This document shows positions 1 to 64,000 of a DNA stretch of 64,000 nucleotides, piece by piece (the stretch's first letter is position 1; every line of letters starts with the position of its first letter). The translations under genes were made by a program, and so were the position numbers. The notes under the pieces are model-generated. The model ran no database searches. It saw only the letters and a program-made list of their open reading frames with translations, and was not told the DNA's origin. This stretch comes from Verrucomicrobiaceae bacterium (lineage in GTDB: Bacteria; Verrucomicrobiota; Verrucomicrobiia; Verrucomicrobiales; Akkermansiaceae). The stretch lies in NCBI GenBank assembly GCA_027491155.1, contig JAIXWR010000043.1, positions 1-64,000 on the forward strand, in the 5' to 3' direction.

Positions 1-67
1 CCTTCCTCGAAGGCCGGACCACTCCGGCTCAAAACCCGCTCGCCGACCCCTCTGCAGCCTGATAATC

Positions 68-556
68 CTACCCGCGCCAGAACGTCCCAACTGTCAGGCT
101 AATACGATCACTGTACATCTTGCCGCTAGTCCAATGCGGTGTCAATCTTGTTTGGTCATTTCGTTCTAAGTTCGAATTCTGATACAGTATCAATTCGGTC
201 ACGACACTCTTCCCATCTATAACTCCCGCGGAGACTTCCAACAAGAAAGATCCCTCAATCCTCAACAGCGTCCAATTGTCCAACCCGCCCGGCCCATCAG
301 ATACCCCATCGATGACGGCAACATCATACTTTGGATCATCCTCATCAATTTCCAACAATCGATATACTTCACCCTCATCTGGGATACTGTTAAGCTTTTT
401 AATTACGGAAAAAAATAGCTCGTCAAACGCCTTCTGACGAATGATTTCTTTCTCCATTTCAGTTGAACGAGGGTTCGTGCTCTCATTATTCTTGGTGCAA
501 GCACACGAAAAGATGAAGAGCATAATCATCGTGGGTTTTCGAAGAGTATTCACCAT
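68..556 (-). CDS. Small predicted lipoprotein downstream of the Rhs fragment, function unknown
   Basis: About 162 residues from the ATG at 556. A short basic N-terminus is followed by a hydrophobic stretch ending in I-F-S-C18, a loose lipobox, so a membrane-anchored lipoprotein is likely. The rest is acidic and soluble with no motif I recognise. The start at 556 overlaps the stop of the upstream Rhs gene by 7 bases, so the two are probably translated together; an upstream ATG at 589 exists but would place 11 charged residues before the signal. Base composition is clearly lower in GC than most of the window, as in the Rhs gene, which suggests recent arrival. Its place directly after a polymorphic Rhs tail makes an immunity role conceivable, but an exported lipoprotein would only fit a toxin acting in the periplasm. 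Confidence 0.6.
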
Positions 557-1530
557 ATGTCGATTTTTAAATCTTCCACTTTGTTCCACTGATTGATTGC
601 ATCCCTGACTCCCTCAGGCTCACCACAAATCACTTCAAACGGATAAAGCCGCGCATCGAACATTTTGGGATTCTTAGCTCCGCGCCCTTTGTGGCCAGAT
701 CCAACTATTCCAAACCCCCAATGCAAGCACCCGAGAACGGACTTGTATCCAAACTCATCAATTTTTACTACGCATGTGTAAAATTCTACAGCCTGTTTAA
801 ATGATCGCAGACCCGGTGCATCAAAATACCTTGCTGGTTGCCCAAACCCCATTTCGCCGAACGGAGACTCGTCCCACCATGGATTGCCATACCAACCTTG
901 TTCCGGGTTCATGCCAGAGTCAACCCGCCAAGATGTGTCGGGGTGTGATCTCTCAGTTCGAGTGTCTGAGCCTTGGTCACGCCGGGAACCTGGCTCAAAA
1001 TTGTCCCAAGTTAGACCGGCCTTAGCCGCGTTTAGATCTTTGATGCGACCGCGCCGAACCGTTTGGATGACCTTAAATTCAGCGCATTGGCAATCTTTGC
1101 CGCCCACCGAGATGTTCATTTCAAGAGACAATCGTGCCTCTTCCCCCCTCGTCAAAGGTGCCATGGTAAAGAACATTCTTGTAGTTGTGAATCGTAGGTC
1201 ACAACCATTGCAATTACCCGGGTAAGTATGGTTAGGAAGCACCTGATCTGGAGGCAAAATGCCCTGCTCCTTGCTTCGGGGTCCGATTTTATTCGGCACA
1301 AACACATAGCTTTTGTATTGCCCCAAGATGTCGAAAGCGTCTATCATGTCGTTATCCACGAATCCATACAAATTCGCCCCGCTCATCTCCCCAATCGGAT
1401 CCCTCGATGGCCACCTGCCCGTCACCGGATCGTAGTACCTGTAACCGTAATAGTACAACCCGGAACCCGACCCCACCCCGCGGCTGCGGCGGGCTGCATC
1501 GATGCTTGAAGGTGCGAGATTCAGGTTCAT
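550..1530 (-). CDS. Rhs-repeat core fragment with variable C-terminal tail (possible toxin-like module)
   Basis: Residues about 25-70 carry the Rhs-associated core signature: a [12 protein letters not shown] stretch, then SRDPIGE, then NLYGFVDND. This core normally sits near the end of proteins of 1000 residues or more. Here almost all of the long YD-repeat part is absent. After the core comes a tail of about 255 residues without a family I recognise; it has Cys-rich patches (CNGCDL, CQC) and many Trp residues. In intact Rhs proteins the tail after the core is the variable toxin. The reading frame stays open for a short way upstream of the ATG at 1530, so the true start is uncertain and the gene may be a remnant or a displaced orphan tail. 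Its GC content is lower than that of the neighbours, consistent with transfer. The next gene overlaps its stop. Confidence 0.65.
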
Positions 1531-1720
1531 TCCGTTGTTTTGGAGCGCTGGAAAGCTAGCGCATGACCCGGCCGGGTGTCACGGATCAAATGGTGCGCGA
1601 AGGGCGCAAGGGCATCAGCGTTCCGCTGGCGCTTTGGACCGGCCGCGCAGGGTTGGAGTGACTCACCGGGGAGGTTTGGGCCAAAATGGTCCGCTCGGCA
1701 GCCAGTCGCCCCGTCCTGTT
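1531..1720. other. Spacer between acetyltransferase stop and Rhs fragment
   Basis: No convincing gene is seen here. The high-GC background resumes at about 1600. A minus-strand frame is open through part of this spacer and runs into the Rhs fragment, so it may hold decayed Rhs sequence. A short inverted repeat (GCGCT, 8-base gap, AGCGC) lies at about 1546-1563. No promoter was identified with confidence. Confidence 0.3.
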
Positions 1721-2296
1721 TCAGCCTTGGTGGGGATCCAAACTCCGCATCACCCTCGCCGGCACCCCGGCCACCACCACGCCGTCCGGCACATCCCTCG
1801 TCACCACCGCTCCGGCCGCGACGACCGCGTTGTGGCCGATCGTGACCCCCGGGTTGATCACGGCGTGGCCGCCGATCCACACGTTGTCGCCGATCGTCAC
1901 CGGCTTCGCGTATTCAAATCCGGCGACCCGCGTCGCGGCATCGAGCGGATGGGTGGCGGTGAAGATCGAGACCCGCGGCGCGATCATGCAATGGTTCCCG
2001 ATCCGCACTTCGCAGCAGTCGAGGATGATCAGGTCGTAGTTCGCGTAGAAGTTCTCGCCCACATGGATGTTGTAGCCGTAGTCGCAGCGGAACGAAGGCT
2101 CGACGAAGGCGTTCGCCCCGCAGGACCCGAGCAGCTTCCGCAGGATCGCATCGCGCTCCGGCATCTGATCCTCGGTCGTCGCGTTGAACTCCCGGCACAA
2201 CCGCTTCGCCGCCTGCCGTTCGCCGAACAATTCCCCGCCGAAGGCCTGATAGAGTTCCCCCGCCAGCATCTTTTCCTTCTCCGAACGCGCCACCAT
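1721..2296 (-). CDS. Maltose/galactoside O-acetyltransferase-like hexapeptide protein
   Basis: 191 residues, the usual length for the Maa/NodL/LacA group that moves an acetyl group from acetyl-CoA to a sugar hydroxyl. The N-terminal Mac segment (EKEKMLAGELYQAF) is followed by hexapeptide repeats forming a left-handed beta helix: INPGVTIGHNAVVAAGAVVTRDVPDGVVVAGVPA is split across several rungs near the C-terminus. The likely catalytic His is H116 in the TATHPLD motif. There is no signal peptide, so it should act in the cytoplasm. It is transcribed alone, divergent from the L,D-transpeptidase gene. Whether the substrate is maltose, another sugar or an envelope sugar cannot be told from sequence. 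Confidence 0.85.
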   Translation of the reverse strand: MVARSEKEKMLAGELYQAFGGELFGERQAAKRLCREFNATTEDQMPERDAILRKLLGSCGANAFVEPSFRCDYGYNIHVGENFYANYDLIILDCCEVRIGNHCMIAPRVSIFTATHPLDAATRVAGFEYAKPVTIGDNVWIGGHAVINPGVTIGHNAVVAAGAVVTRDVPDGVVVAGVPARVMRSLDPHQG

Positions 2297-2392
2297 GAGG
2301 GCAAGGCTAGCCTCCGGTCCGGTGTCCGGCAGCCGAAAATTCTGGAGGATCGCGGCACGGAACCGTTATCTCCCGGCGTCCTCCGCCGCGCC

Positions 2393-3043
2393 ATGCGTTT
2401 CCTTTCCTCCCTTCCCGTCCGTCTTTCCGTGCTGGGCCTTGCCGCCATGCTGCCCTCCTGCGCCCTTTTCCGCCGGGACCCTCCGCCGAAGGCCACCCAC
2501 GTGATGTATGAGTGGGAAGACGACGGCGGACCGGGCGAAATCTCGGTTCAGATCGACCTCTCCTCCCAGACCGCGACTTACAAGCGCGGTGGTCGGCCGG
2601 TCGGCTGGTCTTTCGTTTCCACCGGCAAGGAGGGCAAATCCACGACGCCGGGCCGCTACCGCATCACCGAGATGATGGAGCTCAAGCACTCCAACCGCTA
2701 CGGCTGGATCACCGGCCCCGACGGCCAGGTCAGCAATGGCGACGCCCAGCCGACCACGCCCGTGCCCGAAGGCCACACTTACCATCCGGCGCCGATGGCC
2801 CACTGGATGCGGCTCACTTCCTACGGCGTCGGCATGCATGCCGGAAACATCCCGAACCCCGGCGAACCGGCCTCGCACGGCTGCATCCGCCTTCCAAAAG
2901 ACTTCGCGCCGGTGCTCTATGCCGCGGCGAAAGTCGGCACGCCCGTCACCATCGTGAAATCCGGCGCACCGCAGAAGCCGGTGCCGCGCCAGCCTGCCGC
3001 CACTGCCGCGACACCAGCGCGCCCGGCCGCAGCCGGCGGCTGA
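2393..3043 (+). CDS. L,D-transpeptidase (YkuD domain) lipoprotein
   Basis: 216 residues from the ATG at 2393, chosen because it begins a lipoprotein signal ending LPSC23; frames further upstream look non-coding. The YkuD domain spans about residues 48-190 and has the hallmark H149 (GMHAG) and SHGCIRLP motif with H162 and the nucleophile C164. Such enzymes form 3-3 cross-links in peptidoglycan or attach proteins to it, working in the periplasm. The tail after residue 190 is rich in Ala and Pro, probably a flexible wall-spanning end. The gene is divergent from the acetyltransferase gene and convergent with the DUF1080 gene that ends 10 bases later. Confidence 0.9.
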   Translation: MRFLSSLPVRLSVLGLAAMLPSCALFRRDPPPKATHVMYEWEDDGGPGEISVQIDLSSQTATYKRGGRPVGWSFVSTGKEGKSTTPGRYRITEMMELKHSNRYGWITGPDGQVSNGDAQPTTPVPEGHTYHPAPMAHWMRLTSYGVGMHAGNIPNPGEPASHGCIRLPKDFAPVLYAAAKVGTPVTIVKSGAPQKPVPRQPAATAATPARPAAAGG

Positions 3044-3052
3044 GGTTTCCAC

Positions 3053-3832
3053 CTACTCCTCCAGCTGCTTCAACTCGATGTTCCGGAACCACACCCCCTG
3101 CCCTTCGGCCTGGATCGCAATGTGGCCGGAGCCGAGCATCATCGGCGCGCCGGCTTTCACCAGCGGCTCGGCGGAGACGATCTTGCAGGCGGGGTCGAGT
3201 TGCGGTTTCTGGTAGCGCAGGACTTCCACGCCCTTGACGCGGTGAATCACCTCGTCGTTGCCGCGGACCTCGAGCTCGATCTTCACCCACTCGCCCGGAG
3301 CGAAGGTCGGGGCGGTGGACTCGACGATGTGCTGGACCACCTGCTTGCCGTTCATTTCGAGATGCGTGCCGGGCGTGCAGACGTTGCCGGTCGGGCGCTT
3401 GCCCTTGCCCTCGTCGGCCAGGAACTGGAACTCCATGCTGACCGGGAAGCCCTGGTCGAAGCTCATGCTCTGCGGCGGCTGCGCGTGATACATCACGCCG
3501 CTGTTGAGGTTCACGTAGGACGGCGCGTCGGGCACCATCTTGCCCTCGAAGCGGTATTCCAGCCGAAGGATGTAATGCGAATAGGCGAGATTGCTGTAGA
3601 GGTGGCCGAACTGCGTGCCGAACTTGTCGTAGCCGTCGTAGGAGACCTTGAGGATGCCGTCTTCCACCCGGAAGGTGTTGAAGGCGTTCTCACCCAACGG
3701 ATGCCCGGCGATCTTCGGAGTCCAGCCGTCGAGGTTCTTGCCATTGAAGAGCGGCACCCAGGGCCGCTCCGCGAGGCCGGTCAGGGTGAAGGCAAGCCAT
3801 GCGAGTGCGGCGGTCCGGACGGGTGCGGTCAT
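3053..3832 (-). CDS. Secreted DUF1080 (3-keto-disaccharide hydrolase-like) protein
   Basis: 259 residues from the ATG at 3832, where a cleavable signal peptide begins (TLTGLA before ERPW). The start of the domain, FNGKNLDGWTPK, and the pattern of beta strands with NSGVMYH and MEFQFLADEG are typical of DUF1080, a concanavalin-like jelly-roll family common in Verrucomicrobiota and Planctomycetota. Some members cleave 3-keto-glycosides, others are taken to bind carbohydrate. It is likely exported and may act in polysaccharide use. It resembles the 51813 protein most closely (same WTPKI and FGHL landmarks), so the two look like paralogues. The gene is divergent from the following glycosyltransferase gene. 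Confidence 0.85.
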   Translation of the reverse strand: MTAPVRTAALAWLAFTLTGLAERPWVPLFNGKNLDGWTPKIAGHPLGENAFNTFRVEDGILKVSYDGYDKFGTQFGHLYSNLAYSHYILRLEYRFEGKMVPDAPSYVNLNSGVMYHAQPPQSMSFDQGFPVSMEFQFLADEGKGKRPTGNVCTPGTHLEMNGKQVVQHIVESTAPTFAPGEWVKIELEVRGNDEVIHRVKGVEVLRYQKPQLDPACKIVSAEPLVKAGAPMMLGSGHIAIQAEGQGVWFRNIELKQLEE

Positions 3833-3906
3833 GGCCCAGCGATAGCCGGCGGGGTGCCGACATTGCAAGTTGCGATCGGGCCCGGCCGGTTCTTCACTGC
3901 GGCCAC

Positions 3907-5187
3907 GTGGAACCGATTTCCCCACCGCTGCGGATCCTGATCTACGCCATGGGCAGCGCGGGGGACGTGCATCCTTTCGCCGGGATCGGCCGTGCCTTGA
4001 AAGCGCGCCGACACGAGGTGTTCGTGATGACCAGCCCCTACTTCGAGGACGTGGTCCGCGGGGCCGGGCTGGAATTCCGCGCGATGGGATCGGTCGCCGA
4101 CTTCGAACGGATCCAGGCCGATCCCCACCTGTGGCATCCGACGAAGGCGTTGCCGTCGATCATCCGCAACGCGGTCGAGCCCTGCTACGAGCCGATCCTC
4201 GAACACGCCCGCGATCTCCACCTTCCCGGGCGGACCGTGATCCTCGCCAGCTCGCTCGGCTGGGGCGCGATGGTCGCGCGGGAACTCATGGGCATCCCGG
4301 TGGCCACGGTCCATCTGGCGCCTTCGCTTTTCATCAGTTCGCACCGCCAGCCGGTGCTCCACGGCGCGCCGGTGCCGCAGTGGGCGCCGGGCTGGCTGAA
4401 GTCGCTGCAATGGTGGGCGGCAGACAAGGTGGTCGACTTCCACGTGCTGCCCGCACTCAACCGCCTCCGCAAGTCCCACGGACTGCCCCCCGCCCGCGGC
4501 ATGCTGAGCCATTGGCATTCGCCGGACCGGGTGATCGCGCTGTTCCCGGAGTGGTTCGGCCCGCCGCAGCCGGACTGGCCGGCGCAGACCCGCATGACCG
4601 GATTCCCGATGTTCGATGAAGCCGGCCTGCGCGAGCTGCCGACCGAGCTCGAGGACTTCCTCAACGCGGGCGAACCGCCGGTGGTCTTCACCCCGGGCAG
4701 CGCGATGGCCCAGGGCGGCGCGTTCTTCCGCGAGGCGGCCGGTGCTCTCAAGTTGTCGGGCCGGCGCGGCATCCTGCTGAGCCGCTTTGCCAACACCATC
4801 CCGGCGGAGCTGCCCGACGGGGTACGACATTTCTCGTACATCCCCTTCAGCCAGGTCCTGCCGCGTGCCGCGGCGCTGGTGTATCACGGCGGGGTCGGCA
4901 CCTGCGCCCAAGCGCTGCGGGCGGGGATCCCGCACCTGGTCCAGCCGATGGCCCATGACCAGCTCGACAACCTCAGCCGCGTCCGCGAACTCGGGGTCGG
5001 CGACGGCCTGCATCCCCGTCAGTTCAAGGCGAAGCGGATCGCGGCGATGCTCGACCGCCTGCTGGACGATGCGGCGCTCAAGGCGCGGGCGAAGGAGGTC
5101 GCCAAGCGCTTCGACCCGGCGGGCTGGATCGAGCAAACCTGCCAACTGGTCGAAGCGCTCGATCCGAAACTCACTTCAGCGCCTTGA
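3907..5187 (+). CDS. UGT-like family 1 glycosyltransferase
   Basis: About 426 residues from a GTG at 3907, chosen because it just precedes the first beta strand (LRILIYAMGSAGDVHPF) of the N-terminal Rossmann fold; the next ATG at 3949 would cut that strand. The C-terminal half has the nucleotide-sugar binding region of this family: VVFTPGSAM, then YHGGVGTCAQALRAGIPHLVQPMAHDQ spread over residues about 320-350. Members move sugars to lipids, glycopeptides or sterols, with antibiotic and glycolipid glycosyltransferases as the best known. No signal peptide is present, so the protein is cytoplasmic or peripheral. Its 3' end overlaps the convergent DUF1080 gene by 17 bases. The acceptor is unknown. 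Confidence 0.85.
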   Translation: MEPISPPLRILIYAMGSAGDVHPFAGIGRALKARRHEVFVMTSPYFEDVVRGAGLEFRAMGSVADFERIQADPHLWHPTKALPSIIRNAVEPCYEPILEHARDLHLPGRTVILASSLGWGAMVARELMGIPVATVHLAPSLFISSHRQPVLHGAPVPQWAPGWLKSLQWWAADKVVDFHVLPALNRLRKSHGLPPARGMLSHWHSPDRVIALFPEWFGPPQPDWPAQTRMTGFPMFDEAGLRELPTELEDFLNAGEPPVVFTPGSAMAQGGAFFREAAGALKLSGRRGILLSRFANTIPAELPDGVRHFSYIPFSQVLPRAAALVYHGGVGTCAQALRAGIPHLVQPMAHDQLDNLSRVRELGVGDGLHPRQFKAKRIAAMLDRLLDDAALKARAKEVAKRFDPAGWIEQTCQLVEALDPKLTSAP

Positions 5188-5785
5188 CGCGGATGTTCTT
5201 GTAGAGGGTCGTGCTACCCGGATCGTGGGCCTGGAAGGCGAACGTCCCGCCGCCCTTCTCCAGCTTGCTCTTGCCCTCTTCCGCCACGTAATCCTTGACG
5301 AGGACCTTGTCGTTGACGGTCACGTTGACCTTCCCGCCCTCGACGCGGATCACGTACTTCATCCACTCGTTGTCCTTGAAGGGCTCCTTGTTGTCGACGA
5401 TGCCGTAGAGGCCGCCGGACTTCCGCCAGTCGGACTGGGTGTTGTTGACCTGCACCTCGTAGCCGTGCGACGGCCAACCCTTTTCCTGATACACGGTGGA
5501 GATGTAAACGCCGCCGTTCGAGTTCGGCTTGGTCATCACATCGAGCCGCAGTTCGAAGTTCTCGTATTTGGGCGCCTCGCCCTTCCCGACATAAAAGATG
5601 TGGGAGCAGTCGCCGTTGGCCACGATCGCGCCGTCCTCCACCTTGAACGCCGCCGCGTTGCCGCCGACCTTCCAGCCCTCCAGGGTCTTGCCATCGAAGA
5701 GCGAGACGAACCCTGCTTCGGGCTCCGCGGCAGCGGATACAACAAGCGCGGCACAAACGGCGAAAACGGCATGGAATGGTTTCAT
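5171..5785 (-). CDS. Secreted DUF1080 protein
   Basis: 204 residues from the ATG at 5785, which starts a clear signal peptide ending VSAAA before EPEAGF. The domain begins FVSLFDGKTLEGWKVGG and includes NSNGGVYISTVYQ and YEVQVNNTQ, the usual landmarks of DUF1080 jelly-roll proteins. It is shorter and more divergent than the 3053 protein, so it is not a recent copy. The product should be periplasmic or extracellular and may bind or cleave carbohydrate. It is convergent with the glycosyltransferase gene (17-base overlap). The CYTH gene upstream on the same strand ends about 50 bases before this start, so a shared transcript is possible. Confidence 0.85.
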   Translation of the reverse strand: MKPFHAVFAVCAALVVSAAAEPEAGFVSLFDGKTLEGWKVGGNAAAFKVEDGAIVANGDCSHIFYVGKGEAPKYENFELRLDVMTKPNSNGGVYISTVYQEKGWPSHGYEVQVNNTQSDWRKSGGLYGIVDNKEPFKDNEWMKYVIRVEGGKVNVTVNDKVLVKDYVAEEGKSKLEKGGGTFAFQAHDPGSTTLYKNIRVKALK

Positions 5786-5835
5786 GGCGGAACCGCTTCT
5801 ACAGCCAAATCGGCCTCCGTCTATCCCGCCGGAGG

Positions 5836-6306
5836 TCATTCGTCCTTCCACTCCCGCCACGGGGACACCGCGAGCCGGGAGTTGAAGTAGCGGGCATCGT
5901 CGGAAACCTCACGACCGACCCAGGCCGGCAACGCGAACTCCGCGGCGGCATCGTCGAGTTCGATCTCCGCGACGACCAGTCCGGCGTTGTCGCCCAGGAA
6001 CTCGTCCACCTCCCAGCAGCGCCCCCCGTGCCAGCGCTCGTGGCGGATCTTGTCGATCCACGGCCGCGGGCACATCGCCAGCAACTCCCGCGCCTCGTCC
6101 ACCGGGACCTCGTATTCGAACTCCGCGCGCGAAATCCCGCTCACCGGACCCTTGATCGTGAGAAATCCCTTCTCGCCCGCGATCCTCACCCGGACGGTCC
6201 TTCCCGTTTCCCGCGAAAGGTAGCCCTGGGCCATCCGCACCCCCGCCGGCCCGTCGCGCCATGCATCGGAGACGACCAGAAACTTGCGTTCGATTTCAAC
6301 GGCCAT
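5836..6306 (-). CDS. CYTH-domain phosphatase (short inorganic triphosphatase type)
   Basis: 156 residues, the whole length being one CYTH tunnel domain. It starts with the signature ExExK motif in VEIERKFLV and continues with alternating basic strands (RVRIAG, FLTIKGP) and acidic strands (EFEYEVP, CWEVDEF, VVAEIELDD). The basic residues bind triphosphate and the acidic ones bind metal. Short stand-alone bacterial members hydrolyse tripolyphosphate or bind nucleotides; some relatives act as adenylate cyclases. It should be a cytoplasmic enzyme. Its start overlaps the stop of the upstream YjdF-like gene by 11 bases, pointing to coupled translation. The exact substrate is not given by sequence. 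Confidence 0.9.
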   Translation of the reverse strand: MAVEIERKFLVVSDAWRDGPAGVRMAQGYLSRETGRTVRVRIAGEKGFLTIKGPVSGISRAEFEYEVPVDEARELLAMCPRPWIDKIRHERWHGGRCWEVDEFLGDNAGLVVAEIELDDAAAEFALPAWVGREVSDDARYFNSRLAVSPWREWKDE

Positions 6307-6919
6307 GGCTTTCAGAGACGGAGGCGATGGAGCGGTCGTGGAGCGGCTTCAGCAAGAACAGCGTGATCAAGGACCCGACCCCGGCCAGGAACATGTCCAT
6401 CTGGGTGTCCCAACCGTCGCCTTGGGTGCCGAGGAAAGACTCCGCCGCCTCCGCGGAAACCAGGGCCGCGGCCCATTCCACCAGTTCGTAGCACGCGCTG
6501 AAGCCCATGCAGAAGGAGATCACCGTGAAGTTCAGCCACCCCCGCCGGGCGAAGACCCGGTTCCGGACCAACAGCTCGCGGCACACCAGGGCCGGCACGA
6601 TGCCCTGCAGCAGGTGGCCGATCCGGTCGTAGTGGTTCCGGGTGAAGCCGAACCAGTCCTTCATCCATTCACCCAGCGGCGTCAGCGCGTAGGTGTAATG
6701 CCCGCCCACCAGCAGCAGCACCATGTGCAGCCCGAGCCACACGAGCACGAAGTTCGAGAAGCGCCACCCTTTCCGCTCCCCGATGAACAGGGCGACGTAG
6801 CCGATGAACACGGGGATCACCTCCAGCCACCAGGTCAGGCGATCGTAGGGCCGCCATGCCGACCAGAAGATCCACGGCAGCACCGCCAGGAACAACACGA
6901 GCGTCGGGCGCGAGATCAT
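6296..6919 (-). CDS. YjdF-like (DUF2238) multi-pass membrane protein
   Basis: 207 residues from the ATG at 6919, selected because the first membrane helix (TLVLFLAVLPWIFWSAW) follows at once; an in-frame start at 6985 would add an unconserved leader. About six hydrophobic helices are visible. The conserved features of this family are present: NHYDRIGHLLQG in the middle and the late GDGWDTQMDM motif. The family sits in the inner membrane and its function is not established. The stop overlaps the CYTH gene start, so the two are likely one operon, which may link this protein to phosphate or nucleotide metabolism. Confidence 0.85.
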   Translation of the reverse strand: MISRPTLVLFLAVLPWIFWSAWRPYDRLTWWLEVIPVFIGYVALFIGERKGWRFSNFVLVWLGLHMVLLLVGGHYTYALTPLGEWMKDWFGFTRNHYDRIGHLLQGIVPALVCRELLVRNRVFARRGWLNFTVISFCMGFSACYELVEWAAALVSAEAAESFLGTQGDGWDTQMDMFLAGVGSLITLFLLKPLHDRSIASVSESHGR

Positions 6920-7415
6920 CGAGCCGATTCTCTCCAAGCCGGGACCAAGGCCAACCAAAATCCCCTGCCGCGTCCCGCCTGCCATCGCCCTACGCGATCA
7001 CGGAATCGCGGACCTTCCGCCAATCTGCCATCCTCATGCCGTTCGGTAGATTTTCCAGGGTTTCCAGGCATCTGATTCGACATGGTGTTTTCACCCCACT
7101 GGCAGGGACAGGCCGGTGGGGTGAATCGTTTTCCGGCGGGTCTTCCCCGCGACGACGCGCGACGACCCCGATGCACGGCGAAGCCATCCGCAGGGGCCAC
7201 AGGAATGGATATTCTTGTCTCCGAAGAACTAGGAGATTTGCGCCACTTTTCTGCTTTCCCTTCCGGGCACAAGGGTGTTTAACGCTGTAAATACATTGAA
7301 TTCTTGCTCCCGGAGCTGAAGGGCCGAATCCAAGCTGCCCCCCCAAGGGCCGCCGCCGATTCGGGAACGGCAAAGCCAAGGAGCGGAATTCCGACAAACC
7401 CCGAACCCGAACGTC
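6920..7415. other. Intergenic region upstream of the pseudopilin block
   Basis: About 500 bases without a supported gene. It separates two divergent units and should carry promoters for both. A perfect 10-bp inverted repeat lies at 7090-7125. The stretch 7270-7310 is relatively AT-rich and contains a TAAATA element that could be a -10 box for the gene starting at 7416, but I see no matching -35 box. No riboswitch or tRNA was recognised. Confidence 0.35.
7090..7125. repeat. Perfect 10-bp inverted repeat
   Basis: TTCACCCCAC at 7090-7099 is matched by GTGGGGTGAA at 7116-7125 with a 16-base gap. It lies within the long intergenic region between divergent operons. It could be an operator, a hairpin in a leader RNA or a weak terminator; no T-run follows on either strand within a few bases. 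Confidence 0.5.
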
Positions 7416-10400
7416 ATGAAAACCCCTTTTCATCCCCGGCATCTCCGTCAGATGCGGTCGCGTGGATTTGCGCTGGTCATCACCCTTTCGCTGATGGTGC
7501 TGCTCACGGTGATTGCGGTCGGCCTCCTCTCGCTTTCGGCCGTTTCGCTCCGGGCATCGAGCCACGGGGACGCGATGGCCACGGCGCGGGCCAACGCCCA
7601 GCTCGCCCTGATGATGGCCATCGGCGAACTCCAGAGCCACGCCGGCCCGGACCAGCGCGTGACCGCCACGGCCAACATCGCGGGCACCGCCACCGGCGAC
7701 GAAGTCGCAGCCGGTGCCGCACCGCAGAACAACACGACGGTAAATAACATCAACAAGGGCCTGACCGCCGTCCAGCCAGGCACCCGCCACTGGACCGGAG
7801 TCTGGCGGAACTCCAATATCACCAACCCCGGGGTGGAAATCTACACGAAGACCCCCTCGCCCGCCCATCTCCAGTGGCTGGTCAGCGGCAACGAATCGGC
7901 GGCCAATTCGCCGCTCAAGCCCTCCGCGCAGCAGTTCAGCGTGTCGGCCGACGGCTCGGTGTCGGACTCCGGTGCCGGAGTGCTCCTGGTGGGCCCCGGG
8001 ACGGCGGGCGGGAACACGACCAATGCCGCCGACCAGTTTGTGGTGGCACCCTACGTCGAAGTTGCCGACGCCACCGGCACCAAGCCCGCCGGCCGGTATG
8101 CCTGGTGGATCGGGGACGAAGGCGTCAAGGCCCGCATCGACCTGCGCCGCACGGAGAGCGACTCGACCCGCTCCGCCTCGCTGGTCGCCCAGCGCCGCGG
8201 CTGGGAAACCGTCCCCGCCCTTGCCTCTTACCCGAGCCCCGGAACGCCGGGCGAGGATTCGCTGCCCAAGATCATCACCTCCGCCCAATCGACTTTCCTC
8301 GGCAGCGACAACACCACGGCCAAGCAGATTTTCCACGCCGCCACCTCGGACAGCCGCGGGGTGATCGCCGACGTCCTCAACGGCGGCACCCGCGTGGACC
8401 TCACCACCTTGCTCGAATCCGGACTCCCCTCGTCCAGCCCGGTGCCGGGCATCGCCAACTATCCGACGCTCGCCGACAACATGGTGCCGAAAACCTTCTC
8501 CCGGAACATGCGCGGTCCGCGCTGGGCCGCCCTCAAGGAGTTCCACGATCTCCCGGGGCAGTTGAACGGCGGCGCGTTGATCGTTCGCGCCGCGAACTTC
8601 GAGAAGACCAACACGAACAACCTCACCAACGCGAACGTGGTGAACGGCGTCAGCAACTCCTCCATCGCCCCGGTGGTGACCGATTTCCGCATCCTGATGG
8701 GCGTGCGCTTCGTTCCGTCCGGCGAAGGAATCAAGACCAACCCCTGCGGCAAGATCGCCATCGCCATCGCCAATCCCTACTCGGTGCCCTTGAAGTGGGA
8801 ACAGGACCTTGAGTTCCATATCAAGAACCAGACGCCTCCCGGCAACCGGCCCTCGCGCATCTGGAACCTCGGCAACGAGACCGCCTACTTCAACGACTCG
8901 AGCAACCCCGCCGAACCCGCGGTCTTCAACAACGTCTTCTTCCGCATCCGCCCCGCCACGCTCGAACCGGGCGAGGTGCGCGCCTACACCCATGGTGGCG
9001 CGGATTTCCGCAACCGGACCAATCCGCGCACCACCGTCGACCTCGCCGACTTTGCCACTTCGTCTCCCGGCAGCTTCAGCAGTTGCATCGAGATGGACAC
9101 GACGACCGTGCGGACCACGCTTCCCGGTTTGGATGTCCGCGAGAGCTGGCAAACCACGCTGGTGGGACTCGAGATGCGCCTCGGCGGCTCATCCTCCGGG
9201 GCCGGCTTGCTCCGCTCGATCGACCGCTTCGACCTCGACAACGGCTATTTCTCGCCCAACACCCGGCGCCTCGACATCAGCGAGGCGAAGCTGATGACCG
9301 CCCCGATCCCGTTGATGCTCTACAGCTTCTCCCTCAGCCAGCCAGGGATGGACTACCTCTCCCTGATGCCCGCCGGTTACGATCTCGGCCAACGCGCCTC
9401 CACCCTGAGGACCTTCATGGATTTCAACCTGCGCGCGGCCCGTTTCTACAAGCCCATCGCATCCTACAATCCGCCTCCCTATTTCATGGAGACCACCAAC
9501 TCCATCTCCCAGCTTCCCTCGACCGCCGGGATCACCGGAGACGCGTTCACCCGCGACCTCGCCATCCCGCGCTGGGGTTTCTCGTCGAAGACCGGACCGG
9601 GCCGCGCCATCCTCTACGACGTGCCGGAGCGGCTCGTCTCCATCGCCCAACTCCAGCACGCCGACCTGACCGGCGACGACGTCAGCTCGTCGATCGCCCA
9701 CCAACCCGCTTACGCCGTCGGCAATTCCTACGCCACTCCCTTCGTCAAGCGCCAGTTCACCACCCAGCGCCGCTTCGATTACGAGATCATCGGCTCGCCC
9801 AACCAATCCGGTGCCAACAACGCGCCCCGGAATTACTACGACCTCTCCTACCTGCTCAACACCGCGCTGTGGGACACCTACTTCTTCTCCACCCTTGAAG
9901 GGAGCGGTGCATCGCGGGCTCCCGAGAATCCCGCGCTCGTCTTCCATGGCGATTCCGGTGCCGCGAGGCTCTCCGACCCCTTGGAGCCCGGTGCCGCCCT
10001 GCTGATCGACGGCTCCTTCAACATCAACTCCACCAGCAAGGACGCCTGGAAGGCCTTCCTCGCCAGCGGACGCCACTTCAAGCACCAGGCGGACAAGACC
10101 GACAATCCGTCCGCGGCCTTCCCCCGCAGCCTGCGCCAGACGAGCTCCTCCGCCTCCCCGCCGACCGGAAACGGCGACGACTCCTACACCGGCTTCCGCC
10201 GCCTGAACGACGCGGAGATCGACGCCCTGGCCGGCGAGATCGTCAAGCAGGTCCGGCTCCGCGGACCCTTCGTCTCGCTGTCCCACTTCGCCAACCGGGC
10301 ACTCGGGGACATCAGCCGCCATCGCGACCTGACCCGCAGCGGCGCGCTCCAGTCCGCCGTCGATGAGAGCGGCCTGAACATCAATTCGACGGGTACCAAG

Positions 10401-10931
10401 ACCGCCTTCGCCAGCCTGACCGCCGCGAAGGACGCCATGAAGCTCGGCGAGAAGAATGGGGCTCCGCGGGCCGACATGGACGGAGGCGACACCGCCGGCC
10501 AGCTTCCCAACGCCGACCCCTCCGTGCCGGACTGGGCCGTGACCTCCACCGACAACAACTTCGGCTCCGTCGCCTCGATCGTCGCGGACCGCGTCACCAC
10601 CAGCAACCCGAGCTTCCAGCGGGAACAGAGCTACCGCTCCACCGGCATCCCCGGCTGGCTGACCCAGGCCGACATCCTCCAGGTGATCGGCACCGCCATC
10701 TCGGCCCGCTCGGACACCTTCCGCATCCGCACCTGCGGCGAGGCCCTCGACCCCTCGGGAAATCTGATTGCAAGGGCCTACTGTGAAGCCATCGTCCAAC
10801 GGGTTCCGGAATACGTGGATCCAACCGACGCCCCCGTGGAGCGCGGCACCCAACTCAATGCCACCAACGCCGACTATGGCCGCCAATTCAAAGTCGTATC
10901 CTTCCGCTGGCTTTCCAACGGTGAAATCTAA
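7416..10931 (+). CDS. Giant prepilin-like protein of the Verru_Chthon cassette A type
   Basis: 1171 residues. The N-terminus is prepilin-like: basic leader, then R-G17-F18 and a hydrophobic helix (ALVITLSLMVLLTVIAVGLLSLS). The +5 position after the expected cleavage is Ile rather than Glu, as in GspK/PilX-type minor pseudopilins that cap the filament tip. The rest is a large exported region of about 1100 residues with many Asn/Thr/Ser and no catalytic motif I can name. The family is known mainly from Verrucomicrobiota, where it occurs in cassettes with other prepilin-like proteins; such partners are not seen next to it here. The next gene starts inside its end (11-base overlap), so it appears to lead the downstream motor-like block. 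Confidence 0.75.
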   Translation: MKTPFHPRHLRQMRSRGFALVITLSLMVLLTVIAVGLLSLSAVSLRASSHGDAMATARANAQLALMMAIGELQSHAGPDQRVTATANIAGTATGDEVAAGAAPQNNTTVNNINKGLTAVQPGTRHWTGVWRNSNITNPGVEIYTKTPSPAHLQWLVSGNESAANSPLKPSAQQFSVSADGSVSDSGAGVLLVGPGTAGGNTTNAADQFVVAPYVEVADATGTKPAGRYAWWIGDEGVKARIDLRRTESDSTRSASLVAQRRGWETVPALASYPSPGTPGEDSLPKIITSAQSTFLGSDNTTAKQIFHAATSDSRGVIADVLNGGTRVDLTTLLESGLPSSSPVPGIANYPTLADNMVPKTFSRNMRGPRWAALKEFHDLPGQLNGGALIVRAANFEKTNTNNLTNANVVNGVSNSSIAPVVTDFRILMGVRFVPSGEGIKTNPCGKIAIAIANPYSVPLKWEQDLEFHIKNQTPPGNRPSRIWNLGNETAYFNDSSNPAEPAVFNNVFFRIRPATLEPGEVRAYTHGGADFRNRTNPRTTVDLADFATSSPGSFSSCIEMDTTTVRTTLPGLDVRESWQTTLVGLEMRLGGSSSGAGLLRSIDRFDLDNGYFSPNTRRLDISEAKLMTAPIPLMLYSFSLSQPGMDYLSLMPAGYDLGQRASTLRTFMDFNLRAARFYKPIASYNPPPYFMETTNSISQLPSTAGITGDAFTRDLAIPRWGFSSKTGPGRAILYDVPERLVSIAQLQHADLTGDDVSSSIAHQPAYAVGNSYATPFVKRQFTTQRRFDYEIIGSPNQSGANNAPRNYYDLSYLLNTALWDTYFFSTLEGSGASRAPENPALVFHGDSGAARLSDPLEPGAALLIDGSFNINSTSKDAWKAFLASGRHFKHQADKTDNPSAAFPRSLRQTSSSASPPTGNGDDSYTGFRRLNDAEIDALAGEIVKQVRLRGPFVSLSHFANRALGDISRHRDLTRSGALQSAVDESGLNINSTGTKTAFASLTAAKDAMKLGEKNGAPRADMDGGDTAGQLPNADPSVPDWAVTSTDNNFGSVASIVADRVTTSNPSFQREQSYRSTGIPGWLTQADILQVIGTAISARSDTFRIRTCGEALDPSGNLIARAYCEAIVQRVPEYVDPTDAPVERGTQLNATNADYGRQFKVVSFRWLSNGEI

Positions 10932-11751
10932 ATCCGCCTTCCGCACTTTCCTCGCCGCGCTCGTCTGCCAGGCGTCCGCCCTGTTCGCCCAGGATTCCTC
11001 CGTCAGCATGAAGATCGATGTCGTCGCCTGGGGTGACGACATTCACGGGCTGAGCTTCAAGAAAGGCGACTCCGACGGGAAGATCTCGGCTCTGGCCTTC
11101 CGCTATTCCGAACCGGTGTCCTACACCGGTCCGGTCCTGATGGAAATCCACCAGTCCGGTTCCGGTGCCGCCAAGCCGGCCGAGGTCGTCAGCGAGGAGG
11201 ACAAGCAGCACGAATTGATGCCGCTCGTCGTGCAGGAGGAAAAGCCGGCAGCCGGCGCTGAAGCCCGCACGCCCCTCGCCCTCGAGCTCGAGAAGCGCCG
11301 CAAGGACAATCCCACGCTCGTCGCCCTCGCCCAGCTTCCCGGCGCTTCCTGCCGGCGCGCCACCGTCCTGCTCGCCCCGGCGGCAGGCGGAACCTTCATT
11401 GCCTACGTGATCGACGACGACCCCTCGAAGCTGCCGCCCGGCAAGCTGCGGGTCCACAACCTGAGCCCCTACGAGATCATGGTCCGCTGCAACGGGCGCG
11501 AGAACAAGGAGTTCAAAACCCGCGACGCCCACGTCTTCAATCCGGTCAAGAACAACATCATCTACGAACTCGCCTACAAGCAGCAGAACGAGTGGGTGGT
11601 CCAGGGCAACAACATCCTGCCGGTGCAGCCGGAAGACCAGGTCCAGATGATCATCCTCCGTTCGCGCAACCAGTATTTCCTGTCCGCGGACGGCTCGAGC
11701 GGCGGCTTCCTCCAGATCGTCACCCTCCGCCGCAACAGCAGCCAGCCCTGA
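10921..11751 (+). CDS. Secreted protein of unknown function in the pseudopilin/motor block
   Basis: 276 residues from a GTG at 10921, which overlaps the stop of the preceding gene by 11 bases and directly begins a signal peptide (FRTFLAALVCQASALFAQ). The mature part starts with SVSMKIDVVAWGDDIHGLSF and appears to form beta-rich domains; it has no recognisable catalytic motif. A middle region contains a Glu/Lys-rich linker around residues 95-125. The overlap with the pseudopilin-like gene and the short gap of 21 bases to the channel gene argue that it is part of the same machine, perhaps a periplasmic component. I do not know the family. Confidence 0.65.
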   Translation: MKSKSAFRTFLAALVCQASALFAQDSSVSMKIDVVAWGDDIHGLSFKKGDSDGKISALAFRYSEPVSYTGPVLMEIHQSGSGAAKPAEVVSEEDKQHELMPLVVQEEKPAAGAEARTPLALELEKRRKDNPTLVALAQLPGASCRRATVLLAPAAGGTFIAYVIDDDPSKLPPGKLRVHNLSPYEIMVRCNGRENKEFKTRDAHVFNPVKNNIIYELAYKQQNEWVVQGNNILPVQPEDQVQMIILRSRNQYFLSADGSSGGFLQIVTLRRNSSQP

Positions 11752-11772
11752 GTCACCCGTCACCCGCACCCC

Positions 11773-13068
11773 ATGAATTTCCGCTGCCCCCACTGCCAGC
11801 TCGAGATGAGCGCCGAGAACGAGCACGCCGGACAGGTCGTCTCCTGCCCCGGCTGCAACGGCCGCTTCCAGATCCCCGCCTTGCCCGAAGCCCCGGCCGC
11901 CGGTCCCGCCGCCGCCGGAAAGAAATCGACCGCAACCCAACGCGGCGGCTGGCAGGAAGAAGACCACGCCAACGTCAGCTTCGGCATCAGCCTCGGCATC
12001 GCCGCGGTCGGGACGGCGCTGATCCTGATGGCCATGATGCCCTTCGCAGGATCCACGGTTTCCGACATCCTCCTCAAGCGCGGCTGGGTCAACTACGCCG
12101 AGGTCTTCCTCTTCGTGTGGGGCTTCGTCATCCTCGCCATGAAGTGGAAGATGACCAAGCGCCAGCGCCAGGCGATGCTGCTGGACGTCGTCCCCGCGAG
12201 CCTCGGTGCCGAGATCAACGCCCACACCGTCGGCGGCTTCATCGAGCACATCTACAAACTGCCGCTCCGCTTGCGCGACAGCCTCATGGTGAACCGCATC
12301 CGGAAGGCCCTCGAGCTGTTCGAAAAACGCAACAACAACGGCGAGATCGCGACCTTCCTCAATGCCCAGTCGGACATCGATGCCAACCGCAGCGCCGGCT
12401 CCTACACCCTGATCAAGGTCTTCCTCTGGGCGATCCCCATCCTCGGCTTCATCGGCACGGTGCAGGGCCTTTCGATCGCCGTCAGCTCGCTTTCCACCGG
12501 CTCCGGCGATCCGAACCAGCTCAAGGACTCGATCAACCAGCTGACCGGCGGCCTCGGCGTCGCATTCGACACCACCCTGCTCGGCCTGGTGCTCTCGATG
12601 ATCCTCTCCTTCCCCCTCGCCAGCATGCAGAAGGAGGAAGAGGAAGTGCTCACGCTGATCGACGCCTTCTGCAACGAGAAGCTGATGCCGAAGCTCAACG
12701 ACTCGAAGAGCGACGCCAGCGACATGCTGCTCTCCCAGGCCGAGAACATCCCGGCCTTCGCCGCCTCCCTGGCCCGCGCCCACGAGCTCTTCCTGGTGAA
12801 GCTGCAGGACGCCACCGGCCTGCTCTCGCAAGCGGGAGAAACCCTGGCCACCCGCCTCGATGCCCATCAGACCAGGGTCGAAGGGACCTTCAGCAACGCG
12901 GTCGACAAGCTCACGTCGGAAACCCGCGATGCCATGTTGGTCCAGACACGCCAGCTCAACGATTACTTCGCGTCGCTCGCCAAAGGGGTCGAATCCCTGA
13001 ACGGCACCCTGCAGAAGCTGGGCGGCGAGACGATCGTCGTCCAGAAGCGGGGCTTCTTCTCGAAATGA
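11773..13068 (+). CDS. MotA/TolQ/ExbB-like channel protein with N-terminal zinc ribbon
   Basis: 431 residues. Residues 1-32 form a small zinc ribbon with C5, C8, C25 and C28, like the MJ0042 finger seen at the start of many PVC proteins. Membrane helices follow at about residues 68-92, 103-122, 215-240 and 260-285. The helix pair around residues 213-290 (AIPILGFIGTVQGLSIAV and GGLGVAFDTTLLGLVLSMIL) matches the TolQ/ExbB/MotA core, including the conserved G-T-V and the A-F-x-T-T-L-L-G-L motif that line the ion path. A helical tail of about 140 residues follows, longer than in TolQ. Two B-like single-pass genes follow immediately, so this is probably the pentameric stator ring of an ion-driven motor. 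The role of a zinc ribbon on such a protein is unknown. Confidence 0.8.
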   Translation: MNFRCPHCQLEMSAENEHAGQVVSCPGCNGRFQIPALPEAPAAGPAAAGKKSTATQRGGWQEEDHANVSFGISLGIAAVGTALILMAMMPFAGSTVSDILLKRGWVNYAEVFLFVWGFVILAMKWKMTKRQRQAMLLDVVPASLGAEINAHTVGGFIEHIYKLPLRLRDSLMVNRIRKALELFEKRNNNGEIATFLNAQSDIDANRSAGSYTLIKVFLWAIPILGFIGTVQGLSIAVSSLSTGSGDPNQLKDSINQLTGGLGVAFDTTLLGLVLSMILSFPLASMQKEEEEVLTLIDAFCNEKLMPKLNDSKSDASDMLLSQAENIPAFAASLARAHELFLVKLQDATGLLSQAGETLATRLDAHQTRVEGTFSNAVDKLTSETRDAMLVQTRQLNDYFASLAKGVESLNGTLQKLGGETIVVQKRGFFSK

Positions 13069-13087
13069 TCCTGCAAGCGGAACCGCC

Positions 13088-13906
13088 ATGTCACGCCGAG
13101 GATCCAATGCGGGAGGAGGAGGGGTTTCGCTGTTCCCCTTCCTCAGCATCCTTGCCTGCCTGATCGGCATCCTGACGCTCATGATCAAGCTGGTCAGCGA
13201 CCTTCGCGATGCCGGGCCGAAGGAGCAGGACCCGCAGGAGCTGGCGAGATCGGAAGAGTTCCTCTCCATCGAGGCCAAGCTCAAGGAGCGGCAGGCGCAC
13301 CTGGCGAAGGTCGAGGCCGAACTCAAGCAGCGCGACGGCGCCTTCGTCGAACTCCAGGAACTCGAGGACCGCCGGGTGGTCCTGCGCAAGAAGCTGGAGG
13401 GAGCGAAGGCGAAGCCCGGCGAATCCGACGCCGAGTTGCAGAAGCGCACGGAGAACCTGCTCGACCAGATCGCGGCCCTGCGGAAGGAACGGCCCGCCTT
13501 GGAAAAGAAAGTCGCGGAGCTCAAGGCGGAACTCGAGAAGCGCAAGATCAAGCCCGACTCGACACCGCCGCCCGTGGTCGTCCAGCCCGGCGGCTCCGGA
13601 GTCACCCGCAACACCCCGCTGTTCTTCATCGAGTGCCACGGCTCGGGCGTGAACATCCTCGGCAAGGACGGCTCGAAGACCGCGGTCTCCACCGCCGCCA
13701 TCACCACCGAACCGGCGCTCGCGAAGGTGATGAACGAGGCCAAGTCCGCCCGCGGCTCGCTGGTTCTTTTCCTGATCCGCGGCAACGGCCACTCGACCTA
13801 CCAGACCGCCGCCGGCTGGGCGGAGGACCGCTTCCAGGTGCGGACCGGCAAACTCCCGATCCCGGGCTCCGGTCCGATCGATCTCACCCTCTTCCAACCC
13901 CGCTAG
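13088..13906 (+). CDS. Single-pass coiled-coil partner of the TolQ-like channel, Ser in place of the ion-binding Asp
   Basis: 272 residues. One membrane helix at about residues 14-35 (VSLFPFLSILACLIGILTL) starts with a P-F-x-x pattern that matches TolR/ExbD (P-F-I-D); the residue at the Asp position is Ser20 here. A long, highly charged coiled coil spans about residues 45-165, and a globular C-terminal domain of about 95 residues begins at NTPLFFIECHG. The topology (short cytoplasmic N-terminus, one helix, periplasmic coil and domain) is that of motor B subunits. It lies 19 bases after the channel gene and 2 bases before a second B-like gene. Loss of the Asp suggests it cannot carry ions alone. 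Confidence 0.7.
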   Translation: MSRRGSNAGGGGVSLFPFLSILACLIGILTLMIKLVSDLRDAGPKEQDPQELARSEEFLSIEAKLKERQAHLAKVEAELKQRDGAFVELQELEDRRVVLRKKLEGAKAKPGESDAELQKRTENLLDQIAALRKERPALEKKVAELKAELEKRKIKPDSTPPPVVVQPGGSGVTRNTPLFFIECHGSGVNILGKDGSKTAVSTAAITTEPALAKVMNEAKSARGSLVLFLIRGNGHSTYQTAAGWAEDRFQVRTGKLPIPGSGPIDLTLFQPR

Positions 13907-13908
13907 CC

Positions 13909-15012
13909 ATGGCTTCACGCAGGAGAAAACGGGACGAGGAAGGCGGCAGCCTCGATTCGCTGATGGACGCGCTGACCAACGTCGTCGCCGTCCTCATCCT
14001 GATCCTCATCCTTCTCCAGGCGGATGTGCGCCAGGCGGTGGAGAAGATCGTCGAAAGCCTGAAGCCGGTGACCGTCGAGCAACTCGACCAGGCCCGGGAA
14101 CGGCAGAAGGAACTCGAGAAAACCATCGCCGCCCGCGAAAAGCAGCGCGAGGCCCCGGTTCCCGGACCGGAGGAGATCGGCAAGATCAAGGCCGACCTCT
14201 CCCTCCTCGAGAAGGAAGCGGCCCGCGAGGAAAAGCTCCTGCTCGAGATCGAGAAGCTGAGGAAACTCGCCGACCAGACGGCGCGCGAGGCGCAGTCCGA
14301 GAAGTCGAAGACCGACGCGGTGCTCGCGGAGATCGCCCGCTTGGAAGCCCTGCTCGACCGGACGCCGCGGCCGGTCGAAAAGCGCCCGACCGTCGTGCGC
14401 CTGCCCAACAGCCGCGAGATCCCGAAGAACGCGACGATCTACTATTGCTACATCACCGGCAACCAGGCGCATCTGGTCGATCCTGCCGCGGTGAAGGAGA
14501 CCCTGATGGAAGCGTTCGAGCGCGAGGCCCGCAACCTGATCCGCGAGCGGGTCAAGGTGAAGGGCGGGAAGGACCGGGTGATCTACGACCAGGAGAAGAC
14601 GGTCGCGTTTTTCGCGTCGAAGTCCTGGAACGTCCGGAACCAGAAAGTCACGGTCCCGTTCAACCGCCCGTGGACGAGGCTCAACTTCCGGATTGAGCTG
14701 GACCCCGCCAAGGGGGACGCCTCGCTCGAGGACATGAATCAACCCGACGGGCGCTTCCACCGGATGATGAAGCTGGTGCGATCTTACCGCAATGGCGTGC
14801 TGATGTTCCGGGTCCGTCCCGACGGTTTCGAAACCTATCTCAAGGCCCGCGAGATCGCCGATGAATTGCGGATGCCCTGCGGCTGGGAGATCGACGGCAA
14901 CAACGCCTACGCCGAACCGCTCGACTTCGAGGTCAACCGGCTGCAGGAACCGCCACCGGCACCGCCCCAGACGGACAAGCCGGTGCCGCGGCCGAAGCGG
15001 GTGCTTGATTGA
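13909..15012 (+). CDS. Second single-pass coiled-coil partner of the TolQ-like channel, with Asp
   Basis: 367 residues from the ATG at 13909, two bases after the previous stop. A basic N-terminus precedes one membrane helix at about residues 19-38 (MDALTNVVAVLILILILLQ). Asp20 sits at the start of that helix, where MotB/TolR/ExbD proteins have the ion-binding Asp. A coiled coil of about 120 residues follows (45-165), then a globular domain of about 180 residues starting ATIYYCYITGN, whose opening strands resemble those of the previous protein's domain. The C-terminus is rich in Pro. It ends the co-directional block; the surface-protein gene that follows is on the other strand. Together with the previous gene it may form a mixed B dimer. 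Confidence 0.7.
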   Translation: MASRRRKRDEEGGSLDSLMDALTNVVAVLILILILLQADVRQAVEKIVESLKPVTVEQLDQARERQKELEKTIAAREKQREAPVPGPEEIGKIKADLSLLEKEAAREEKLLLEIEKLRKLADQTAREAQSEKSKTDAVLAEIARLEALLDRTPRPVEKRPTVVRLPNSREIPKNATIYYCYITGNQAHLVDPAAVKETLMEAFEREARNLIRERVKVKGGKDRVIYDQEKTVAFFASKSWNVRNQKVTVPFNRPWTRLNFRIELDPAKGDASLEDMNQPDGRFHRMMKLVRSYRNGVLMFRVRPDGFETYLKAREIADELRMPCGWEIDGNNAYAEPLDFEVNRLQEPPPAPPQTDKPVPRPKRVLD

Positions 15013-15021
15013 TCAACCCGG

Positions 15022-18000
15022 TCAGGGGGCGTTCAAACGGTAGAAGCCTCGCGCAGCTCCCGCCGGTGCCATGACCTCCAGTTCCAGGCCGCCCTCTTCC
15101 CCGATCACGACTTCCCGCTCGCCGGACCAGACGGTCAGGTCGGTGGAATGCTCCAGCAGGTAGGAGGATCCCGGGGTGCCGCTGATGGACAGGAGGATCA
15201 CGCCCGGACGCGACGGATCGGTGGCCAGCGACATCCGCGGCAACTCGTCCGGAACGCTGCCGGCTTTCGCCTTGGCGGCGAGGCCCCGGGTGCTGGTCTC
15301 GGCCGGCTGCGTCACGTTGATGGTCACCGTGACGGGTGCGGAATCCACCGCGCCGTCGTTGGCGATGTAAGTGAAGCTGGCGGTTCCGACGAACTTGGAC
15401 TTCGGCTTGAAAACGAGGTTCGGCATCTTGCCGGAAAGCTTGCCGTTGGCCGGCCGGCTGACGATCCGGTAGGACAGCGTGTCCCCGTCGGCATCGGTGG
15501 CCCTGAGCGTCACCGGCACCGACGTCTTCATCGGGGTGCTGACCGACCACGGGGCCGACGAGGGCGCACGGTTGTTCGGATTCACCACACGGATCGAGAC
15601 CGTGGCCGCCGCGGAGGCCGCGAGACCGTCGTCGGCCACGAACGCGAAGCTGTCGTTGCCCTTGAATCCCGCTCCCGGCACGTAGGTCAGGTTGGGCGGC
15701 GTCCCGGAGAGGGTTCCGTTCGCAGGCTCCTTGGTGATCCGGAACGTGAGGGGATCGGAGTCCGGGTCCGTCCCGGAAATCTGCAGCGGGTTCCCCGTGT
15801 TCCAGTTCGCTTCGACCGTCTTGGCAACGGCGGCAGGCTTTGAGTTCGATTCCTTCACCTTGAGCGAGATCCACGCGACCGGCGAATCAGCGGCCCCGTC
15901 GTTGGCGACGAAGGCGAAGCTCGTGTTGCCGACAAAGCCCTTCTCCGGCAGGAACGTCAGGTTCGGCGGCGTGCCGCTGAGGACACCACCGAAGCTGGGC
16001 GGATTGACCACCCGGTAAGTAAGGGCGCTGCCTTCGGGATCCGTGGCGCTCAGCTGGATGTCGACCGACTTGTTCTTCAGGGTCGGGATCGACTGGGCAA
16101 CGGCCTGGGGTGCCGAATTGGTGTTCGCAATGTTGATGCTGACGGTGGCACTCGCGGAATTCGCCGATCCGTCGTTCACGCGGTAGGTGAAGCTGTCCGA
16201 ACCCGTGGCATTGGTGTTCGGGGTGTAGACGAAGCTGGGAGCAATTCCGGTGAGCACCCCTTTCGTCGGCAAAGTAAGCGGAATGAAAGTGAGCGTGCTC
16301 CCCTCAACATCGCTGCCGGTGAGTTGGATGGCTACCGCCGTGTTTTTCGAGGTGTTCACCGTCTTCGCATCGGCCACCGGAGCATCGTTCACCGCCGTGA
16401 TGCTGATGCTCACGGTGGCGGCGGACGAATTCGCGATGCCGTCGTTCACACGGAAAGTGAAGCTGTCGCTCCCGTTCGCGTTGCTGTTCGGCCGGTAGGT
16501 GAGATTGGGAGCCGTCCCCGACAGGGTTCCCTTGGTGGGATTGGTCACCACTGCATAGGTCAGCGAGTTCCCGTCGGCATCCGTTCCGCTGAGAACAATC
16601 GCAAGGTTGGTGTCCTCGGCGGTGGTGACCGACCCCGGCGTCGCCACGGGCACCGTGTTGAAGGCGGACACCGAGATCGAGACGGTTGCAGTCGCTGAGT
16701 TCGCGGTGCCATCGTTGACCCGGAAGGTGAAGCTGTCGGATCCGGTCACGCCCGAGTTGGGCGTGTAGCTGAGGTTGGGCGCCGTGCCGCTCAACACGCC
16801 TTTGGTCGGCGAGGTGAGCACCGAGTAGGTGAGCGGGCTGCCTTCGGCATCGCTTCCGCCGAGGGTGATCGCAACCGGCGTGTCAACGGTGGTGCTCACG
16901 GACGCCGCATTGGCCACCGGCAGATCGTTCACCGCGGCGATGTTCAGGTTGATGGTTGCAGCGGGCGAATTGGCGGCTCCATCGTTGACCCGGAACGTGA
17001 AGCTGTCCGTCCCGTTGGCATTCAGGGCCGGGGTGTAAGTCAGATTGGGCGGACTGCCGGACAAGGTGCCTTTCCCGGGCTGGTTCACGATGGAATAGGT
17101 GAGGGATCCCCCCTCGATGTCGCTCCCGGTCAGCGTGACGGCGACCGCGGTGTCCTCGTTGGTGTTCACCGTGGCGGGATTGGCGACCGGGATGTCATTC
17201 ACCGCCGTGATGTTCAGGTTCACGGTCGCGACCGCCGAATTGACGGTCCCGTCGTTGACCCGGTAGGTGAAGCTGTCGCTCCCGAAAAGGTTCGCGGCAG
17301 GCTGGTAGGTGAGGTTGGGCGGGTTTCCCGTGAGGATTCCCTTCGACGGTGCGGTGACGATGCTGTAGCTCAGGGAGTCGCCGTCCACATCGGCCCCGCT
17401 GAGGACCACGGCAACCGAAGCATCCTCGTTGGTATTCACCGTCTTCGGATCGGCGGCCGGCGCATCATTGACCGGAGTGATATTGATCGAGACCGTCGCA
17501 ACCGGAGAATCGAGCAATCCGTCGTTGACCCGGTAGGTGAAGCTGTCGCTGCCATGAACGTTGGCCGAAGGCTTGTAAACGAGATCCTTGCCGGTTCCGG
17601 TCAAGGTCCCCTTCCCCGGAGCGGCAACCACGATGTAGCTCAAGCCATCGTTCTCGGCATCGGTGCCGGAAAGGCTCACCGGGGCCTGGCCATCCTCGGC
17701 TACCTCGAGCGCAAGGGATCCCGCCGATGGTGCCGTGTTCGGCGTCCCGGGCACCGTGTAGCTGACCTCGGACGAAGGAGGACTGGTGACCCCGGCATTG
17801 TCGTAGGCGACCACCACGAAATAATAGGAAGTGCCCTGATTCAGACCGCTGGCGGTGGCCGTGGTGGCATTGCCGGCGTCGATGGTGTTCGGATACTGTC
17901 CGGGCACCGTGCCGTAGCGCAGGCGGTAACCTGCAACGCCGGACTCGGGATTGGGATTCCAGGCGAGCGTCACCGAGCGATCGGCGGCGGCATGGGCTTC

Positions 18001-18102
18001 AGAGGCCAGCGCCAGGAGCGCGGCTGCGAGGGCCAGAAGCCTAGCCGGGAAGCGACCGGATGAAGGCTTGCTGGATGATTTGGTGGCGACCAAGGGATTC
18101 AT
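15022..18102 (-). CDS. Large surface protein with fibronectin III and nine cadherin-like tandem repeats
   Basis: 1026 residues from the ATG at 18102, which begins a signal peptide (LLALAAALLALASEAHA). A fibronectin type III domain covers about residues 42-120. Residues 122-933 are nine tandem repeats of about 90 residues, each opening with N-D-x-P-V-A-like, containing G-T-D-x-E-G and ending D-S-F-T-F-R-V-N-D-G and A-T-V-S-I. These are Ig-like/cadherin-like domains, usually Ca-binding, found in adhesins. The last 93 residues form a separate domain (SISGTPGSSYLLEHSTDL) of a type often seen at the end of secreted verrucomicrobial proteins. It should be cell-surface or extracellular, with a role in adhesion. 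It is convergent with the motor block, ten bases away. Confidence 0.85.
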   Translation of the reverse strand: MNPLVATKSSSKPSSGRFPARLLALAAALLALASEAHAAADRSVTLAWNPNPESGVAGYRLRYGTVPGQYPNTIDAGNATTATASGLNQGTSYYFVVVAYDNAGVTSPPSSEVSYTVPGTPNTAPSAGSLALEVAEDGQAPVSLSGTDAENDGLSYIVVAAPGKGTLTGTGKDLVYKPSANVHGSDSFTYRVNDGLLDSPVATVSINITPVNDAPAADPKTVNTNEDASVAVVLSGADVDGDSLSYSIVTAPSKGILTGNPPNLTYQPAANLFGSDSFTYRVNDGTVNSAVATVNLNITAVNDIPVANPATVNTNEDTAVAVTLTGSDIEGGSLTYSIVNQPGKGTLSGSPPNLTYTPALNANGTDSFTFRVNDGAANSPAATINLNIAAVNDLPVANAASVSTTVDTPVAITLGGSDAEGSPLTYSVLTSPTKGVLSGTAPNLSYTPNSGVTGSDSFTFRVNDGTANSATATVSISVSAFNTVPVATPGSVTTAEDTNLAIVLSGTDADGNSLTYAVVTNPTKGTLSGTAPNLTYRPNSNANGSDSFTFRVNDGIANSSAATVSISITAVNDAPVADAKTVNTSKNTAVAIQLTGSDVEGSTLTFIPLTLPTKGVLTGIAPSFVYTPNTNATGSDSFTYRVNDGSANSASATVSINIANTNSAPQAVAQSIPTLKNKSVDIQLSATDPEGSALTYRVVNPPSFGGVLSGTPPNLTFLPEKGFVGNTSFAFVANDGAADSPVAWISLKVKESNSKPAAVAKTVEANWNTGNPLQISGTDPDSDPLTFRITKEPANGTLSGTPPNLTYVPGAGFKGNDSFAFVADDGLAASAAATVSIRVVNPNNRAPSSAPWSVSTPMKTSVPVTLRATDADGDTLSYRIVSRPANGKLSGKMPNLVFKPKSKFVGTASFTYIANDGAVDSAPVTVTINVTQPAETSTRGLAAKAKAGSVPDELPRMSLATDPSRPGVILLSISGTPGSSYLLEHSTDLTVWSGEREVVIGEEGGLELEVMAPAGAARGFYRLNAP
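15304..17739 (-). repeat. Nine tandem coding repeats of about 270 bp
   Basis: This region encodes the nine cadherin-like domains. Adjacent copies are partly alike at DNA level, for example the recurring segment for GSDSFTFRVNDG near the end of each unit. The last three units are more diverged than the middle ones. Such arrays can change copy number by recombination. Confidence 0.8.
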
Positions 18103-18587
18103 CGTGTTTGGTTGGATAGGCGTTGTGTCCCGCCGCATTCCGGCGGCGGGATCGCAGGGGGCCATCGATCGCAAGGACGCGGCAGCCGTCGGCGTGCCAC
18201 TCCGGGGGAAACGGAGCTTGCGTCTTGCGATCCCTGAAAGGAGCGCGGCAGGAAACCCGTTGTATCGGAGTTGCCAGGAAGCGCCGCACGACAACCCGGG
18301 ACCGCCCAAGGGACGGTTTGACGCGGCGCGCGGCGGCTTGTTCCTGACACTTCTGGATAAGCTCGGGCATGAAAACGGGTGGCTTGTCAGCGAAGTTCCC
18401 GGGGACGTCAAACCCCGTTAGAAAAATTGACGTTTCCGTAAAAATAGATGATCAGGATCTCTTAACAAGAAAATCCTTTCACAATCTTTGAACGCCGCTG
18501 AACAACAGCTGTCTGCGACCGAAACCCTCTAACAACAAGGGCTCCGCGGGCAAAATCCTTTAAGAAAAATCGTTTAATTTTTCTTAA
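18103..18587. other. Long leader region of the surface-protein gene
   Basis: About 485 bases without a supported gene, between two minus-strand genes. The part next to the surface-protein gene is GC-rich. The part from about 18418 to 18590 is strikingly AT-rich for this genome and contains ACGTCAA/TTGACGT inverted at about 18408-18435, the decamer AAAATCCTTT twice (18470-18479 and 18552-18561), and a perfect AT hairpin at 18561-18586. It likely holds the end of the upstream transcript and the promoter of the surface-protein gene. Confidence 0.4.
18561..18586 (-). terminator. AT-rich perfect hairpin after the 18588 gene
   Basis: TAAGAAAAAT at 18561-18570 pairs perfectly with ATTTTTCTTA at 18577-18586, with a six-base loop. 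It begins two bases after the stop of the minus-strand gene at 18588, the normal place for a terminator, but it has almost no GC pairs, so it would be a weak one. A binding site for a regulator is an alternative. Confidence 0.4.
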
Positions 18588-19481
18588 TTATCGACCCTTT
18601 GGAACAAGTTTCGCCGCGGTGGCCGCGTCGACCGTGAACGTAGCCGTTCCGAAGGGTTTGAGCGCTCCGCCCTCCTCCACCCGGTACTCGAAGGCCTTCA
18701 CGGGCTGGGTGTCCTTGATTTCGGACATCAGGTAGACCCGGATGGCCAATGCCTCCTTGCCGGTGCCGCCCTCGAGACCTTTGACCGTGTAGGTGACGTT
18801 GTTCAAACCGTCCTTCGCGCCCCCCAGCACCACTTCCGCTTCCTTGGCATTGGCGAAGCGGTGCCGGCTGAACTGGTTGACCTGCACCTGGACCTCGCGG
18901 CCCGGGCAGAACACGTAAACCTTCGCGATGTACTTCGCCGCGGGAACCGCCGGCGGGGTCGGGGGAACCACCCCGCTCGCCTGGAAATCCGGCGTCTCAG
19001 CGACATACTTCAGGTCGCCGGCAGCCAGCTCGCGGCGGACCTCCGGGAGGGCGGCCAGGTTGACGAACTCGGCGCGGTCGTATTTCCAGGAGCCGCTGTT
19101 GACGAAGGACAGCACGAGGAGGTTCTCCGTCGGCTCCCCGCCGACCCCGAAGTTGATCTTGCCGAAGAAGGCCGCCTTGGCCGTCGCCCCGCGCTGCGAG
19201 AGATGGATCATTTTCAGCCCGTCGAGCGAAGGCGGCGGGGCGGGAAGATCGAAAATGCCTGCCGGATAGGGGCGCTTTTCCGATACCAGCCGGTTGCGGA
19301 TTTCCGCCTGCCGATGGGCCGCGGTGGTTCTCTGCCAGGCGGGCACGTCCTTGCGGATCATGGCGGCGCGCCAGTTGCTGTAGGTCGCCACCAGTGCCTT
19401 GCCGGTGTTCGCTGCAGGTGCCTGGGCCGGCAGCGCCGCCGGCAGTAGGAGGAGGGAAAGAAGGGTCAGGATGCGCGTCAT
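18588..19481 (-). CDS. Secreted protein of unknown function
   Basis: 297 residues from the ATG at 19481, which begins a signal peptide (LTLLSLLLLPAALPAQ). The mature part starts with a helical segment (ALVATYSNWRAAMIRKDVPAWQRTTA) resembling the opening of SnoaL/DUF4440-type domains, then a beta-rich middle with FVNSGSWKYDRAEFVNL. The C-terminal half, from about residue 165, contains YIAKVYVFCPGREVQVQVN and looks like a separate beta-sandwich. I do not recognise a family. It is divergent from the hydrolase gene and may share a control region of about 95 bases with it. Confidence 0.6.
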   Translation of the reverse strand: MTRILTLLSLLLLPAALPAQAPAANTGKALVATYSNWRAAMIRKDVPAWQRTTAAHRQAEIRNRLVSEKRPYPAGIFDLPAPPPSLDGLKMIHLSQRGATAKAAFFGKINFGVGGEPTENLLVLSFVNSGSWKYDRAEFVNLAALPEVRRELAAGDLKYVAETPDFQASGVVPPTPPAVPAAKYIAKVYVFCPGREVQVQVNQFSRHRFANAKEAEVVLGGAKDGLNNVTYTVKGLEGGTGKEALAIRVYLMSEIKDTQPVKAFEYRVEEGGALKPFGTATFTVDAATAAKLVPKGR

Positions 19482-19577
19482 CGGTGGAATGGATTGGACA
19501 AGCCCGCCGCGCCCGGAACAATCCTTTTCGCGCGCCGGGCACCCCCGCCGATCTCCTTCCGCCGTTCTCCCCCCAGC

Positions 19578-20438
19578 ATGAGCCTGCTCCAGAAAACCCC
19601 GTTGATCGGCCAAGCCCGGCAACGGGAGATGTTGAAGTCGGCGACGACTTTCACCTACGCGGAGTCCGCCGAGGGACCGCTGCAGGCACATTTCTTCTCC
19701 CCCCCCGGCTTCGCACCCGGGGACCGCCGGCCGCTTTTCATCTTCCTCCACGGCGGATTCTGGGAAACCCCGATGGCCACCCAGTTCGTGCCCCACTGCC
19801 TTCACTACGCCCAGCGCGGCGCGGTCACGGTCACTTTGGAAACCCGGGTCAGCTCGATCCACCGCACCGGCCCGGTCGAAGCACTGGAGGATCTCAAGCG
19901 CTTTCTCAAATGGCTGGCGGAATACGAGCCGCATTTCGGATTCGATCCCGCCAAGGTGGTCCTCGGCGGGGCCGCCGGCGGGGCCTTCCTCGCCTTGGCA
20001 CTCGCACTTCCGAAGCCGGCGCGCAACGAGGAGCCGCCGGCCTACCTTCCCACCGCCCTGCTCCTGTTCAGCAGCTTGCTGGATCCGATGGTGCATCCCC
20101 ATCTCCAGCGCTTCCCCGATCACTCCACGGCCAAACGCCTCAGCCCGCTCAAGGCGGTGCGGCGCAAGGCACCCGCGATGATCCTTTTCCACGGCAAGAA
20201 GGACCGCGTGACCCCCTTCGCGGCCGTGGAAAAGTTCTACAAGTCGATGCGCTGGCGGCGGAACAAGATCGAGGTGGTCGACTTCGAGAACGCCGAGCAC
20301 TCGTTCTTCAATTTCAACGTCTCCGATCGCCACTACGAATGGAGCGTGGCCGCGGCGGACCGCTTCCTGGAGAACCTCGGCCTGCTGCCGCCGGCTCCTC
20401 CGCTCGACGAGGAAGGCCTCGTGGACGATCCCTCCTGA
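19578..20438 (+). CDS. Alpha/beta-hydrolase fold protein with Ala replacing the catalytic Ser
   Basis: 286 residues from the ATG at 19578. The fold is clear: an HGGF oxyanion motif near residue 58, the nucleophile elbow at residues 130-135, the HGKKDRVTPF segment with the acid residue, and the EHSFFNF segment with the catalytic-type His. The elbow, which is G-x-S-A-G-G in esterases of this group, reads G-G-A132-A-G-G; the codon is gcc, so the nucleophile Ser is absent. The protein is therefore probably not a normal esterase and may act as a binding or regulatory protein. There is no signal peptide. gltB follows on the same strand after 170 bases, so it is probably separately controlled. Confidence 0.8.
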   Translation: MSLLQKTPLIGQARQREMLKSATTFTYAESAEGPLQAHFFSPPGFAPGDRRPLFIFLHGGFWETPMATQFVPHCLHYAQRGAVTVTLETRVSSIHRTGPVEALEDLKRFLKWLAEYEPHFGFDPAKVVLGGAAGGAFLALALALPKPARNEEPPAYLPTALLLFSSLLDPMVHPHLQRFPDHSTAKRLSPLKAVRRKAPAMILFHGKKDRVTPFAAVEKFYKSMRWRRNKIEVVDFENAEHSFFNFNVSDRHYEWSVAAADRFLENLGLLPPAPPLDEEGLVDDPS

Positions 20439-20608
20439 GCCGCCGGAAGCTTCGCCTTCCGCGGCATTCCCCTTGGCCGGCGGATAGGGCACAATTCCTG
20501 CTTGGCACTCCCCGGAAGCTGCCGTTTATTCCCCGCCCCGCGGTGGGTCACTTCCGCGCTGATCCGAGCGCGGCACCGCGGGACAAGGCACTTTTGCCAA
20601 TCCCTGCG

Positions 20609-23600
20609 ATGAATCCCTATTACCACCCGAGCACGCCGCTGGTCCCCGGATCCCTCCACCGCCTCTCCGCCGAGCGCGACAACTGCGGCATGGGTGCCAT
20701 CGCCCAGATCCACGGCAAACGCTCCTACCAGGTCGTCGAGTTCGCCCTCTGCTCGGTCTGCAACATGACCCACCGCGGCGCGGTCGATGCCGACATGAAG
20801 ACCGGCGACGGCTCGGGCATCCTCTCGCAGATCCCCTACCCGATCTTCCTCAAGGCCGCCGCCAAGCTCGGCACCACGCTTGAAAGCGAAAGCGATCTCG
20901 CGGTGGCGGTCTTCTTCCTGCCGCTCAACGACGACGCCGGCCGCAAGCAACTCAAGGCGATGGCCGAAGAGGTCGTCACCAAGCGCGGCATCGGCATCAT
21001 CGGCTGGCGCGAGGTTCCGGTCGATCCCGACGCCCTCGGCAAGCTCGCCCTGGCCACCCGCCCGCACATCGAGCACCTCCTCCTCAAGAAGCCCGCCGGC
21101 TGGGCCGCCGATCACTTCGAACGCCAGCTCTTCCTCTGTCGCCGGACCATCGAGCGCCAGACCAAGGGCCTGAACGGCTTCTACATGCCGTCTTTCTCGA
21201 GCCGCCTGATTTCTTACAAGGGCCTCGCCATGCCGGCCGCCCTGCGCGCCTTCTACGGTGACCTCCAGGACTCGGACTTCCAGACCGCGATCTCGCTCTA
21301 CCACCAGCGCTTCTCGACCAACACCTTCCCCGCCTGGCCTCTCGGCCAGCCGTTCCGGATGATGTGCCACAACGGCGAGATCAACACCGTGGAAGGCAAC
21401 CGCAACTGGATGGCCTCCCGCGAGGAATTCTTCCAGAGCGAGGTCTGGGGCGACGACGTCGCGCTGCTGCACGACCTGATGAACGAGCACGAGTCGGACT
21501 CCGCCTCGCTCGACCACGCGCTCGAGGCGCTGGTGCTTTCCGGCCGCTCGCTGGAACACGCGATGTGCATGCTGGTTCCGCCGGCCTACCGCAACGACGA
21601 GGACATCTCCGACGACCTCCGCGCGTTCTACCAATACAACCGCTCCTTCTCCGAGCCCTGGGACGGCCCGGCCGGCTTGGTTTACACCGACGGCACCAAG
21701 CTCTGCGCCTCGCTCGACCGCAACGGCCTGCGCCCCTCGCGCTACAAGCTCACCGAAGACGGACTGCTCTACATCGGCTCGGAAGCCGGCGCCGTGATCA
21801 TCGACGACTCCAAGGTCATCCGCAAAGGCCGCCTCGGTCCAGGCCAGATGCTTTCCGTGGACACCGCCACCGGCACCGTCCGCAACGACCGCGAGATCAA
21901 GGAGGCGCTCGCCAAGCAGAAGCCCTACCGCCAGTGGATCGACGAGAACCGCCTCGAGCTCCGCAAGTTCTGCTCGCCTGAAGCACTCGCCCCGGCCGAG
22001 GACTTCGCGCCGCTCGAGCTTTCCCGCCAGCAGGTCGCCCACGGCATCTCGATCGAGGAACTCGACATGGTCTTCCCGCCGATGATCAAGTCGGCACAGG
22101 AAGCGGTGTTCTCGATGGGCGACGACATCCCGCTCGCCGTCCTTTCGACCTACCCCCGCCTGCTCTTCACCTACTTCAAGCAGCGCTTCGCCCAGGTCAC
22201 CAACCCGCCGATCGACCCGATCCGCGAATGGGCCGTGATGAGCGCATCCGCCGGCCTCGGACCGGAGCGCAACCTGCTCGTCGAAACCCCCGAGCACTGC
22301 CGCATCGTCAACCTCGAGTCGGCGATCCTCTTCGAACATCAGGTCGACCGCCTCAAGCATCTCGACGAACAAGGCTTCCCCGCCCAGGTCCTCGACATCA
22401 CCTGGCCCTTCGCCGCGGGCGCGGCCGGCCTCAAGGTGCGCCTCGATGAACTCTGCGCCGAAGCCGCGGCCGCCGTGGAAAAGGGCGTCAGCATCCTGAT
22501 CCTCAGCGACCGCGCCGCCTCCCCCGGCCGCGTGCCGATTCCCGCGACCCTCGCCACCGGCACCGTCCACCATTTCCTCAACCGCGTCCGCAAGCGGATG
22601 CGCTGCTCGATCGTGCTGGAGTCCGGCGAGGTCCGCGACACCCACCAGGTCTCCTGCGCCTTCGGCTTCGGCGCCACCGCCGTCTGCCCCTACCTCGGCT
22701 ACGCCACCGTGCGCCAGCTCGTCGCCATGGATGCCGGCAAGGGCAAGCTCGACGGCATCAGCGTCGAGAAGGCCATGGCCAACTACGCCAAGGCCCTCGA
22801 GAAAGGCCTCCTCAAGATCATGTCGAAGATGGGCATCTCGGTGCTCAACTCCTACCAGGGCGCGCAGATCTTCGAAGCGATCGGCATCGGCAAGGAAGTC
22901 ATCGATTTCGCCTTCACCGGCGTCCAGTCCAAGGTCGGCGGCATCGGCTTCGCGGAGATCGCCGAAGAGTCGCTGATCCGCCACCGCGCCGCCTTCGAGA
23001 CCGAAGTCCCGGCCGGCGAGACCCTCAACCTCGGCGACCCCGGCTACAACCGCTTCCGCAAGTCCGGCGAGCGCCACGCGTGGACCACCGACGTCATCAA
23101 GAACTTCCACACGTTCGTGAAGTCCGGCAAGGCCGAGGACTACGACGACTACGTCAAGGTCCAGCTCGAGACCACGCCGGTCGCCATCAAGGACCTCTTC
23201 GAGTTCGTCCCCGCCGCTTCCGGCCCGATCCCGATCGACGAAGTGGAGCCGGTCGAGAACATCCGCCGCCGCTTCACCACCGCCGCCATGTCGCTCGGCG
23301 CGCTGTCGCCGGAAGCCCACGAAACCCTTGCCATCGCGATGAACCGCATCGGCGGCAAGTCCGACTCCGGCGAGGGCGGCGAGGACGCCGTGCGCTACAA
23401 GCCCTACGCCAACGGCGATTTCGCCCGCTCGTGGATCAAGCAGGTCGCGTCCGGCCGCTTCGGCGTCTCGGCCCACTATCTGGTCAATGCCGACGAGCTC
23501 GAAATCAAGATGGCCCAGGGCGCCAAGCCCGGCGAAGGCGGCCAGCTCCCCGGCCAGAAGGTCAACGCCCTGATCGCCCGCCTGCGCCACACCCAGCCCG

Positions 23601-25276
23601 GCGTCCAGCTCATCTCGCCGCCGCCGCACCACGATATCTATAGCATCGAGGACCTCGCGCAGCTGATCCACGACCTCAAGGAAGTGAACCCGCGCGCCCG
23701 CGTCACGGTCAAGCTGGTCGCCGAGACCGGCGTCGGCACCGTCGCCGCCGGCGTCGCCAAGGCAAGCGCCGACACCATCCTGATCTCCGGCCACGACGGC
23801 GGCACCGGCGCGTCCCCGCTTTCTTCCACCAAGCACGCCGGCTCCCCCTGGGAACTCGGCCTGTCGGAGGCCCAGCAAACGCTCCTCATCAACAACCTCC
23901 GCAACCGCGTCATCGTCCGCACCGACGGCGGCCTGCGCAACGGCAAGGACATCGTCACCGCCGCCATCCTCGGCGCGGAGGAATACAACTTCGGCACCAT
24001 CGCGATGATCGCCATGGGCTGCGTCTACGTCCGCAAGTGCCACCTGAACAACTGCCCGGTCGGCATCGCCACCACCGATCCGAAGTTCCGCGCCAAGTTC
24101 AAGGGCACCCCGGAAATGGTCATCAACTTCTTCGACGGCGTCGCCCGCGAGGCCCGCGAAATCATGGCCAAGCTCGGCGTCCGCACCCTCGACGAACTGA
24201 TCGGCCGCCCCGAGTTCCTCCGCCAGCGCGAGGTCCCCGGCCACCCGAAGGCCAACCTCATCGACCTCGGCGCGGTGCTCAAGGACGTGGTCCCCGACCT
24301 CGCCAAACACCACGGCGTCGCCCCGGAATCGATCGCCCGCACCTGCACCCAGCAGCGCAACGACGGTATTTCGAAGACGCCGCTCGACCTCCAGATCCTG
24401 CGCGATCTCGCCAAGGCCCTCGGCACCGGTGAAATCTCCGCCGACACCCCGGAATACGGACCGCTCGCGACCCCGGATTCGATCACGGAAGCGATCAAGG
24501 TCCTGCCCGACCGCCAGCCGGTCGAGCTGAGCTACGACATCGTCAACACCGACCGCAACATCGGCACCCGCCTGTCCGGACGCATCGCCGAGATCCACGG
24601 CGACCGCGGCTTCAACGGCCACACCGCCGTCACCCTCAAGCTCCGCGGCTCCGCCGGCCAATCGCTCGGCACCTTCCTGGTGTCCGGCGTGAAGATCGAG
24701 CTCACCGGCGAGGCGAACGACTACACCGGCAAGGGCATGGCCGCCGGCGAGATCGTGGTGAAGGTCTCCCCCGACGCGAAGTTCAACCCCGCGACCAACA
24801 CCATCCTCGGCAACACCTCGCTCTACGGCGCCACCGGCGGCTACCTCTACGGCAACGGCCGCGCCGGCGAACGCTTCGCGGTCCGAAACTCCGGCGCCAC
24901 CGCAGTGGTCGAAGGCGTGGGCGACCACGGCTGCGAATACATGACCAACGGCACCGTCGCCATCCTCGGCAAGACCGGGAAGAACTTCGGCGCGGGCATG
25001 TCCGGCGGCACCGCCTACGTCTACGACGTCGACGGCCGCCTCTACTCCCGCATCAACCCGGAGATGGTCGTGCCCCTGCCCGTCCAGCGCGCCCAGGACG
25101 TCGCCGAACTGAAGAAGCTGATCACCGACCACGCCGAAAAGACCGGCAGCCCGCACGCGAAAGCCCTGCTGGCCGATTGGGACAACAGCCTGAAGAAGTT
25201 CGTCCGCGTCATCGCCAAGGAACGCGCCGCCCTCGAAGCCGCCGAAGAGCAGCACGAGGCCGCTTCCACGCGCTGA
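20609..25276 (+). CDS. gltB: Glutamate synthase large subunit
   Basis: 1555 residues from the ATG at 20609. It moves the amide of glutamine to 2-oxoglutarate, giving two glutamates. Domains in order: a short propeptide of 25 residues, a class II amidotransferase starting at Cys26 (D-N-C-G-M-G), a central domain, an FMN-binding TIM barrel with the 3Fe-4S cysteines C1138, C1144 and C1149 (CVYVRKCHLNNCPVG), and a C-terminal GXGXG beta-helix domain. All key residues look intact. The NADPH-linked small subunit gene gltD is not beside it; it may be elsewhere, or the enzyme may use ferredoxin. A strong hairpin after the stop ends the transcript. Confidence 0.97.
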   Translation: MNPYYHPSTPLVPGSLHRLSAERDNCGMGAIAQIHGKRSYQVVEFALCSVCNMTHRGAVDADMKTGDGSGILSQIPYPIFLKAAAKLGTTLESESDLAVAVFFLPLNDDAGRKQLKAMAEEVVTKRGIGIIGWREVPVDPDALGKLALATRPHIEHLLLKKPAGWAADHFERQLFLCRRTIERQTKGLNGFYMPSFSSRLISYKGLAMPAALRAFYGDLQDSDFQTAISLYHQRFSTNTFPAWPLGQPFRMMCHNGEINTVEGNRNWMASREEFFQSEVWGDDVALLHDLMNEHESDSASLDHALEALVLSGRSLEHAMCMLVPPAYRNDEDISDDLRAFYQYNRSFSEPWDGPAGLVYTDGTKLCASLDRNGLRPSRYKLTEDGLLYIGSEAGAVIIDDSKVIRKGRLGPGQMLSVDTATGTVRNDREIKEALAKQKPYRQWIDENRLELRKFCSPEALAPAEDFAPLELSRQQVAHGISIEELDMVFPPMIKSAQEAVFSMGDDIPLAVLSTYPRLLFTYFKQRFAQVTNPPIDPIREWAVMSASAGLGPERNLLVETPEHCRIVNLESAILFEHQVDRLKHLDEQGFPAQVLDITWPFAAGAAGLKVRLDELCAEAAAAVEKGVSILILSDRAASPGRVPIPATLATGTVHHFLNRVRKRMRCSIVLESGEVRDTHQVSCAFGFGATAVCPYLGYATVRQLVAMDAGKGKLDGISVEKAMANYAKALEKGLLKIMSKMGISVLNSYQGAQIFEAIGIGKEVIDFAFTGVQSKVGGIGFAEIAEESLIRHRAAFETEVPAGETLNLGDPGYNRFRKSGERHAWTTDVIKNFHTFVKSGKAEDYDDYVKVQLETTPVAIKDLFEFVPAASGPIPIDEVEPVENIRRRFTTAAMSLGALSPEAHETLAIAMNRIGGKSDSGEGGEDAVRYKPYANGDFARSWIKQVASGRFGVSAHYLVNADELEIKMAQGAKPGEGGQLPGQKVNALIARLRHTQPGVQLISPPPHHDIYSIEDLAQLIHDLKEVNPRARVTVKLVAETGVGTVAAGVAKASADTILISGHDGGTGASPLSSTKHAGSPWELGLSEAQQTLLINNLRNRVIVRTDGGLRNGKDIVTAAILGAEEYNFGTIAMIAMGCVYVRKCHLNNCPVGIATTDPKFRAKFKGTPEMVINFFDGVAREAREIMAKLGVRTLDELIGRPEFLRQREVPGHPKANLIDLGAVLKDVVPDLAKHHGVAPESIARTCTQQRNDGISKTPLDLQILRDLAKALGTGEISADTPEYGPLATPDSITEAIKVLPDRQPVELSYDIVNTDRNIGTRLSGRIAEIHGDRGFNGHTAVTLKLRGSAGQSLGTFLVSGVKIELTGEANDYTGKGMAAGEIVVKVSPDAKFNPATNTILGNTSLYGATGGYLYGNGRAGERFAVRNSGATAVVEGVGDHGCEYMTNGTVAILGKTGKNFGAGMSGGTAYVYDVDGRLYSRINPEMVVPLPVQRAQDVAELKKLITDHAEKTGSPHAKALLADWDNSLKKFVRVIAKERAALEAAEEQHEAASTR

Positions 25277-25297
25277 AGCCTTCCGTTCCGATTCCAT

Positions 25298-25334
25298 GGC
25301 CGGAGTCCGGGACACCCCCGGCTCCGGCCTTATT
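25298..25334 (+). terminator. Intrinsic terminator after gltB
   Basis: GGCCGGAG at 25298-25305 pairs with CTCCGGCC at 25322-25329, extended inside by CCGGG/CCCGG after one mismatch, and is followed by TTATT. It lies between convergent genes, 21 bases after the gltB stop, and could serve both strands. Confidence 0.7.
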
Positions 25335-25354
25335 CGTCCCCGTCGCCCTCAGCG

Positions 25355-25786
25355 TCAGGAATGCACTAGCATCCCCGCGGCGAGCACCGCGCGCATCGAC
25401 CACAGGACCGTCCGGATCCAGTTGCCGCACACCAGCCGCCGGTGGGCCGCGGCGTCGAAGCCCCGCTCCAGCCGCCGGTGCAAGGGCACCTGGACCAATG
25501 CCGTGCTCAGCCAGATCGCGCCTAACAGCAACAGCCCGCCCCAGGCCATGGCACCGCCGGGCGACCACGCGAGGAGCATCGCGAGCGCGAGTTCGAGCAG
25601 CATCGGCGGCCCGACCACCCAGCCGGTCCGCCACGTGTTCCGTTGTTCGTAGCGGGCGAACTCCGCCTGTCCCACGCGGCTGAAGAGCGGGTAATGCACG
25701 ACTTGCACGAACCAGATCAGCCCGGTCATGAAGCCGGTGACCAAGGCATGGCCCGCAAGCACCCAGCGGAGCAGTTCCGGAGTCAT
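25355..25786 (-). CDS. Small four-helix membrane protein of unknown function
   Basis: 143 residues from the ATG at 25786, whose first bases overlap the mnmA stop in an ATGA junction. Four hydrophobic helices are visible, at about residues 8-28, 50-68, 70-90 and 115-135. The landmarks are IWFVQVVHYPLF and, after a polar loop, RTGWVVGPPMLLELALAMLL. Similar short proteins are found in many bacteria without a known function, as far as I recall. The overlap with mnmA means co-translation, but a link in function to tRNA thiolation is not implied. Confidence 0.7.
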   Translation of the reverse strand: MTPELLRWVLAGHALVTGFMTGLIWFVQVVHYPLFSRVGQAEFARYEQRNTWRTGWVVGPPMLLELALAMLLAWSPGGAMAWGGLLLLGAIWLSTALVQVPLHRRLERGFDAAAHRRLVCGNWIRTVLWSMRAVLAAGMLVHS

Positions 25787-26889
25787 CGCGAACCCTCCGC
25801 CGTTTCCAGATTCCGCACCTCCTCGAACACCCCGCCGCCGAGCAGGCGGCCGCCGTCGTAGAACGCGCAGATTTGGCCCGGGGCGATCGCCCGCTGCGGA
25901 GATTGAAAGCGGAGCTCCAGCCTGCCGTCGCCGCGCGGCACCACGTCCGCCCGCTCCGCCTTCGCCCGGTAGCGCGGCTGGGCCTCGACCCGGCACGGCC
26001 GGTCGAAGGCATGGCCGATGGTCGAGACGCTGCCGATCACGCACTCGCGGGCATAGAGCCCCGGCGTGCCGCTTTCATCCCAGCCGACCACCAGCCGGTT
26101 CCTTTCCAGATCCTTCCCCACCACGACATAGGCCATGCCCTCGCGCGGCGAGGCGACCCCGTGACCCTTGCGTTGTCCCAGGGTGTAAAGATGCAGCCCT
26201 CGGTGCTCGCCCAGCACCTTGCCGGAAGGATCGACGATCTCGCCCGGCCGGTCGGGGATGTAATGCCGGATGAAGTCGCTCATCTTGATCTCGCCGATGA
26301 AGCAGATCCCCTGGCTGTCCTTCTTCCCCGCCGTCGGCAGGCCGTGCCGGCGCGCCACCTCGCGGACCTCCGGCTTCAAGAGCTCGCCGGCCGGGAACAT
26401 CGCGTGCGCGGCCTGGAACTCGGTCATCAGCGCGAGGAAGTAGCTCTGGTCCTTGTTCGGATCCGCGCCACGGAGGATCGCCGGCCGGCCGTCGGCAAGC
26501 GTCCGCCGCCGGGCATAGTGACCGGTCGCCACCGCTTCGAAGCCCTGCTCCAGCGCGTAGTCGAGGAAGACCCCGAACTTCATCTCGCGGTTGCACCAGA
26601 CGTCGGGGTTCGGCGTGATGCCGCTGCGGTAGCCTTCGACGAGATAGTCGACGATCCGCTCCTTGTACTGGTCGATCAGGTCCACCACGCGGAACTCGAT
26701 CCCGAGCGTTCGTGCCACGGCCAAGGCGTCTTCCAGATCGCTCTCCCACGGGCAGTCGCCGGGCAGGCCTTCGGCGTTGATCCAGTTCTTCATGAAGCCG
26801 CCGGTGACCTCGTGCCCCTGCTCGATCAACAGGGCGGCGGCGGCGGAGCTGTCAACCCCGCCGGAAAGTCCCACCAGCACCTTCGCCAT
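25783..26889 (-). CDS. mnmA: tRNA-specific 2-thiouridylase MnmA
   Basis: 368 residues from the ATG at 26889. It adds sulfur to uridine 34 of tRNA for Lys, Glu and Gln, using sulfur relayed from a cysteine desulfurase and ATP to activate the base. The PP-loop GLSGGVDSS is at residues 7-15. The two catalytic cysteines are C99 (NPDVWCNREMKFG) and C196 (DSQGICFIG), both present. The central and C-terminal beta-barrel domains are complete. The start was placed directly before MAKVLVGLSGG; a more upstream start would add an unconserved leader. The next gene overlaps its stop by four bases. Confidence 0.97.
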   Translation of the reverse strand: MAKVLVGLSGGVDSSAAAALLIEQGHEVTGGFMKNWINAEGLPGDCPWESDLEDALAVARTLGIEFRVVDLIDQYKERIVDYLVEGYRSGITPNPDVWCNREMKFGVFLDYALEQGFEAVATGHYARRRTLADGRPAILRGADPNKDQSYFLALMTEFQAAHAMFPAGELLKPEVREVARRHGLPTAGKKDSQGICFIGEIKMSDFIRHYIPDRPGEIVDPSGKVLGEHRGLHLYTLGQRKGHGVASPREGMAYVVVGKDLERNRLVVGWDESGTPGLYARECVIGSVSTIGHAFDRPCRVEAQPRYRAKAERADVVPRGDGRLELRFQSPQRAIAPGQICAFYDGGRLLGGGVFEEVRNLETAEGSR

Positions 26890-26933
26890 GCCCGGAGTGG
26901 TAGGTCGCGAGGATGAAGTGCCAAGTGCCAAAT

Positions 26934-28130
26934 TCAGCCGAAGTCGCCGGCGAACTTCACCACGTCCTGGAGCAGCGGCTTGTCCGGCGCGCAGGCCAGC
27001 GCCATGCCGTCGAGATACATCAGGCTCTTGATCACCGGGAAGGCTCCCGCCGGGAACTCGAGCCCGCTTTCCACCGCCAGACGGATGGTCCGCATCATCC
27101 GCGTGGTCAGGCTTTGGGCACCCACCGGCAGGCCGGCGAAGCCGCGGTGCAGGTCGGTCAGCCGCTTGCGGAAAATCTCCGGATCCGGAAGGGGCGAAAG
27201 CGACAGCGACTCCAGCTCCCTTGCCGCGCCCGCGGCATCGTCCTCGCCGAGCCGGCAGAGAAACGAGAGGAGCCCGCGGGTGAAGCGCGGATCGACGCGT
27301 TCGACGTTGGCGTTGTCGATGAACCAGAAGCGCTCCCCGTCGTGGAAGAGGTTCCCGGGATGGAAGTCGCCGTGGAACTCGCCGCGGAAGAACAGGAAGT
27401 AGCCGTGGATCCGGAACAGCATCAGCAGCGAGTCGTAGCCGAATCGCCCCTGCTGAAGCAGCGTCCGCACGCTGGGTGCCGCGATGAATTCCGAAACCAG
27501 GATGCGCGGGCCGCAGAACCCCTCGTGGACCCTTGGAAAGGCCAGACGGCCGAGGTGCGGCAGTCGCGCGGCACCTGCGTCGCGGAGCCGTTCCAGGTCC
27601 CGGCTCCCGCGGGCCTCCGCCATCAGGTCCATCTCGGTCTCGGTCGTCCGCACGATCGCATCGAGCGTCCCCAGCGGATCGGCGAGACGTTGCAAGCGGG
27701 GATAAAAGAACAGCGCGACCCGTGCGAGACGCCGGACGACCGCGGCGTCCCGCCGGAAGGAATCGGCATGGTCGGCCCGCAGCAGCTTGACCACGACTTC
27801 ACGACCGTCCTTCAGCCGGGCGCGGTGGACCTGGCCCAGCGAGGCGGCCGCCAACGGTTCCTCGTCCAGAACCTCCAGCGCATCCTTCAAGTCCTGCCCC
27901 GCTTCCCGTTCGAATGCCCGGCGGAACTCGCCGGGGGCCATCGGCGAGGCCTGCTCGTAGAGGGTCGCGAGCTTCGCCGCCTTCGCCGGGCCGATCAGAT
28001 CGCCGCGCACCGCATACATCTGGGCGATCTTCACCGCCAGCAGGCCGGAGGACTCGATCTCGCGGGCATCGAGCCTCTCCACCGGCCCGAAGATCCGGAG
28101 GAAAAGGCGAATGAAAACCCAGGCGCGCAC
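26934..28130 (-). CDS. AarF/UbiB (ABC1) family atypical kinase with altered motifs
   Basis: About 398 residues from a GTG at 28130; a GTG at 28235 would add 35 unconserved Arg/Cys-rich residues and nearly abut the divergent opgG start. Family landmarks: the K-x-G-Q segment appears as KIAQMYAVRGDL, the Ala-rich nucleotide loop as LAAASLGQVHRA, then VVVKLL with the ion-pair Lys, the E-x-D motif as TEMDLMAEA, the catalytic HGDFHPGNL, and the metal-binding site as FIDNANV in place of D-F-G. UbiB-type proteins help make ubiquinone or control other isoprenoid lipids. Neither a typical C-terminal membrane anchor nor neighbouring ubiquinone genes are seen, so the role is uncertain. Confidence 0.8.
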   Translation of the reverse strand: MRAWVFIRLFLRIFGPVERLDAREIESSGLLAVKIAQMYAVRGDLIGPAKAAKLATLYEQASPMAPGEFRRAFEREAGQDLKDALEVLDEEPLAAASLGQVHRARLKDGREVVVKLLRADHADSFRRDAAVVRRLARVALFFYPRLQRLADPLGTLDAIVRTTETEMDLMAEARGSRDLERLRDAGAARLPHLGRLAFPRVHEGFCGPRILVSEFIAAPSVRTLLQQGRFGYDSLLMLFRIHGYFLFFRGEFHGDFHPGNLFHDGERFWFIDNANVERVDPRFTRGLLSFLCRLGEDDAAGAARELESLSLSPLPDPEIFRKRLTDLHRGFAGLPVGAQSLTTRMMRTIRLAVESGLEFPAGAFPVIKSLMYLDGMALACAPDKPLLQDVVKFAGDFG

Positions 28131-28240
28131 GACCGAAACTGGAGGCAAGCCGGGCGGAATCAACCCGCGCCTACAGCAAAATCTGCGGAATCTTGCAAGG
28201 GGACCGCATCCCGCGGATTGACAGTCCCGTGACACCGGAT

Positions 28241-29803
28241 ATGCGCTGGCTTGTGGTTCACCGTATCTCCTGTCTGACAGCCTTCCTTTTGTTGGCCGGC
28301 CCCGTTTGCGCCCAGATCTGGGAGCGCGAGGACGTCACCTTCGAAAAAATCGAGGCCAAGGCCAAGGAACTTGCCGGCCAGCCCTACGCCGCGCCGGACA
28401 AGGAGGCGCTGCCCGGGTGGATGAAACAACTCAGTTACGACCAGTACCGCGACATCCGCTTCGTCCCGGAGCACGCCCTGTGGTCGGCCGAGAACCTGCC
28501 CTTCCGCGCGATGCTCTTCCACCCCGGCTACCTGTTCCGGGAGCCGGTGTCGGTCAACGAGTTCACCGATACCCACCAGCAGCGGATCCGGCTTTCGGAA
28601 GCCCTGTTCCACTACGGCCCGCTGGTCGGCCAGCGCGGCGAGTTGCCGCCCGATGCCGGATTCGCCGGCCTGCGCCTCCACGCCCGGCTGAACAAGCCGG
28701 ACTACTTCGACGAACTCGCCGTCTTCCAGGGCGCGAGCTACTGGCGCGCCCTCGGCAAGGACCAGCGTTACGGCATTTCCTCGCGGGGCATCGCGATCGA
28801 CACCGGTGCGGACGGCGTCGCGGAGGAGTTCCCCTTGTTCCGCGAGTTCTGGCTGCGCAAGCCGGGGTCCGGCGACCAGGCGGCGATGCTGCTCGCGCTG
28901 CTGGACGGCCCCTCGGTCACGGGTGCCTACGGCTTCTTCATCCAGCCGGGCGACGACACGGTGATGACCGTCCGCGCCGTGCTCTTCCCGCGCAAGGCGG
29001 CCAAGCGCTTCGGGCTCGCCCCGATGTCGAGCATGTTCTGGTTCGGCGAGAACTCGAAGCGGCGCTTCGACGACTTCCGGCCGGAAGTCCACGACTCCGA
29101 CGGCCTGGCGATCCACATGGGCAGCGGCGAGCGGATCTGGCGCCCGCTGGCGAACGACAGCGGCAAGCTCGAGTTCAGCTTCTTCGCCATGGACAAGTGC
29201 GCGGGCTTCGGCTTGCTCCAGCGCGACCGCCGCTTCTCCGCCTATGAGGACGGCGAGGCCGCCTATCATCACCGGCCCTCCCTTTGGATCGAGCCCACCG
29301 GTGAATGGGGCGCGGGCAAGGTGATGCTGATGGAGATCCCCACCGGCAACGAACTCGCCGACAACATCGTGGCCCTCTGGGAGCCCGCCCGCACCCCGCA
29401 ACCGGGCGAGCGGTTCGAGATTTCCTACAAGCAGCACTGGACCATGGAAGCGGATCCCGCTGGAGCCGGCGGCCGCGTCGTGGCGACCCGCACCGGCCTG
29501 CACGACTGGCAACCGGAACAGCGGACGATGGCGGTCGAGTTCGCCGGCGGGAAGCTGGACCAGTGGCAAGGCGATCCGCCGGAAGCGGTGGTCACCGTGG
29601 TCGGCGAGCATGCCGCCAAGGTGAAGATCCAGGGCCTGACGGTGCAGCCGCTGCCCGAAGGGCGCTGGCGCGTGGCCTTCCAGATCGCCCCCGCCGCGGA
29701 GGGCGGCAAGCTGGCGGACCTGGGCCCGCAGGAGTTGCGTTGCTGCCTGAAAAAAGGAGAGGATTTCCTGACCGAGACATGGGCCTACCGTATCACCCCT
29801 TAG
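28241..29803 (+). CDS. opgG: Periplasmic glucan biosynthesis protein OpgG/OpgD
   Basis: 520 residues from the ATG at 28241, which begins a signal peptide (CLTAFLLLAGPVCAQ). The mature protein matches the OpgG family throughout: FEKIEAKAKELAGQPY, LSYDQYRDIRF, FHPGYLF, the central beta-sandwich with SYWRALG and YGISSRGIAI, and the C-terminal Ig-like domain. It works in the periplasm in making or trimming osmoregulated periplasmic glucans; family members have recently been described as beta-1,2-glucan-cleaving enzymes. The operon continues with a small membrane protein and opgH, which supports the call. It is divergent from the kinase gene. Confidence 0.93.
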   Translation: MRWLVVHRISCLTAFLLLAGPVCAQIWEREDVTFEKIEAKAKELAGQPYAAPDKEALPGWMKQLSYDQYRDIRFVPEHALWSAENLPFRAMLFHPGYLFREPVSVNEFTDTHQQRIRLSEALFHYGPLVGQRGELPPDAGFAGLRLHARLNKPDYFDELAVFQGASYWRALGKDQRYGISSRGIAIDTGADGVAEEFPLFREFWLRKPGSGDQAAMLLALLDGPSVTGAYGFFIQPGDDTVMTVRAVLFPRKAAKRFGLAPMSSMFWFGENSKRRFDDFRPEVHDSDGLAIHMGSGERIWRPLANDSGKLEFSFFAMDKCAGFGLLQRDRRFSAYEDGEAAYHHRPSLWIEPTGEWGAGKVMLMEIPTGNELADNIVALWEPARTPQPGERFEISYKQHWTMEADPAGAGGRVVATRTGLHDWQPEQRTMAVEFAGGKLDQWQGDPPEAVVTVVGEHAAKVKIQGLTVQPLPEGRWRVAFQIAPAAEGGKLADLGPQELRCCLKKGEDFLTETWAYRITP

Positions 29804-30369
29804 AAACCCTGCGCCCGCTCAGCGAGACCGAGCTTTCCGAGTGGGAGGAGGCCTACGCGGCGGTGGAAGCCTACCTGCAGGCCCTCCGCCTCCGCAACCG
29901 GCTGCTCGTCGCCGAGTTGGTCCGCGCCATCCTCTGGCGCGCCTCCGCTCGCGGCGCGACCGAGCCCGGCGTGCCGGCCCGCGTGCTGGCGATGGAGGAA
30001 ACCCTCAGCGAGATCGCGAGCTGGACCCAGGACGTGCTCGACGAGCCCCTTGAAAACCGCCGGCTCGCCGCTCGCGGCCGACTTGCCCTGCTGCTCGCCG
30101 ACATGCCGGGCCAATGGCAGGGCGTGTTCCTGACACCGAAGCCCTGGCCGCCGGCCTTCACCGACGCGATGCGCAAGTCCTACCTCGCCGCCGGACCGCG
30201 CTTCGCCAAGCTCACCATGGTTCCGAAGCCGCTCGAGCTGAACGTCATCGGCGAAGGAGCCGCCCAGTGGTGGGAAACCATGGACCGCCGGCCGATCGTC
30301 CGGAAGATGTTCGCCTTGTTCCTGCTCGGGCTGATCGGCACCGCCCTCTGGTTCTTCTTCCTCAAGTGA
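29779..30369 (+). CDS. Small membrane-anchored protein between opgG and opgH
   Basis: 196 residues from the ATG at 29779, which overlaps the end of opgG by 25 bases; its stop overlaps the opgH start by one base (TGATG). The N-terminal 160 residues are largely helical and polar, with SETELSEWEEAYAAVEAYLQALRLRNRLL and a segment AMEETLSEIASWTQDVLDEPLENR. A single hydrophobic helix at the extreme C-terminus (FALFLLGLIGTALWFFFL) makes it a tail-anchored protein facing the cytoplasm. The classical opgGH operon has no such gene. Tight overlaps on both sides suggest it works with OpgH, perhaps as a regulator of the glucosyltransferase. I do not recognise the family. Confidence 0.75.
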   Translation: MGLPYHPLETLRPLSETELSEWEEAYAAVEAYLQALRLRNRLLVAELVRAILWRASARGATEPGVPARVLAMEETLSEIASWTQDVLDEPLENRRLAARGRLALLLADMPGQWQGVFLTPKPWPPAFTDAMRKSYLAAGPRFAKLTMVPKPLELNVIGEGAAQWWETMDRRPIVRKMFALFLLGLIGTALWFFFLK

Positions 30370-32519
30370 TGGCCGAGACCTCTCCAGATTCCCCCAAGCA
30401 GGTCCGCCCCTTCTTCAGCCCGCTGCGGGCCTCGCTGCGGCGCACGATCTTCTTCGGCAGCGTGATCGTGGTGAACCTCGCCGCGACCTTCTGGCTCTAC
30501 GACCTGTTCACCCGCGTTGGCACCCACCGCGCCCACCTGCTGCTGCTGATCGTCTTCTTCGTCCTCAACGGCCTGCTCGTCCTCGGCTCGTTCCACGCGA
30601 TCTTCGGCGCCTGGGACATCCTGTGGGGCAGGAAGCGCGCGGTGCGGATCACGAAGCTCGCCGAGGAAGCCGGCGACGCGCCCCTCGCCCGCCGCTACGC
30701 GGTCGTGATGCCGGTTTACAACGAGGACTGCAACCGCTTCTGCGCCCGGATCGAGGCCATCTACCGCTCGATCGAGGCCACCGGGCACCTCGAGTCCTTC
30801 GATTTCTTCATCCTCAGCGACACCCGCGACCTCGACCTCTGGGTCCTCGAGGAAACCGCCTGGACCAACCTCTGCCGCAAGCTCGGCGGCTTCGGCCGCA
30901 TCTACTACCGCCGCCGTAGAAAGAACGAGAACCGCAAGGCGGGCAACATCGGCGATTTCGTCCGCACCTGGGGCGGCGGCTACGAAGGCATGGTAGTGCT
31001 CGACGCCGACAGCCTGATGGACGGCGGCGACATCCTCAAGATGACCCGCGTGATGGAGGCCTACCCGAACCTGGGCATCCTCCAGACCCCGCCCAAGCTG
31101 ATCCGCGGCTCGTCGATCTTCACCCGCCTCCAGCAGTTCGCGATGCGGCTCTACGGCCCGCTCTTCATCCGCGGCCTCAACTGGTGGCAGCTCGGCGGCG
31201 GCAGCTACTGGGGCCACAACGCGCTGATCCGGGTGAAGCCGTTCTCGGATTTCTGCGAACTGCCCGACCTTCCCGGCCGCGAGCCCTTCGGCGGGAAGAT
31301 CCTTAGCCACGACTTCGTCGAAGCCGCGCTGATGGTCAGCCAGGGCTGGGAAGTCTGGCTCGCCTGGGACATCGAGGGCACCTACGAGGAAGCCCCGCCG
31401 ACCCTGATCGACCACCTCAAGCGCGACCGCCGCTGGTGCCAGGGCAACCTCCAGCACCTCTGGCTGATCTTCGCCCGCAAGCTGCCGCTGACCGTCCGCG
31501 CCCACCTCTTCATGGGCATCATGGCCTACCTCGGCAGCCCGCTGTGGTTCCTTTTCCTGATCTTCGGCACCTGGGTCGCGTGGGACCGCGCCGGCAGCGA
31601 CCTCAGCAACCTGCCCTTCGACGAGACTTTCGTCGGCCGCTGGCTGAAGATCGGCGGCATCGAACAAAGCCTGATCCTCACCGGCTTCATCTTCCTGCTG
31701 CTCTTCCTGCCCAAGATCCTCGCCGTCACCCGCGCGCTGCTCGTTCCCTCCCTCCGCCGCTCCTTCGGCGGCGGTCTCCCGCTCGTCGCCGGAGTCGTCA
31801 TGGAAACCCTGCTTTCCATGCTGCTCGCCCCCTGCGTGATGGCCGCCCACACCTTCATGGTCATCAGCATCGTGCTCGGCCGCGCCGTCGGCTGGGGCAG
31901 CCAGAACCGCGAGGCCGACGGCACCGGCTGGGGAGAAGCCATGACCGTGCACCTCACGCCGACCCTGCTCGGCATCGGCTGGGCCGCACTCGCCTGGACC
32001 ATCAGCCCGGTCTTCACCGCCTGGATGTCCCCCATCCTGCTCGGACTGATCCTCTGCATCCCGGTCTCGGTCTGGACCAGCCGCGCCCGCTACGGCAAGG
32101 CCCTCGCGGCAAAGCGGATCCTTTCGACACCGGAGGAACTCGACCCGCCCGCCGTGATGAAGCTCGCCGACCTCGCCAAGGCATCGGTCGATCCCGCGCT
32201 GGACGCCACCACCCCGTGCCGCCACGGCTTGATCGCGGCGGTGGTCGATCCCTACGTCAACGGCGTCCACGTTTCCCTGCTCGAGCCCTCCGAGCTTTCG
32301 CCGGAAAACGAGGCCCTGGTCGAACGCTGCCTCACCGGAGGACCCGGCGCGTTGACAAAGGACGAGCTGATCGAACTCCTCTACCTTGCCCCGGGCATGC
32401 TGATGCTCCACCGCGCCGTCTGGCTGCGCCCGCAGGAAGGCATCCATGCCGTTTGGACCCAGGCGGTCGAGAGCTACCGCCGGCGCATGGACACGGGAGG
32501 CGGGGACGATACGGACTGA
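30369..32519 (+). CDS. opgH: Glucan glucosyltransferase OpgH
   Basis: 716 residues from the ATG at 30369. It is an inner-membrane family 2 glycosyltransferase that builds the beta-1,2-glucan backbone from UDP-glucose and moves it to the periplasm. Two helices near residues 28-75 are followed by the catalytic domain: VVMPVYNED, DTRD, LDADS and the acceptor motif RDRRWCQGN. Several C-terminal membrane helices follow (about residues 375-570), then a cytoplasmic tail of about 140 residues with HGLIAAVVDPYVN. It is shorter than the E. coli protein at the N-terminus. It closes the operon; a hairpin lies just after its stop. Confidence 0.93.
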   Translation: MAETSPDSPKQVRPFFSPLRASLRRTIFFGSVIVVNLAATFWLYDLFTRVGTHRAHLLLLIVFFVLNGLLVLGSFHAIFGAWDILWGRKRAVRITKLAEEAGDAPLARRYAVVMPVYNEDCNRFCARIEAIYRSIEATGHLESFDFFILSDTRDLDLWVLEETAWTNLCRKLGGFGRIYYRRRRKNENRKAGNIGDFVRTWGGGYEGMVVLDADSLMDGGDILKMTRVMEAYPNLGILQTPPKLIRGSSIFTRLQQFAMRLYGPLFIRGLNWWQLGGGSYWGHNALIRVKPFSDFCELPDLPGREPFGGKILSHDFVEAALMVSQGWEVWLAWDIEGTYEEAPPTLIDHLKRDRRWCQGNLQHLWLIFARKLPLTVRAHLFMGIMAYLGSPLWFLFLIFGTWVAWDRAGSDLSNLPFDETFVGRWLKIGGIEQSLILTGFIFLLLFLPKILAVTRALLVPSLRRSFGGGLPLVAGVVMETLLSMLLAPCVMAAHTFMVISIVLGRAVGWGSQNREADGTGWGEAMTVHLTPTLLGIGWAALAWTISPVFTAWMSPILLGLILCIPVSVWTSRARYGKALAAKRILSTPEELDPPAVMKLADLAKASVDPALDATTPCRHGLIAAVVDPYVNGVHVSLLEPSELSPENEALVERCLTGGPGALTKDELIELLYLAPGMLMLHRAVWLRPQEGIHAVWTQAVESYRRRMDTGGGDDTD

Positions 32520-32532
32520 ACCGCGGAACGGG

Positions 32533-32552
32533 CCCGCCCCCTTTCAGGCGGG
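32533..32552. terminator. Possible bidirectional terminator between opgH and the desaturase gene
   Basis: CCCGCC at 32533-32538 pairs with GGCGGG at 32547-32552 around an eight-base loop, in the 40-base gap between convergent genes. No clear T-run follows, so the call is moderate. Confidence 0.45.
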
Positions 32553-32559
32553 ACCGGTC

Positions 32560-34077
32560 TCAGCCCAACAGCCCCGTGGTGAGGTCCACCCGCTGGTAGC
32601 CCACGCCGTGGCGGTCGCAGAGAAGGTTCGAGGAAAGCCGGCCGCTCTCGTAGATCGTCGGCAAGCCGCTCCCCGGATGCGTTCCGCCGCCGACGAGGTA
32701 AAGGTTCTCGTAACCCTGCATCCGGTTGTGCGGGCGGAGATACAGCATCTGGTCCAGCGTGTGGGCGAGGTTGAAAGTGGCGCCCATGAAGACGTCGAGC
32801 CCGTCCCGCCAGTCGTCCGGAGTGAGGATCCGCTCTTCCACGATGTGGCTGCGCAGGTCCTTCATGCCGGTCTTCTTCTCGATCCGGTCCAGCACCTTGT
32901 CGCGATACTCCTGCTTCCGGCGTCCCCAATCGTAGCCGTTGCGGCAGTTGATCGTCGGCACCAGCACGTAGAGCCCCGACTTGCCCGCCGGCGCGACATG
33001 CGGATCGGTGATCGAGGAATTGCGGACATACACGGACATGTCGTCCGACACGTGGCGCTCGCCCTTGATGTCCTCGACGTTCTTCCGGTAGTCGTCGGCG
33101 AAGATGATATGGTGGTGCGGCTCGTCGCGGTAGATCGTGTCGAGCCCGAGGTAGAGCATGAAGGTGGAGCAGGAGAACTTCTTCCGCTCGAGATCCTCCT
33201 TCGGCCGCGAGTGCCCGTTCATCAGCGAGGTCACCGCATGGGCGTAGTCGGCGTTCATGATCGCGTCGTCGCATTCCAGCACCTCGCCGTCGTCGAGCCG
33301 CACGCCCTTGACGTCCGCGCCGTTGAAGATGACTTCCCGGACGCCGGTCCCGAGCCGGAGCTTGCCGCCGTGCTCCAGGAAGACCTTCGCCATCGCGTCG
33401 GAGATCCGGCACAGCCCGCCCTGCACGTGATAGATCCCGAACTTGTATTCGGTGTAGGAAAGGATGCTGAACAGCGCCGGGCAGCGCCACGGCGACATGC
33501 CGAGGTATTTCGCCTGAAAAGTGAAGGCGAGCTTGAGGCGGTCGTCGATGAAGTAGCGGTCGAGCACGTCGACCACCGATTTGCCCGTCGCGACATACTG
33601 CAGGGCCTTCATGAGGGTGGGGCTCAGGAAAGCCTTGAGCTCGTGGTAGGGCCGCTGGAGGCAGGGATAGATCGCCCGCATTTTCACCTCGTGATCCGCC
33701 ATGAAGCGGCGGTAGCCCTCGTCGTCCCCGGCGAAACTCCGGCCGATCTGGGTGGCCATCCGTTCGACGTCGCACGTGGTTTCCAGAGACACTCCGTCCC
33801 AGGTCAGCCGGGTCATCGGGTCCAGCAGGACGAAATCGAGGTAATCCTCCGCCTTGCGGCCCGCTTCCTGGAACACCTCGTCGAGGGTGAACTTCTGGTG
33901 GAGGAAGGTCGGGCCGGTGTCGAAGGAGTAGTCTCCCACCTTCAGCTCGGCATTGCGGCCACCGACGCGGTCGCGTTTCTCGACGATCGTGACATCGAAG
34001 CCCCGGCGCGCGAGGATCATCCCGGCGGTCAATCCGCCCGGCCCGGCACCCACGATCACCACCCGTTTGTCTTTCAT
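32560..34077 (-). CDS. Phytoene desaturase-like (CrtI family) FAD oxidoreductase
   Basis: 505 residues from the ATG at 34077, chosen because AAGGGA sits five bases upstream; a TTG four codons earlier would overlap that site. The N-terminal FAD-binding motif reads [21 protein letters not shown]. The middle has the family features TGPTFL and YHVQGGL, and the C-terminus has the second FAD contact [18 protein letters not shown]. Members add double bonds to carotenoid or related C30 to C40 precursors. No synthase or cyclase gene is beside it, so the natural substrate is open; it may also belong to the group that modifies squalene-derived C30 carotenoids. Confidence 0.88.
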
Positions 34078-34149
34078 CGTTCCCTTCAAGCGCCGTATTC
34101 ATAGCGCCACCTCCGCTTCGCGCTAACTGAAAAAGCCGTAAATCCGCCG

Positions 34150-34992
34150 ATGACCGCTCCCGTGACCCGCTTCGCCCCCAGCCCGACCGGCCGGCTGCAT
34201 CTCGGGCATGCGCTGGCGGCCCGGGTCGCCCGGGACCTGGCGAAGGACGCCGGCGGGCGCTTCCTGCTGCGCTTCGAGGACATCGACCACACCCGGGTCC
34301 GCCCGGAATTCTACCTGGAAATCGAGGAAGACCTCCGCTGGCTGGGGCTCGATTGGGACGGACCGGCCCTGCGCCAGTCCGATCGCGGCGACGCCTACGC
34401 CGCGGCGCTCGACCGCCTCCGCGGGCAAGGCAGCGTCTATCCCTGCTTCTGCACCCGCCGGGAGATCGAGGAAGAAGTGGCCCGGATGACCGGCGCCCCC
34501 CACGGCCCCGAAGGCGCGCTCTACCCGGGCACCTGCCGCCGGCTTTCGCAGGCGGAACGGAAATCCCGCCTCGCCGCCGGTGCCCAGCCGGCCTGGCGCC
34601 TCGATGCCCTTCGTGCCTCGAAAATCGGCGGTCCGCTCACATTCACCGACCTCCGCCACGGCGTCCACCCCGTCGATCCCGCGCTGCTCGGCGACGTGAT
34701 TCTCGCCCGCAAGGACATCGGCACCTCCTACCATCTCGCCGTGGTGGTGGACGATGCCTTCCAGCAAGTCACCCACGTCACCCGCGGCGAAGACCTGCTG
34801 CCCTCCACCCACGTCCACCGCCTGCTGCAAGCCCTGCTCGGCCTGCCCGAGCCGCTCTACCTGCATCACGAACTGGTCACCGACGAACACGGCGTGCGCC
34901 TGGCGAAGCGCCACGACGCACTCTCGATCCGCACCATGCGGGAATCCGGCCTCGGCCCCGCCGATGTCCTCGGCAGGCTGCCCCGCGCGTGA
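34150..34992 (+). CDS. gluQ: Glutamyl-Q tRNA(Asp) synthetase
   Basis: 280 residues. It attaches glutamate to the modified base queuosine in the anticodon of tRNA(Asp). It has the class I catalytic core of GluRS with FAPSPTGRLHLGH (the HIGH motif), a zinc site formed by YPCFCTRREIEEE and YPGTCR, and the KMSKS-like segment VRLAKRHDA. The protein ends right after the core, with no anticodon-binding domain, which separates GluQ-RS from true glutamyl-tRNA synthetase (about 470 residues or more). It implies that the organism has queuosine in its tRNA. The gene is divergent from the desaturase gene, about 70 bases away. Confidence 0.92.
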   Translation: MTAPVTRFAPSPTGRLHLGHALAARVARDLAKDAGGRFLLRFEDIDHTRVRPEFYLEIEEDLRWLGLDWDGPALRQSDRGDAYAAALDRLRGQGSVYPCFCTRREIEEEVARMTGAPHGPEGALYPGTCRRLSQAERKSRLAAGAQPAWRLDALRASKIGGPLTFTDLRHGVHPVDPALLGDVILARKDIGTSYHLAVVVDDAFQQVTHVTRGEDLLPSTHVHRLLQALLGLPEPLYLHHELVTDEHGVRLAKRHDALSIRTMRESGLGPADVLGRLPRA

Positions 34993-35004
34993 GAATCTGC
35001 CACG

Positions 35005-35256
35005 TTGCTTTTCCAGCAGGATTCCGGCAATGTTTCAGCCGCCTTGAATTTCGAGCCCTACAACCTGCTGGCCGGCCTTGTCTTCGGCACGATCGGCATC
35101 GGGGCCTGGCGCTACGGCAAGGCGCTCGACCGCTGGAAGCCGGTCGCCATCGGGCTTGCGCTGATGATCTATCCCTATTTCACGCCGTGGGCCTGGCTGA
35201 CGTGGACCGTCGGCATCGCACTTCTGGTGCTGCTTTGGTTCCACCACGACGAATAA
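35005..35256 (+). CDS. Short two- to three-helix membrane protein
   Basis: 83 residues if read from a TTG at 35005, or 70 residues from a second TTG at 35044 (then beginning NFEPYNLLAGLVFG). The shorter form looks more natural because it starts at the conserved-looking part. No good ribosome site or ATG decides the matter; the ATG at 35030 is out of frame. The helices are at about LLAGLVFGTIGIGAW, VAIGLALMIYPYF and WTVGIALLVLLWF. Proteins of this size and pattern are common in bacteria and have no established function. It lies 12 bases after gluQ, so it is probably cotranscribed. Confidence 0.6.
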   Translation: MLFQQDSGNVSAALNFEPYNLLAGLVFGTIGIGAWRYGKALDRWKPVAIGLALMIYPYFTPWAWLTWTVGIALLVLLWFHHDE

Positions 35257-35264
35257 GAGCCCTG

Positions 35265-35660
35265 TCAGTAAGGGTGCAGAGTCAGGCGGATCGGCCAGCT
35301 TGCTTCCTTCGCCGATGGTAGCCGGACCCACGCTTCGTGCTCTCGGCCGTCTTTCGAAGCGCTCGCGACGATGTAGAGCCCTGAAGGATCATTCGCACGA
35401 CGGCGGTTGAGCCGGAAGATACCGTTGCCGTCGGCCTGCACCGGCAAGATGGTTTCCCCCTCTCCAAAAATGCCTGGCTGCGGACCGTTGATCGGAAAGG
35501 ACCACCCGTTAACCCAAATTCTACACCGGGCATGAGCGGCCGGCGTTCCGTCGGGAAAGGTGAAGCGGATCGTGTGCTTCCATCCTCCGTATGCCAGCAC
35601 GCCCTGCCACAGCAATGCCACCGCCGCGGACGCCATCAGGATTCTCCGCCAACGCTTCAT
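35265..35660 (-). CDS. Small exported protein, possibly carboxypeptidase-regulatory-like
   Basis: 131 residues. A basic N-terminus and one hydrophobic stretch ([20 protein letters not shown]) act as a signal peptide or anchor. The remaining 100 residues look like a single beta-sandwich: [20 protein letters not shown], then [11 protein letters not shown] and GLYIVASAS, a pattern that recalls carboxypeptidase regulatory-like or MSCRAMM-type domains. I cannot assign a function. It ends nine bases from the convergent membrane-protein gene and is divergent from the cyclophilin gene. Confidence 0.55.
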
Positions 35661-35748
35661 TCGCTCTCAGGCTCAGCCCCTGCCCCGGCGAGGCCAAGCC
35701 GGAATTTCCTTCTGGTCTCTTGTCTCCGGCTTCTGGAATCTCAAGGCC

Positions 35749-36249
35749 ATGTCCGACATCCGCATCACGCTGCATACCGACAAGGGCGACATCCAAGCCA
35801 CCCTCTTCGCCTCCAAGGTCCCGGTCACCTCCGCGAACTTCCTCAACCTCGCCAAGCGCGGCTACTACGACGGCGTCTCGTTCCACCGGGTGATCGCCAA
35901 TTTCATGATCCAGGGCGGCGATCCCACCGGCACCGGCCGCGGCGGCCCGGGCTACCGCTTCGCCGACGAGATCGACCACAGCCTGAAGCACTCCAAGCCC
36001 GGCATCTTCTCCATGGCCAACGCCGGCCCCAACACCAACGGCAGCCAGTTCTTCATCACCCACCTGCCCACGCCCCACCTCGATGGCAAACACGCGGTCT
36101 TCGGCGAGGTCACCACGGGGCAGGACGTGGTCAATGCGGTGCGCCAGGGCGACAAGATCCGGTCGATCACCGTTCACGACGACACGACCGCACTGTTCGA
36201 AAGCCAGAAAGATCATCTGGAGCATTGGAATTCGATCCTCAACGGCTGA
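35749..36249 (+). CDS. Cyclophilin-type peptidyl-prolyl isomerase
   Basis: 166 residues from the ATG at 35749, with AAGG a few bases upstream. It speeds cis-trans turning of proline peptide bonds. The active-site pattern of cyclophilins is complete: [39 protein letters not shown] and [11 protein letters not shown], including the catalytic Arg in FHRV. There is no signal peptide, so it should act in the cytoplasm. It is a short single-domain form. A strong terminator follows 48 bases after the stop, so the downstream secreted-protein operon is independent. Confidence 0.95.
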
Positions 36250-36297
36250 TCGAAACTGCCGATCGCAGTTCCGTTAGCATTTCTTAACTATCAATCT

Positions 36298-36342
36298 CCC
36301 CTGTCGTTCGTCCCCCGGGACCCCAACGTCAGGGGATTTTTG
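36298..36342 (+). terminator. Intrinsic terminator after the cyclophilin gene
   Basis: CCCCTG at 36298-36303 pairs with CAGGGG at 36330-36335; after one T-T mismatch the stem continues with CGTT/AACG. ATTTTT follows directly at 36336-36341. The loop itself contains GTCCC/GGGAC. This is a good rho-independent terminator on the plus strand. Confidence 0.8.
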
Positions 36343-36475
36343 CGCACTTTCAAAGACATTTCATTGCTTTATATGCCACACAAACTTCGACATCTGACTC
36401 CCCGGATCCCCGCGTGATCGCGTAGATTGGCCCGGACTTCTTGAATTTCGGGTGGTGCGGGATTTGAATCACCCC

Positions 36476-36496
36476 CGTCAGCTCCCCCGGCTGACG
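36476..36496 (+). promoter_or_regulatory. Hairpin in the leader of the three-gene secreted operon
   Basis: CGTCAGC at 36476-36482 is perfectly matched by GCTGACG at 36490-36496 with a seven-base loop rich in C. It ends 22 bases before the ATG at 36519. It could be an operator or an RNA structure that controls translation. An AT-rich TTATAT at 36369-36374 upstream might be a -10 box, but no convincing -35 box is seen. Confidence 0.4.
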
Positions 36497-36518
36497 CTGT
36501 TCCATCCCCCCACCCCCC

Positions 36519-37229
36519 ATGAACTTCCCGCTGCCCCCCCGCAGAGGACGTTTGCTGACCGGCCTGCTCGCAGGTCTCTGTGTCCTTGGCAACGTCACCG
36601 CCGCCGACGCGACCCCGCGTGGCACCCTGAATGTCGACCGCGACCTCGTTCGCACCGGCACCCGCTCCCAGTTGACCTGGCAGATCGAATACCCGGCCCC
36701 GGTCACCAGCGTGATCGACATCCTGACGCCGAACATCATCAAGCCGAAGAAGGACCTGAAGATGCGGGTCCGCGTGCTCGGTGCCTCCTTCCAGGAAACG
36801 GCGACCAAGTTCCTCCCCGTCGAAGTGATGTGGAGCAGGAACAACTCCTCCTTCACCCGGATCTTCTACGGCCTCCAGACCGGTGTGAACCCGTCCTCGG
36901 TCGTGCTCGATACCACCGTGAAGGCCGGCGACACGATCAACTTCGGCGGCCGCGGCTGGCGCAGCGGTGCCTGGCTCCCCCTCTACCGGACCAACACGGC
37001 CACCCCGAACCTGGTGATGCTCAAGAACGGCGACCGCGTCCCCTCGACGGTCCCCGCTCTCAACGGAAGTTCGATCGAGAGCTTCCTGAAGCCCTACATG
37101 AACACCTCGACCAAGACAGTGAAGATCGGCGACCGCGACCTGATCCTCCTGATGGAACTCGGCCAGACCAACACCTCGTCCAGCGGCTTCGACCTTCAGG
37201 ACCTCGTGGTCCTCGTGACCTTCGAGTAA
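36519..37229 (+). CDS. Secreted protein of unknown function, first of a three-gene operon
   Basis: 236 residues. The N-terminus is a signal peptide (LLTGLLAGLCVLGNVTAADA). The mature part opens with RGTLNVDRDLVRTGTRSQLTWQIEYP, typical of an Ig-like beta-sandwich, and contains basic patches such as IIKPKKDLKMRVRV. It ends GFDLQDLVVLVTFE. I do not recognise the family. A hairpin lies just before the start. The next gene begins 19 bases after the stop, so the three genes from here to 38777 are likely one transcript encoding exported proteins that work together on the cell surface. Confidence 0.65.
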   Translation: MNFPLPPRRGRLLTGLLAGLCVLGNVTAADATPRGTLNVDRDLVRTGTRSQLTWQIEYPAPVTSVIDILTPNIIKPKKDLKMRVRVLGASFQETATKFLPVEVMWSRNNSSFTRIFYGLQTGVNPSSVVLDTTVKAGDTINFGGRGWRSGAWLPLYRTNTATPNLVMLKNGDRVPSTVPALNGSSIESFLKPYMNTSTKTVKIGDRDLILLMELGQTNTSSSGFDLQDLVVLVTFE

Positions 37230-37248
37230 TCCCCACCCTCCCCCCCCA

Positions 37249-37764
37249 ATGAAATCCCCCCTGATCCTGCTCGCCTTCCTCTCCGGCGCGGCATTCGCCG
37301 CCCCGGTGATCACCGACCGCATCACTCCCGAAGAGATCGCCCAACGGCAAAAGGCCTCACCCGTCGCCGCCCTCCAGCAAGCGGCCGCCGGGAAAGACGC
37401 CGCCGTCGCCCGCCCCGGCGAGGAGTCGCTCATCGCGCAGTCCGACATCCTTGCCGACGGCCACAACTGGACGCTCGTCCCCAAGGGTGCCGTCCTCCAT
37501 GTCCCGCAGGCCCTCGCCAACCGCGTCGGCGCCAAGCCCCTCGGCCGCCTTCTTGCCTGGACCGATTTCCTCACCGTCAACCGCGGCTGGCTTTTCACCG
37601 AAGAGATCACCTTCGACCAGGCCGCCGGCAAGACCCCGATCCCGCCCAGCCGCACCGAGTTCTGGAAGAAGAACGGCAAGGTGATCGTCGCCGTCCATCT
37701 CGGCGGCCCCATCTCCGTCAAGTCCGAAGCTCCCGCCACCACCCCCGTCGCTGTCACCCCATGA
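37249..37764 (+). CDS. Secreted protein of unknown function, second of the operon
   Basis: 171 residues. A signal peptide (LILLAFLSGAAFA) is followed by an Ala-rich helical segment (EEIAQRQKASPVAALQQAAAG) and a compact domain with TLVPKGAVLHVPQAL and LAWTDFLTVNRGWLFTEEIT. The C-terminus is Pro/Ala/Thr-rich and probably disordered. No catalytic motif is evident. Its stop overlaps the start of the next gene in an ATGA junction, which suggests that the two products are made in step. Confidence 0.65.
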   Translation: MKSPLILLAFLSGAAFAAPVITDRITPEEIAQRQKASPVAALQQAAAGKDAAVARPGEESLIAQSDILADGHNWTLVPKGAVLHVPQALANRVGAKPLGRLLAWTDFLTVNRGWLFTEEITFDQAAGKTPIPPSRTEFWKKNGKVIVAVHLGGPISVKSEAPATTPVAVTP

Positions 37765-38777
37765 AAACACTCCTGATCCTTGCCCCCCTCCTCCTCTCCC
37801 ACGCCTTCGGGCAAGGAGCAGGCTACGTGAACTTCATCCGCCAGCAGCAGAAGACCACCGGCGTGGTCTGGTCGATGCCGGTCGATCCCAAAGGTGCCGG
37901 ACCTTCCCAGCTTCCGCTCGAACAAGACGGCGCCCTCTTCCAGCTCTGGACCATCGAGCAGGCCACCGCCAAGGACTACCTCCTCGACCAGAAGCTCGTC
38001 GGCGCCTACCTCCCGTCCGCCAGCATCTCGATCCGCACCCTCGATCCCTACACCGGCGTCCCCCGCACCCGCGCCGACCAGCCGTTCACCGTCACCTTGA
38101 ACGTTTCCGGCCTCCTGAGCGGCACCGGCCTGCCTGAGGCCTCGACCAAGGTTCTGCTCGAGCACCACCTCGCCAGCTACAACGGCGAACAAAAGTCCGT
38201 GCCGGCCGCCCGTGCCATTTCCGGAACTCCCGTTTCCTCCGCCTACCTCACCACCAACGGCATGAGCACCCTCCAGTTCCCGGTGACCAACCTCAAGGCC
38301 TCGGACCCGACCACCGCCCAAGGCGAGGAACACTTCGTCATCCACGCGCTTGCCGACGAGAGCGCCGGACAAACCCAGCTCGCCTCCGCCTACGTCCAGG
38401 TCTGGCCGGTCGCTTCCGGCTCCATCGAAGGCATCGCGGAGAACCAAAAGGTCCGCTTCCATGCACCGAACCTCACCGTCAACCTGACCGACCTCTACCC
38501 GCGCAGCAACACCTGGCTCCAGATCTATCCGGGCGCCGCACGGCTCGGCACCGTGGGCAACCCGGTCGACGGCTCGATTCTCATCCTCGACCAGGACCGC
38601 AGCGACAGCCGCCTGCTCACCGTCTCCGACTACGATTCCGTCATGGCCGAAGACGGCACCTACACCATCGAGCTCCTCACCCAGACGCCCTTCGGCATCG
38701 ACCGGCTCGACCACGTCACTTTCATCGTCGACCGCAAGCTCGAGATCCGCGCCCAGCTCGGCGGCATCGACGAATAA
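37761..38777 (+). CDS. Secreted beta-rich protein of unknown function, third of the operon
   Basis: 338 residues. A signal peptide (LLILAPLLLSHAFGQ) leads to a region starting GAGYVNFIRQQQKTTGVVWSMPV. The protein then looks like two or three beta-sandwich domains, with ASISIRTLDPYTGVPRTRADQPFTV and later FHAPNLTVNLTDLYPRSNTWLQIYPG and the closing GTYTIELLTQTPFGIDRLDHVTF. No enzyme motif is visible; a structural or surface role is possible. It overlaps the previous gene by four bases and ends the operon. The following gene is convergent. Confidence 0.65.
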   Translation: MKTLLILAPLLLSHAFGQGAGYVNFIRQQQKTTGVVWSMPVDPKGAGPSQLPLEQDGALFQLWTIEQATAKDYLLDQKLVGAYLPSASISIRTLDPYTGVPRTRADQPFTVTLNVSGLLSGTGLPEASTKVLLEHHLASYNGEQKSVPAARAISGTPVSSAYLTTNGMSTLQFPVTNLKASDPTTAQGEEHFVIHALADESAGQTQLASAYVQVWPVASGSIEGIAENQKVRFHAPNLTVNLTDLYPRSNTWLQIYPGAARLGTVGNPVDGSILILDQDRSDSRLLTVSDYDSVMAEDGTYTIELLTQTPFGIDRLDHVTFIVDRKLEIRAQLGGIDE

Positions 38778-38896
38778 GATTCCGAGGCCTGTTCACCCTC
38801 GCCCGCTCCCCCCGAAAACCGGGCCGGCCGGCGGTGCAGGAGGATCCGTTCACTCCCCCCGACCGATCCTTCTCACCGTCCGGCCGGTACCGAGTT

Positions 38897-40129
38897 TCAA
38901 CCCGGCCACCCCGGCACCGTCTCCGCCAGGATCTCGCCGATCCGCTTCCGCTCCGACGCCTTCAGCCAGTCATAGGCGGCGTCCTCCCCGGCTAGCACCG
39001 CCTTGAGTTTCAACAGCACCGCCTGCTTCACCCGCGGCGGCAGGTCCTGGAAGCTTCGCGAATAAATCATGTAGGAGCACCGGTTTTTGAAAAGCCGGCC
39101 GTAGAGCTTGAAGTCCGCCAGCGACCCTCCGTTCTTCGTCCGCGGAAAACGCGCGGTGAAGGTTTTCTGGAAGGCCTCGCCGCCTTCGATCCCGTCGCCC
39201 GGATCGACCTCGTCCTTGAACAACAGGCAGGCGACGATCCGCTCCGCAGCCCCGTCCGCCACGCGGCCCGCCGACCCCAGATCCGGGTCCGCCGACGGGT
39301 CGAGCGCCCGGCCCAGGAAATGCGCCCGCTGGTATTGCAAGGAAGCCGCCGTCAGCAGGTTGTGCATCCGGCACTGGTGCTCGAGGACCATCAGCGCCAC
39401 GATGTCGCTGGTCGCCCGCGGATACTTCGTCACATCGATCTTTTCCCGCAGGTCCCGCAGATCGCTCGGCAGCGGCTCGTCCGGCCCGTCCTCCTCGTAG
39501 GTCCGGTTCCCCAGATGCGGCAACGAACTGCGCCCCGTGACGTAGTAGCCGCCCCAGCGCTCCGCCAGCGGCGTGTCGTGGTTCACATGGCTCGTCCCCA
39601 TCGACAGCAGCGGATGGCCGTCCGCATTCGGATACACCGAGCGGATTTGCATCCCCGGCACGTTCTCGGTCCGCGCGGTCCCGTGGCACGACATGCAGTT
39701 GGAAAGATCCCGCTCGATCTTCAATCCCTGCGGACCGCCCGGCTCGATCAGGTAGAACACCGGCCCCAGCCGCGGGTCCACCACCACCGCCTCGATCGCC
39801 CCGCCCGGCACGTAGCCGACGTAGGCCTCCTCGGAAAAGTAGAGCGCCCGCGGGTTCTTCGGGTGGATCAACGCGTTCTGATGGCTGGTCTTGGAAAACA
39901 CCATCACCTGCGACTCCTCCGGCACGTCCAGCTCCCTCAGCACGAAGCGCAGCCGCTCCAACTCACTCCCGCCCTCCACCTTCTTCGCTCCGGACGCCAG
40001 GTCCGCCGCCAGCCGCGACAGCGAGTCCTCCGCCCGCGTGTCCGAATAGCGGATCGGCGGCAAATCCCAGAAGTCGGCCTGTCCCGACACGCTCCGGACC
40101 AAGGCCAACAGGATGATCAGTCGTCTCAC
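38897..40129 (-). CDS. Exported monohaem cytochrome c-like protein
   Basis: 410 residues. A short signal peptide (LIILLALVRSVSG) is followed by about 130 residues without a known motif, then one c-type haem site, NCMSCHGTA, near residue 145. Possible axial ligands are Met residues shortly after (VPGMQIRS or LSMGTSH). The C-terminal half is helical with DIVALMVLEHQCRMHNLLTAA. The layout resembles exported cytochrome-domain proteins of Planctomycetota and Verrucomicrobiota whose role is not known to me. It should sit in the periplasm and may move electrons. It is divergent from the ABC-F gene. Confidence 0.65.
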   Translation of the reverse strand: MRRLIILLALVRSVSGQADFWDLPPIRYSDTRAEDSLSRLAADLASGAKKVEGGSELERLRFVLRELDVPEESQVMVFSKTSHQNALIHPKNPRALYFSEEAYVGYVPGGAIEAVVVDPRLGPVFYLIEPGGPQGLKIERDLSNCMSCHGTARTENVPGMQIRSVYPNADGHPLLSMGTSHVNHDTPLAERWGGYYVTGRSSLPHLGNRTYEEDGPDEPLPSDLRDLREKIDVTKYPRATSDIVALMVLEHQCRMHNLLTAASLQYQRAHFLGRALDPSADPDLGSAGRVADGAAERIVACLLFKDEVDPGDGIEGGEAFQKTFTARFPRTKNGGSLADFKLYGRLFKNRCSYMIYSRSFQDLPPRVKQAVLLKLKAVLAGEDAAYDWLKASERKRIGEILAETVPGWPG

Positions 40130-40265
40130 GCCTACAATTAACGAATTTTCTTTCCGAAATCTTGCACCCGCGTTGCCCGCATCTCAAGATCCAATTTTCC
40201 TCCCGGCCACCGGACGACGCCTCCCTTGACCGCGCCGCCCCGGCCCGCAAGTCTCCGCCCGCCGC

Positions 40266-42257
40266 ATGCTTTCCGTCCACAATCTCCGCGTCGAATATGG
40301 CGCCCGCGTCCTGTTCTCGGATCTCACCTTCTCGATCCTCCCCCGCGAGCGCATCGCCTTCGCCGGCCACAACGGCGCCGGCAAGTCCACGCTGATGAAG
40401 GCCATCGCCGGCATCGTCGAGGTCTCCGGCGGCAAGGTCGTCGTCCCCCGCGGCTGCCGCGTCGGCTACCTGCCCCAGGAAGGCATCCACGTGAAGGGAA
40501 TCAGCCTGTGGGACGAAACCATGCGCGCCTTCGGCGAAACGATGGCGCTCCAGGAAAAGATCGAGCGCCTTTCCGCCGAACTCGAGAATCTCGACCCCCG
40601 CTCTTCCCCCTACGGCGACCTGCTCGAGGAAATCGGCGAGCTCGAGCTGCTGCTCGACGACACCGACCCGGCCCGCATGAAGCCGAAGGTCGAATCCGTC
40701 CTCCAGGGCCTCGGCTTTTCCAAGAGCGACTTCGACCGCGACTGCGGTCACTTCTCCGGCGGCTGGCAGATGCGCATCGCCATGGCCAAGCTCTTCCTCC
40801 AGGAGCCCGAGGTCCTGCTGCTCGACGAACCGACCAACCACCTCGACATCGGCACCCAGCGCTGGGTCGAGGCCTACCTGGTCAACTACCCCGGCGCGAT
40901 CCTCCTCATCTCCCACGACCGCGCCCTGCTCGACACCCTCTGCACCCGCACCCTCGCCTTCCACCACGGCCGCTGCGAGGAATACTCCGGCAACTACACC
41001 TACTACGAGACCGAGTCCGTCCTGCGCCGCGAGATCCAGCTCAAGCAATACACCGCCCAGCAGCGCGAGATCGCCGACATCCAGCGCTTCATCGACCGCT
41101 TCCGCGCCTCCGCCAACAAGGCGACCCTCGTCCAGTCGCGGATCAAGATGCTCGACAAGATCGAGCGCATCCCCGCCCCGGAAGCCGCCGACGCGGTGAT
41201 GAACTTCAAGTTCCCGCCGCCGCCCGCCAGCGGCAACCTGGTCGCCAAACTCGAAAAGGTCTCCAAGTCCTACGGCGAGCTGCAGGTCTTCAAGAACTTC
41301 GACTTCGAGATCAACCGCGGCGAACGCATGGCCATCGTCGGCCCCAACGGCGCCGGCAAATCGACCTTCTGCCGCATCATCACCGGTCAGGAAGAGCCTA
41401 ACGGCGGCGAGCACAGCTTCGGCCTGAAAGTCGCCACCTCCTTCTTCTCGCAGAACCACGCCGACGAGCTCGATCCCACCAAGACCGTGCTCGACACCGT
41501 GACCGAGGTCGCCAGCCGCGAGTCCGCTCCCTATTGCCGGAACCTGTTAGGCTGCTTCCTGTTCCGCGGTGACGATGTCTTCAAGAAGGTCGGCGTCCTC
41601 TCCGGCGGCGAGCGCTCCCGCGTCGCGCTGGTCCGCATGCTGGTCGCCCCGGCCAACTTCCTGATCCTCGACGAGCCGACCAACCACCTCGACATGCAGT
41701 CGCAGGAGGTCCTCCAGCGCGCGCTGGCCGACTACGCCGGCACCGTGATGATCGTCTCCCACAACCGCGCCTTCCTCGATCCGGTGGTCCATAAGACCCT
41801 CGAGTTCCGCCCCGGCGAGGACCCGCGTTTGTTCCAGGGAAACATCACCTACTACCTCGAAAAGACCGCCGACGAAAAGGGCGGAGCCACCCTCTCCCAG
41901 CGCGCCGCCGCCGCGAACGCCGCCGCCGAAGCCAAGGCCAATCCCGGCAAACCCGTCGCCGCGCCGAGCCGCAAGGACCAGAAGCGGATCGAAGCCGAGC
42001 AGCGCCAGCTCCGCACCCAGGTCCTCAAGCCTTTGGAGGACGAGTTGGTCACGCTGGAGAAGCGCATCGCCGACCTCGAAGCCGCTCAAGCCAACGCCAC
42101 CGCGGACCTTTCGAAGCCCGAAGTCGTTGCTTCCCCCGCCAAGTTCCGCCTCGTCAGCAACACCGTCGAGCAAGTCACCCAGCGCCTCGAAGCCTCGATC
42201 ACCCGCTGGGAAGAACTCACCGTGGAGATCGAGCAGGTGAAGGCGAAGCTGGTCTAG
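40266..42257 (+). CDS. ABC-F family ATPase (translation factor type)
   Basis: 663 residues with two ABC ATPase domains and no membrane helices. Domain one has Walker A GHNGAGKST, signature FSGGW and Walker B LLLDEPTNHLD; domain two has GPNGAGKST, signature LSGGE and LILDEPTNHLD. The linker between them (about residues 240-320) is the interdomain arm of ABC-F proteins. A C-terminal charged coiled coil (about residues 570-663) resembles that of Uup. ABC-F proteins bind the ribosome and relieve stalls or give antibiotic protection; Uup-like members have also been linked to DNA. The subgroup cannot be fixed by eye. Confidence 0.9.
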   Translation: MLSVHNLRVEYGARVLFSDLTFSILPRERIAFAGHNGAGKSTLMKAIAGIVEVSGGKVVVPRGCRVGYLPQEGIHVKGISLWDETMRAFGETMALQEKIERLSAELENLDPRSSPYGDLLEEIGELELLLDDTDPARMKPKVESVLQGLGFSKSDFDRDCGHFSGGWQMRIAMAKLFLQEPEVLLLDEPTNHLDIGTQRWVEAYLVNYPGAILLISHDRALLDTLCTRTLAFHHGRCEEYSGNYTYYETESVLRREIQLKQYTAQQREIADIQRFIDRFRASANKATLVQSRIKMLDKIERIPAPEAADAVMNFKFPPPPASGNLVAKLEKVSKSYGELQVFKNFDFEINRGERMAIVGPNGAGKSTFCRIITGQEEPNGGEHSFGLKVATSFFSQNHADELDPTKTVLDTVTEVASRESAPYCRNLLGCFLFRGDDVFKKVGVLSGGERSRVALVRMLVAPANFLILDEPTNHLDMQSQEVLQRALADYAGTVMIVSHNRAFLDPVVHKTLEFRPGEDPRLFQGNITYYLEKTADEKGGATLSQRAAAANAAAEAKANPGKPVAAPSRKDQKRIEAEQRQLRTQVLKPLEDELVTLEKRIADLEAAQANATADLSKPEVVASPAKFRLVSNTVEQVTQRLEASITRWEELTVEIEQVKAKLV

Positions 42258-42367
42258 CGGCGGCTGCGGCATCCCCGATGAGCGTAGCTTGAGCTGAGTG
42301 GAATTTCCGCAAGCCTTCTAAGAGCCGGGTGCCCCCCGTCGTTCCAATACTCGGAGGGATTTATGGT

Positions 42368-42817
42368 ATGATCGCACACCTCACGCTCCCATGGTATGAA
42401 CTGTGGTTCTTGAACCTGAAAGAATCGCTGGGTGATAATGCAAACCTTCCATTCTGGTTGCTGGTGATCGTTTGGCTCTTTGGGCTGATGTTCTGGATCT
42501 CAAGACCCCATTGCCGAACGTGGTTAACTCTGATCGGCGCTTTGATTTTGCTCCTCCTTCCCGCCGCAGTGTTTTGTGCGTTCCTTGCAAAAGTGACGTG
42601 GGTCGCCAGGCACCTTGCGATGGTCGGCGTGCTTGATGATCCTTCCCAAGCCAGTGCAACGATCTGGTTCGCTTCCTCTGAAGCTCGAATGCAGCTCTTG
42701 GGATTCTTGTTCCTAACCCTTTTCAGCGCCGTTCTCTATGGGCGTCACCTGTTGACCAGCCGAGCAGCCACTGCTCCCGGCACCGAATCCTCCCCGTCCC
42801 AACGGGACGACTCATAA
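42368..42817 (+). CDS. Small membrane protein of unknown function, lower GC
   Basis: 149 residues from the ATG at 42368, which has a good ribosome site (GGAGGG at 42353-42358). Three hydrophobic helices are seen, at about residues 28-44, 50-76 and 106-122. There are no motifs I recognise. Base composition and codon use are more AT-rich than in the neighbours, so it may be a recent arrival. The last five codons and the stop overlap the first copy of a palindromic repeat (42796-42815), so the repeat supplies the C-terminus QRDDS. Confidence 0.6.
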   Translation: MIAHLTLPWYELWFLNLKESLGDNANLPFWLLVIVWLFGLMFWISRPHCRTWLTLIGALILLLLPAAVFCAFLAKVTWVARHLAMVGVLDDPSQASATIWFASSEARMQLLGFLFLTLFSAVLYGRHLLTSRAATAPGTESSPSQRDDS

Positions 42818-42880
42818 AAGCCTGGCACGAAGTGCCAGGTCCACCCGCCAGCCATCCGGTGTCCCAACGGGACACCTCAT
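42796..42880 (+). repeat. Compound palindromic unit, forward copy
   Basis: Two copies of a 20-base element lie at 42796-42815 and 42861-42880 (GTCCCAACGGGAC then GACTCAT or ACCTCAT). Between them, at 42821-42839, is a perfect hairpin, CCTGGCAC-GAA-GTGCCAGG. GTCCC/GGGAC inside each element is itself a small palindrome. An inverted counterpart follows at 42941-43024. Confidence 0.75.
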
Positions 42881-43135
42881 GCGGGGTGCGGCGGTCGTGG
42901 TCGGATCGGATCCGCCATGATGCCAGCGTCTTTTCCCCGGATGAGTCGTCCCTGTAGGACTACAGATCACATTCACCCAAACCCGGCACTCCGTGCGGGC
43001 TGCTATGAATGGTCCCTTTAGGACCGGAACATCTGGCGACGCTCGTTCAAGCACATCCCCCCAATTTCCCCTTGCCATCCCCCCGCCTCACTGTATCAGT
43101 CGTCCTGTTACGGTTGACACCCGGCCGACCCCTCC
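42818..43135. other. Repeat-filled intergenic region before the YtrA-type operon
   Basis: About 318 bases with no supported gene. It is mostly occupied by the two palindromic units. The segment 43080-43135 just before the regulator gene contains GTATCA and GTCCTGTTACGGTTGACA-like sequence and is the likely promoter of the operon; an exact pair of boxes is not assigned. Confidence 0.4.
42941..43024 (-). repeat. Compound palindromic unit, inverted copy
   Basis: On the minus strand, 43024-43005 (GTCCTAAAGGGACCATTCAT) and 42960-42941 (GTCCTACAGGGACGACTCAT) match the 20-base element of the forward unit. The hairpin CCCGGCAC-TCC-GTGCGGG at 42982-42999 lies between them. The spacings (5 bases, then 21 bases) are the same as in the forward unit, although the 21-base filler differs. 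Confidence 0.75.
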
Positions 43136-43510
43136 ATGCTCCCCTTCCGCTTCCAGCTCCTCGACGGCGTGCCGGTCTCCGACCAGCTCGTGAAGGCCGT
43201 CCAGCGCGCGGTGCTGACCGGCGAAATGGCGGCGGGAGAGATGTTCCCTTCCGTCCGTGTCCTCGCCCAGGAGCTGAAAATCTCCCCGACCACCGCGCAC
43301 AAGGCGGTGCTCGAACTCCGCGACGCCGGCTTCCTCGCCAGCCGCCCCGGTGCCGGGATGGTGGTGGTGAAACCCGCCGGCTCCTCGCGCGACCAACTCC
43401 TCGACCAACTCGCCCCCGCCTGCCGCGACCTCATCCGCCAGGCCTCCCTGCTCGGTCTCACGCCGGAAGAAATCCTCGAAGCCCTCCGCCGCACCTTCCA
43501 ACAACCATGA
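43136..43510 (+). CDS. GntR-family regulator of the YtrA type
   Basis: 124 residues. The winged helix-turn-helix covers about residues 9-76 with VSDQLVKAVQRAVLTGEMAAGEMFPSVRVLAQELKISPTTAHKAVLELRDAGFL split over helices and wing, the normal GntR pattern. The short C-terminal part (about 45 residues) has no ligand domain but a pair of helices for dimer formation, as in YtrA. Such regulators usually repress their own operon, which encodes an ABC transporter, and are released on envelope stress. The ATPase gene starts in its stop codon (ATGA), so it fits as the local regulator. Confidence 0.88.
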   Translation: MLPFRFQLLDGVPVSDQLVKAVQRAVLTGEMAAGEMFPSVRVLAQELKISPTTAHKAVLELRDAGFLASRPGAGMVVVKPAGSSRDQLLDQLAPACRDLIRQASLLGLTPEEILEALRRTFQQP

Positions 43511-44418
43511 ACTCCCTCTTGGAATTCCACTCGGTCAGCCGCCGCTTCGGCCGCTCGAAGGCCCTCAAGGACGCGACCTTCCGCGTGCCCGCAGGATCAA
43601 TCACCGCGCTGCTCGGCCCGAACGGCGCCGGCAAGTCGACAGCTCTCAAGATCGCGCTCAACCTGCTCCGCCCTTCGTCGGGCTCGGCCACCGTGCTGGG
43701 CACGGACTCCCGCAAGATCGGACCCGACCAACTCGCCCGAATCGGCTACGTCGCGGACGGGATGGAGATGCCGGAGTGGATGACCGTCGAGCGCTTCCTC
43801 GCCTGGTGCCGCCCGCTTTACCCGAAATGGGACCGGGACTTCGAGAGCACATTGCGCAAGCAGTTCGGCCTGCCAGCGGACCGCAAGCTGAAGCACCTCT
43901 CCCGCGGCCAGCGGATGAAGGCCGCGCTGGTCTCCGCCCTCGCCTACCGGCCCGAGTTGCTGGTTCTTGATGAGCCCTTCTCAGGCCTGGACCCGCTGGT
44001 CCGCGACGAGTTCATCACCGGCCTGTTGGAGCTCGCAGGCGGCGAGGGCTTTTCGGTGATCCTCTCGTCGCACGACATCGATGAAGTCGATCGTCTGGCC
44101 GACCACGTTGTCATGCTCAACCACGGCGAGGTGATCATCGACGAGAGCACCGACTCCCTGCTTTCCCGCCACCGCCGGGTGGAAATCCTGCTGCCGGAGA
44201 ACTTCGGCAACCTGCCGCAACTTCCCGCCACCTGGATCGCCGCGGAGTCCTCGGGCCGCGTGCTGCGCTTCGCGGACACCGCTCATGACCCGGGGGCCTT
44301 CGCCGAACTGGCCGCTCGGCATTTTCCCGGCTGCTCCCCGCCCGACGTCCGTCCTCTCACCCTGAGGGAACTCTTCGTCACGTTGGTCCGCACCGGCCGC
44401 GTGGATGCCTGGACATGA
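43507..44418 (+). CDS. ABC transporter ATP-binding protein
   Basis: 303 residues from the ATG at 43507. It has Walker A LGPNGAGKST, the Q-loop region near YVADGMEMPEW, a signature reading LSRGQ in place of LSGGQ, Walker B LLVLDEPFSGLD and the switch His in SSHDIDEVD. A C-terminal extension of about 85 residues follows the ATPase core. It resembles the ATPases that pair with YtrA-type regulators. It likely drives the two membrane subunits encoded next. The replacement of the first signature Gly by Arg is seen in this group and need not be inactivating. Confidence 0.9.
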   Translation: MNSLLEFHSVSRRFGRSKALKDATFRVPAGSITALLGPNGAGKSTALKIALNLLRPSSGSATVLGTDSRKIGPDQLARIGYVADGMEMPEWMTVERFLAWCRPLYPKWDRDFESTLRKQFGLPADRKLKHLSRGQRMKAALVSALAYRPELLVLDEPFSGLDPLVRDEFITGLLELAGGEGFSVILSSHDIDEVDRLADHVVMLNHGEVIIDESTDSLLSRHRRVEILLPENFGNLPQLPATWIAAESSGRVLRFADTAHDPGAFAELAARHFPGCSPPDVRPLTLRELFVTLVRTGRVDAWT

Positions 44419-44430
44419 ACCCCTGCCTCC

Positions 44431-46998
44431 ATGAATCCTCGCTTGGTCCTCCATCTGTTCTCCGCCGACTGGCAGCGGCTCCGCTGGTTCCTGGTGCTGG
44501 CGTGGCTCGGCATGCTCCTGGCTGCCTTGCCCGCGTTGCGCTTCGACGCGGGAGATGCTGTGCCGGGATCGATGTTCTACAGGGGCTACAGTGGGATTGA
44601 CGACGAAGGGGAGCAGAAAGCGCTCGTCGAACTGTTAGGAACAGACCGCCATGTCGTTCGCTATCCCGGTGCGGCCTATGCGCCGTTCCTACTTCCGCTG
44701 TTGCTGGCGGGAATCTCCGCCTCGCTCGGATTCAACGGTTCCGGCTGGGCCCGGGTCCGGCCCCTGCGCTGGCAGGAGAGGGCGCTGGCGGCGCTGTCGG
44801 GACTGCTCGCCTTCATCGTCCTGCCGCAGTGCGCAGTCATCGCCGCGAACCTCCTCGCCCAAGGCTTCAACAGCGGCGATGCCCTGCGTGGCGCCGTGCG
44901 GGCGGGAATGCTGCTGTTGCCCCTGCATGCCGGCTCGCTGGTGCTGGGACGGGTATGCGGGTCGCTGTGGCGCTGGTTCGCAGCCATCGTGGGAATCGCG
45001 GTGATAACGGGTCTCCTTTCCATCCTCCCGTACCTGCCCTACTGGTGGAGGAGCACCGGACTCTTCAGCATCGGCTGGTGGGGGCAGATCCCCGGCCAGG
45101 TCACTGCGGTGGTCATCACCCTCGCCGTCCTGGTTCTCGTGGTCGCACTTTTCCGCGGCGGGCACAGGCCGCGACTTCGACTGGCCCTCGTGATGCTCGC
45201 GGTGGTGCTGACACCGCCCTGGGCCCGGATGACGTATGGCGGGCCGGGGTTCGATCCGAAGGTGCTGCGGAATGTTCCAGCCCATCCGCAGGCGTCTTCG
45301 ATCCGTGCGGAGTACGTCCCTGGTTCCTTGTTCTTCCACCAGACCTACGAGCGGGAGAAGACCAGCACCACCTTGGAAGCCCAGGTGATTACCAGCGGCC
45401 TGCCGGAGGACGAGAAGATGATGTGGGTGCTGGAAGAGGCCGGACCTTTCACCCATCAGGGGAAGATGCTTCCGCAAAAGTGGGGATGGTATCCTACCCG
45501 GCGTGGAAGAAACATTACGCCCGGCGGCCTGCCGATGCAGCCCGCCGATGTCGTCCCCCTGCCCTTCAAGGTCGCAAGCGGCAACCGGGAATGGTCGTCG
45601 ATGACCAAGCGCTGGGTGATCGGTGAGTTCGACCTCGGCCGCGTCAGCACAACCGGCCCGCAACTCGACATGGATGCCGGCCTGTTAGGGATTGCCATGC
45701 GCTACCGGGAGGTCCTGCGGGAGCCTTTTCAAGACAAGATCGATCTGGAGCCGGCCGGCCTGAAGGAGGGACACGCGCGGGTGATCCGCAGCGGTCCCCT
45801 CGCCCCTGCGGTCGACATGAGCTATCTGCTCGGCCCGTCCTCGCACGGCAGCGGGATCGAAGACGACCGACATCCCATGAGGAGCTTCCGCTGCTTTCTT
45901 CATCTCGGCGGCGACCGTTACGTGGAAAGCCGCGATCTCTACCATGGCGGACACCTGCTACTGTCCCAGGCCAGCGCCATGCGCCGCGTGGTGAAGTTCG
46001 ACGGAGTGAAGGAAGGGGATCTCGCGGACGCCCGGTTGGTGCTGGTAAGGCTGGAAGTCACCGGCAGCGTCCGCAGCCGCATGAAAGCGGCGGGTCTCCC
46101 GCTGCCGCCTGCACGTGATTTCAGGGGGAACCGCTATTCCTCTCCCGCCTATCTGATCGGCCCGTCGCGGGAGGAATGGCGCTACCCTGAGGGCCGCCCT
46201 TCGCCCGACTCGGCGACCGAGGATCAGGTGGGACAGTGGTTCATGCAGGTGCTCAACACCCACGACCGAACCCTCGGCCGGGAACTGGCTCCTTTCGTCC
46301 GCCGCTTCCCGGACATGTTCATCGGCTTCAAAGGCGAGCCCTACAACATGGAACCGGTGACCCAAGCTCTCGTCCACGGTCTGCCGGAATCCCAGCGCCA
46401 GAAACTGCTCGACGCCTTTGCAAAAGAATCCGATCCCGGCGCGAGCCCGCTCCTGCCCGTGATCCTCCAGCGCGGCTGGCAGGACGGTTGCCGGGAAACC
46501 GTGCTGCGCGGGCTGCGTGACAAGCCTTCGGACGGGCTGGTCGCCGCCGCCGCTTCCTACGGCGATCCCTCGCTCCACTCCGATCTGTTAGATGCCATGG
46601 ACCGCTTGCAGTCGCGCCGGGCCTACTTTGCCATCCGCCGCCTGCCCGGGATCGGGGAAGCGCTGTCCCGCAAGGTGGAAGAAGGCTTTGCCCGCGACCG
46701 CCCGGCCTTCCTGGCAGAGCCGGACTCCGGAGAGCAGGCCCTCAAGCTGTCCGTCCCCGCCGCGCATGGCAGCCCGGATGCTTTTGCGCTGCTCTTCCCG
46801 CCGTCAAAGAAGGTCTTGGATCATGGGGGAACCCCGGAGGCATTGCACATCCTGATGCAAATCACTTCCGCCCCACCGGACATCACGACCTGGCAGGCTT
46901 GGGCCGCCTTCATCAAGGCTCGTGAGGCGACCGACTTCCACTACGACGCCTTCGCCGGCGTGTGGTTCCCGAACAACTCCAAGCATTCGAAACCATGA
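44431..46998 (+). CDS. ABC membrane subunit with very large soluble domain (first)
   Basis: 855 residues. About seven membrane helices lie in residues 15-270 (for example RWFLVLAWLGMLLAALPAL and VTAVVITLAVLVLVVALF). After that comes a soluble region of about 585 residues, with a beta-rich first part (SSIRAEYVPGSLFFHQTYERE) and a helical last part. The gene lies 12 bases after the ATPase gene and overlaps the next gene in an ATGA junction, so it is surely part of the transporter operon. Typical permeases of YtrA-linked systems are 300-400 residues with little outside the membrane, so this one is unusual. I do not recognise the soluble domain. Confidence 0.7.
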   Translation: MNPRLVLHLFSADWQRLRWFLVLAWLGMLLAALPALRFDAGDAVPGSMFYRGYSGIDDEGEQKALVELLGTDRHVVRYPGAAYAPFLLPLLLAGISASLGFNGSGWARVRPLRWQERALAALSGLLAFIVLPQCAVIAANLLAQGFNSGDALRGAVRAGMLLLPLHAGSLVLGRVCGSLWRWFAAIVGIAVITGLLSILPYLPYWWRSTGLFSIGWWGQIPGQVTAVVITLAVLVLVVALFRGGHRPRLRLALVMLAVVLTPPWARMTYGGPGFDPKVLRNVPAHPQASSIRAEYVPGSLFFHQTYEREKTSTTLEAQVITSGLPEDEKMMWVLEEAGPFTHQGKMLPQKWGWYPTRRGRNITPGGLPMQPADVVPLPFKVASGNREWSSMTKRWVIGEFDLGRVSTTGPQLDMDAGLLGIAMRYREVLREPFQDKIDLEPAGLKEGHARVIRSGPLAPAVDMSYLLGPSSHGSGIEDDRHPMRSFRCFLHLGGDRYVESRDLYHGGHLLLSQASAMRRVVKFDGVKEGDLADARLVLVRLEVTGSVRSRMKAAGLPLPPARDFRGNRYSSPAYLIGPSREEWRYPEGRPSPDSATEDQVGQWFMQVLNTHDRTLGRELAPFVRRFPDMFIGFKGEPYNMEPVTQALVHGLPESQRQKLLDAFAKESDPGASPLLPVILQRGWQDGCRETVLRGLRDKPSDGLVAAAASYGDPSLHSDLLDAMDRLQSRRAYFAIRRLPGIGEALSRKVEEGFARDRPAFLAEPDSGEQALKLSVPAAHGSPDAFALLFPPSKKVLDHGGTPEALHILMQITSAPPDITTWQAWAAFIKAREATDFHYDAFAGVWFPNNSKHSKP

Positions 46999-48917
46999 GA
47001 TTTCTGCGCCTGCTCTTTCCGACCTACTTCCGGCGGCTGCGCTGGGAGATCGCCGGCTGGTGGCTGCTCAGCGGCAGTCTCAGCCTGCTGGTCCTGGCAG
47101 GCCGCGAACTTGAACGCCTGAATGGTTTGGCCCAAGCCGAGATTGTCGTCGCGCTGTGGATGACGCTGCGGCTCGCCCTGATCGACGATGCCTTCGGCAC
47201 CCTGGCCGGCCGTCATTGGCGACCGCTGCGGGGTCGTGAGATCCTCGCCGCGCGGCTGCTCCTGATTCTCGTGGTCGGCCTGCCGCCGCTGCTCCTGCGC
47301 TTCATCGCCTGGCAACGCTGGGCCATGCCGGACGACGGGATGTGGCGGGACTATCTGTCAGGGGCGTTTTTCGCGTCGGTCATCCTGTTGCTCGCGGGAT
47401 CTGCGATCCAAACAGTCTCGATGGCCGCCCGCTGGGGCCTGAAGCGCGGCCGGAAAGCAGCCACCGTGGTCATCGCCGTGCTGGCCGGCTGGCTTCTGCT
47501 ACGGCCGGCCCTGCGCTCGATGTGGTCCGGCCTAGCCTTCGACGGCGCTCCTGTCTCGGAGACGCTCCAGTGGCAGGACGCCGTCCGCGGGGTCCGCGCC
47601 CTGCTGCCGGAGAATGCCCTGCTGCTCGGAAGTTGGCGCTCTTACGACACGGCGGCCTCCTACCTTCCCATGCGCGAGTTGGTTCGGATCCCGCTGCGTG
47701 AAGGGCGAATCGGCATCGAGCCGGGCGTGGAAGCGATGATCAAGCAACCGGAGATCGCCGGGCCGGAGCTCGGCTTCGAGGTCCGCCTCCGCTGCCGCGA
47801 CCAAAAAACCGCCCTGAAGTATCAGAAGTCCAGCGGCATCGTGCGCTACCGCAACGGAGCCTTCGCGGATCTGAACAGCGGCGGGCAGAGGGGCTCTCTG
47901 ATCTCCCCAGTTACCCTGCTTCCGTTGAGGGATCTGGTGATCAAGGGAAGCGCCGTCAACCCCGCCATCATCCCCTGGCGGGATCCCGGAGGAGACGTGG
48001 GCGCGGAGAATGCCGAACTGATCCTCTACACCCGCGATGAGAGTTTGCCGGCCATTGCCATCAAGCCCGATCCCTGCCAGCGCTCCATCCGGCAGGGCGA
48101 TCCGGTGAAGCTGCCCGCGATCTTCCGCAAGTATGGGAGGCGGGGTTCGCGGGAGGGTGTCTTCGATATGTACACCGTGGTCCCGGACGAGCCCGGAACC
48201 TCCGCCGAGGACCGGATCCGCGGTTGCCTCCTCATCGGAAGCTATGGCGAGTGGGATCCTCGGATTTTGGACACCGCCATGGCTATGGGCCGCGCGGCAA
48301 TCCCCCCGCTCCTCGCCCGGCCGATCTGGTCGGACACCGCGTGGGAGAAAATCGTTCGACCCGTGCTGATGGCGCATGTGATCCCGGACGACCGCACCGC
48401 CCTGTTAGAGCGTCTCGAAACCGAGCCCCGCCTCTCGGCGGTCTTCCTCGCGAAGGGCTGGTCCGCCGATGCCATGCCGGTGCTGCGCGCCAAGGCGGCT
48501 GATGGACTGCCGCTCGATGTCGATTCACTGAAGATCCTCGCGGGATCGAAGGACGAAGACCTTGCCGGCGATTTGATGCGGGTTGCTTTGATCAGCAATG
48601 CCGCGTCGGAGGACCTGGATGCCCTGCTGCAAGAATTCCCCGGCTTCGCCTGGCAAGGTTTCGCACTGGAAGCATGGCGGCTCCATCGCTTCCGCGGACT
48701 GCCGATGGAGACCATCCGGCACATCGCGGCAAGGGCTGCCCGCGAAGGCGATGCCACCGCTTTCCGCCACATGGCGGAGCAAGCGATCCAGGAGGAAAGT
48801 GGGTATGAAGACCTGTTGCGTAGGCTGGTGGCCGGGGAACCGGAAGAATTTGTCGCCCGGGTTAAAGAGAACTTCGAAGCACTTCGCTTCGACCCAGCCA
48901 CACGCACCTGGCGCTGA
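46995..48917 (+). CDS. ABC membrane subunit with large soluble domain (second)
   Basis: 640 residues from the ATG at 46995 in the stop of the previous gene. About five membrane helices fall in residues 15-175 (WWLLSGSLSLLVLAG, LLLILVVGLPPLLLRF, AFFASVILLLAGSA, VVIAVLAGWLLL). A soluble region of about 460 residues follows, beta-rich first and helical later (LLERLETEPRLSAVFLAKGW). The plan matches that of the previous protein, so the two are probably distant paralogues forming a mixed permease. The substrate is unknown. The operon ends here. Confidence 0.7.
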   Translation: MRFLRLLFPTYFRRLRWEIAGWWLLSGSLSLLVLAGRELERLNGLAQAEIVVALWMTLRLALIDDAFGTLAGRHWRPLRGREILAARLLLILVVGLPPLLLRFIAWQRWAMPDDGMWRDYLSGAFFASVILLLAGSAIQTVSMAARWGLKRGRKAATVVIAVLAGWLLLRPALRSMWSGLAFDGAPVSETLQWQDAVRGVRALLPENALLLGSWRSYDTAASYLPMRELVRIPLREGRIGIEPGVEAMIKQPEIAGPELGFEVRLRCRDQKTALKYQKSSGIVRYRNGAFADLNSGGQRGSLISPVTLLPLRDLVIKGSAVNPAIIPWRDPGGDVGAENAELILYTRDESLPAIAIKPDPCQRSIRQGDPVKLPAIFRKYGRRGSREGVFDMYTVVPDEPGTSAEDRIRGCLLIGSYGEWDPRILDTAMAMGRAAIPPLLARPIWSDTAWEKIVRPVLMAHVIPDDRTALLERLETEPRLSAVFLAKGWSADAMPVLRAKAADGLPLDVDSLKILAGSKDEDLAGDLMRVALISNAASEDLDALLQEFPGFAWQGFALEAWRLHRFRGLPMETIRHIAARAAREGDATAFRHMAEQAIQEESGYEDLLRRLVAGEPEEFVARVKENFEALRFDPATRTWR

Positions 48918-48982
48918 AACGTGCACGAGCACCCTCCACCCCCAATCGCGAGTCTATCCATCCCCAATCTCTTTCTTCCGTC

Positions 48983-49693
48983 CTACTTCACCATCCCGCG
49001 AAACAACTCCCGCCACGCCGGCCAGTCGTGATCACCCGGCCGCCACAGCACCTCGTCCTTCTTCAAAAAATCCGCCGCAAACTGCCGGTTCGATCCCGCC
49101 AGCCGGTCTTCCGTCCCGCAGGCCAGCTTCACCTTCGGCCGACGCCCCTGCTCCAGCCACTTCGTCTCCAGCCCGCGCCACAGCTTCCTCGAGAAATCCC
49201 GCTCGCTCTTCGGCTCGCCATTCCACTTCCGCACCCCGCCCGCGGCCCCGATTTCCGCGATGACCTCCTCCTCCCCGACGAAAGGCGAGAGCAGGTAGAT
49301 CTCGTCGATGTCCTCCGGGTATTCCAGATCGTGGACCAGCGCCCCCAGCCCGCCCATCGACACCCCGACCACCCGCACCGTCTTCACCCCGCTCTTCCGC
49401 GCCGGCGCGATGATGTCTTCGTGCACCCGCTTCGCCGAGCTACGGGACTTGTAGTAGCCGAGGTGCAGGTCCGCCGCCACCAGCCTAGCCGCCGGCCAGC
49501 GCTCCGCCGCGATCTTGAAAAAGCCCTCGCGCTCGAACTCGTCTACCGTGCTCCAGCGGCCGGGAAGGAAGACGACCAGTTCGGTCCCGGCCGCGGATCC
49601 GCCGGTGACTGTCGGCACCGGAGCCGGCGTGGACCGCGGCAGGAGCCCGCAGGAGGAGAGGCAAAGGGCAAAGAGAGAGACGAGGCGTTTCAT
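48983..49693 (-). CDS. Alpha/beta-hydrolase lipoprotein
   Basis: 236 residues from the ATG at 49693, which begins a lipoprotein signal (LVSLFALCLSSC). The fold is clear: ELVVFLPGRW at the oxyanion strand, the nucleophile elbow VGVSMGGLG with Ser, the acid region ACGTEDRLAG and the His in PGDHDWPAW. Here the catalytic triad looks complete. The enzyme should be anchored in the outer or inner membrane facing the periplasm and cleave an ester or amide; the substrate is unknown. It shares its direction with the LolA-like gene upstream but is separated from it by a 25-bp inverted repeat. Confidence 0.8.
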   Translation of the reverse strand: MKRLVSLFALCLSSCGLLPRSTPAPVPTVTGGSAAGTELVVFLPGRWSTVDEFEREGFFKIAAERWPAARLVAADLHLGYYKSRSSAKRVHEDIIAPARKSGVKTVRVVGVSMGGLGALVHDLEYPEDIDEIYLLSPFVGEEEVIAEIGAAGGVRKWNGEPKSERDFSRKLWRGLETKWLEQGRRPKVKLACGTEDRLAGSNRQFAADFLKKDEVLWRPGDHDWPAWRELFRGMVK

Positions 49694-49766
49694 CACTTCC
49701 GAGGATGCGCCGGAAGATCGAACGGCGCATGGAATTTTCCTCAAACGCCCCGCCCGCCGAGCGGTG

Positions 49767-49859
49767 TACTGGACCGCGGACTTCAGTCCGCTCGAAATCA
49801 GTGGTCCGGCCGACTGGAAGCTTCATGGATCCGTGCGGACTGAAGTCCGCGGTCCAGTA
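49767..49859. repeat. Perfect 25-bp inverted repeat with nested hairpins
   Basis: Bases 49767-49791 are the exact reverse complement of 49835-49859, with a 43-base gap. Each arm contains its own small hairpin: GCGGACT-TC-AGTCCGC on the left and GCGGACT-GA-AGTCCGC on the right. It lies between two minus-strand genes. It has the look of a dispersed REP-like or miniature element; it could also stop transcription of the LolA-like gene. Confidence 0.85.
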
Positions 49860-49904
49860 GCCGCCCGCGTTTCCAGCAGCCCCCCTGTTTCCACCGGCAC
49901 CGTA

Positions 49905-50612
49905 CTACCTCCGCGGCCCCTTCGGACCGGCCGCCGCCGGCTTTTTGAAATCGAGGTAGGTGATCGATGCCACCCGTTCGTCCTCCTTCAACGTGCTGAT
50001 TTGCATCCGTTCGATCGTGTAGCCCTTGCCGCCCGGGATCTGCATCACCTTGCTGACCTGGAACTGCTTGATCGGCTTGCCGTTCCGCCCGTAGGCCTTG
50101 ATCCGCCAGAAGGCCCCGTATTTCTTGTGGACCCACACATAGACGGCCCCGAAGGCCCCCTGCTTGCCCGGGTTGTTGATGCGGACCCGGTAGCAGTCCT
50201 CGCCGTCGATCTTCTCCTCCCCTTCCAGCTTCGCACCCGGCCAGTAGAGGAAGCGCAGCGTGAGGTCCTCGTAGGTCACGTCGGTCCCGCCGATCGGTTG
50301 GACCAGCCTCGAATCCGGAAAGCGCTGGGTCGCCCCGTTGTCCTGCACGGTGAGCAGCTCCGCCGACTCGTCGCCCATCCGGATGTGGAAGCGCTCCCCG
50401 TTGCTCAGCCGGAACTGCATGTTGTTCTTCTCCACGAAAAGCTGCACCGGCGTGTCCTTCTGCCCGTCCTTGCGGATATTCCCGTCCAGCGCCATCTGCT
50501 GCAGCGTGGCCGAAAGCCGGATCCCGCGGATCATCGCCTCGGCGTCCGGCTGCTGAGCGTGGAGCGGGGCGATGCAGGCGAAGGCCGCGAGGGCGAAGGC
50601 TGAAAACTTCAT
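49905..50612 (-). CDS. LolA-like outer-membrane lipoprotein-sorting family protein
   Basis: 235 residues from the ATG at 50612, which starts a signal peptide (AFALAAFACIAPLHAQ). The mature part is a curved beta-sheet type protein: PVQLFVEKNNMQFRLSNGERFHIRMG, then RFPDSRLVQPIGGTDVTYEDLTLRFLYWPGAKLEG and GEDCYRVRINNPG, with the late YTIERMQISTLKED. This matches the LolA/LolB-like family of periplasmic proteins that hold lipid chains. It is longer and more distant than true LolA, so its cargo may differ. It is divergent from the 50784 gene. Confidence 0.75.
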   Translation of the reverse strand: MKFSAFALAAFACIAPLHAQQPDAEAMIRGIRLSATLQQMALDGNIRKDGQKDTPVQLFVEKNNMQFRLSNGERFHIRMGDESAELLTVQDNGATQRFPDSRLVQPIGGTDVTYEDLTLRFLYWPGAKLEGEEKIDGEDCYRVRINNPGKQGAFGAVYVWVHKKYGAFWRIKAYGRNGKPIKQFQVSKVMQIPGGKGYTIERMQISTLKEDERVASITYLDFKKPAAAGPKGPRR

Positions 50613-50783
50613 GACGGAACCATGCTCCAGCCTGCCCCGGCTAGCAAGCGCCCGGGAGGATTCGAAAAAAGACCGCCCGACATGACCCGGATTTTTCAAA
50701 TTCCCGCCATTGGAGCTTGATGCCGGAGCGGGCGGCGAAGTGGAATCCCCCATACCCCTTTCGACGCCCTTTTCCCGACCCTC

Positions 50784-51776
50784 ATGAGCCTACGCACGCA
50801 GCTAACGGAGATCCTTCCCCCGCTCCTTCCCAGCAACCCGTCGGAGTCCATCAAGGGAACCGAATTGATCCGGCTCGCCCGCCTTCAGCTCAAGGGCGCC
50901 TACTCGGACGCGTCGCTGCGCTACCACTTCTCGATCATGTCCTGCGATCCGGCCTCGCCGATCGCCAAGGTGGAAAAAGGCCAGGGCTACTACCGTCGGA
51001 CCGCCCCGGTGCCCGCCCTGACCGGCGCCCAGGAGCTGCTGGCCCTCAGCCACGGCCGCTTCGACGACTTCGGCGGCGACAACGGCGCGGTGGACCTGGC
51101 TCTGGAGCGTCTTAGCAAGTTCCGCGCGGTGGTGATGCGCTACTTCGACGTCAACGGCCGCTTCCCCTTCGTCTTCCGCCAGGCCTTCGCCCAAGGCGCC
51201 CCGCTCGGCAACCTCTGGAAGTTCCCCGAAGCCGTGCTGGTCGATTGGGAAACCGGCGACGCCCCCGACGAGGAGCTGGCCCTCGACCCCACCATGCTTT
51301 CGCTCAAGCAGCGCCTCGGCCTGCCGCCCTTCCGCCTCCACGCGGCGCGACTGCGGATCCAGCCGTCCCTCGGCAGCTTCCGTGAGGATTTCTTCCAGGC
51401 GCTGTCCGCCTCGATGTGGGCCCAGGGCGGCGAACTTCTCTACGCGGCGCCGATCGAAGACGAGGCGCTCGCCGACGGCCTGCGCCGCCTGAACGCCACC
51501 TTCGGCGTCGGCGTGATGTCCTTCGGCCTCACCGCCCAGGCGCTCGACGAGCTGCCGCGCGCCGCCAACATCCTCAATGCCCACCCGCGGGAAACCGAGG
51601 CGCTGATGGAGCGGCTGGACATCCACCGCATCGCCGCCCCGCACAGCCGCCAGCACATCGACTGGCAGGCGCTCGACGGCCTGCGCCGGGAAAGCCCGGA
51701 GATCGAGCAGCTCATCCACTGGCTGAACTCCTGCATCACCAGCGGCCGGGCGGAAGCCTACCGGGAAGAGGCTTGA
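50784..51776 (+). CDS. Protein with N-terminal winged-helix domain, C-terminal domain unknown
   Basis: 330 residues, no signal peptide. Residues about 10-75 look like a winged helix: SESIKGTELIRLARLQLKGAYSDASLRYHFSIM is the helical part and KVEKGQGYYRR the wing. Residues about 110-300 form a mixed alpha/beta domain with FRAVVMRYFDVNGRFPFVFR, FPEAVLVDWE and WAQGGELLYAAPIEDEALADGLRRL; the acidic residues and strand order hint at a restriction-endonuclease-like fold, but I cannot place a D-E-x-K site with confidence. It may bind DNA. It is alone on its strand before the DUF1080 gene, 36 bases away. Confidence 0.6.
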   Translation: MSLRTQLTEILPPLLPSNPSESIKGTELIRLARLQLKGAYSDASLRYHFSIMSCDPASPIAKVEKGQGYYRRTAPVPALTGAQELLALSHGRFDDFGGDNGAVDLALERLSKFRAVVMRYFDVNGRFPFVFRQAFAQGAPLGNLWKFPEAVLVDWETGDAPDEELALDPTMLSLKQRLGLPPFRLHAARLRIQPSLGSFREDFFQALSASMWAQGGELLYAAPIEDEALADGLRRLNATFGVGVMSFGLTAQALDELPRAANILNAHPRETEALMERLDIHRIAAPHSRQHIDWQALDGLRRESPEIEQLIHWLNSCITSGRAEAYREEA

Positions 51777-51812
51777 AACCGCGGCAATCGCGCCGACTGT
51801 CCCCGACTTCCC

Positions 51813-52583
51813 ATGAATGCCCTGTTCCGACTCACCGCCCTGACCGCCGTCTCGCTCTCCTGTGCCCTTGCCGAGGAGGAGAAATGGACCTCCATCTTCA
51901 ATGGCAAGGATCTCGACGGCTGGACGCCCAAGATCCAAGGCTTCGCGCTCGGCGAGGACCCGAAGAAGACCTTCATCGTCGAAAACGGCGCGATCAAGGT
52001 CAGCTACGCCAATTACACCGAGTGGGGCGACGCCTTCGGCCATCTGTTCTACAAGACCAAGTTTTCCCACTACCGGATCCGCCTCGAATACCGCGTGGTC
52101 GGCGAGCAGGTGAAGAACGGCCCGGGCTGGGCGATCCAGAATTCCGGGATCATGCTCCACTGCCAGGACCCGAAGACCATGGGCAAGGACCAGAGCTTCC
52201 CGTCCTCGCTCGAGTTCCAGCTCCTCGGTGCCGGGAACGGCGTGAAAACCACCGGAAACCTCTGCACGCCCGGGACTTTTGTCACGACCGGCGGCAAGGA
52301 GAACAAGGCCCATTGCATCAACTCCACCGAGCCGACCAAGCCGGTCGGTGAATGGGTCAAGGCCGAGGCCGAAGTCCGCGGCGGCAAGCTGATCAAGCAC
52401 CTGATCAACGGCAAGGTCGTCTTCGAATACACCGACCTGAAGCTCAATCCCGACGAACCCGAGGGCAAGGTCCTGCTCGAAGCCCAGGGCAACAACGACC
52501 TGACCGAAGGCTACATCAGCCTCCAGTCCGAGAGCCATCCCTTCGAGTTCCGCAACATCGAGGTCCTCGAGCTCGAGCCCTGA
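51813..52583 (+). CDS. Secreted DUF1080 protein
   Basis: 256 residues. A signal peptide (LTALTAVSLSCALA) precedes EEEKWTSIFNGKDLDGWTPKIQG, the usual DUF1080 opening. Other landmarks are FGHLFYKTKFSHYRIRLEYR, NSGIMLHCQDP and FPSSLEFQLLG. It is close in layout to the protein at 3053. It should be exported and may bind or cleave carbohydrate. The gene ends with a very strong intrinsic terminator, so it forms a unit with, at most, the winged-helix gene before it. Confidence 0.88.
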   Translation: MNALFRLTALTAVSLSCALAEEEKWTSIFNGKDLDGWTPKIQGFALGEDPKKTFIVENGAIKVSYANYTEWGDAFGHLFYKTKFSHYRIRLEYRVVGEQVKNGPGWAIQNSGIMLHCQDPKTMGKDQSFPSSLEFQLLGAGNGVKTTGNLCTPGTFVTTGGKENKAHCINSTEPTKPVGEWVKAEAEVRGGKLIKHLINGKVVFEYTDLKLNPDEPEGKVLLEAQGNNDLTEGYISLQSESHPFEFRNIEVLELEP

Positions 52584-52600
52584 GCCTGTCTCGCTTTCCA

Positions 52601-52633
52601 GGGGGACACCCGCCGGCGGGTGCCCCCTTTTTT
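52601..52633 (+). terminator. Strong intrinsic terminator after the DUF1080 gene
   Basis: GGGG-A-CACCCGCC pairs with GGCGGGTG-CCCC at 52602-52626 in a long GC stem, directly followed by a run of six T at 52628-52633. It lies 18 bases after the stop codon. Confidence 0.9.
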
Positions 52634-52694
52634 ACGACTCCGCCCGCGCCACTCGGCACTTGGCACCCGCCCGGCCCGCTTTCAATCTGCCGCC

Positions 52695-53726
52695 ATGCGC
52701 ATCGTCCACGCGGCCAACCTCCAGTTCGACAAGGACGGGGCGCACCTGTGGAACCAGGACCAGAAGATCCACCACGGCCTGGTCCGGCTGGGGCATTTCG
52801 TCTATCCGTTCTCGATCAACGACCGCGCCCGGATGCTCTCGCCGCTGAAGAGCAAGACCTTCGGCAAGGGCCGCGCCAACCGGGCGCTGATCGAAACCTG
52901 CCGCAACGTCCACCCCGACCTGCTGATCCTCGGCCACGCGCAGTACATCACCGCCGAAACCCTCCGCGAGATCCGCCGCCTCCTGCCGCAGATCCGCATC
53001 GGCCTGTGGTATGTCGACCCGCTGTGGGATGAAGAGGAAATCCGCCACCTGCGCGAGCGGACCGGGGTGCTCGACGCCCTCTTCTGCTCGACCGGCGGGC
53101 CGCTGCTGGAGTCCCTCGCCACGGTGAATTGCCCCGCCGCTTTCATCCCGAGCGCGGTAGATGCCGGGATCGAGTGCCACCGCGCCTTCGAGACCCCGGA
53201 CTCCGAGATCCGGCACGACCTGCTCTTCTTCGGCCGCGACAAGGGCGAGCCCGGCCGCCGCGAGTTCCTGCTCGAGCTCAAGTCCCTGCTGGCCGACCTG
53301 CGGGTCGGCTACTACGGCTGCCTCGACCAGCCCGGCATCTTCGGCTGGGAAAAGGAACAGGTCATCCGCCGTTCCAAGATGGCGCTCAACCTTTCCCGCC
53401 GCTCCGATGTCCCGCTCTATTCGTCCTCCCGCATCGCCGAGCTGATGGGCAACGGCATCCTCACCTTGACCCCGCGCGGCGCGGGTCTGGAGGAACTCTA
53501 TGCCGAGGACGAGCTGGTCTATTTCGACAAGCCCGCCGATCTCGCCGAGCAGGTCCGCCACTTCGCCGCGCATTCCGCCGAGCGCATCGCCGTCGCGAAA
53601 AAGGGCTGGGAGCGCAACCACCGCGACTACAACGGCACCGCGATCGCCCGCTTCATCGTCGACCTGACCCGCCGCGACCCGGGCTGGGAAAGCGCGCCGT
53701 GGGCTGGTGCTGCTTGCCTCCGCTGA
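52695..53726 (+). CDS. Glycosyltransferase of the CgeB/GT4-like type
   Basis: 343 residues from the ATG at 52695. The N-terminal part starts MRIVHAANLQFDKDG and contains HPDLLILGHAQYIT and IGLWYVDPLWDEEE, as in CgeB/spore-maturation type glycosyltransferases. The C-terminal Rossmann part has DLLFFGRDKGEPGRREFL, then SKMALNLSRRSDVPLYSSSRIAELMGNGILTL and a closing helix, the usual acceptor of the nucleotide sugar. The target is unknown. It lies 59 bases before the ATP-grasp gene on the same strand and may be in the same operon. Confidence 0.8.
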   Translation: MRIVHAANLQFDKDGAHLWNQDQKIHHGLVRLGHFVYPFSINDRARMLSPLKSKTFGKGRANRALIETCRNVHPDLLILGHAQYITAETLREIRRLLPQIRIGLWYVDPLWDEEEIRHLRERTGVLDALFCSTGGPLLESLATVNCPAAFIPSAVDAGIECHRAFETPDSEIRHDLLFFGRDKGEPGRREFLLELKSLLADLRVGYYGCLDQPGIFGWEKEQVIRRSKMALNLSRRSDVPLYSSSRIAELMGNGILTLTPRGAGLEELYAEDELVYFDKPADLAEQVRHFAAHSAERIAVAKKGWERNHRDYNGTAIARFIVDLTRRDPGWESAPWAGAACLR

Positions 53727-53785
53727 TTCCCCTTCTTCGCTCCCCCGCGATTGCCAAGCGGGGCCAATCCGGGCATACCGGCGGC

Positions 53786-56320
53786 ATGTCGGCGACGGTC
53801 ACCCCGAAACATACCCTGCCCGCGGATTATCCCCGCGGCACCTGGGACGAAATGGTCGCCGCCGACGGCCGGGTGAATCCCGCCTGGTCCCACGTCGCCG
53901 CCTGGCTCGGCGCGCTGACCCCGGATCAAGCCGCCGCCACCTCCGCGGAAATCCGCCGCCTGCTGCGCGAAAACGGCGTGACCTACAGTGTCCACGGCGA
54001 GCCCGGCGGCGAGCACCGCGCGTGGCAGCTCGATGCCGTGCCGTGGATCGTTTCCGAGCACGATTGGAAGACCATCGAAGCCGGCCTGATCCAGCGTGCG
54101 GAGCTGCTCGACCACATCCTGGCCGACCTTCACGGCGACCAGCGGCTGATCCACGAAGGCTGGCTGCCGCCCGAACTCATCCACGCCCACCGCGGCTACC
54201 TGCGGCCCTGCCACGGGATGAAACTGGCTTCCAAACGCCAGCTCGTCCTCTACGCCGCCGACCTCGCCCGCGGCCCGGACGGCCGGATGTGGATCGTCAA
54301 CGACCGCACCCAGGCCCCCTCCGGCAGCGGCTACGTCGTGGAAAACCGCGGCGTGATGACCCGCGCGATGCCCCGCCTTTTCCACCGCACCGGCATCCGC
54401 CGCATCGCCGGCTTCTTCCGCACCCTGCGGGAGACCCTCGAGTCCTTCCCCGCCCACGCCGGAGCCCGCGAACCCCGGGTCGTCATCCTCACCCCCGGCC
54501 CGCAGAACGAGACCTACTTCGAGCAGGCCTTCCTCGCCTCCTACCTCGGCTATTCGCTGGTGCAGGGCGACGACCTCACCGTGCGCGACGGCCGCGTCTG
54601 GCTGCGCTCCCTCGGCGGGCTGGAAGCCGTGGACGTCATCGTCCGCCGCGTGGATGCCTGGTTCTGCGACCCGCTCGAACTCAAGGAAGACTCCCAGCTC
54701 GGCGTGCCCGGGCTGTTGGAGGCGATGCGCGCCGGCAACGTGGCCGTGGTCAACCACCCCGGCAGCGGCGTGCTCGAAAATCCCGGCCTGATGTCCTTCC
54801 TGCCCGGCATCTGCCGCCACCTCCGCAGCGAGGAACTGATCCTGCCCGCCGCCGCGACCTGGTGGTGCGGGGAAAAGAAGGCGCGCGACCTCGTGCTCTC
54901 GCGACTCGACCGCATGGTGATCAAAGCCATCCACCGCGCACCCACCTTCAACACGGTGTTCGGTTCCACCCTGAGTGCCGCGGAACTCAAGACCCTGCGC
55001 GACCGCATCCTCGCCGCGCCGGAATGCTTCGTCGGCCAGGAGCAGGTCGGCTTCTCCACCCTGCCCTGCCTCAACGGCACTGCGATCGAAGCCCGCCGCG
55101 GCGTGCTGCGCGGCTTCGCCACCTCGACCCCCGACGGCCGCTACATCGTCATGCCCGGCGGCCTGACCCGCATCGCCGCCTCGCCGGACGCCCTGATCGT
55201 TTCCAGCCAGCTCGGCGGGACCTCGAAGGACACCTGGGTCCAGGGCAAGGACAGCGAACCCTTCGTCAGCCTGTGGAGCGAGGGCGAGGACATCGCCGCC
55301 GAGCCCGACGCCCGCAACGTCCCCAGCCGCTCCGGCGAGAACCTGTTCTGGACCGGCCGCTACGCCGAGCGCGCGGAAGGCACCGCCCGCCTGCTGCGTC
55401 GTGCCGTGCTGAGCTTTGTCGAGGCGATCGGCGACGACGAGAACCAGCTCCTCCGCCACCGCGAGATCCTGATGGGCGGCCTGCTCGGCGCCACCAATGC
55501 GGCCCCCGTCCACCCCGGCGAGACCTTCGCGGCGGTCAGCGACGAGGAGGAAGTCATCTCGCTGCTCACCCGGGCCGACCGCACCGGCTCGCTGGCCGGC
55601 AATCTCCGCTCCTTCCGCAACGCCGCCTACACCGTGCGCGACCTCTGGTCGCCCGACTCCTGGCGGGTCATCGAGTCGATCATCCGCGAATGGGTCGAGG
55701 ACAGGCCGCCGGCCCACAGCGACCTCGACAGTTACACCGATCCGCTCAACCGGCTGATCATCCATTTCACCGCCCTGCTCGGCCTCAACCTCGAGAGCAT
55801 GACCCGCGACGCCGGCTGGCGCCTGCTCGACTCCGGCCGCCGCATCGAGCGCGCCCAGTTCCTGCTCGGCATCATCCGCAACTTCCTGGTCGAAGCCCGC
55901 CCCGCCGCCGAGGAGCAGCTGGTCATGGAAACCGTGCTCGCCGCGTCCGACAGCCTGGTCACCTACCGCAAGCGCTACCGGACCCACCCGCGGATCGAGC
56001 TGGTGCTGGAACTCCTGCTGATGGAGCCGAACAACGCCCGCTCCCTGCTCTACCAGATCCAGCGCCTCACCGGGAACATCGACCGCCTGCCCCGCCAGCT
56101 CGAAGGCGCGCGCCTGACCAAGGAACAGCGCATCCTCGTCGAAACCGGCAGCCGCCTCCGCCTCGCCGACCTCTCCGTCCTCGCAGCCACCAACGGCGGC
56201 CGCCGCCGCAAGCTGGAGATCTTCGTCGACCACATGAGCCACTCCCTCGGCAACCTTTCGAACGCCCTCACCCTGACCTATTTCCGCCACGCCGACCGGC
56301 CACATTTCCTGCATGGTTAA
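53786..56320 (+). CDS. Fused circularly permuted ATP-grasp and alpha-E domain protein
   Basis: 844 residues from the ATG at 53786. The first 480 residues are the circularly permuted ATP-grasp domain, with HGDQRLIHEGWLPPELIHAHRGYLRPCHG, VNDRTQAPSGSGYVVENR and VVNHPGSGVLENPGL. From about residue 510 the alpha-E (DUF403) domain follows: SRSGENLFWTGRYAERAEGTARLLRR through LEIFVDHMSHSLGNLSNALTLTYF. In many genomes these are two genes, placed beside a transglutaminase; together they are thought to form a peptide-ligase system acting on an unknown peptide. Here the next gene is the transglutaminase, so the whole system is present. Confidence 0.9.
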   Translation: MSATVTPKHTLPADYPRGTWDEMVAADGRVNPAWSHVAAWLGALTPDQAAATSAEIRRLLRENGVTYSVHGEPGGEHRAWQLDAVPWIVSEHDWKTIEAGLIQRAELLDHILADLHGDQRLIHEGWLPPELIHAHRGYLRPCHGMKLASKRQLVLYAADLARGPDGRMWIVNDRTQAPSGSGYVVENRGVMTRAMPRLFHRTGIRRIAGFFRTLRETLESFPAHAGAREPRVVILTPGPQNETYFEQAFLASYLGYSLVQGDDLTVRDGRVWLRSLGGLEAVDVIVRRVDAWFCDPLELKEDSQLGVPGLLEAMRAGNVAVVNHPGSGVLENPGLMSFLPGICRHLRSEELILPAAATWWCGEKKARDLVLSRLDRMVIKAIHRAPTFNTVFGSTLSAAELKTLRDRILAAPECFVGQEQVGFSTLPCLNGTAIEARRGVLRGFATSTPDGRYIVMPGGLTRIAASPDALIVSSQLGGTSKDTWVQGKDSEPFVSLWSEGEDIAAEPDARNVPSRSGENLFWTGRYAERAEGTARLLRRAVLSFVEAIGDDENQLLRHREILMGGLLGATNAAPVHPGETFAAVSDEEEVISLLTRADRTGSLAGNLRSFRNAAYTVRDLWSPDSWRVIESIIREWVEDRPPAHSDLDSYTDPLNRLIIHFTALLGLNLESMTRDAGWRLLDSGRRIERAQFLLGIIRNFLVEARPAAEEQLVMETVLAASDSLVTYRKRYRTHPRIELVLELLLMEPNNARSLLYQIQRLTGNIDRLPRQLEGARLTKEQRILVETGSRLRLADLSVLAATNGGRRRKLEIFVDHMSHSLGNLSNALTLTYFRHADRPHFLHG

Positions 56321-56339
56321 AAGGCAGGGAGTTGATGGC

Positions 56340-56395
56340 CTATGGTTGATGGTTGATAGCAAAACCATGATTCAACCATCAACCATCAACCATAG
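56340..56395. repeat. Inverted array of the heptamer GGTTGAT/ATCAACC
   Basis: CTATGGTTGATGGTTGAT at 56340-56357 is the exact reverse complement of 56378-56395, with a 20-base gap. Each arm is made of the heptamer repeated: two to three times on the left as GGTTGAT and three times on the right as ATCAACC. It fills most of the 87-base gap between the ATP-grasp gene and the transglutaminase gene and could form a long hairpin in the shared transcript. Confidence 0.8.
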
Positions 56396-56407
56396 ACTCT
56401 CAACTTC

Positions 56408-57280
56408 ATGCGCTACCGCATCCGCCACAAGACGACCTACCGCTACGACGTGCCGGCGAACTTGTGCCACAACGAGGCGCGGCTGCGGCCCCTCGACCTG
56501 CCGGGGCAGCGTTGCCTGAAGTGGAAGCTGAGCATCGATCCCGAGCCGGAGTTCCACCGCACGCGGCGCGATTCCTTCGGCAACCACATCGACTACTTTT
56601 CGATCCAGCGGCCGCATCCGGAGCTGGTCATCACCGCGGAAAGCGAGGTCGAGGTGCTTTCCGCCGGGCAACTTCCGCTCGAAGCCGGCGGCCCTTGGGA
56701 CAGCTTGCGGGAGAGCATTCTCACCTCGAAGGACCCGGCCTCGCTCGACGCCCGGGCCTTCGCGCTTTCGTCGCCGCTCATTCCGGTCACGGCGGAGCTC
56801 GCCGACTTCGCACGGCCCGATTTCCCGCCGGGCCGCTGCATCCTCGAAGCCGTCACCGCCCTGAACGCCCGGATCTTCCGGGACTTCAAGTTTGACCCCG
56901 ACTTCACCACCGTCGCCACCCCGGTGGCCGAGGTGCTCAAGAACCGCCGCGGCGTCTGCCAGGACTTCGCCCAGCTGATGATCGCCGCGCTGCGCTCCCT
57001 CGGCCTGCCGGCAAGATATGTCTCCGGCTACCTCGAGACCCTGCCGCCGCCCGGCAAGCCGAAGATGGTCGGCGCCGACGCCTCCCACGCCTGGGTCGCC
57101 GTGTTCGTGCCGGGCCAGGGCTGGCTTGATTTCGATCCCACCAACAACCTCCGCCCCGGCCAACGCCACATCACCGTGGCCACCGGCCGCGACTACCGCG
57201 ATGTCTCGCCCTTGCGCGGCGTGACCGTCGGCGGGGCCAGCCACTCGCTGAAGGTGTCGGTGGACGTGGCCGCGATCTAG
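56408..57280 (+). CDS. Transglutaminase-like cysteine protease family protein
   Basis: 290 residues. An N-terminal beta domain (MRYRIRHKTTYRYDVPANLCHNEARLRP) is followed by the transglutaminase core with the full triad: C184 in RRGVCQDF, H227 in SHAWVAVF and D243 in FDPTNN. There is no signal peptide. Members beside ATP-grasp/alpha-E genes are thought to act as peptidases that cut or remodel the peptide made by the ligase. The gene starts 87 bases after the fused ligase gene with a heptamer hairpin between, and overlaps the convergent BrkB-like gene by four bases. Confidence 0.9.
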   Translation: MRYRIRHKTTYRYDVPANLCHNEARLRPLDLPGQRCLKWKLSIDPEPEFHRTRRDSFGNHIDYFSIQRPHPELVITAESEVEVLSAGQLPLEAGGPWDSLRESILTSKDPASLDARAFALSSPLIPVTAELADFARPDFPPGRCILEAVTALNARIFRDFKFDPDFTTVATPVAEVLKNRRGVCQDFAQLMIAALRSLGLPARYVSGYLETLPPPGKPKMVGADASHAWVAVFVPGQGWLDFDPTNNLRPGQRHITVATGRDYRDVSPLRGVTVGGASHSLKVSVDVAAI

Positions 57281-58140
57281 GCCCCGCCCGATCGCGAGGA
57301 CTTGCGCCGGCGGTCCATCCACGCGGCGATCTCCGCCCCGGCGAGGAAGGCCTGGATGGAGACGAAGAGCCAGAACAGGAACAGCAGGAAGGTCACCCCG
57401 CCGCCGATGAAGGTTCCCCACATCGTGTGGCGGAAATAGAGGTCGAGCCCGCCCTTCAGCGTCACCGCCGCCAGCGCCGCGAAGGCCGCTCCGGCCAGGG
57501 CATGCCGCCACAACGGCCGGCGGCGCGGCAGGATCTTGAGGACCATCGCGAAGGCGAAGGTCAGCGTGGCGTAGGTCGACAGCCAGCCGAAGCGCTGCAG
57601 CAGGTTGAGCTCGTCGATCCAGGCCGCTTCCATCTTCGAGGCGATGAAAGCCGCGAGCCCGTCGAGCAGGGTGCTCGCGGCCAGCAGCACGCCGAAGGAC
57701 AGGATCAGCCCTGCACACAGCCCCCGGGCGGCCAGCCGGGCCAGCCAGGGCCGGGCGGGATCGGCGGGCGCGCTCTCGTTCACGATGTTGAGCGTCTTGC
57801 GCAGTTTGCTCAGCACGTGCGACCCGGCATAGAGCAAGGTGACCATCGCCAGCGCGAAAGCCGCCGGCTGGGAACTCGGGGCGATCCGCGCGCTCTGCAG
57901 GACGCCCTCGATGGTGGCCGCGAGCTCGGGCCCCAGCACCGCGGCGAAGCGCTTCTCCAGCTCGCCGTGGGCCGCTTTCTCCCCCATCACCACGCCCGCG
58001 ACCGTCACGCCGATCAGCAACAGCGGCGGCAGCGAGATCAGCGCGTAGAAGGCCAGCGACGCCGCATTGTCGGTATGGCGGTGCCTGACCCAGCGTCGGC
58101 CGAACCGCTTCCAATGCACGATGAAACGCAACCACGTCAT
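57277..58140 (-). CDS. YihY/BrkB family inner-membrane protein
   Basis: 287 residues. Six membrane helices are visible, for example SLAFYALISLPPLLLIGVTVAGVV, LCAGLILSFGVLLAASTLL and LAGAAFAALAAVTLKGGL. The conserved opening DNAASLAFYALISLPPLL and the late YFRHTMWGTFIGGGVTFLLFLFWLFVSIQAFLAGAEIAAWMDRR are typical of the family once called ribonuclease BN; that activity is now ascribed to another protein. The true role is unknown, perhaps transport. It ends in a charged tail. The gene is divergent from the GH13 gene and overlaps the convergent transglutaminase gene. Confidence 0.92.
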   Translation of the reverse strand: MTWLRFIVHWKRFGRRWVRHRHTDNAASLAFYALISLPPLLLIGVTVAGVVMGEKAAHGELEKRFAAVLGPELAATIEGVLQSARIAPSSQPAAFALAMVTLLYAGSHVLSKLRKTLNIVNESAPADPARPWLARLAARGLCAGLILSFGVLLAASTLLDGLAAFIASKMEAAWIDELNLLQRFGWLSTYATLTFAFAMVLKILPRRRPLWRHALAGAAFAALAAVTLKGGLDLYFRHTMWGTFIGGGVTFLLFLFWLFVSIQAFLAGAEIAAWMDRRRKSSRSGGA

Positions 58141-58248
58141 CCGGTTGCCCGCAGCCTAACATGCGGAACCGCCGGCGGAAGCCCGCATTCCGTGCCGCGG
58201 CGATCCGGTTTGTCGGATGCCCCGCCCTCTGGTTCACTGCGGCCCGAA

Positions 58249-60057
58249 ATGAATCCGCCGCCGCGCCCCGTCATCTACCAGTTGCTGCCGCGGCTCTTCG
58301 GCAACCGCAACGAGACCCGCAAGCCGAACGGGACCCTGGCCGAGAACGGCTGCGGCAAGTTCGCGGATCTGGACGACACGGCCCTCGCCTCGCTCCGCGC
58401 CATGGGCTTCACCCATCTCTGGCTGACCGGCGTGCTGGAACAGGCCAGCGGCACCTGCTACCCCGACCGGCCGGCCGATCCCCCGGAGATCCTCAAGGGC
58501 ATCGCCGGCAGCCCCTACGCGATCCGCGACTGCTTCGACGTCTGCCCCGACTACGCGGTCGATCCGGCCCGCCGGCTCGAAGAGTTCCGGTCCCTGCTCC
58601 AGCGCTGCCACGCGGCGGGGCTCAAGGTGATCATCGACTTCGTCCCGAACCACGTCGCCCGCTCCCACGCCTCCGACGTCCGGCCGGAGGAATCCTTCGG
58701 CCGCGGCGACGACACCGCCGTGTTCTTCGCCCGCGACAACCACTTCTACTACCTCCGTCGTAGCGATCCCGGCGGCGGGCCGCCCTTGAAACTGCCGGCC
58801 CCCGGATCTCCCGGAGGGACCGCGCTTTTCGCGCCCGAGACGGAGTGCGGCCGGGTGACCGGCAACAACGCCGTGACCTGGTCGCCGTCGCTTCACGACT
58901 GGTATGAAACGGTGAAGCTGAACTACGGCCACGACTTCACCCGCGGCCGCGACACCTCGCACCTGCCCGGACCGGACGCGGCGCCGGAAGAGGTCCCGAA
59001 GACCTGGCGGACCATGGACGCGATCCTCGCCTACTGGCAGGAAACGGGCGTCGACGGCTTCCGCGCCGACATGGCCCATCTCATTCCGCTCGAATTCTGG
59101 CGCTGGTCGATCCGCCGCGCGCGAGACCGACGGCCGGACGTGTTCTTCTGTGCCGAGGCCTACGACAACGATCCCGCGAAGCTCTGCGACTGCCACGTTC
59201 TCGACGGCTTGCTCGCGGCGGGCTTCGACGCGGTCTACGACGATCCTGCCTACGACGTGCTCGAAGGCCTCTACGACTCGGGCAAATGGGCCAACGACCT
59301 CGACGCCCTCACTTTCACCGGCGAGCGCTTCCACCGATCGCTGCGCTACGCGGAAAACCACGACGAGGTCCGCCTCGCCAGCCCGAAGGAATGGGGCGGT
59401 CTCGGGATGAAAGTCGGCCGCCCGGTTTCCGCCGTGCTTTTCGGCCTCGGCCGCGGCCCGCTGATGCTCTACAGCGGGCAGGAAGTCGGAGAGACCGCGG
59501 AAGGAGCGGAAGGATTCGGCGGCGATGACGCCCGGACCACGCTCTTCGATTACTGGTCGATGCCCGCGTTCACGAAATGGGTGAACGGCGGGAAGTTCGA
59601 CGGCGGCGGCCTTTCCGACGAACAGAAGGCGCTCCGTGCTTGGTATGGCAAGCTGCTCGGACTGATGAAGGAGACCGCCTTCGAGCGAGGCGAGTTCTAC
59701 GGCCTGAACCACGCCAATCTCGACAACCCTCACTTCGGACGGGTGGACGGCGAAACCGCCAGCGGTCACTGGCTCTACGCATTCCTCCGCCGCGATGCCG
59801 CGTCCGGCCAGGCCTTCCTGGTGGTGGCGAATTTCCACGGCTCGGCCACCCTTCCGGAAGTCCGGATCCGGATTCCCGCCCACGCGCTGGGCTGGCTGGG
59901 AAATGACGGCGGCGAACTCGCGTTCCACGAGCGGCTGGCCAGCCCATGGTCCACGACCGTGTCGGCGTCACGATTGCCCGGCGAGGGACTGCCTCTGCCG
60001 CCGCTCCCACCCTTGAGCGCCGGCATCGTCGAGATCAGGATCGCTCCCGCTACTTGA
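58249..60057 (+). CDS. GH13 family alpha-glucan-active enzyme
   Basis: 602 residues from the ATG at 58249. The alpha-amylase type barrel is present with region I VIIDFVPNHVARSH, region II GFRADMAHL with the nucleophile D274, region III FFCAEAYDND with the acid/base E303 and region IV AENHDEVR with D372. All catalytic residues are intact. A C-terminal beta domain follows at about residues 480-600. There is no signal peptide, so it should act on internal glucans, oligosaccharides or sugar phosphates. The exact specificity (amylase, trehalose-linked or other) is not clear. It is divergent from the BrkB-like gene and convergent with the nuclease-fold gene, overlapping it by 8 bases. Confidence 0.9.
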   Translation: MNPPPRPVIYQLLPRLFGNRNETRKPNGTLAENGCGKFADLDDTALASLRAMGFTHLWLTGVLEQASGTCYPDRPADPPEILKGIAGSPYAIRDCFDVCPDYAVDPARRLEEFRSLLQRCHAAGLKVIIDFVPNHVARSHASDVRPEESFGRGDDTAVFFARDNHFYYLRRSDPGGGPPLKLPAPGSPGGTALFAPETECGRVTGNNAVTWSPSLHDWYETVKLNYGHDFTRGRDTSHLPGPDAAPEEVPKTWRTMDAILAYWQETGVDGFRADMAHLIPLEFWRWSIRRARDRRPDVFFCAEAYDNDPAKLCDCHVLDGLLAAGFDAVYDDPAYDVLEGLYDSGKWANDLDALTFTGERFHRSLRYAENHDEVRLASPKEWGGLGMKVGRPVSAVLFGLGRGPLMLYSGQEVGETAEGAEGFGGDDARTTLFDYWSMPAFTKWVNGGKFDGGGLSDEQKALRAWYGKLLGLMKETAFERGEFYGLNHANLDNPHFGRVDGETASGHWLYAFLRRDAASGQAFLVVANFHGSATLPEVRIRIPAHALGWLGNDGGELAFHERLASPWSTTVSASRLPGEGLPLPPLPPLSAGIVEIRIAPAT

Positions 60058-61099
60058 AGATCACGAGCAGCGGCCGGTGGTCGCTCGCCTCCGCCACGTC
60101 TTCGTGGTCGATGATCTTGCAGCGGTCCCAGTCCACCGAGTTCCGCAGCGCGCCGCTGACCATCACGTAGTCGATCCGCGAATAGATATCCTGGAAGTCC
60201 CAGTGATGGGTCCAGTAATGCCCGCGCGAGTCCTTCAAGGCGATCATCAGCAGCGACTTCGGGTTCCTCCCGCCGCCGTGGATCGTGCGCACGGCCGGGC
60301 TCTGCCGCGTGTCGTTGAGATCGCCGTACACCACCAGGCGGGCCTGCGGATCCTCGCTGAGGATTTCGTCGATCTCGCGGCGGAGCAGGTGCGCCTCGTT
60401 GAGCCGCATGTCCTCCTGGTCGCCGTCCTCGGTCTCCCGCTTCGACTTCAGGTGCAGGCCCAGAAAGCGGAACGAGCCCGCCGGGGTGTCCACCGTGGCA
60501 TCGAGGATCCCGCGTTGCATCGCGTGGTCGCGGCCCTTGGAGGAATAGGTGAGGTCGTCGCGCTTCACCACCTTGCCGATCGGGTGGCGGGAAAGCAGCA
60601 CCAGGCTGCGGGTGGGATCGGCTCCGCGGTTCAAGTGGGCATGGGGCATCGGGTGGCCCGCCTTTTCGAGCCAGGACTGGAGGTCTTTCACATCCTCCTC
60701 GTTGCCGATTTCCGAAATCCCGAGGATGTCCGGCTTCGCTCCGGCCAACAAACCGCTGATCGCCCGCTTCTCCTTCTCCGGCTTCGGGGCACCCTCGACC
60801 TTCTTGCCGTCGATGTAGCGCTCCATGGTCAGCCAGTTCTCGACGTTGTAGGAGACGAAGCGCACGCCGCCCTCGCCAGGCTGCACCGCACCCTCGGAGG
60901 CAACCGGTTCGGCGGCGGCGGCAGGTTTCGCAGCCGGAACGGGCGCGACCTCGGCCGCCGCGGTCTGGACTTCGGTCTTGGGATGACCCGCCCAATCCTC
61001 CGACTGGTCGCGGTCGCGACAGGCCCAGAGGGACAGCGGCAACAAAAACGCCCCGAGAATCCTCGGGGCGAATCCGGCGGAAAATCGCGGGAATTTCAT
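60050..61099 (-). CDS. Endonuclease/exonuclease/phosphatase-fold lipoprotein
   Basis: 349 residues. The N-terminus has a lipoprotein signal ending LSLWAC, then an Ala/Pro/Glu-rich linker to about residue 75. The catalytic domain has the usual landmarks: VRFVSYNVENWL with the metal-binding Asn, ILGISEIG with the metal-binding Glu, GLHLKSKR, VVYGDLND with the D-x-N pair, and the final EASDHRPLLVIFK with the catalytic Asp-His. The enzyme should cut phosphodiester bonds of a nucleic acid or lipid head group outside the cytoplasm. The TatA-like gene ends four bases away on the same strand. Confidence 0.87.
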   Translation of the reverse strand: MKFPRFSAGFAPRILGAFLLPLSLWACRDRDQSEDWAGHPKTEVQTAAAEVAPVPAAKPAAAAEPVASEGAVQPGEGGVRFVSYNVENWLTMERYIDGKKVEGAPKPEKEKRAISGLLAGAKPDILGISEIGNEEDVKDLQSWLEKAGHPMPHAHLNRGADPTRSLVLLSRHPIGKVVKRDDLTYSSKGRDHAMQRGILDATVDTPAGSFRFLGLHLKSKRETEDGDQEDMRLNEAHLLRREIDEILSEDPQARLVVYGDLNDTRQSPAVRTIHGGGRNPKSLLMIALKDSRGHYWTHHWDFQDIYSRIDYVMVSGALRNSVDWDRCKIIDHEDVAEASDHRPLLVIFK

Positions 61100-61102
61100 G
61101 CG

Positions 61103-61336
61103 TCAGGCCTTGTCGTGCGCCTCCTTGCCGGCGGCTTCCTTGATCCGGACGTCATCCTCGGCGCGGGTGATCTCTTTTTCGAAGTCCTCGCGGGCCTTCT
61201 TGAACTCGCCCATGCTCTTGCCGACCCCGCGGGCCAGCTCGGGCAGCTTCTTGGCTCCGAAGAGGAGAAGCACGATCAGGAAGATAATGATCATTTCTTG
61301 GCCGCCGAGATTCATAAATGCGAGCGTTGAGTTCAT
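61103..61336 (-). CDS. tatA: TatA/TatE-like twin-arginine translocase subunit
   Basis: 77 residues from the ATG at 61336 (an ATG at 61315 is an alternative, giving MNLGGQEM as the start). A short N-terminal part leads to one membrane helix (MIIIFLIVLLLFGAKKLPELARG), where FGAKKLPELARGVGKSMGEFKKA is the typical hinge and amphipathic helix of TatA. The rest is charged and acidic/basic mixed. It forms the pore part of the Tat system, which exports folded proteins. No tatB or tatC is next to it. The downstream nuclease-fold gene starts only four bases after it. Confidence 0.92.
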   Translation of the reverse strand: MNSTLAFMNLGGQEMIIIFLIVLLLFGAKKLPELARGVGKSMGEFKKAREDFEKEITRAEDDVRIKEAAGKEAHDKA

Positions 61337-61515
61337 GGACAGGACGCTAAGGCCGGGAGCGGCCGCTTGCAACGCGAATAACGGGCGGGCCGGGCACGGT
61401 CTTTCGGCCGGATCCATCGCCGCACGGATCGCCTCGTGAAACTCCCCCTGCAGCGGGAGACCTCCCGCCTCGTCTTGGCGATTCCCTTTCTCCCCTGCCC
61501 CGTCTAGCAAGGGGC
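61337..61515. other. Divergent spacer between tatA and hrpB
   Basis: About 180 bases without a supported gene. It should hold the promoters of both divergent genes. I see no inverted repeat or clear promoter boxes. Confidence 0.35.
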
Positions 61516-64000
61516 GTGCGATTGCCGGTTCATGAGATCGAGGAAGCCCTGAAGGACGCCGTTTCCCGCGGCGAGCGCGACCGCGTGCTGCTGAAAGCCC
61601 CCACCGGCTCCGGCAAATCGACCGCCGTGCCCGGCATGCTGATGGACGCAGGCATCGAGGGCCGGATCCTGGTCATCGAGCCGCGCCGGATGGCCGCGCG
61701 CTTGCTCGCCGGCTGGGTCGCCAAGCTCCGCGGTTCCCCGCTCGGCCGCGAGGTCGGCTACGCGGTGCGCTTCGACACGAACTACGGCCGCGACACCCGC
61801 CTGATCTACCTGACCGACGGCGTTTTCCAGCGCTGGCTGCAAGAGGACCCGACCCTCGCCGGCGTCGGCGCGGTGGTCTTCGACGAATTCCACGAACGCC
61901 GGCTGGCCGTCGATGTCGCCCTCGGCCGCTGCCTCGACCTCCAGGAATCCGCCCGCCCCGACCTGCGGGTGCTGGTGATGTCCGCCACCCTCGAAACCCG
62001 CGGCCTGGCCGACTACCTCGCCCCGGCGAAGATGCTGGAAGCCGGCGGCCGGACTTTCCCGATCGAGACCTTCTACCGCGCCGATCGCCCGAAGATCAAC
62101 GACCGCCGCGGCGGCCCTCCGGTGGAGACGCCGGTCTGGGAAAAGATCGCCGCCGTGTGCAAGGAAGCGCTAGCCCTGCCCGAGCCCGGCGACGTGCTGT
62201 GCTTCCTGCCCGGCATGCACGAGATCCGCAAGACGGTGGAGACGCTCGAGAATGCCTCCTTCACCCGCGGCCACGACATTTTCCCGCTCCACGGCGGCCT
62301 GCCTCCCGCCGCCCAGGAGGCCGCCGTCTCGCCCGGCAAGCGGCCGAAGATCATCGTCTCCACCAACGTCGCCGAAACCTCGCTGACCATCGAAGGCGTG
62401 CGCACCGTGATCGACGCCGGCCTGGCCCGGGAGGCCTGCTTCGACCCGCGCCGCGGCATCGACACCCTGCTGATCCGCAAAATTTCCCGCGCCTCCGCCG
62501 AGCAGCGCGCCGGACGTGCCGGCCGCACCGGACCCGGCCGCGCGTTCCGGCTGTGGAGCGAAAGCGAGCACGCGCGCCGCGAGGCCTTCGACGCCCCGGA
62601 GGTCCGCCGCGTCGATCTCGCGGAGGTGGTGCTGCTGCTGAAATCCGCCGGCATTTCCGAAGTCCGCGACTTCCGCTGGCTCGATGCGCCGACCGAGGAA
62701 AGCCTGCTCCGCGCGGAGTCGCTGCTGCACGATCTCGGCGCGCTCGATGCCGCCGGCGCCCTCACCGACGAAGGCCGCGCGATGGCTTCGCTGCCGCTCG
62801 AACCTCGCTACGCCCGGCTGATGCTCGCGGGCGTCGAGCAAGGCTGCGTCGCCGAGATGGCCTTCATTGCCGCCGCCGTGCAGGGAGAAGGGATCTTCGC
62901 GTCCAAGCGCGGCGGGATCAGCCGCAAGGACTTCGTGTTCCAAGGCGACGCCAGCGACTTCGAGGCCGAGTGGCGGGCCTTCGACTCGGCCGCCGGGATG
63001 GACTTCGATGCCCGCCGCTGCGCCCCGCTCGGCATCCACGGCCGCGGCGCGCGGGAGATCGCGCAGGGCTTCGAGCGCTTGCAAAAGCTCGCCCTCCAGC
63101 GCGGCTGGCCTTGGGAAGGCGTCGATTTCGCCCAGCGCCGCGAAGCCGTCGGCCGCGCCATGCTCGCGTCCTTCAGCGACCGGCTCGGCGTGCGCTTCGG
63201 CGAGGCCACGCTTTCCTGCCGGGTGGTCGGAAAGCGCAAGGGCAAGCTCGATGACGAGAGCTGCGCGAAGCAAGCAGCCGCCTTCGTCGCCGCGGAGATG
63301 ACCGAGGTCGAAGGCCGCGAGGTCATCGTCCAGCTCCGCCGCGCCACCGCGATCGATCCCGCCTGGCTGAAGGAGCTGTTCCCGGACGACTTCACCCTCA
63401 GCGACGGTGCGGCCTACGATGAACCTCGTAGAAGGGTCGTCTCGCGCAAGGAGACCCGTTTCCGCGACCTGGTGCTGGAGTCGAAGGAGAGCGACCACAA
63501 CGTCAACCTCGACGCCGCCGCGGAGATCCTGGCCGCCCGCGTATTGTCCGGCGAGCTGGTGCTGAAATGCTGGGACGCCTCGGTCGACCAATGGTGCGCG
63601 CGTCTTTCCGCGCTCGGCCAGTGGATGCCGGACCTCGGCCTGCCCGGCTGGTCGGAGGACGACCGCGTCGCCGCCGTCGCGCAGATCTGCCACGGCGCGG
63701 TGGCCTACAAGGACATCAAGGAGCGGCAGGTCTGGAACGTCCTGCGCGAGTGGCTGAGCCACAACCAGCGCGCGGACCTCGACCGCCACGCGCCGGAGCG
63801 CATCACGCTGGCCAACGGCCAGAGCGCCAAGATCACCTACGAGGTCGGCAAGGACCCGTGGATCGGCCTGCGGGTGCGCGATCTTTTCGGCGTGTGGCAA
63901 ACGCCGACGATCGCCGGCGGCCGGGTCCCGCTGCTGGTCCACATCCTGGCCCCGAACATGCGGCCCTGGCAGATGACCAAGGACCTCGCCAGCTTCTGGG
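61516..64000 (+). CDS. hrpB: ATP-dependent helicase HrpB (partial, runs off the window)
   Basis: About 828 residues are inside the window; the end is missing. The start is a GTG at 61516 (VRLPVHEIEEAL) or a TTG at 61522, which has AAGGGG seven bases upstream. It is a DEAH-type helicase: Walker A APTGSGKST, motif II as DEFHER, SATL, STNVAETSLTI and QRAGRAGR. The central winged helix and the HrpB-specific C-terminal region (LPLEPRYARLMLAG, then PLLVHILAPNMRPWQMTKDLASFW) follow. HrpB is an RNA helicase-like protein without a settled role in most bacteria. The gene is divergent from tatA. Confidence 0.95.
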   Translation, partial: MRLPVHEIEEALKDAVSRGERDRVLLKAPTGSGKSTAVPGMLMDAGIEGRILVIEPRRMAARLLAGWVAKLRGSPLGREVGYAVRFDTNYGRDTRLIYLTDGVFQRWLQEDPTLAGVGAVVFDEFHERRLAVDVALGRCLDLQESARPDLRVLVMSATLETRGLADYLAPAKMLEAGGRTFPIETFYRADRPKINDRRGGPPVETPVWEKIAAVCKEALALPEPGDVLCFLPGMHEIRKTVETLENASFTRGHDIFPLHGGLPPAAQEAAVSPGKRPKIIVSTNVAETSLTIEGVRTVIDAGLAREACFDPRRGIDTLLIRKISRASAEQRAGRAGRTGPGRAFRLWSESEHARREAFDAPEVRRVDLAEVVLLLKSAGISEVRDFRWLDAPTEESLLRAESLLHDLGALDAAGALTDEGRAMASLPLEPRYARLMLAGVEQGCVAEMAFIAAAVQGEGIFASKRGGISRKDFVFQGDASDFEAEWRAFDSAAGMDFDARRCAPLGIHGRGAREIAQGFERLQKLALQRGWPWEGVDFAQRREAVGRAMLASFSDRLGVRFGEATLSCRVVGKRKGKLDDESCAKQAAAFVAAEMTEVEGREVIVQLRRATAIDPAWLKELFPDDFTLSDGAAYDEPRRRVVSRKETRFRDLVLESKESDHNVNLDAAAEILAARVLSGELVLKCWDASVDQWCARLSALGQWMPDLGLPGWSEDDRVAAVAQICHGAVAYKDIKERQVWNVLREWLSHNQRADLDRHAPERITLANGQSAKITYEVGKDPWIGLRVRDLFGVWQTPTIAGGRVPLLVHILAPNMRPWQMTKDLASFW

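Follow-up and report, generated by a model that had tools for sequence, protein, structure and literature searches.

Two of the closest described systems combine, like the locus analyzed here, one MotA/TolQ-like protein with two different B subunits. The AglRQS gliding motor contains two MotB-like proteins, and it is described as not known whether these form a heterodimer (PMC9389320). For PVC bacteria, tolR-like genes in heterologous pairs were noted in 2025 (PMC12204202). The original prediction for this locus, which held that known stators use a homodimer of B subunits, had overlooked both AglRQS (PMC9389320) and the PVC pairs (PMC12204202). The parts of PMC12204202 available to us contain no treatment of a Ser at the Asp site or of haplotypes, and in the open-licence literature on two-B motors, heterodimers, ion selectivity, motor chimeras, and trans-species polymorphism we found no description of haplotypes such as those reported below. 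For PomAB, a working man-made chimera is known in which the PomB periplasmic domain is replaced and the membrane part is kept with PomA (PMC10374538).

The window is a stretch of 64,000 nucleotides from a Verrucomicrobiaceae bacterium (contig JAIXWR010000043.1). As originally predicted, it contains a gene for a TolQ/MotA-like channel followed by two genes for single-pass coiled-coil proteins, all on the forward strand (Table 1), and we refer to the products as A, B1, and B2. The MotA_ExbB domain of A scores 40.3 bits against a Pfam cut-off of 22.9, placing A in this superfamily. The pore segment of A has the spacing of PomA P151-G154-T158 (PMC10374538), and its residues P222, G225, G228, T229, and G232 are invariant among 19 aligned A proteins. 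At the site of the ion-binding Asp, the window motifs are P17-F18-L19-S20 in B1 and S17-L18-M19-D20 in B2. The open reading frame list also gives B2 a longer form with a GTG start at 13633, which lies inside B1.

Table 1. Features of the A-B1-B2 locus (positions in the window)
Feature	Position	Strand	Remark
A, MotA/TolQ/ExbB-like channel subunit, 431 aa	11773..13068	+	zinc ribbon at N terminus, helical tail in cytoplasm
A zinc ribbon, Cys5/Cys8/Cys25/Cys28	11785..11856	+	none of the four Cys varies among 19 aligned A proteins
A membrane core, residues 59-316, first haplotype segment	11947..12720	+	same- and cross-class identity diverge here
A pore segment P222-G232, includes Thr229 (PomA Thr158 position by motif)	12436..12468	+	
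A Thr267-Thr268 (PomA Thr185-Thr186 position)	12571..12576	+	solved MotA chains align weakly (E 0.08-0.3)
A cytoplasmic helical tail, residues 317-431, unlinked to haplotype	12721..13065	+	
B1, single-pass coiled-coil subunit, 272 aa	13088..13906	+	
B1 N terminus and transmembrane helix, residues 1-46, second haplotype segment	13088..13225	+	boundary near residue 46
B1 Ser20 codon, site of ion-binding Asp	13145..13147	+	
B1 coiled coil	13232..13540	+	helices 49-104 and 114-151 in low-confidence model, pLDDT 57.7
B1 C-terminal alpha/beta domain	13619..13900	+	strands and helices 178-271 in low-confidence model, pLDDT 57.7
B2, single-pass coiled-coil subunit, 367 aa	13909..15012	+	ATG at 13909
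B2 N terminus and transmembrane helix, residues 1-45, third haplotype segment	13909..14043	+	
B2 Asp16 codon, one helical turn ahead of Asp20	13954..13956	+	Val in other haplotype
B2 Asp20 codon, presumed ion-binding Asp	13966..13968	+	
B2 coiled coil	14074..14361	+	helices 56-79 and 87-151 in low-confidence model

Neither window B protein matches a Pfam family above cut-off or contains an OmpA-like peptidoglycan-binding domain of Pfam, and the ExbD/TolR profile (PF02472) matches neither at E values up to 1; when B1 and B2 are called tolR-like, this refers to their position and layout. ExbD/TolR was also absent among the 25 most frequent families listed for 21 B1 and 21 B2 relatives (E up to 0.1). 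When the B helices were compared with one motif-picked ExbD of the same genome, the score was not significant, and the ExbD Asp was placed in the column of B2 Asp20 and B1 Ser20. The structural models of B1 and B2 are poor-quality single chains built from three-row alignments; that of B2 has a pLDDT of 56.9 overall and of 75-89 in residues 91-150. With the weak B1 model, no Foldseek match was found at E 0.001 or better, all VIA-align rows had Z < 8, and ExbD/TolR was not listed.

When the profiles of the B1 and B2 families were aligned, Ser20 and Asp20 fell at equivalent positions, as had been proposed (hhalign 98.9%, E 2.8e-17, a score that owes part to the coiled coil). Co-occurrence of the three genes was also found, more often than a chance arrangement would explain. 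B2 relatives are present in 83 of 141 genomes of the order, B1 relatives were found at 41 loci in the first set, and the three genes lie in the order A-B1-B2 on a single strand at 38 of the initial 42 loci, a set in which two loci (L010 and L041) belong to a single genome and one (L052) has a stop within B2. Three of the four exceptions are truncated at a contig end and one is split (L045). The A-B1-B2 gene order is widely conserved in the phylum. A plasmid collection contained no B1 or B2 relative, and the conserved neighbors over 41 loci comprise only two clusters, each in 4 genera.

Whether Asp20 of B2 and Ser20 of B1 are conserved in their families had been raised as a point to check. Conservation holds for B2, where Asp20 is Asp in 126 of 127 complete pairs phylum-wide, but not for B1. 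In the 69 B1/B2 pairs of the window family, B1 Ser occurs with B2 D-x-x-x-D in 44 (window included), B1 Asp occurs with B2 V-x-x-x-D in 25, and no pair is mixed; Cys, Ala, or Asn occur at B1 site 20 in other groups of the phylum. The second Asp of B2 (Asp16), one turn ahead of Asp20, was missed in the original prediction. Within the window family it is present whenever B1 has Ser, and the claim that a mixed dimer would contain only one ion site is not supported as originally worded.

A general rule that each B1/B2 pair holds two acids was considered and rejected, since it is wrong phylum-wide: 33 pairs have three acids, since B1 Asp is combined with a Glu (24 pairs) or Asp (9 pairs) at B2 −4, and 6 pairs have one, with Asn in B1 and no acid at B2 −4. 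Over the phylum, the trade-off between B1 and B2 amounts to just 1-3 independent cases on a wide A tree and is not significant. Among 64 complexes (40 S-class, 24 D-class), five positions are diagnostic of class. Three of these are strict, namely A T267A, B1 S20D, and B2 D16V in the direction from S to D class (40/40 S and 24/24 D each), and two are nearly so, A R103H (39/40 S, 24/24 D) and A V216A (36/40 S, 24/24 D).

The two classes extend well beyond these residues. In one well-sampled family, the membrane part of A, the N terminus and helix of B1, and the N terminus and helix of B2 sort into the same two groups, whereas the parts lying between and behind them (the A tail, the coiled coils, and the C-terminal domains) follow species, not haplotype. 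Identity within and across classes was 78% versus 49% for A TM1/2, 90% versus 57% for the B1 N terminus, and 90% versus 50% for the B2 N terminus; for the A tail the two values hardly differed. In DNA trees of the segments from 32 loci, class is a single change on the A core, B1 N-terminal, and B2 N-terminal trees (support 97, 100, and 99) but requires 7, 10, and 10 changes on those of the A tail, B1 distal part, and B2 distal part.

Since the three segments change together, the transmembrane helices of B1 and B2 must each be compatible with the A core, as would be expected from a shared pore. We consider it somewhat probable that the trio is an asymmetric ion motor in which B1 and B2 share one A channel and which exists with two interchangeable ion cores. 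The three proteins would constitute a single membrane motor, driven by ions like MotAB, TolQR, and ExbBD. A would form a ring (a pentamer by homology) whose channel would receive the helices of both B1 and B2, most likely with one copy of either protein. In the window version, B2 would carry the ion, with Asp20 and, one turn off, Asp16, and B1 would offer only Ser20; the other version would have one Asp per helix. The membrane core, made up of the three haplotype segments in Table 1, would be a co-adapted unit with two haplotypes, repeatedly swapped between species, with the cytoplasmic tail, the coiled coils, and the C-terminal domains left behind. Ions would presumably flow through the motor and be handled differently by the two haplotypes, and the B1 and B2 shafts, about equal in length and bearing small alpha/beta ends, may transfer force to the cell wall or outer membrane. 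Equal shaft length was dropped as a test of the heterodimer, because the lengths vary little and correlate negatively (r -0.54, 24 genus means).

The linkage of B1 and B2 to A is also compatible with two separate homodimeric complexes on one type of A, one with B1 dimers and one with B2 dimers, of which the Ser-type B1 complex would be non-conducting and act as a regulator or plug. Linkage of the two N-terminal segments to the A core does not per se need contact between B1 and B2, and separate channels of AglRQ and of AglRS are described as a theoretical possibility (PMC9389320). We regard this arrangement as unlikely, since a Ser-type B1 homodimer would be without Asp and yet has been retained in 44 of the 69 family pairs, and since a change at B1 site 20 is always paired in the window family with a change at B2 position 16, which suggests direct contact. 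Alternatively, B2 alone could supply the pore dimer, with B1 placed at the edge of A in the manner of TolA or TonB, whose helices bind alongside the ring (PMC12204202). The many complexes without Asp in B1 would fit such an arrangement, but it is improbable given that B1 and B2 are homologous and identical in architecture and that B1 has an Asp exactly at the ion-binding position in 25 of the 69 family pairs.

Mapped on an rpoB tree built from 28 genomes, haplotype changes 9 times, at least 8 of them on supported branches, and the mean after shuffling was 8.5. B1 and B2 switched jointly in 8 of 8 independent pairs on this tree (p 0.0078) and in 7 of 7 on the tree of periplasmic parts (p 0.0156). 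Correlation with rpoB distance was high for the distal parts and tail (rho 0.77-0.80; A tail 0.77) and lower for the core parts (0.22-0.38). When loci of opposite class were compared, the DNA outside the operon was collinear (87-92% identity for L140/L113 and 88% for L114/L066). Taken as a whole, the analysis demonstrates the trio, its two residue classes, linkage of three segments, and repeated change of haplotype. The D core arose only once on the A-core tree (one change for DV, support 98), indicating that the residue exchange itself happened once in the window family. Not all exchanges involved the core alone. One genome (G106), which belongs to the window's own family, combines a D-type A and B1 and B2 helices that are likewise D-type with a B2 distal part that resembles its own family and an A tail that is foreign, and at another locus (L078) the distal parts too are closer to D-type loci of another family. 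No silent donor cassette of the opposite haplotype was seen in 11 S-class and 16 D-class genomes, where the candidates scored (in the first round a capped number per genome) were the resident core and short matches elsewhere.

The same distribution could have arisen without exchange if species had separately evolved identical membrane residues under equal pressure. This is thinkable because just five positions are diagnostic over the compared families, and at fourfold sites the core is little different from the distal parts (core/distal 0.48/0.52 across classes and 0.59/0.53 within a class, values near saturation that separate core from distal parts weakly). We nevertheless consider convergence very improbable, because the class differences far exceed five residues, as the identities in A TM1/2 and the B2 N terminus indicate, the DNA trees of all three segments split the classes at one branch, and it is implausible that so extensive a convergence occurred independently at least 8 times. 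The operon alone gives no direction, but a core inherited with the species and combined with moving tails and distal parts is hardly credible, given that class is scattered on the rpoB tree, that the distal parts track rpoB and the core does so much less, and that the flanks of cross-class pairs are collinear.

Proton stators have Ala in place of PomA Thr185, a sodium-selective site, and a sodium site receives a carbonyl from the residue four ahead of the PomB Asp (PMC10374538). The corresponding position of A, 267, is Thr in the S class and Ala in the D class, and by this analogy the window haplotype looks sodium-like there and the other haplotype proton-like. We hold this reading loosely because both haplotypes retain A Thr229, whereas proton stators are without the equivalent Thr158, because other groups with B1 Asp have Thr-Thr at A 267-268, and because nqrA was found in 0 of 37 genomes, so that there is no contrast in sodium economy. 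A broader possibility, which we offer tentatively, is that two old co-adapted cores use different ions or ion cycles in a 5:1:1 motor, the window core being sodium-like with all binding on one helix and the other proton-like with an Asp per helix. Selection would keep both in circulation, and recombination would reunite the three segments each time, with shafts and tips staying with the species.

This natural variation bears on the question of mixed dimers in two-B motors, since neither B helix changes without the other and without the A core. Should the Ser version be functional, a single ion-binding axle helix out of two would suffice, which would constrain models with alternating Asp residues. 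Because the haplotypes are told apart by five positions, a few mutations may be enough to probe ion choice in a motor that is not flagellar. The occurrence of three separated segments in two combinations across species, unaccompanied by the stretches between them, would in our judgment be unusual for a bacterial operon, and we found no comparable population pattern for stators in the open-licence literature. If the two cores do differ in their ions or ion cycles and are reunited by recombination, they would be a natural and repeated counterpart of laboratory PomB/MotB chimeras.

Several known systems share parts of this organization. The A subunit has a helical cytoplasmic tail, as in Zorya ZorAB, and weakly resembles ZorA. 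It matches PADLOC ZorA2 over the channel part (39.9 bits, E 6.5e-11), but its score against NCBIfam ZorA (ZorA_2), 29.7 bits, is far under the cut-off of 100, and the matches of its tail are low-complexity helix. The best match for a ZorB partner, 12.4 bits (E 0.021), does not identify one, and unlike Zorya the window family has no conserved partner genes.

In PVC bacteria, a tolQ-like gene is likewise followed by two different tolR-like genes (PMC12204202). Three loci (L184, L189, and L191) have the same trio form with a vWA gene adjoining the pair, as in PVC vWA-transducer systems. In contrast, the window family shows no conserved vWA or TPR neighbor over the 41 loci compared, and neither gene was found in the open reading frame preceding A or in six more neighboring ones scanned in the window. 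The vWA-type relatives also differ in having F-Q-D in B1 and (E/D)-LLL-D in B2, and thus three acids.

As here, a single cluster encodes one MotA/TolQ-like protein and two MotB/TolR-like ones in the case of the AglRQS gliding motor of Myxococcus xanthus (PMC9389320, PMC3169522). AglQ and AglS are predicted Asp carriers and match Pfam ExbD/TolR, whereas B1 and B2 are without such a match and have long coiled coils. The presence of Asp in both B proteins, predicted for AglRQS, is found in the sister haplotype and not in the window, and the Ser version of B1 has no counterpart in AglRQS as described in the available parts of these reports (PMC9389320, PMC3169522).

When compared with PomAB and MotAB, no peptidoglycan-binding OmpA domain was found in the window trio, no flagellar context was seen, and the two B subunits of the trio are unlike. 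Thr229, Thr267, Thr268, and Pro222 of A are spaced like PomA Thr158, Thr185, Thr186, and Pro151, and B2 Asp20 corresponds by motif to PomB Asp24 (PMC10374538). The exchange between core and periplasmic domain in the man-made PomB chimera (PMC10374538) resembles the natural pattern in the window family.

The three genes A, B1, and B2 lie consecutively on the plus strand at 11773-15012 of the window, as in the original prediction of a channel protein followed by two B subunits; the genome concerned is 5.7 Mb in 46 contigs. The MotA_ExbB domain of A exceeds the Pfam cut-off, and the four cysteines of its zinc ribbon (Cys5, Cys8, Cys25, and Cys28) are invariant among 19 aligned A proteins. B1 and B2 have a common layout (short N-terminus, single hydrophobic helix, long coiled coil, and small C-terminal domain), and neither window protein had an ExbD/TolR or MotB match in Pfam. 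Weak single-chain models of both concur in a helix, a coiled coil, and a small alpha/beta domain, with a shaft of ∼158 residues in B1 (Ser20 to the first strand) and 156 in B2 (Asp20 to the first strand). The B1 and B2 family profiles match each other with B1 Ser20 opposite B2 Asp20, which bears out the prediction that these residues are equivalent. B2 also contains Asp16, which had been overlooked, and a Thr three residues after Asp20, as in MotB.

Genes of the trio, its neighbors, and the 650-685-aa genes found at other loci
Feature	Location	Strand	Description
A	Window, first gene of 11773-15012 trio	+	431 aa; N-terminal zinc ribbon, MotA_ExbB domain, helical cytoplasmic tail
B1	Window, second gene of 11773-15012 trio	+	272 aa
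B2	Window, third gene of 11773-15012 trio	+	367 aa
Converging neighbor	Window 15025-18411	-	1129 aa; many cadherin-like/Big_9 repeats (tandem-95)
1171-aa protein	Window 7416-10931		N-terminus weakly like Verru_Chthon cassette protein A (24.1 bits, far below cut-off)
650-685-aa gene	L105 3604-5559		Between A and B1; another branch of the phylum
650-685-aa gene	L106 3502-5559		Between A and B1; another branch of the phylum
Corresponding 650-685-aa gene	L212 4323-6320		Directly before B1; another branch of the phylum

Comparison of 41 loci revealed no partner gene that travels with the trio. The ORF between the gene for the 1171-aa protein and A has a relative at only one of the first 42 loci (L009), and the converging neighbor probably encodes a surface protein. 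The products of the 650-685-aa genes at L106 and L212, the two that were scanned, match NHL repeats and could be periplasmic partners of the motor in that branch.

Relatives of B2 occur in 83 of 141 genomes of the order, with none among the listed genomes of genus g2, and a phylum search with an N-terminal B2 profile matched 72 of 387 genomes. The proposed co-occurrence held at 38 of the first 42 loci, where A, B1, and B2 stand in this order on a single strand. The comparison set comprised 139 loci (three duplicates removed), and both B genes were readable at the key positions in 127. In the window's family, B1 Ser20 accompanies Asp16 and Asp20 of B2 (DxxxD) in 43 pairs plus the window (S class), B1 Asp accompanies B2 VxxxD in 25 pairs (D class), and mixed pairs number zero. 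Two of the 45 pairs with B1 Ser and DxxxD among the 127 fall outside this family. Elsewhere in the phylum, DxxxD occurs with B1 Cys (7 pairs) or Ala (4), and B1 Asp occurs with ExxxD (24), DxxxD (9), TxxxD (3), NxxxD, GxxxD, or WxxxD (1 each). Three genomes carry one Cys/DxxxD and one Asp/TxxxD pair each as separate operons: G181 (L172 and L187), G204 (L177 and L110), and G373 (L178 and L179). B1 often lacks the Asp, and its trade-off with B2 is neat in the window's family and no law beyond it; on a wide A tree (121 of the 127) it amounts to 1-3 independent cases, which is not significant. Conservation was found for B2 Asp20 (126 of 127 pairs) but not for B1 Ser, which is replaced by Asp, Cys, Ala, or Asn. 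Six loci (L194, L195, L198, L201, L205, and L212) combine SxxxD in B2 with Asn in B1, so that the two helices hold a single Asp at these positions, which makes them the strongest candidates for a motor with truly one ion site. In one pair (L225) the loss is natural and on the other side: B2 reads DLLLG, with Gly replacing Asp20, and B1 keeps its Asp.

The difference between the S and D classes extends over a membrane core with borders, in window numbering, near A 59 and 316, B1 46, and B2 45.

Mean identity of operon segments within and across classes (24 close loci: 9 S, 15 D)
Segment	Within	Across
A TM1/2	78%	49%
A cytoplasmic part	87%	68%
A TM3/4	85%	68%
A tail	78.0%	74.5%
B1 N-terminus + helix	90%	57%
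B1 coiled coil	64.3%	58.5%
B1 C-terminal domain	77%	76%
B2 N-terminus + helix	90%	50%
B2 coiled coil	63%	59%
B2 C-terminal domain	61%	59%

In DNA trees of 32 loci, a single class change suffices for the A core, B1 N-terminus, and B2 N-terminus (support 97, 100, and 99, respectively), whereas the A tail, B1 distal, and B2 distal parts need 7, 10, and 10 changes, with 6, 6, and 8 of them required by supported branches. These borders and trees indicate that, along the operon, class-linked segments take turns with unlinked ones. When the periplasmic parts of 69 pairs were joined, leaving out N-terminus and helix, the two kinds were scattered over the tree: supported branches require at least 7 changes, and B1 and B2 changed jointly in all 7 independent pairs (p = 0.0156). 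On the A tree the kinds are almost sorted, and this difference prompted the segment-by-segment comparison above.

Mapped onto an rpoB tree of 28 genomes, class takes 9 changes, at least 8 of them on supported branches, which is close to the 8.5 for shuffled labels, and B1 and B2 switch jointly in all 8 independent pairs (p = 0.0078). Among 27 of these genomes, distances of the A tail, B1 distal, and B2 distal parts track rpoB (rho 0.77, 0.77, and 0.80) with little or no class effect, whereas core distances do so chiefly inside a class (rho 0.60-0.70; across classes 0.44 for A core, 0.21 for B1 N-terminus, and -0.07 for B2 N-terminus). Cross-class core distances are 0.34-0.40 even in the closest fifth of pairs. 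The distal parts thus descend with the species, and it is the core that alternates. Within-class core divergence fits both two old, persisting versions and exchange among near relatives. Flanks outside the operon are collinear between S and D loci (87-92% identity for L140 and L113; 88% for L114 and L066), which places both cores at one chromosomal site and rules out binning error. A second copy of the opposite core was not seen in 11 S-class and 16 D-class genomes.

Two exceptions show that the operon also moves by routes other than core exchange. In G106, a genome of the window's own family, A carries all three D-type diagnostic residues, and identity to D-type loci exceeds that to own-family S-type loci for the N-terminal parts of B1 (67-76% versus 31-40%) and B2 (68-82% versus 30-36%). 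For its B2 distal part, identity is 45-50% with four of these own-family loci and 33-34% with another two, compared with 24-30% for D-type loci; the B1 distal part is uninformative on this point. The A tail is nearer another family (34-54% versus 23-30% to its own), so that here the whole of A, beyond the core, is foreign. B2 of G106 lies on a separate contig from A and B1 (L045 10437-12322 and L208 2875-3696), its helix still matching the class of A, and the adjoining ORF is presumably transposase-like. At L078 the distal parts, too, resemble D-type loci from another family more than they resemble its own genus, a pattern suggestive of whole-operon transfer.

Their linkage with the A core indicates that the B1 and B2 helices both touch it. 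We favor one B1 and one B2 in each channel, because the states of B1 20 and B2 16 are coupled and a B1 pair without Asp would be useless. With slightly better than even confidence, we take the best explanation of the whole to be one ion-driven A/B1/B2 motor, most likely with one of each B per channel, and with an exchangeable membrane core. In the Ser form, ion binding and release at every step would fall to B2, with B1 as a passive partner, which would make the cycle asymmetric; in the Asp form, B1 and B2 could take turns.

Five positions passed a set threshold in a comparison of 64 complexes (40 S, 24 D) drawn from several families: A Thr267/Ala, B1 Ser20/Asp, and B2 Asp16/Val (S/D) strictly, and A Arg103/His (39 of 40 S) and Val216/Ala (36 of 40 S) nearly so. 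In the sodium stator PomAB, the ion site comprises PomA Thr158, Thr185, and Thr186, with Ala at Thr158 and Thr185 in proton stators, and the carbonyl of PomB Gly20, four residues ahead of Asp24, provides a second sodium position (PMC10374538). The spacing of P222-G225-T229 and A264-T267-T268 in A equals that of P151-G154-T158 and A182-T185-T186 in the PomA described there. In weak alignments with solved MotA chains (E 0.08-0.3), Thr267 pairs with the first Thr of V-A-L-I-T-T in one chain and with the Ala of V-A-F-I-A-T in a second. Together, these comparisons put three of the five distinguishing positions (A 267, B2 16, and B1 20) on the expected ion path. At A 267 the window form resembles sodium stators and the other form proton motors, and our guess from these residues is that the former is sodium-like and the latter proton-like. 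However, Thr229 is kept in both haplotypes, Thr-Thr is retained in other phylum groups with B1 Asp, and nqrA was found in 0 of 37 genomes, all of which count against this assignment.

The gliding motor AglRQS also has two B proteins, whose dimer state is stated as open (PMC9389320). One A-like gene with two unlike B genes is thus already known; the open-licence literature searched yielded no description of the Ser form, of two core haplotypes, or of exchange between them. PVC bacteria are described as carrying heterologous pairs of tolR-like genes beside a tolQ-like one, frequently accompanied by vWA and TPR genes (PMC12204202). Loci of the type in PMC12204202, with vWA domains, were found here at L184, L189, and L191. 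Compared with the loci reported there, the window's family is a relative that lacks the vWA and TPR genes.
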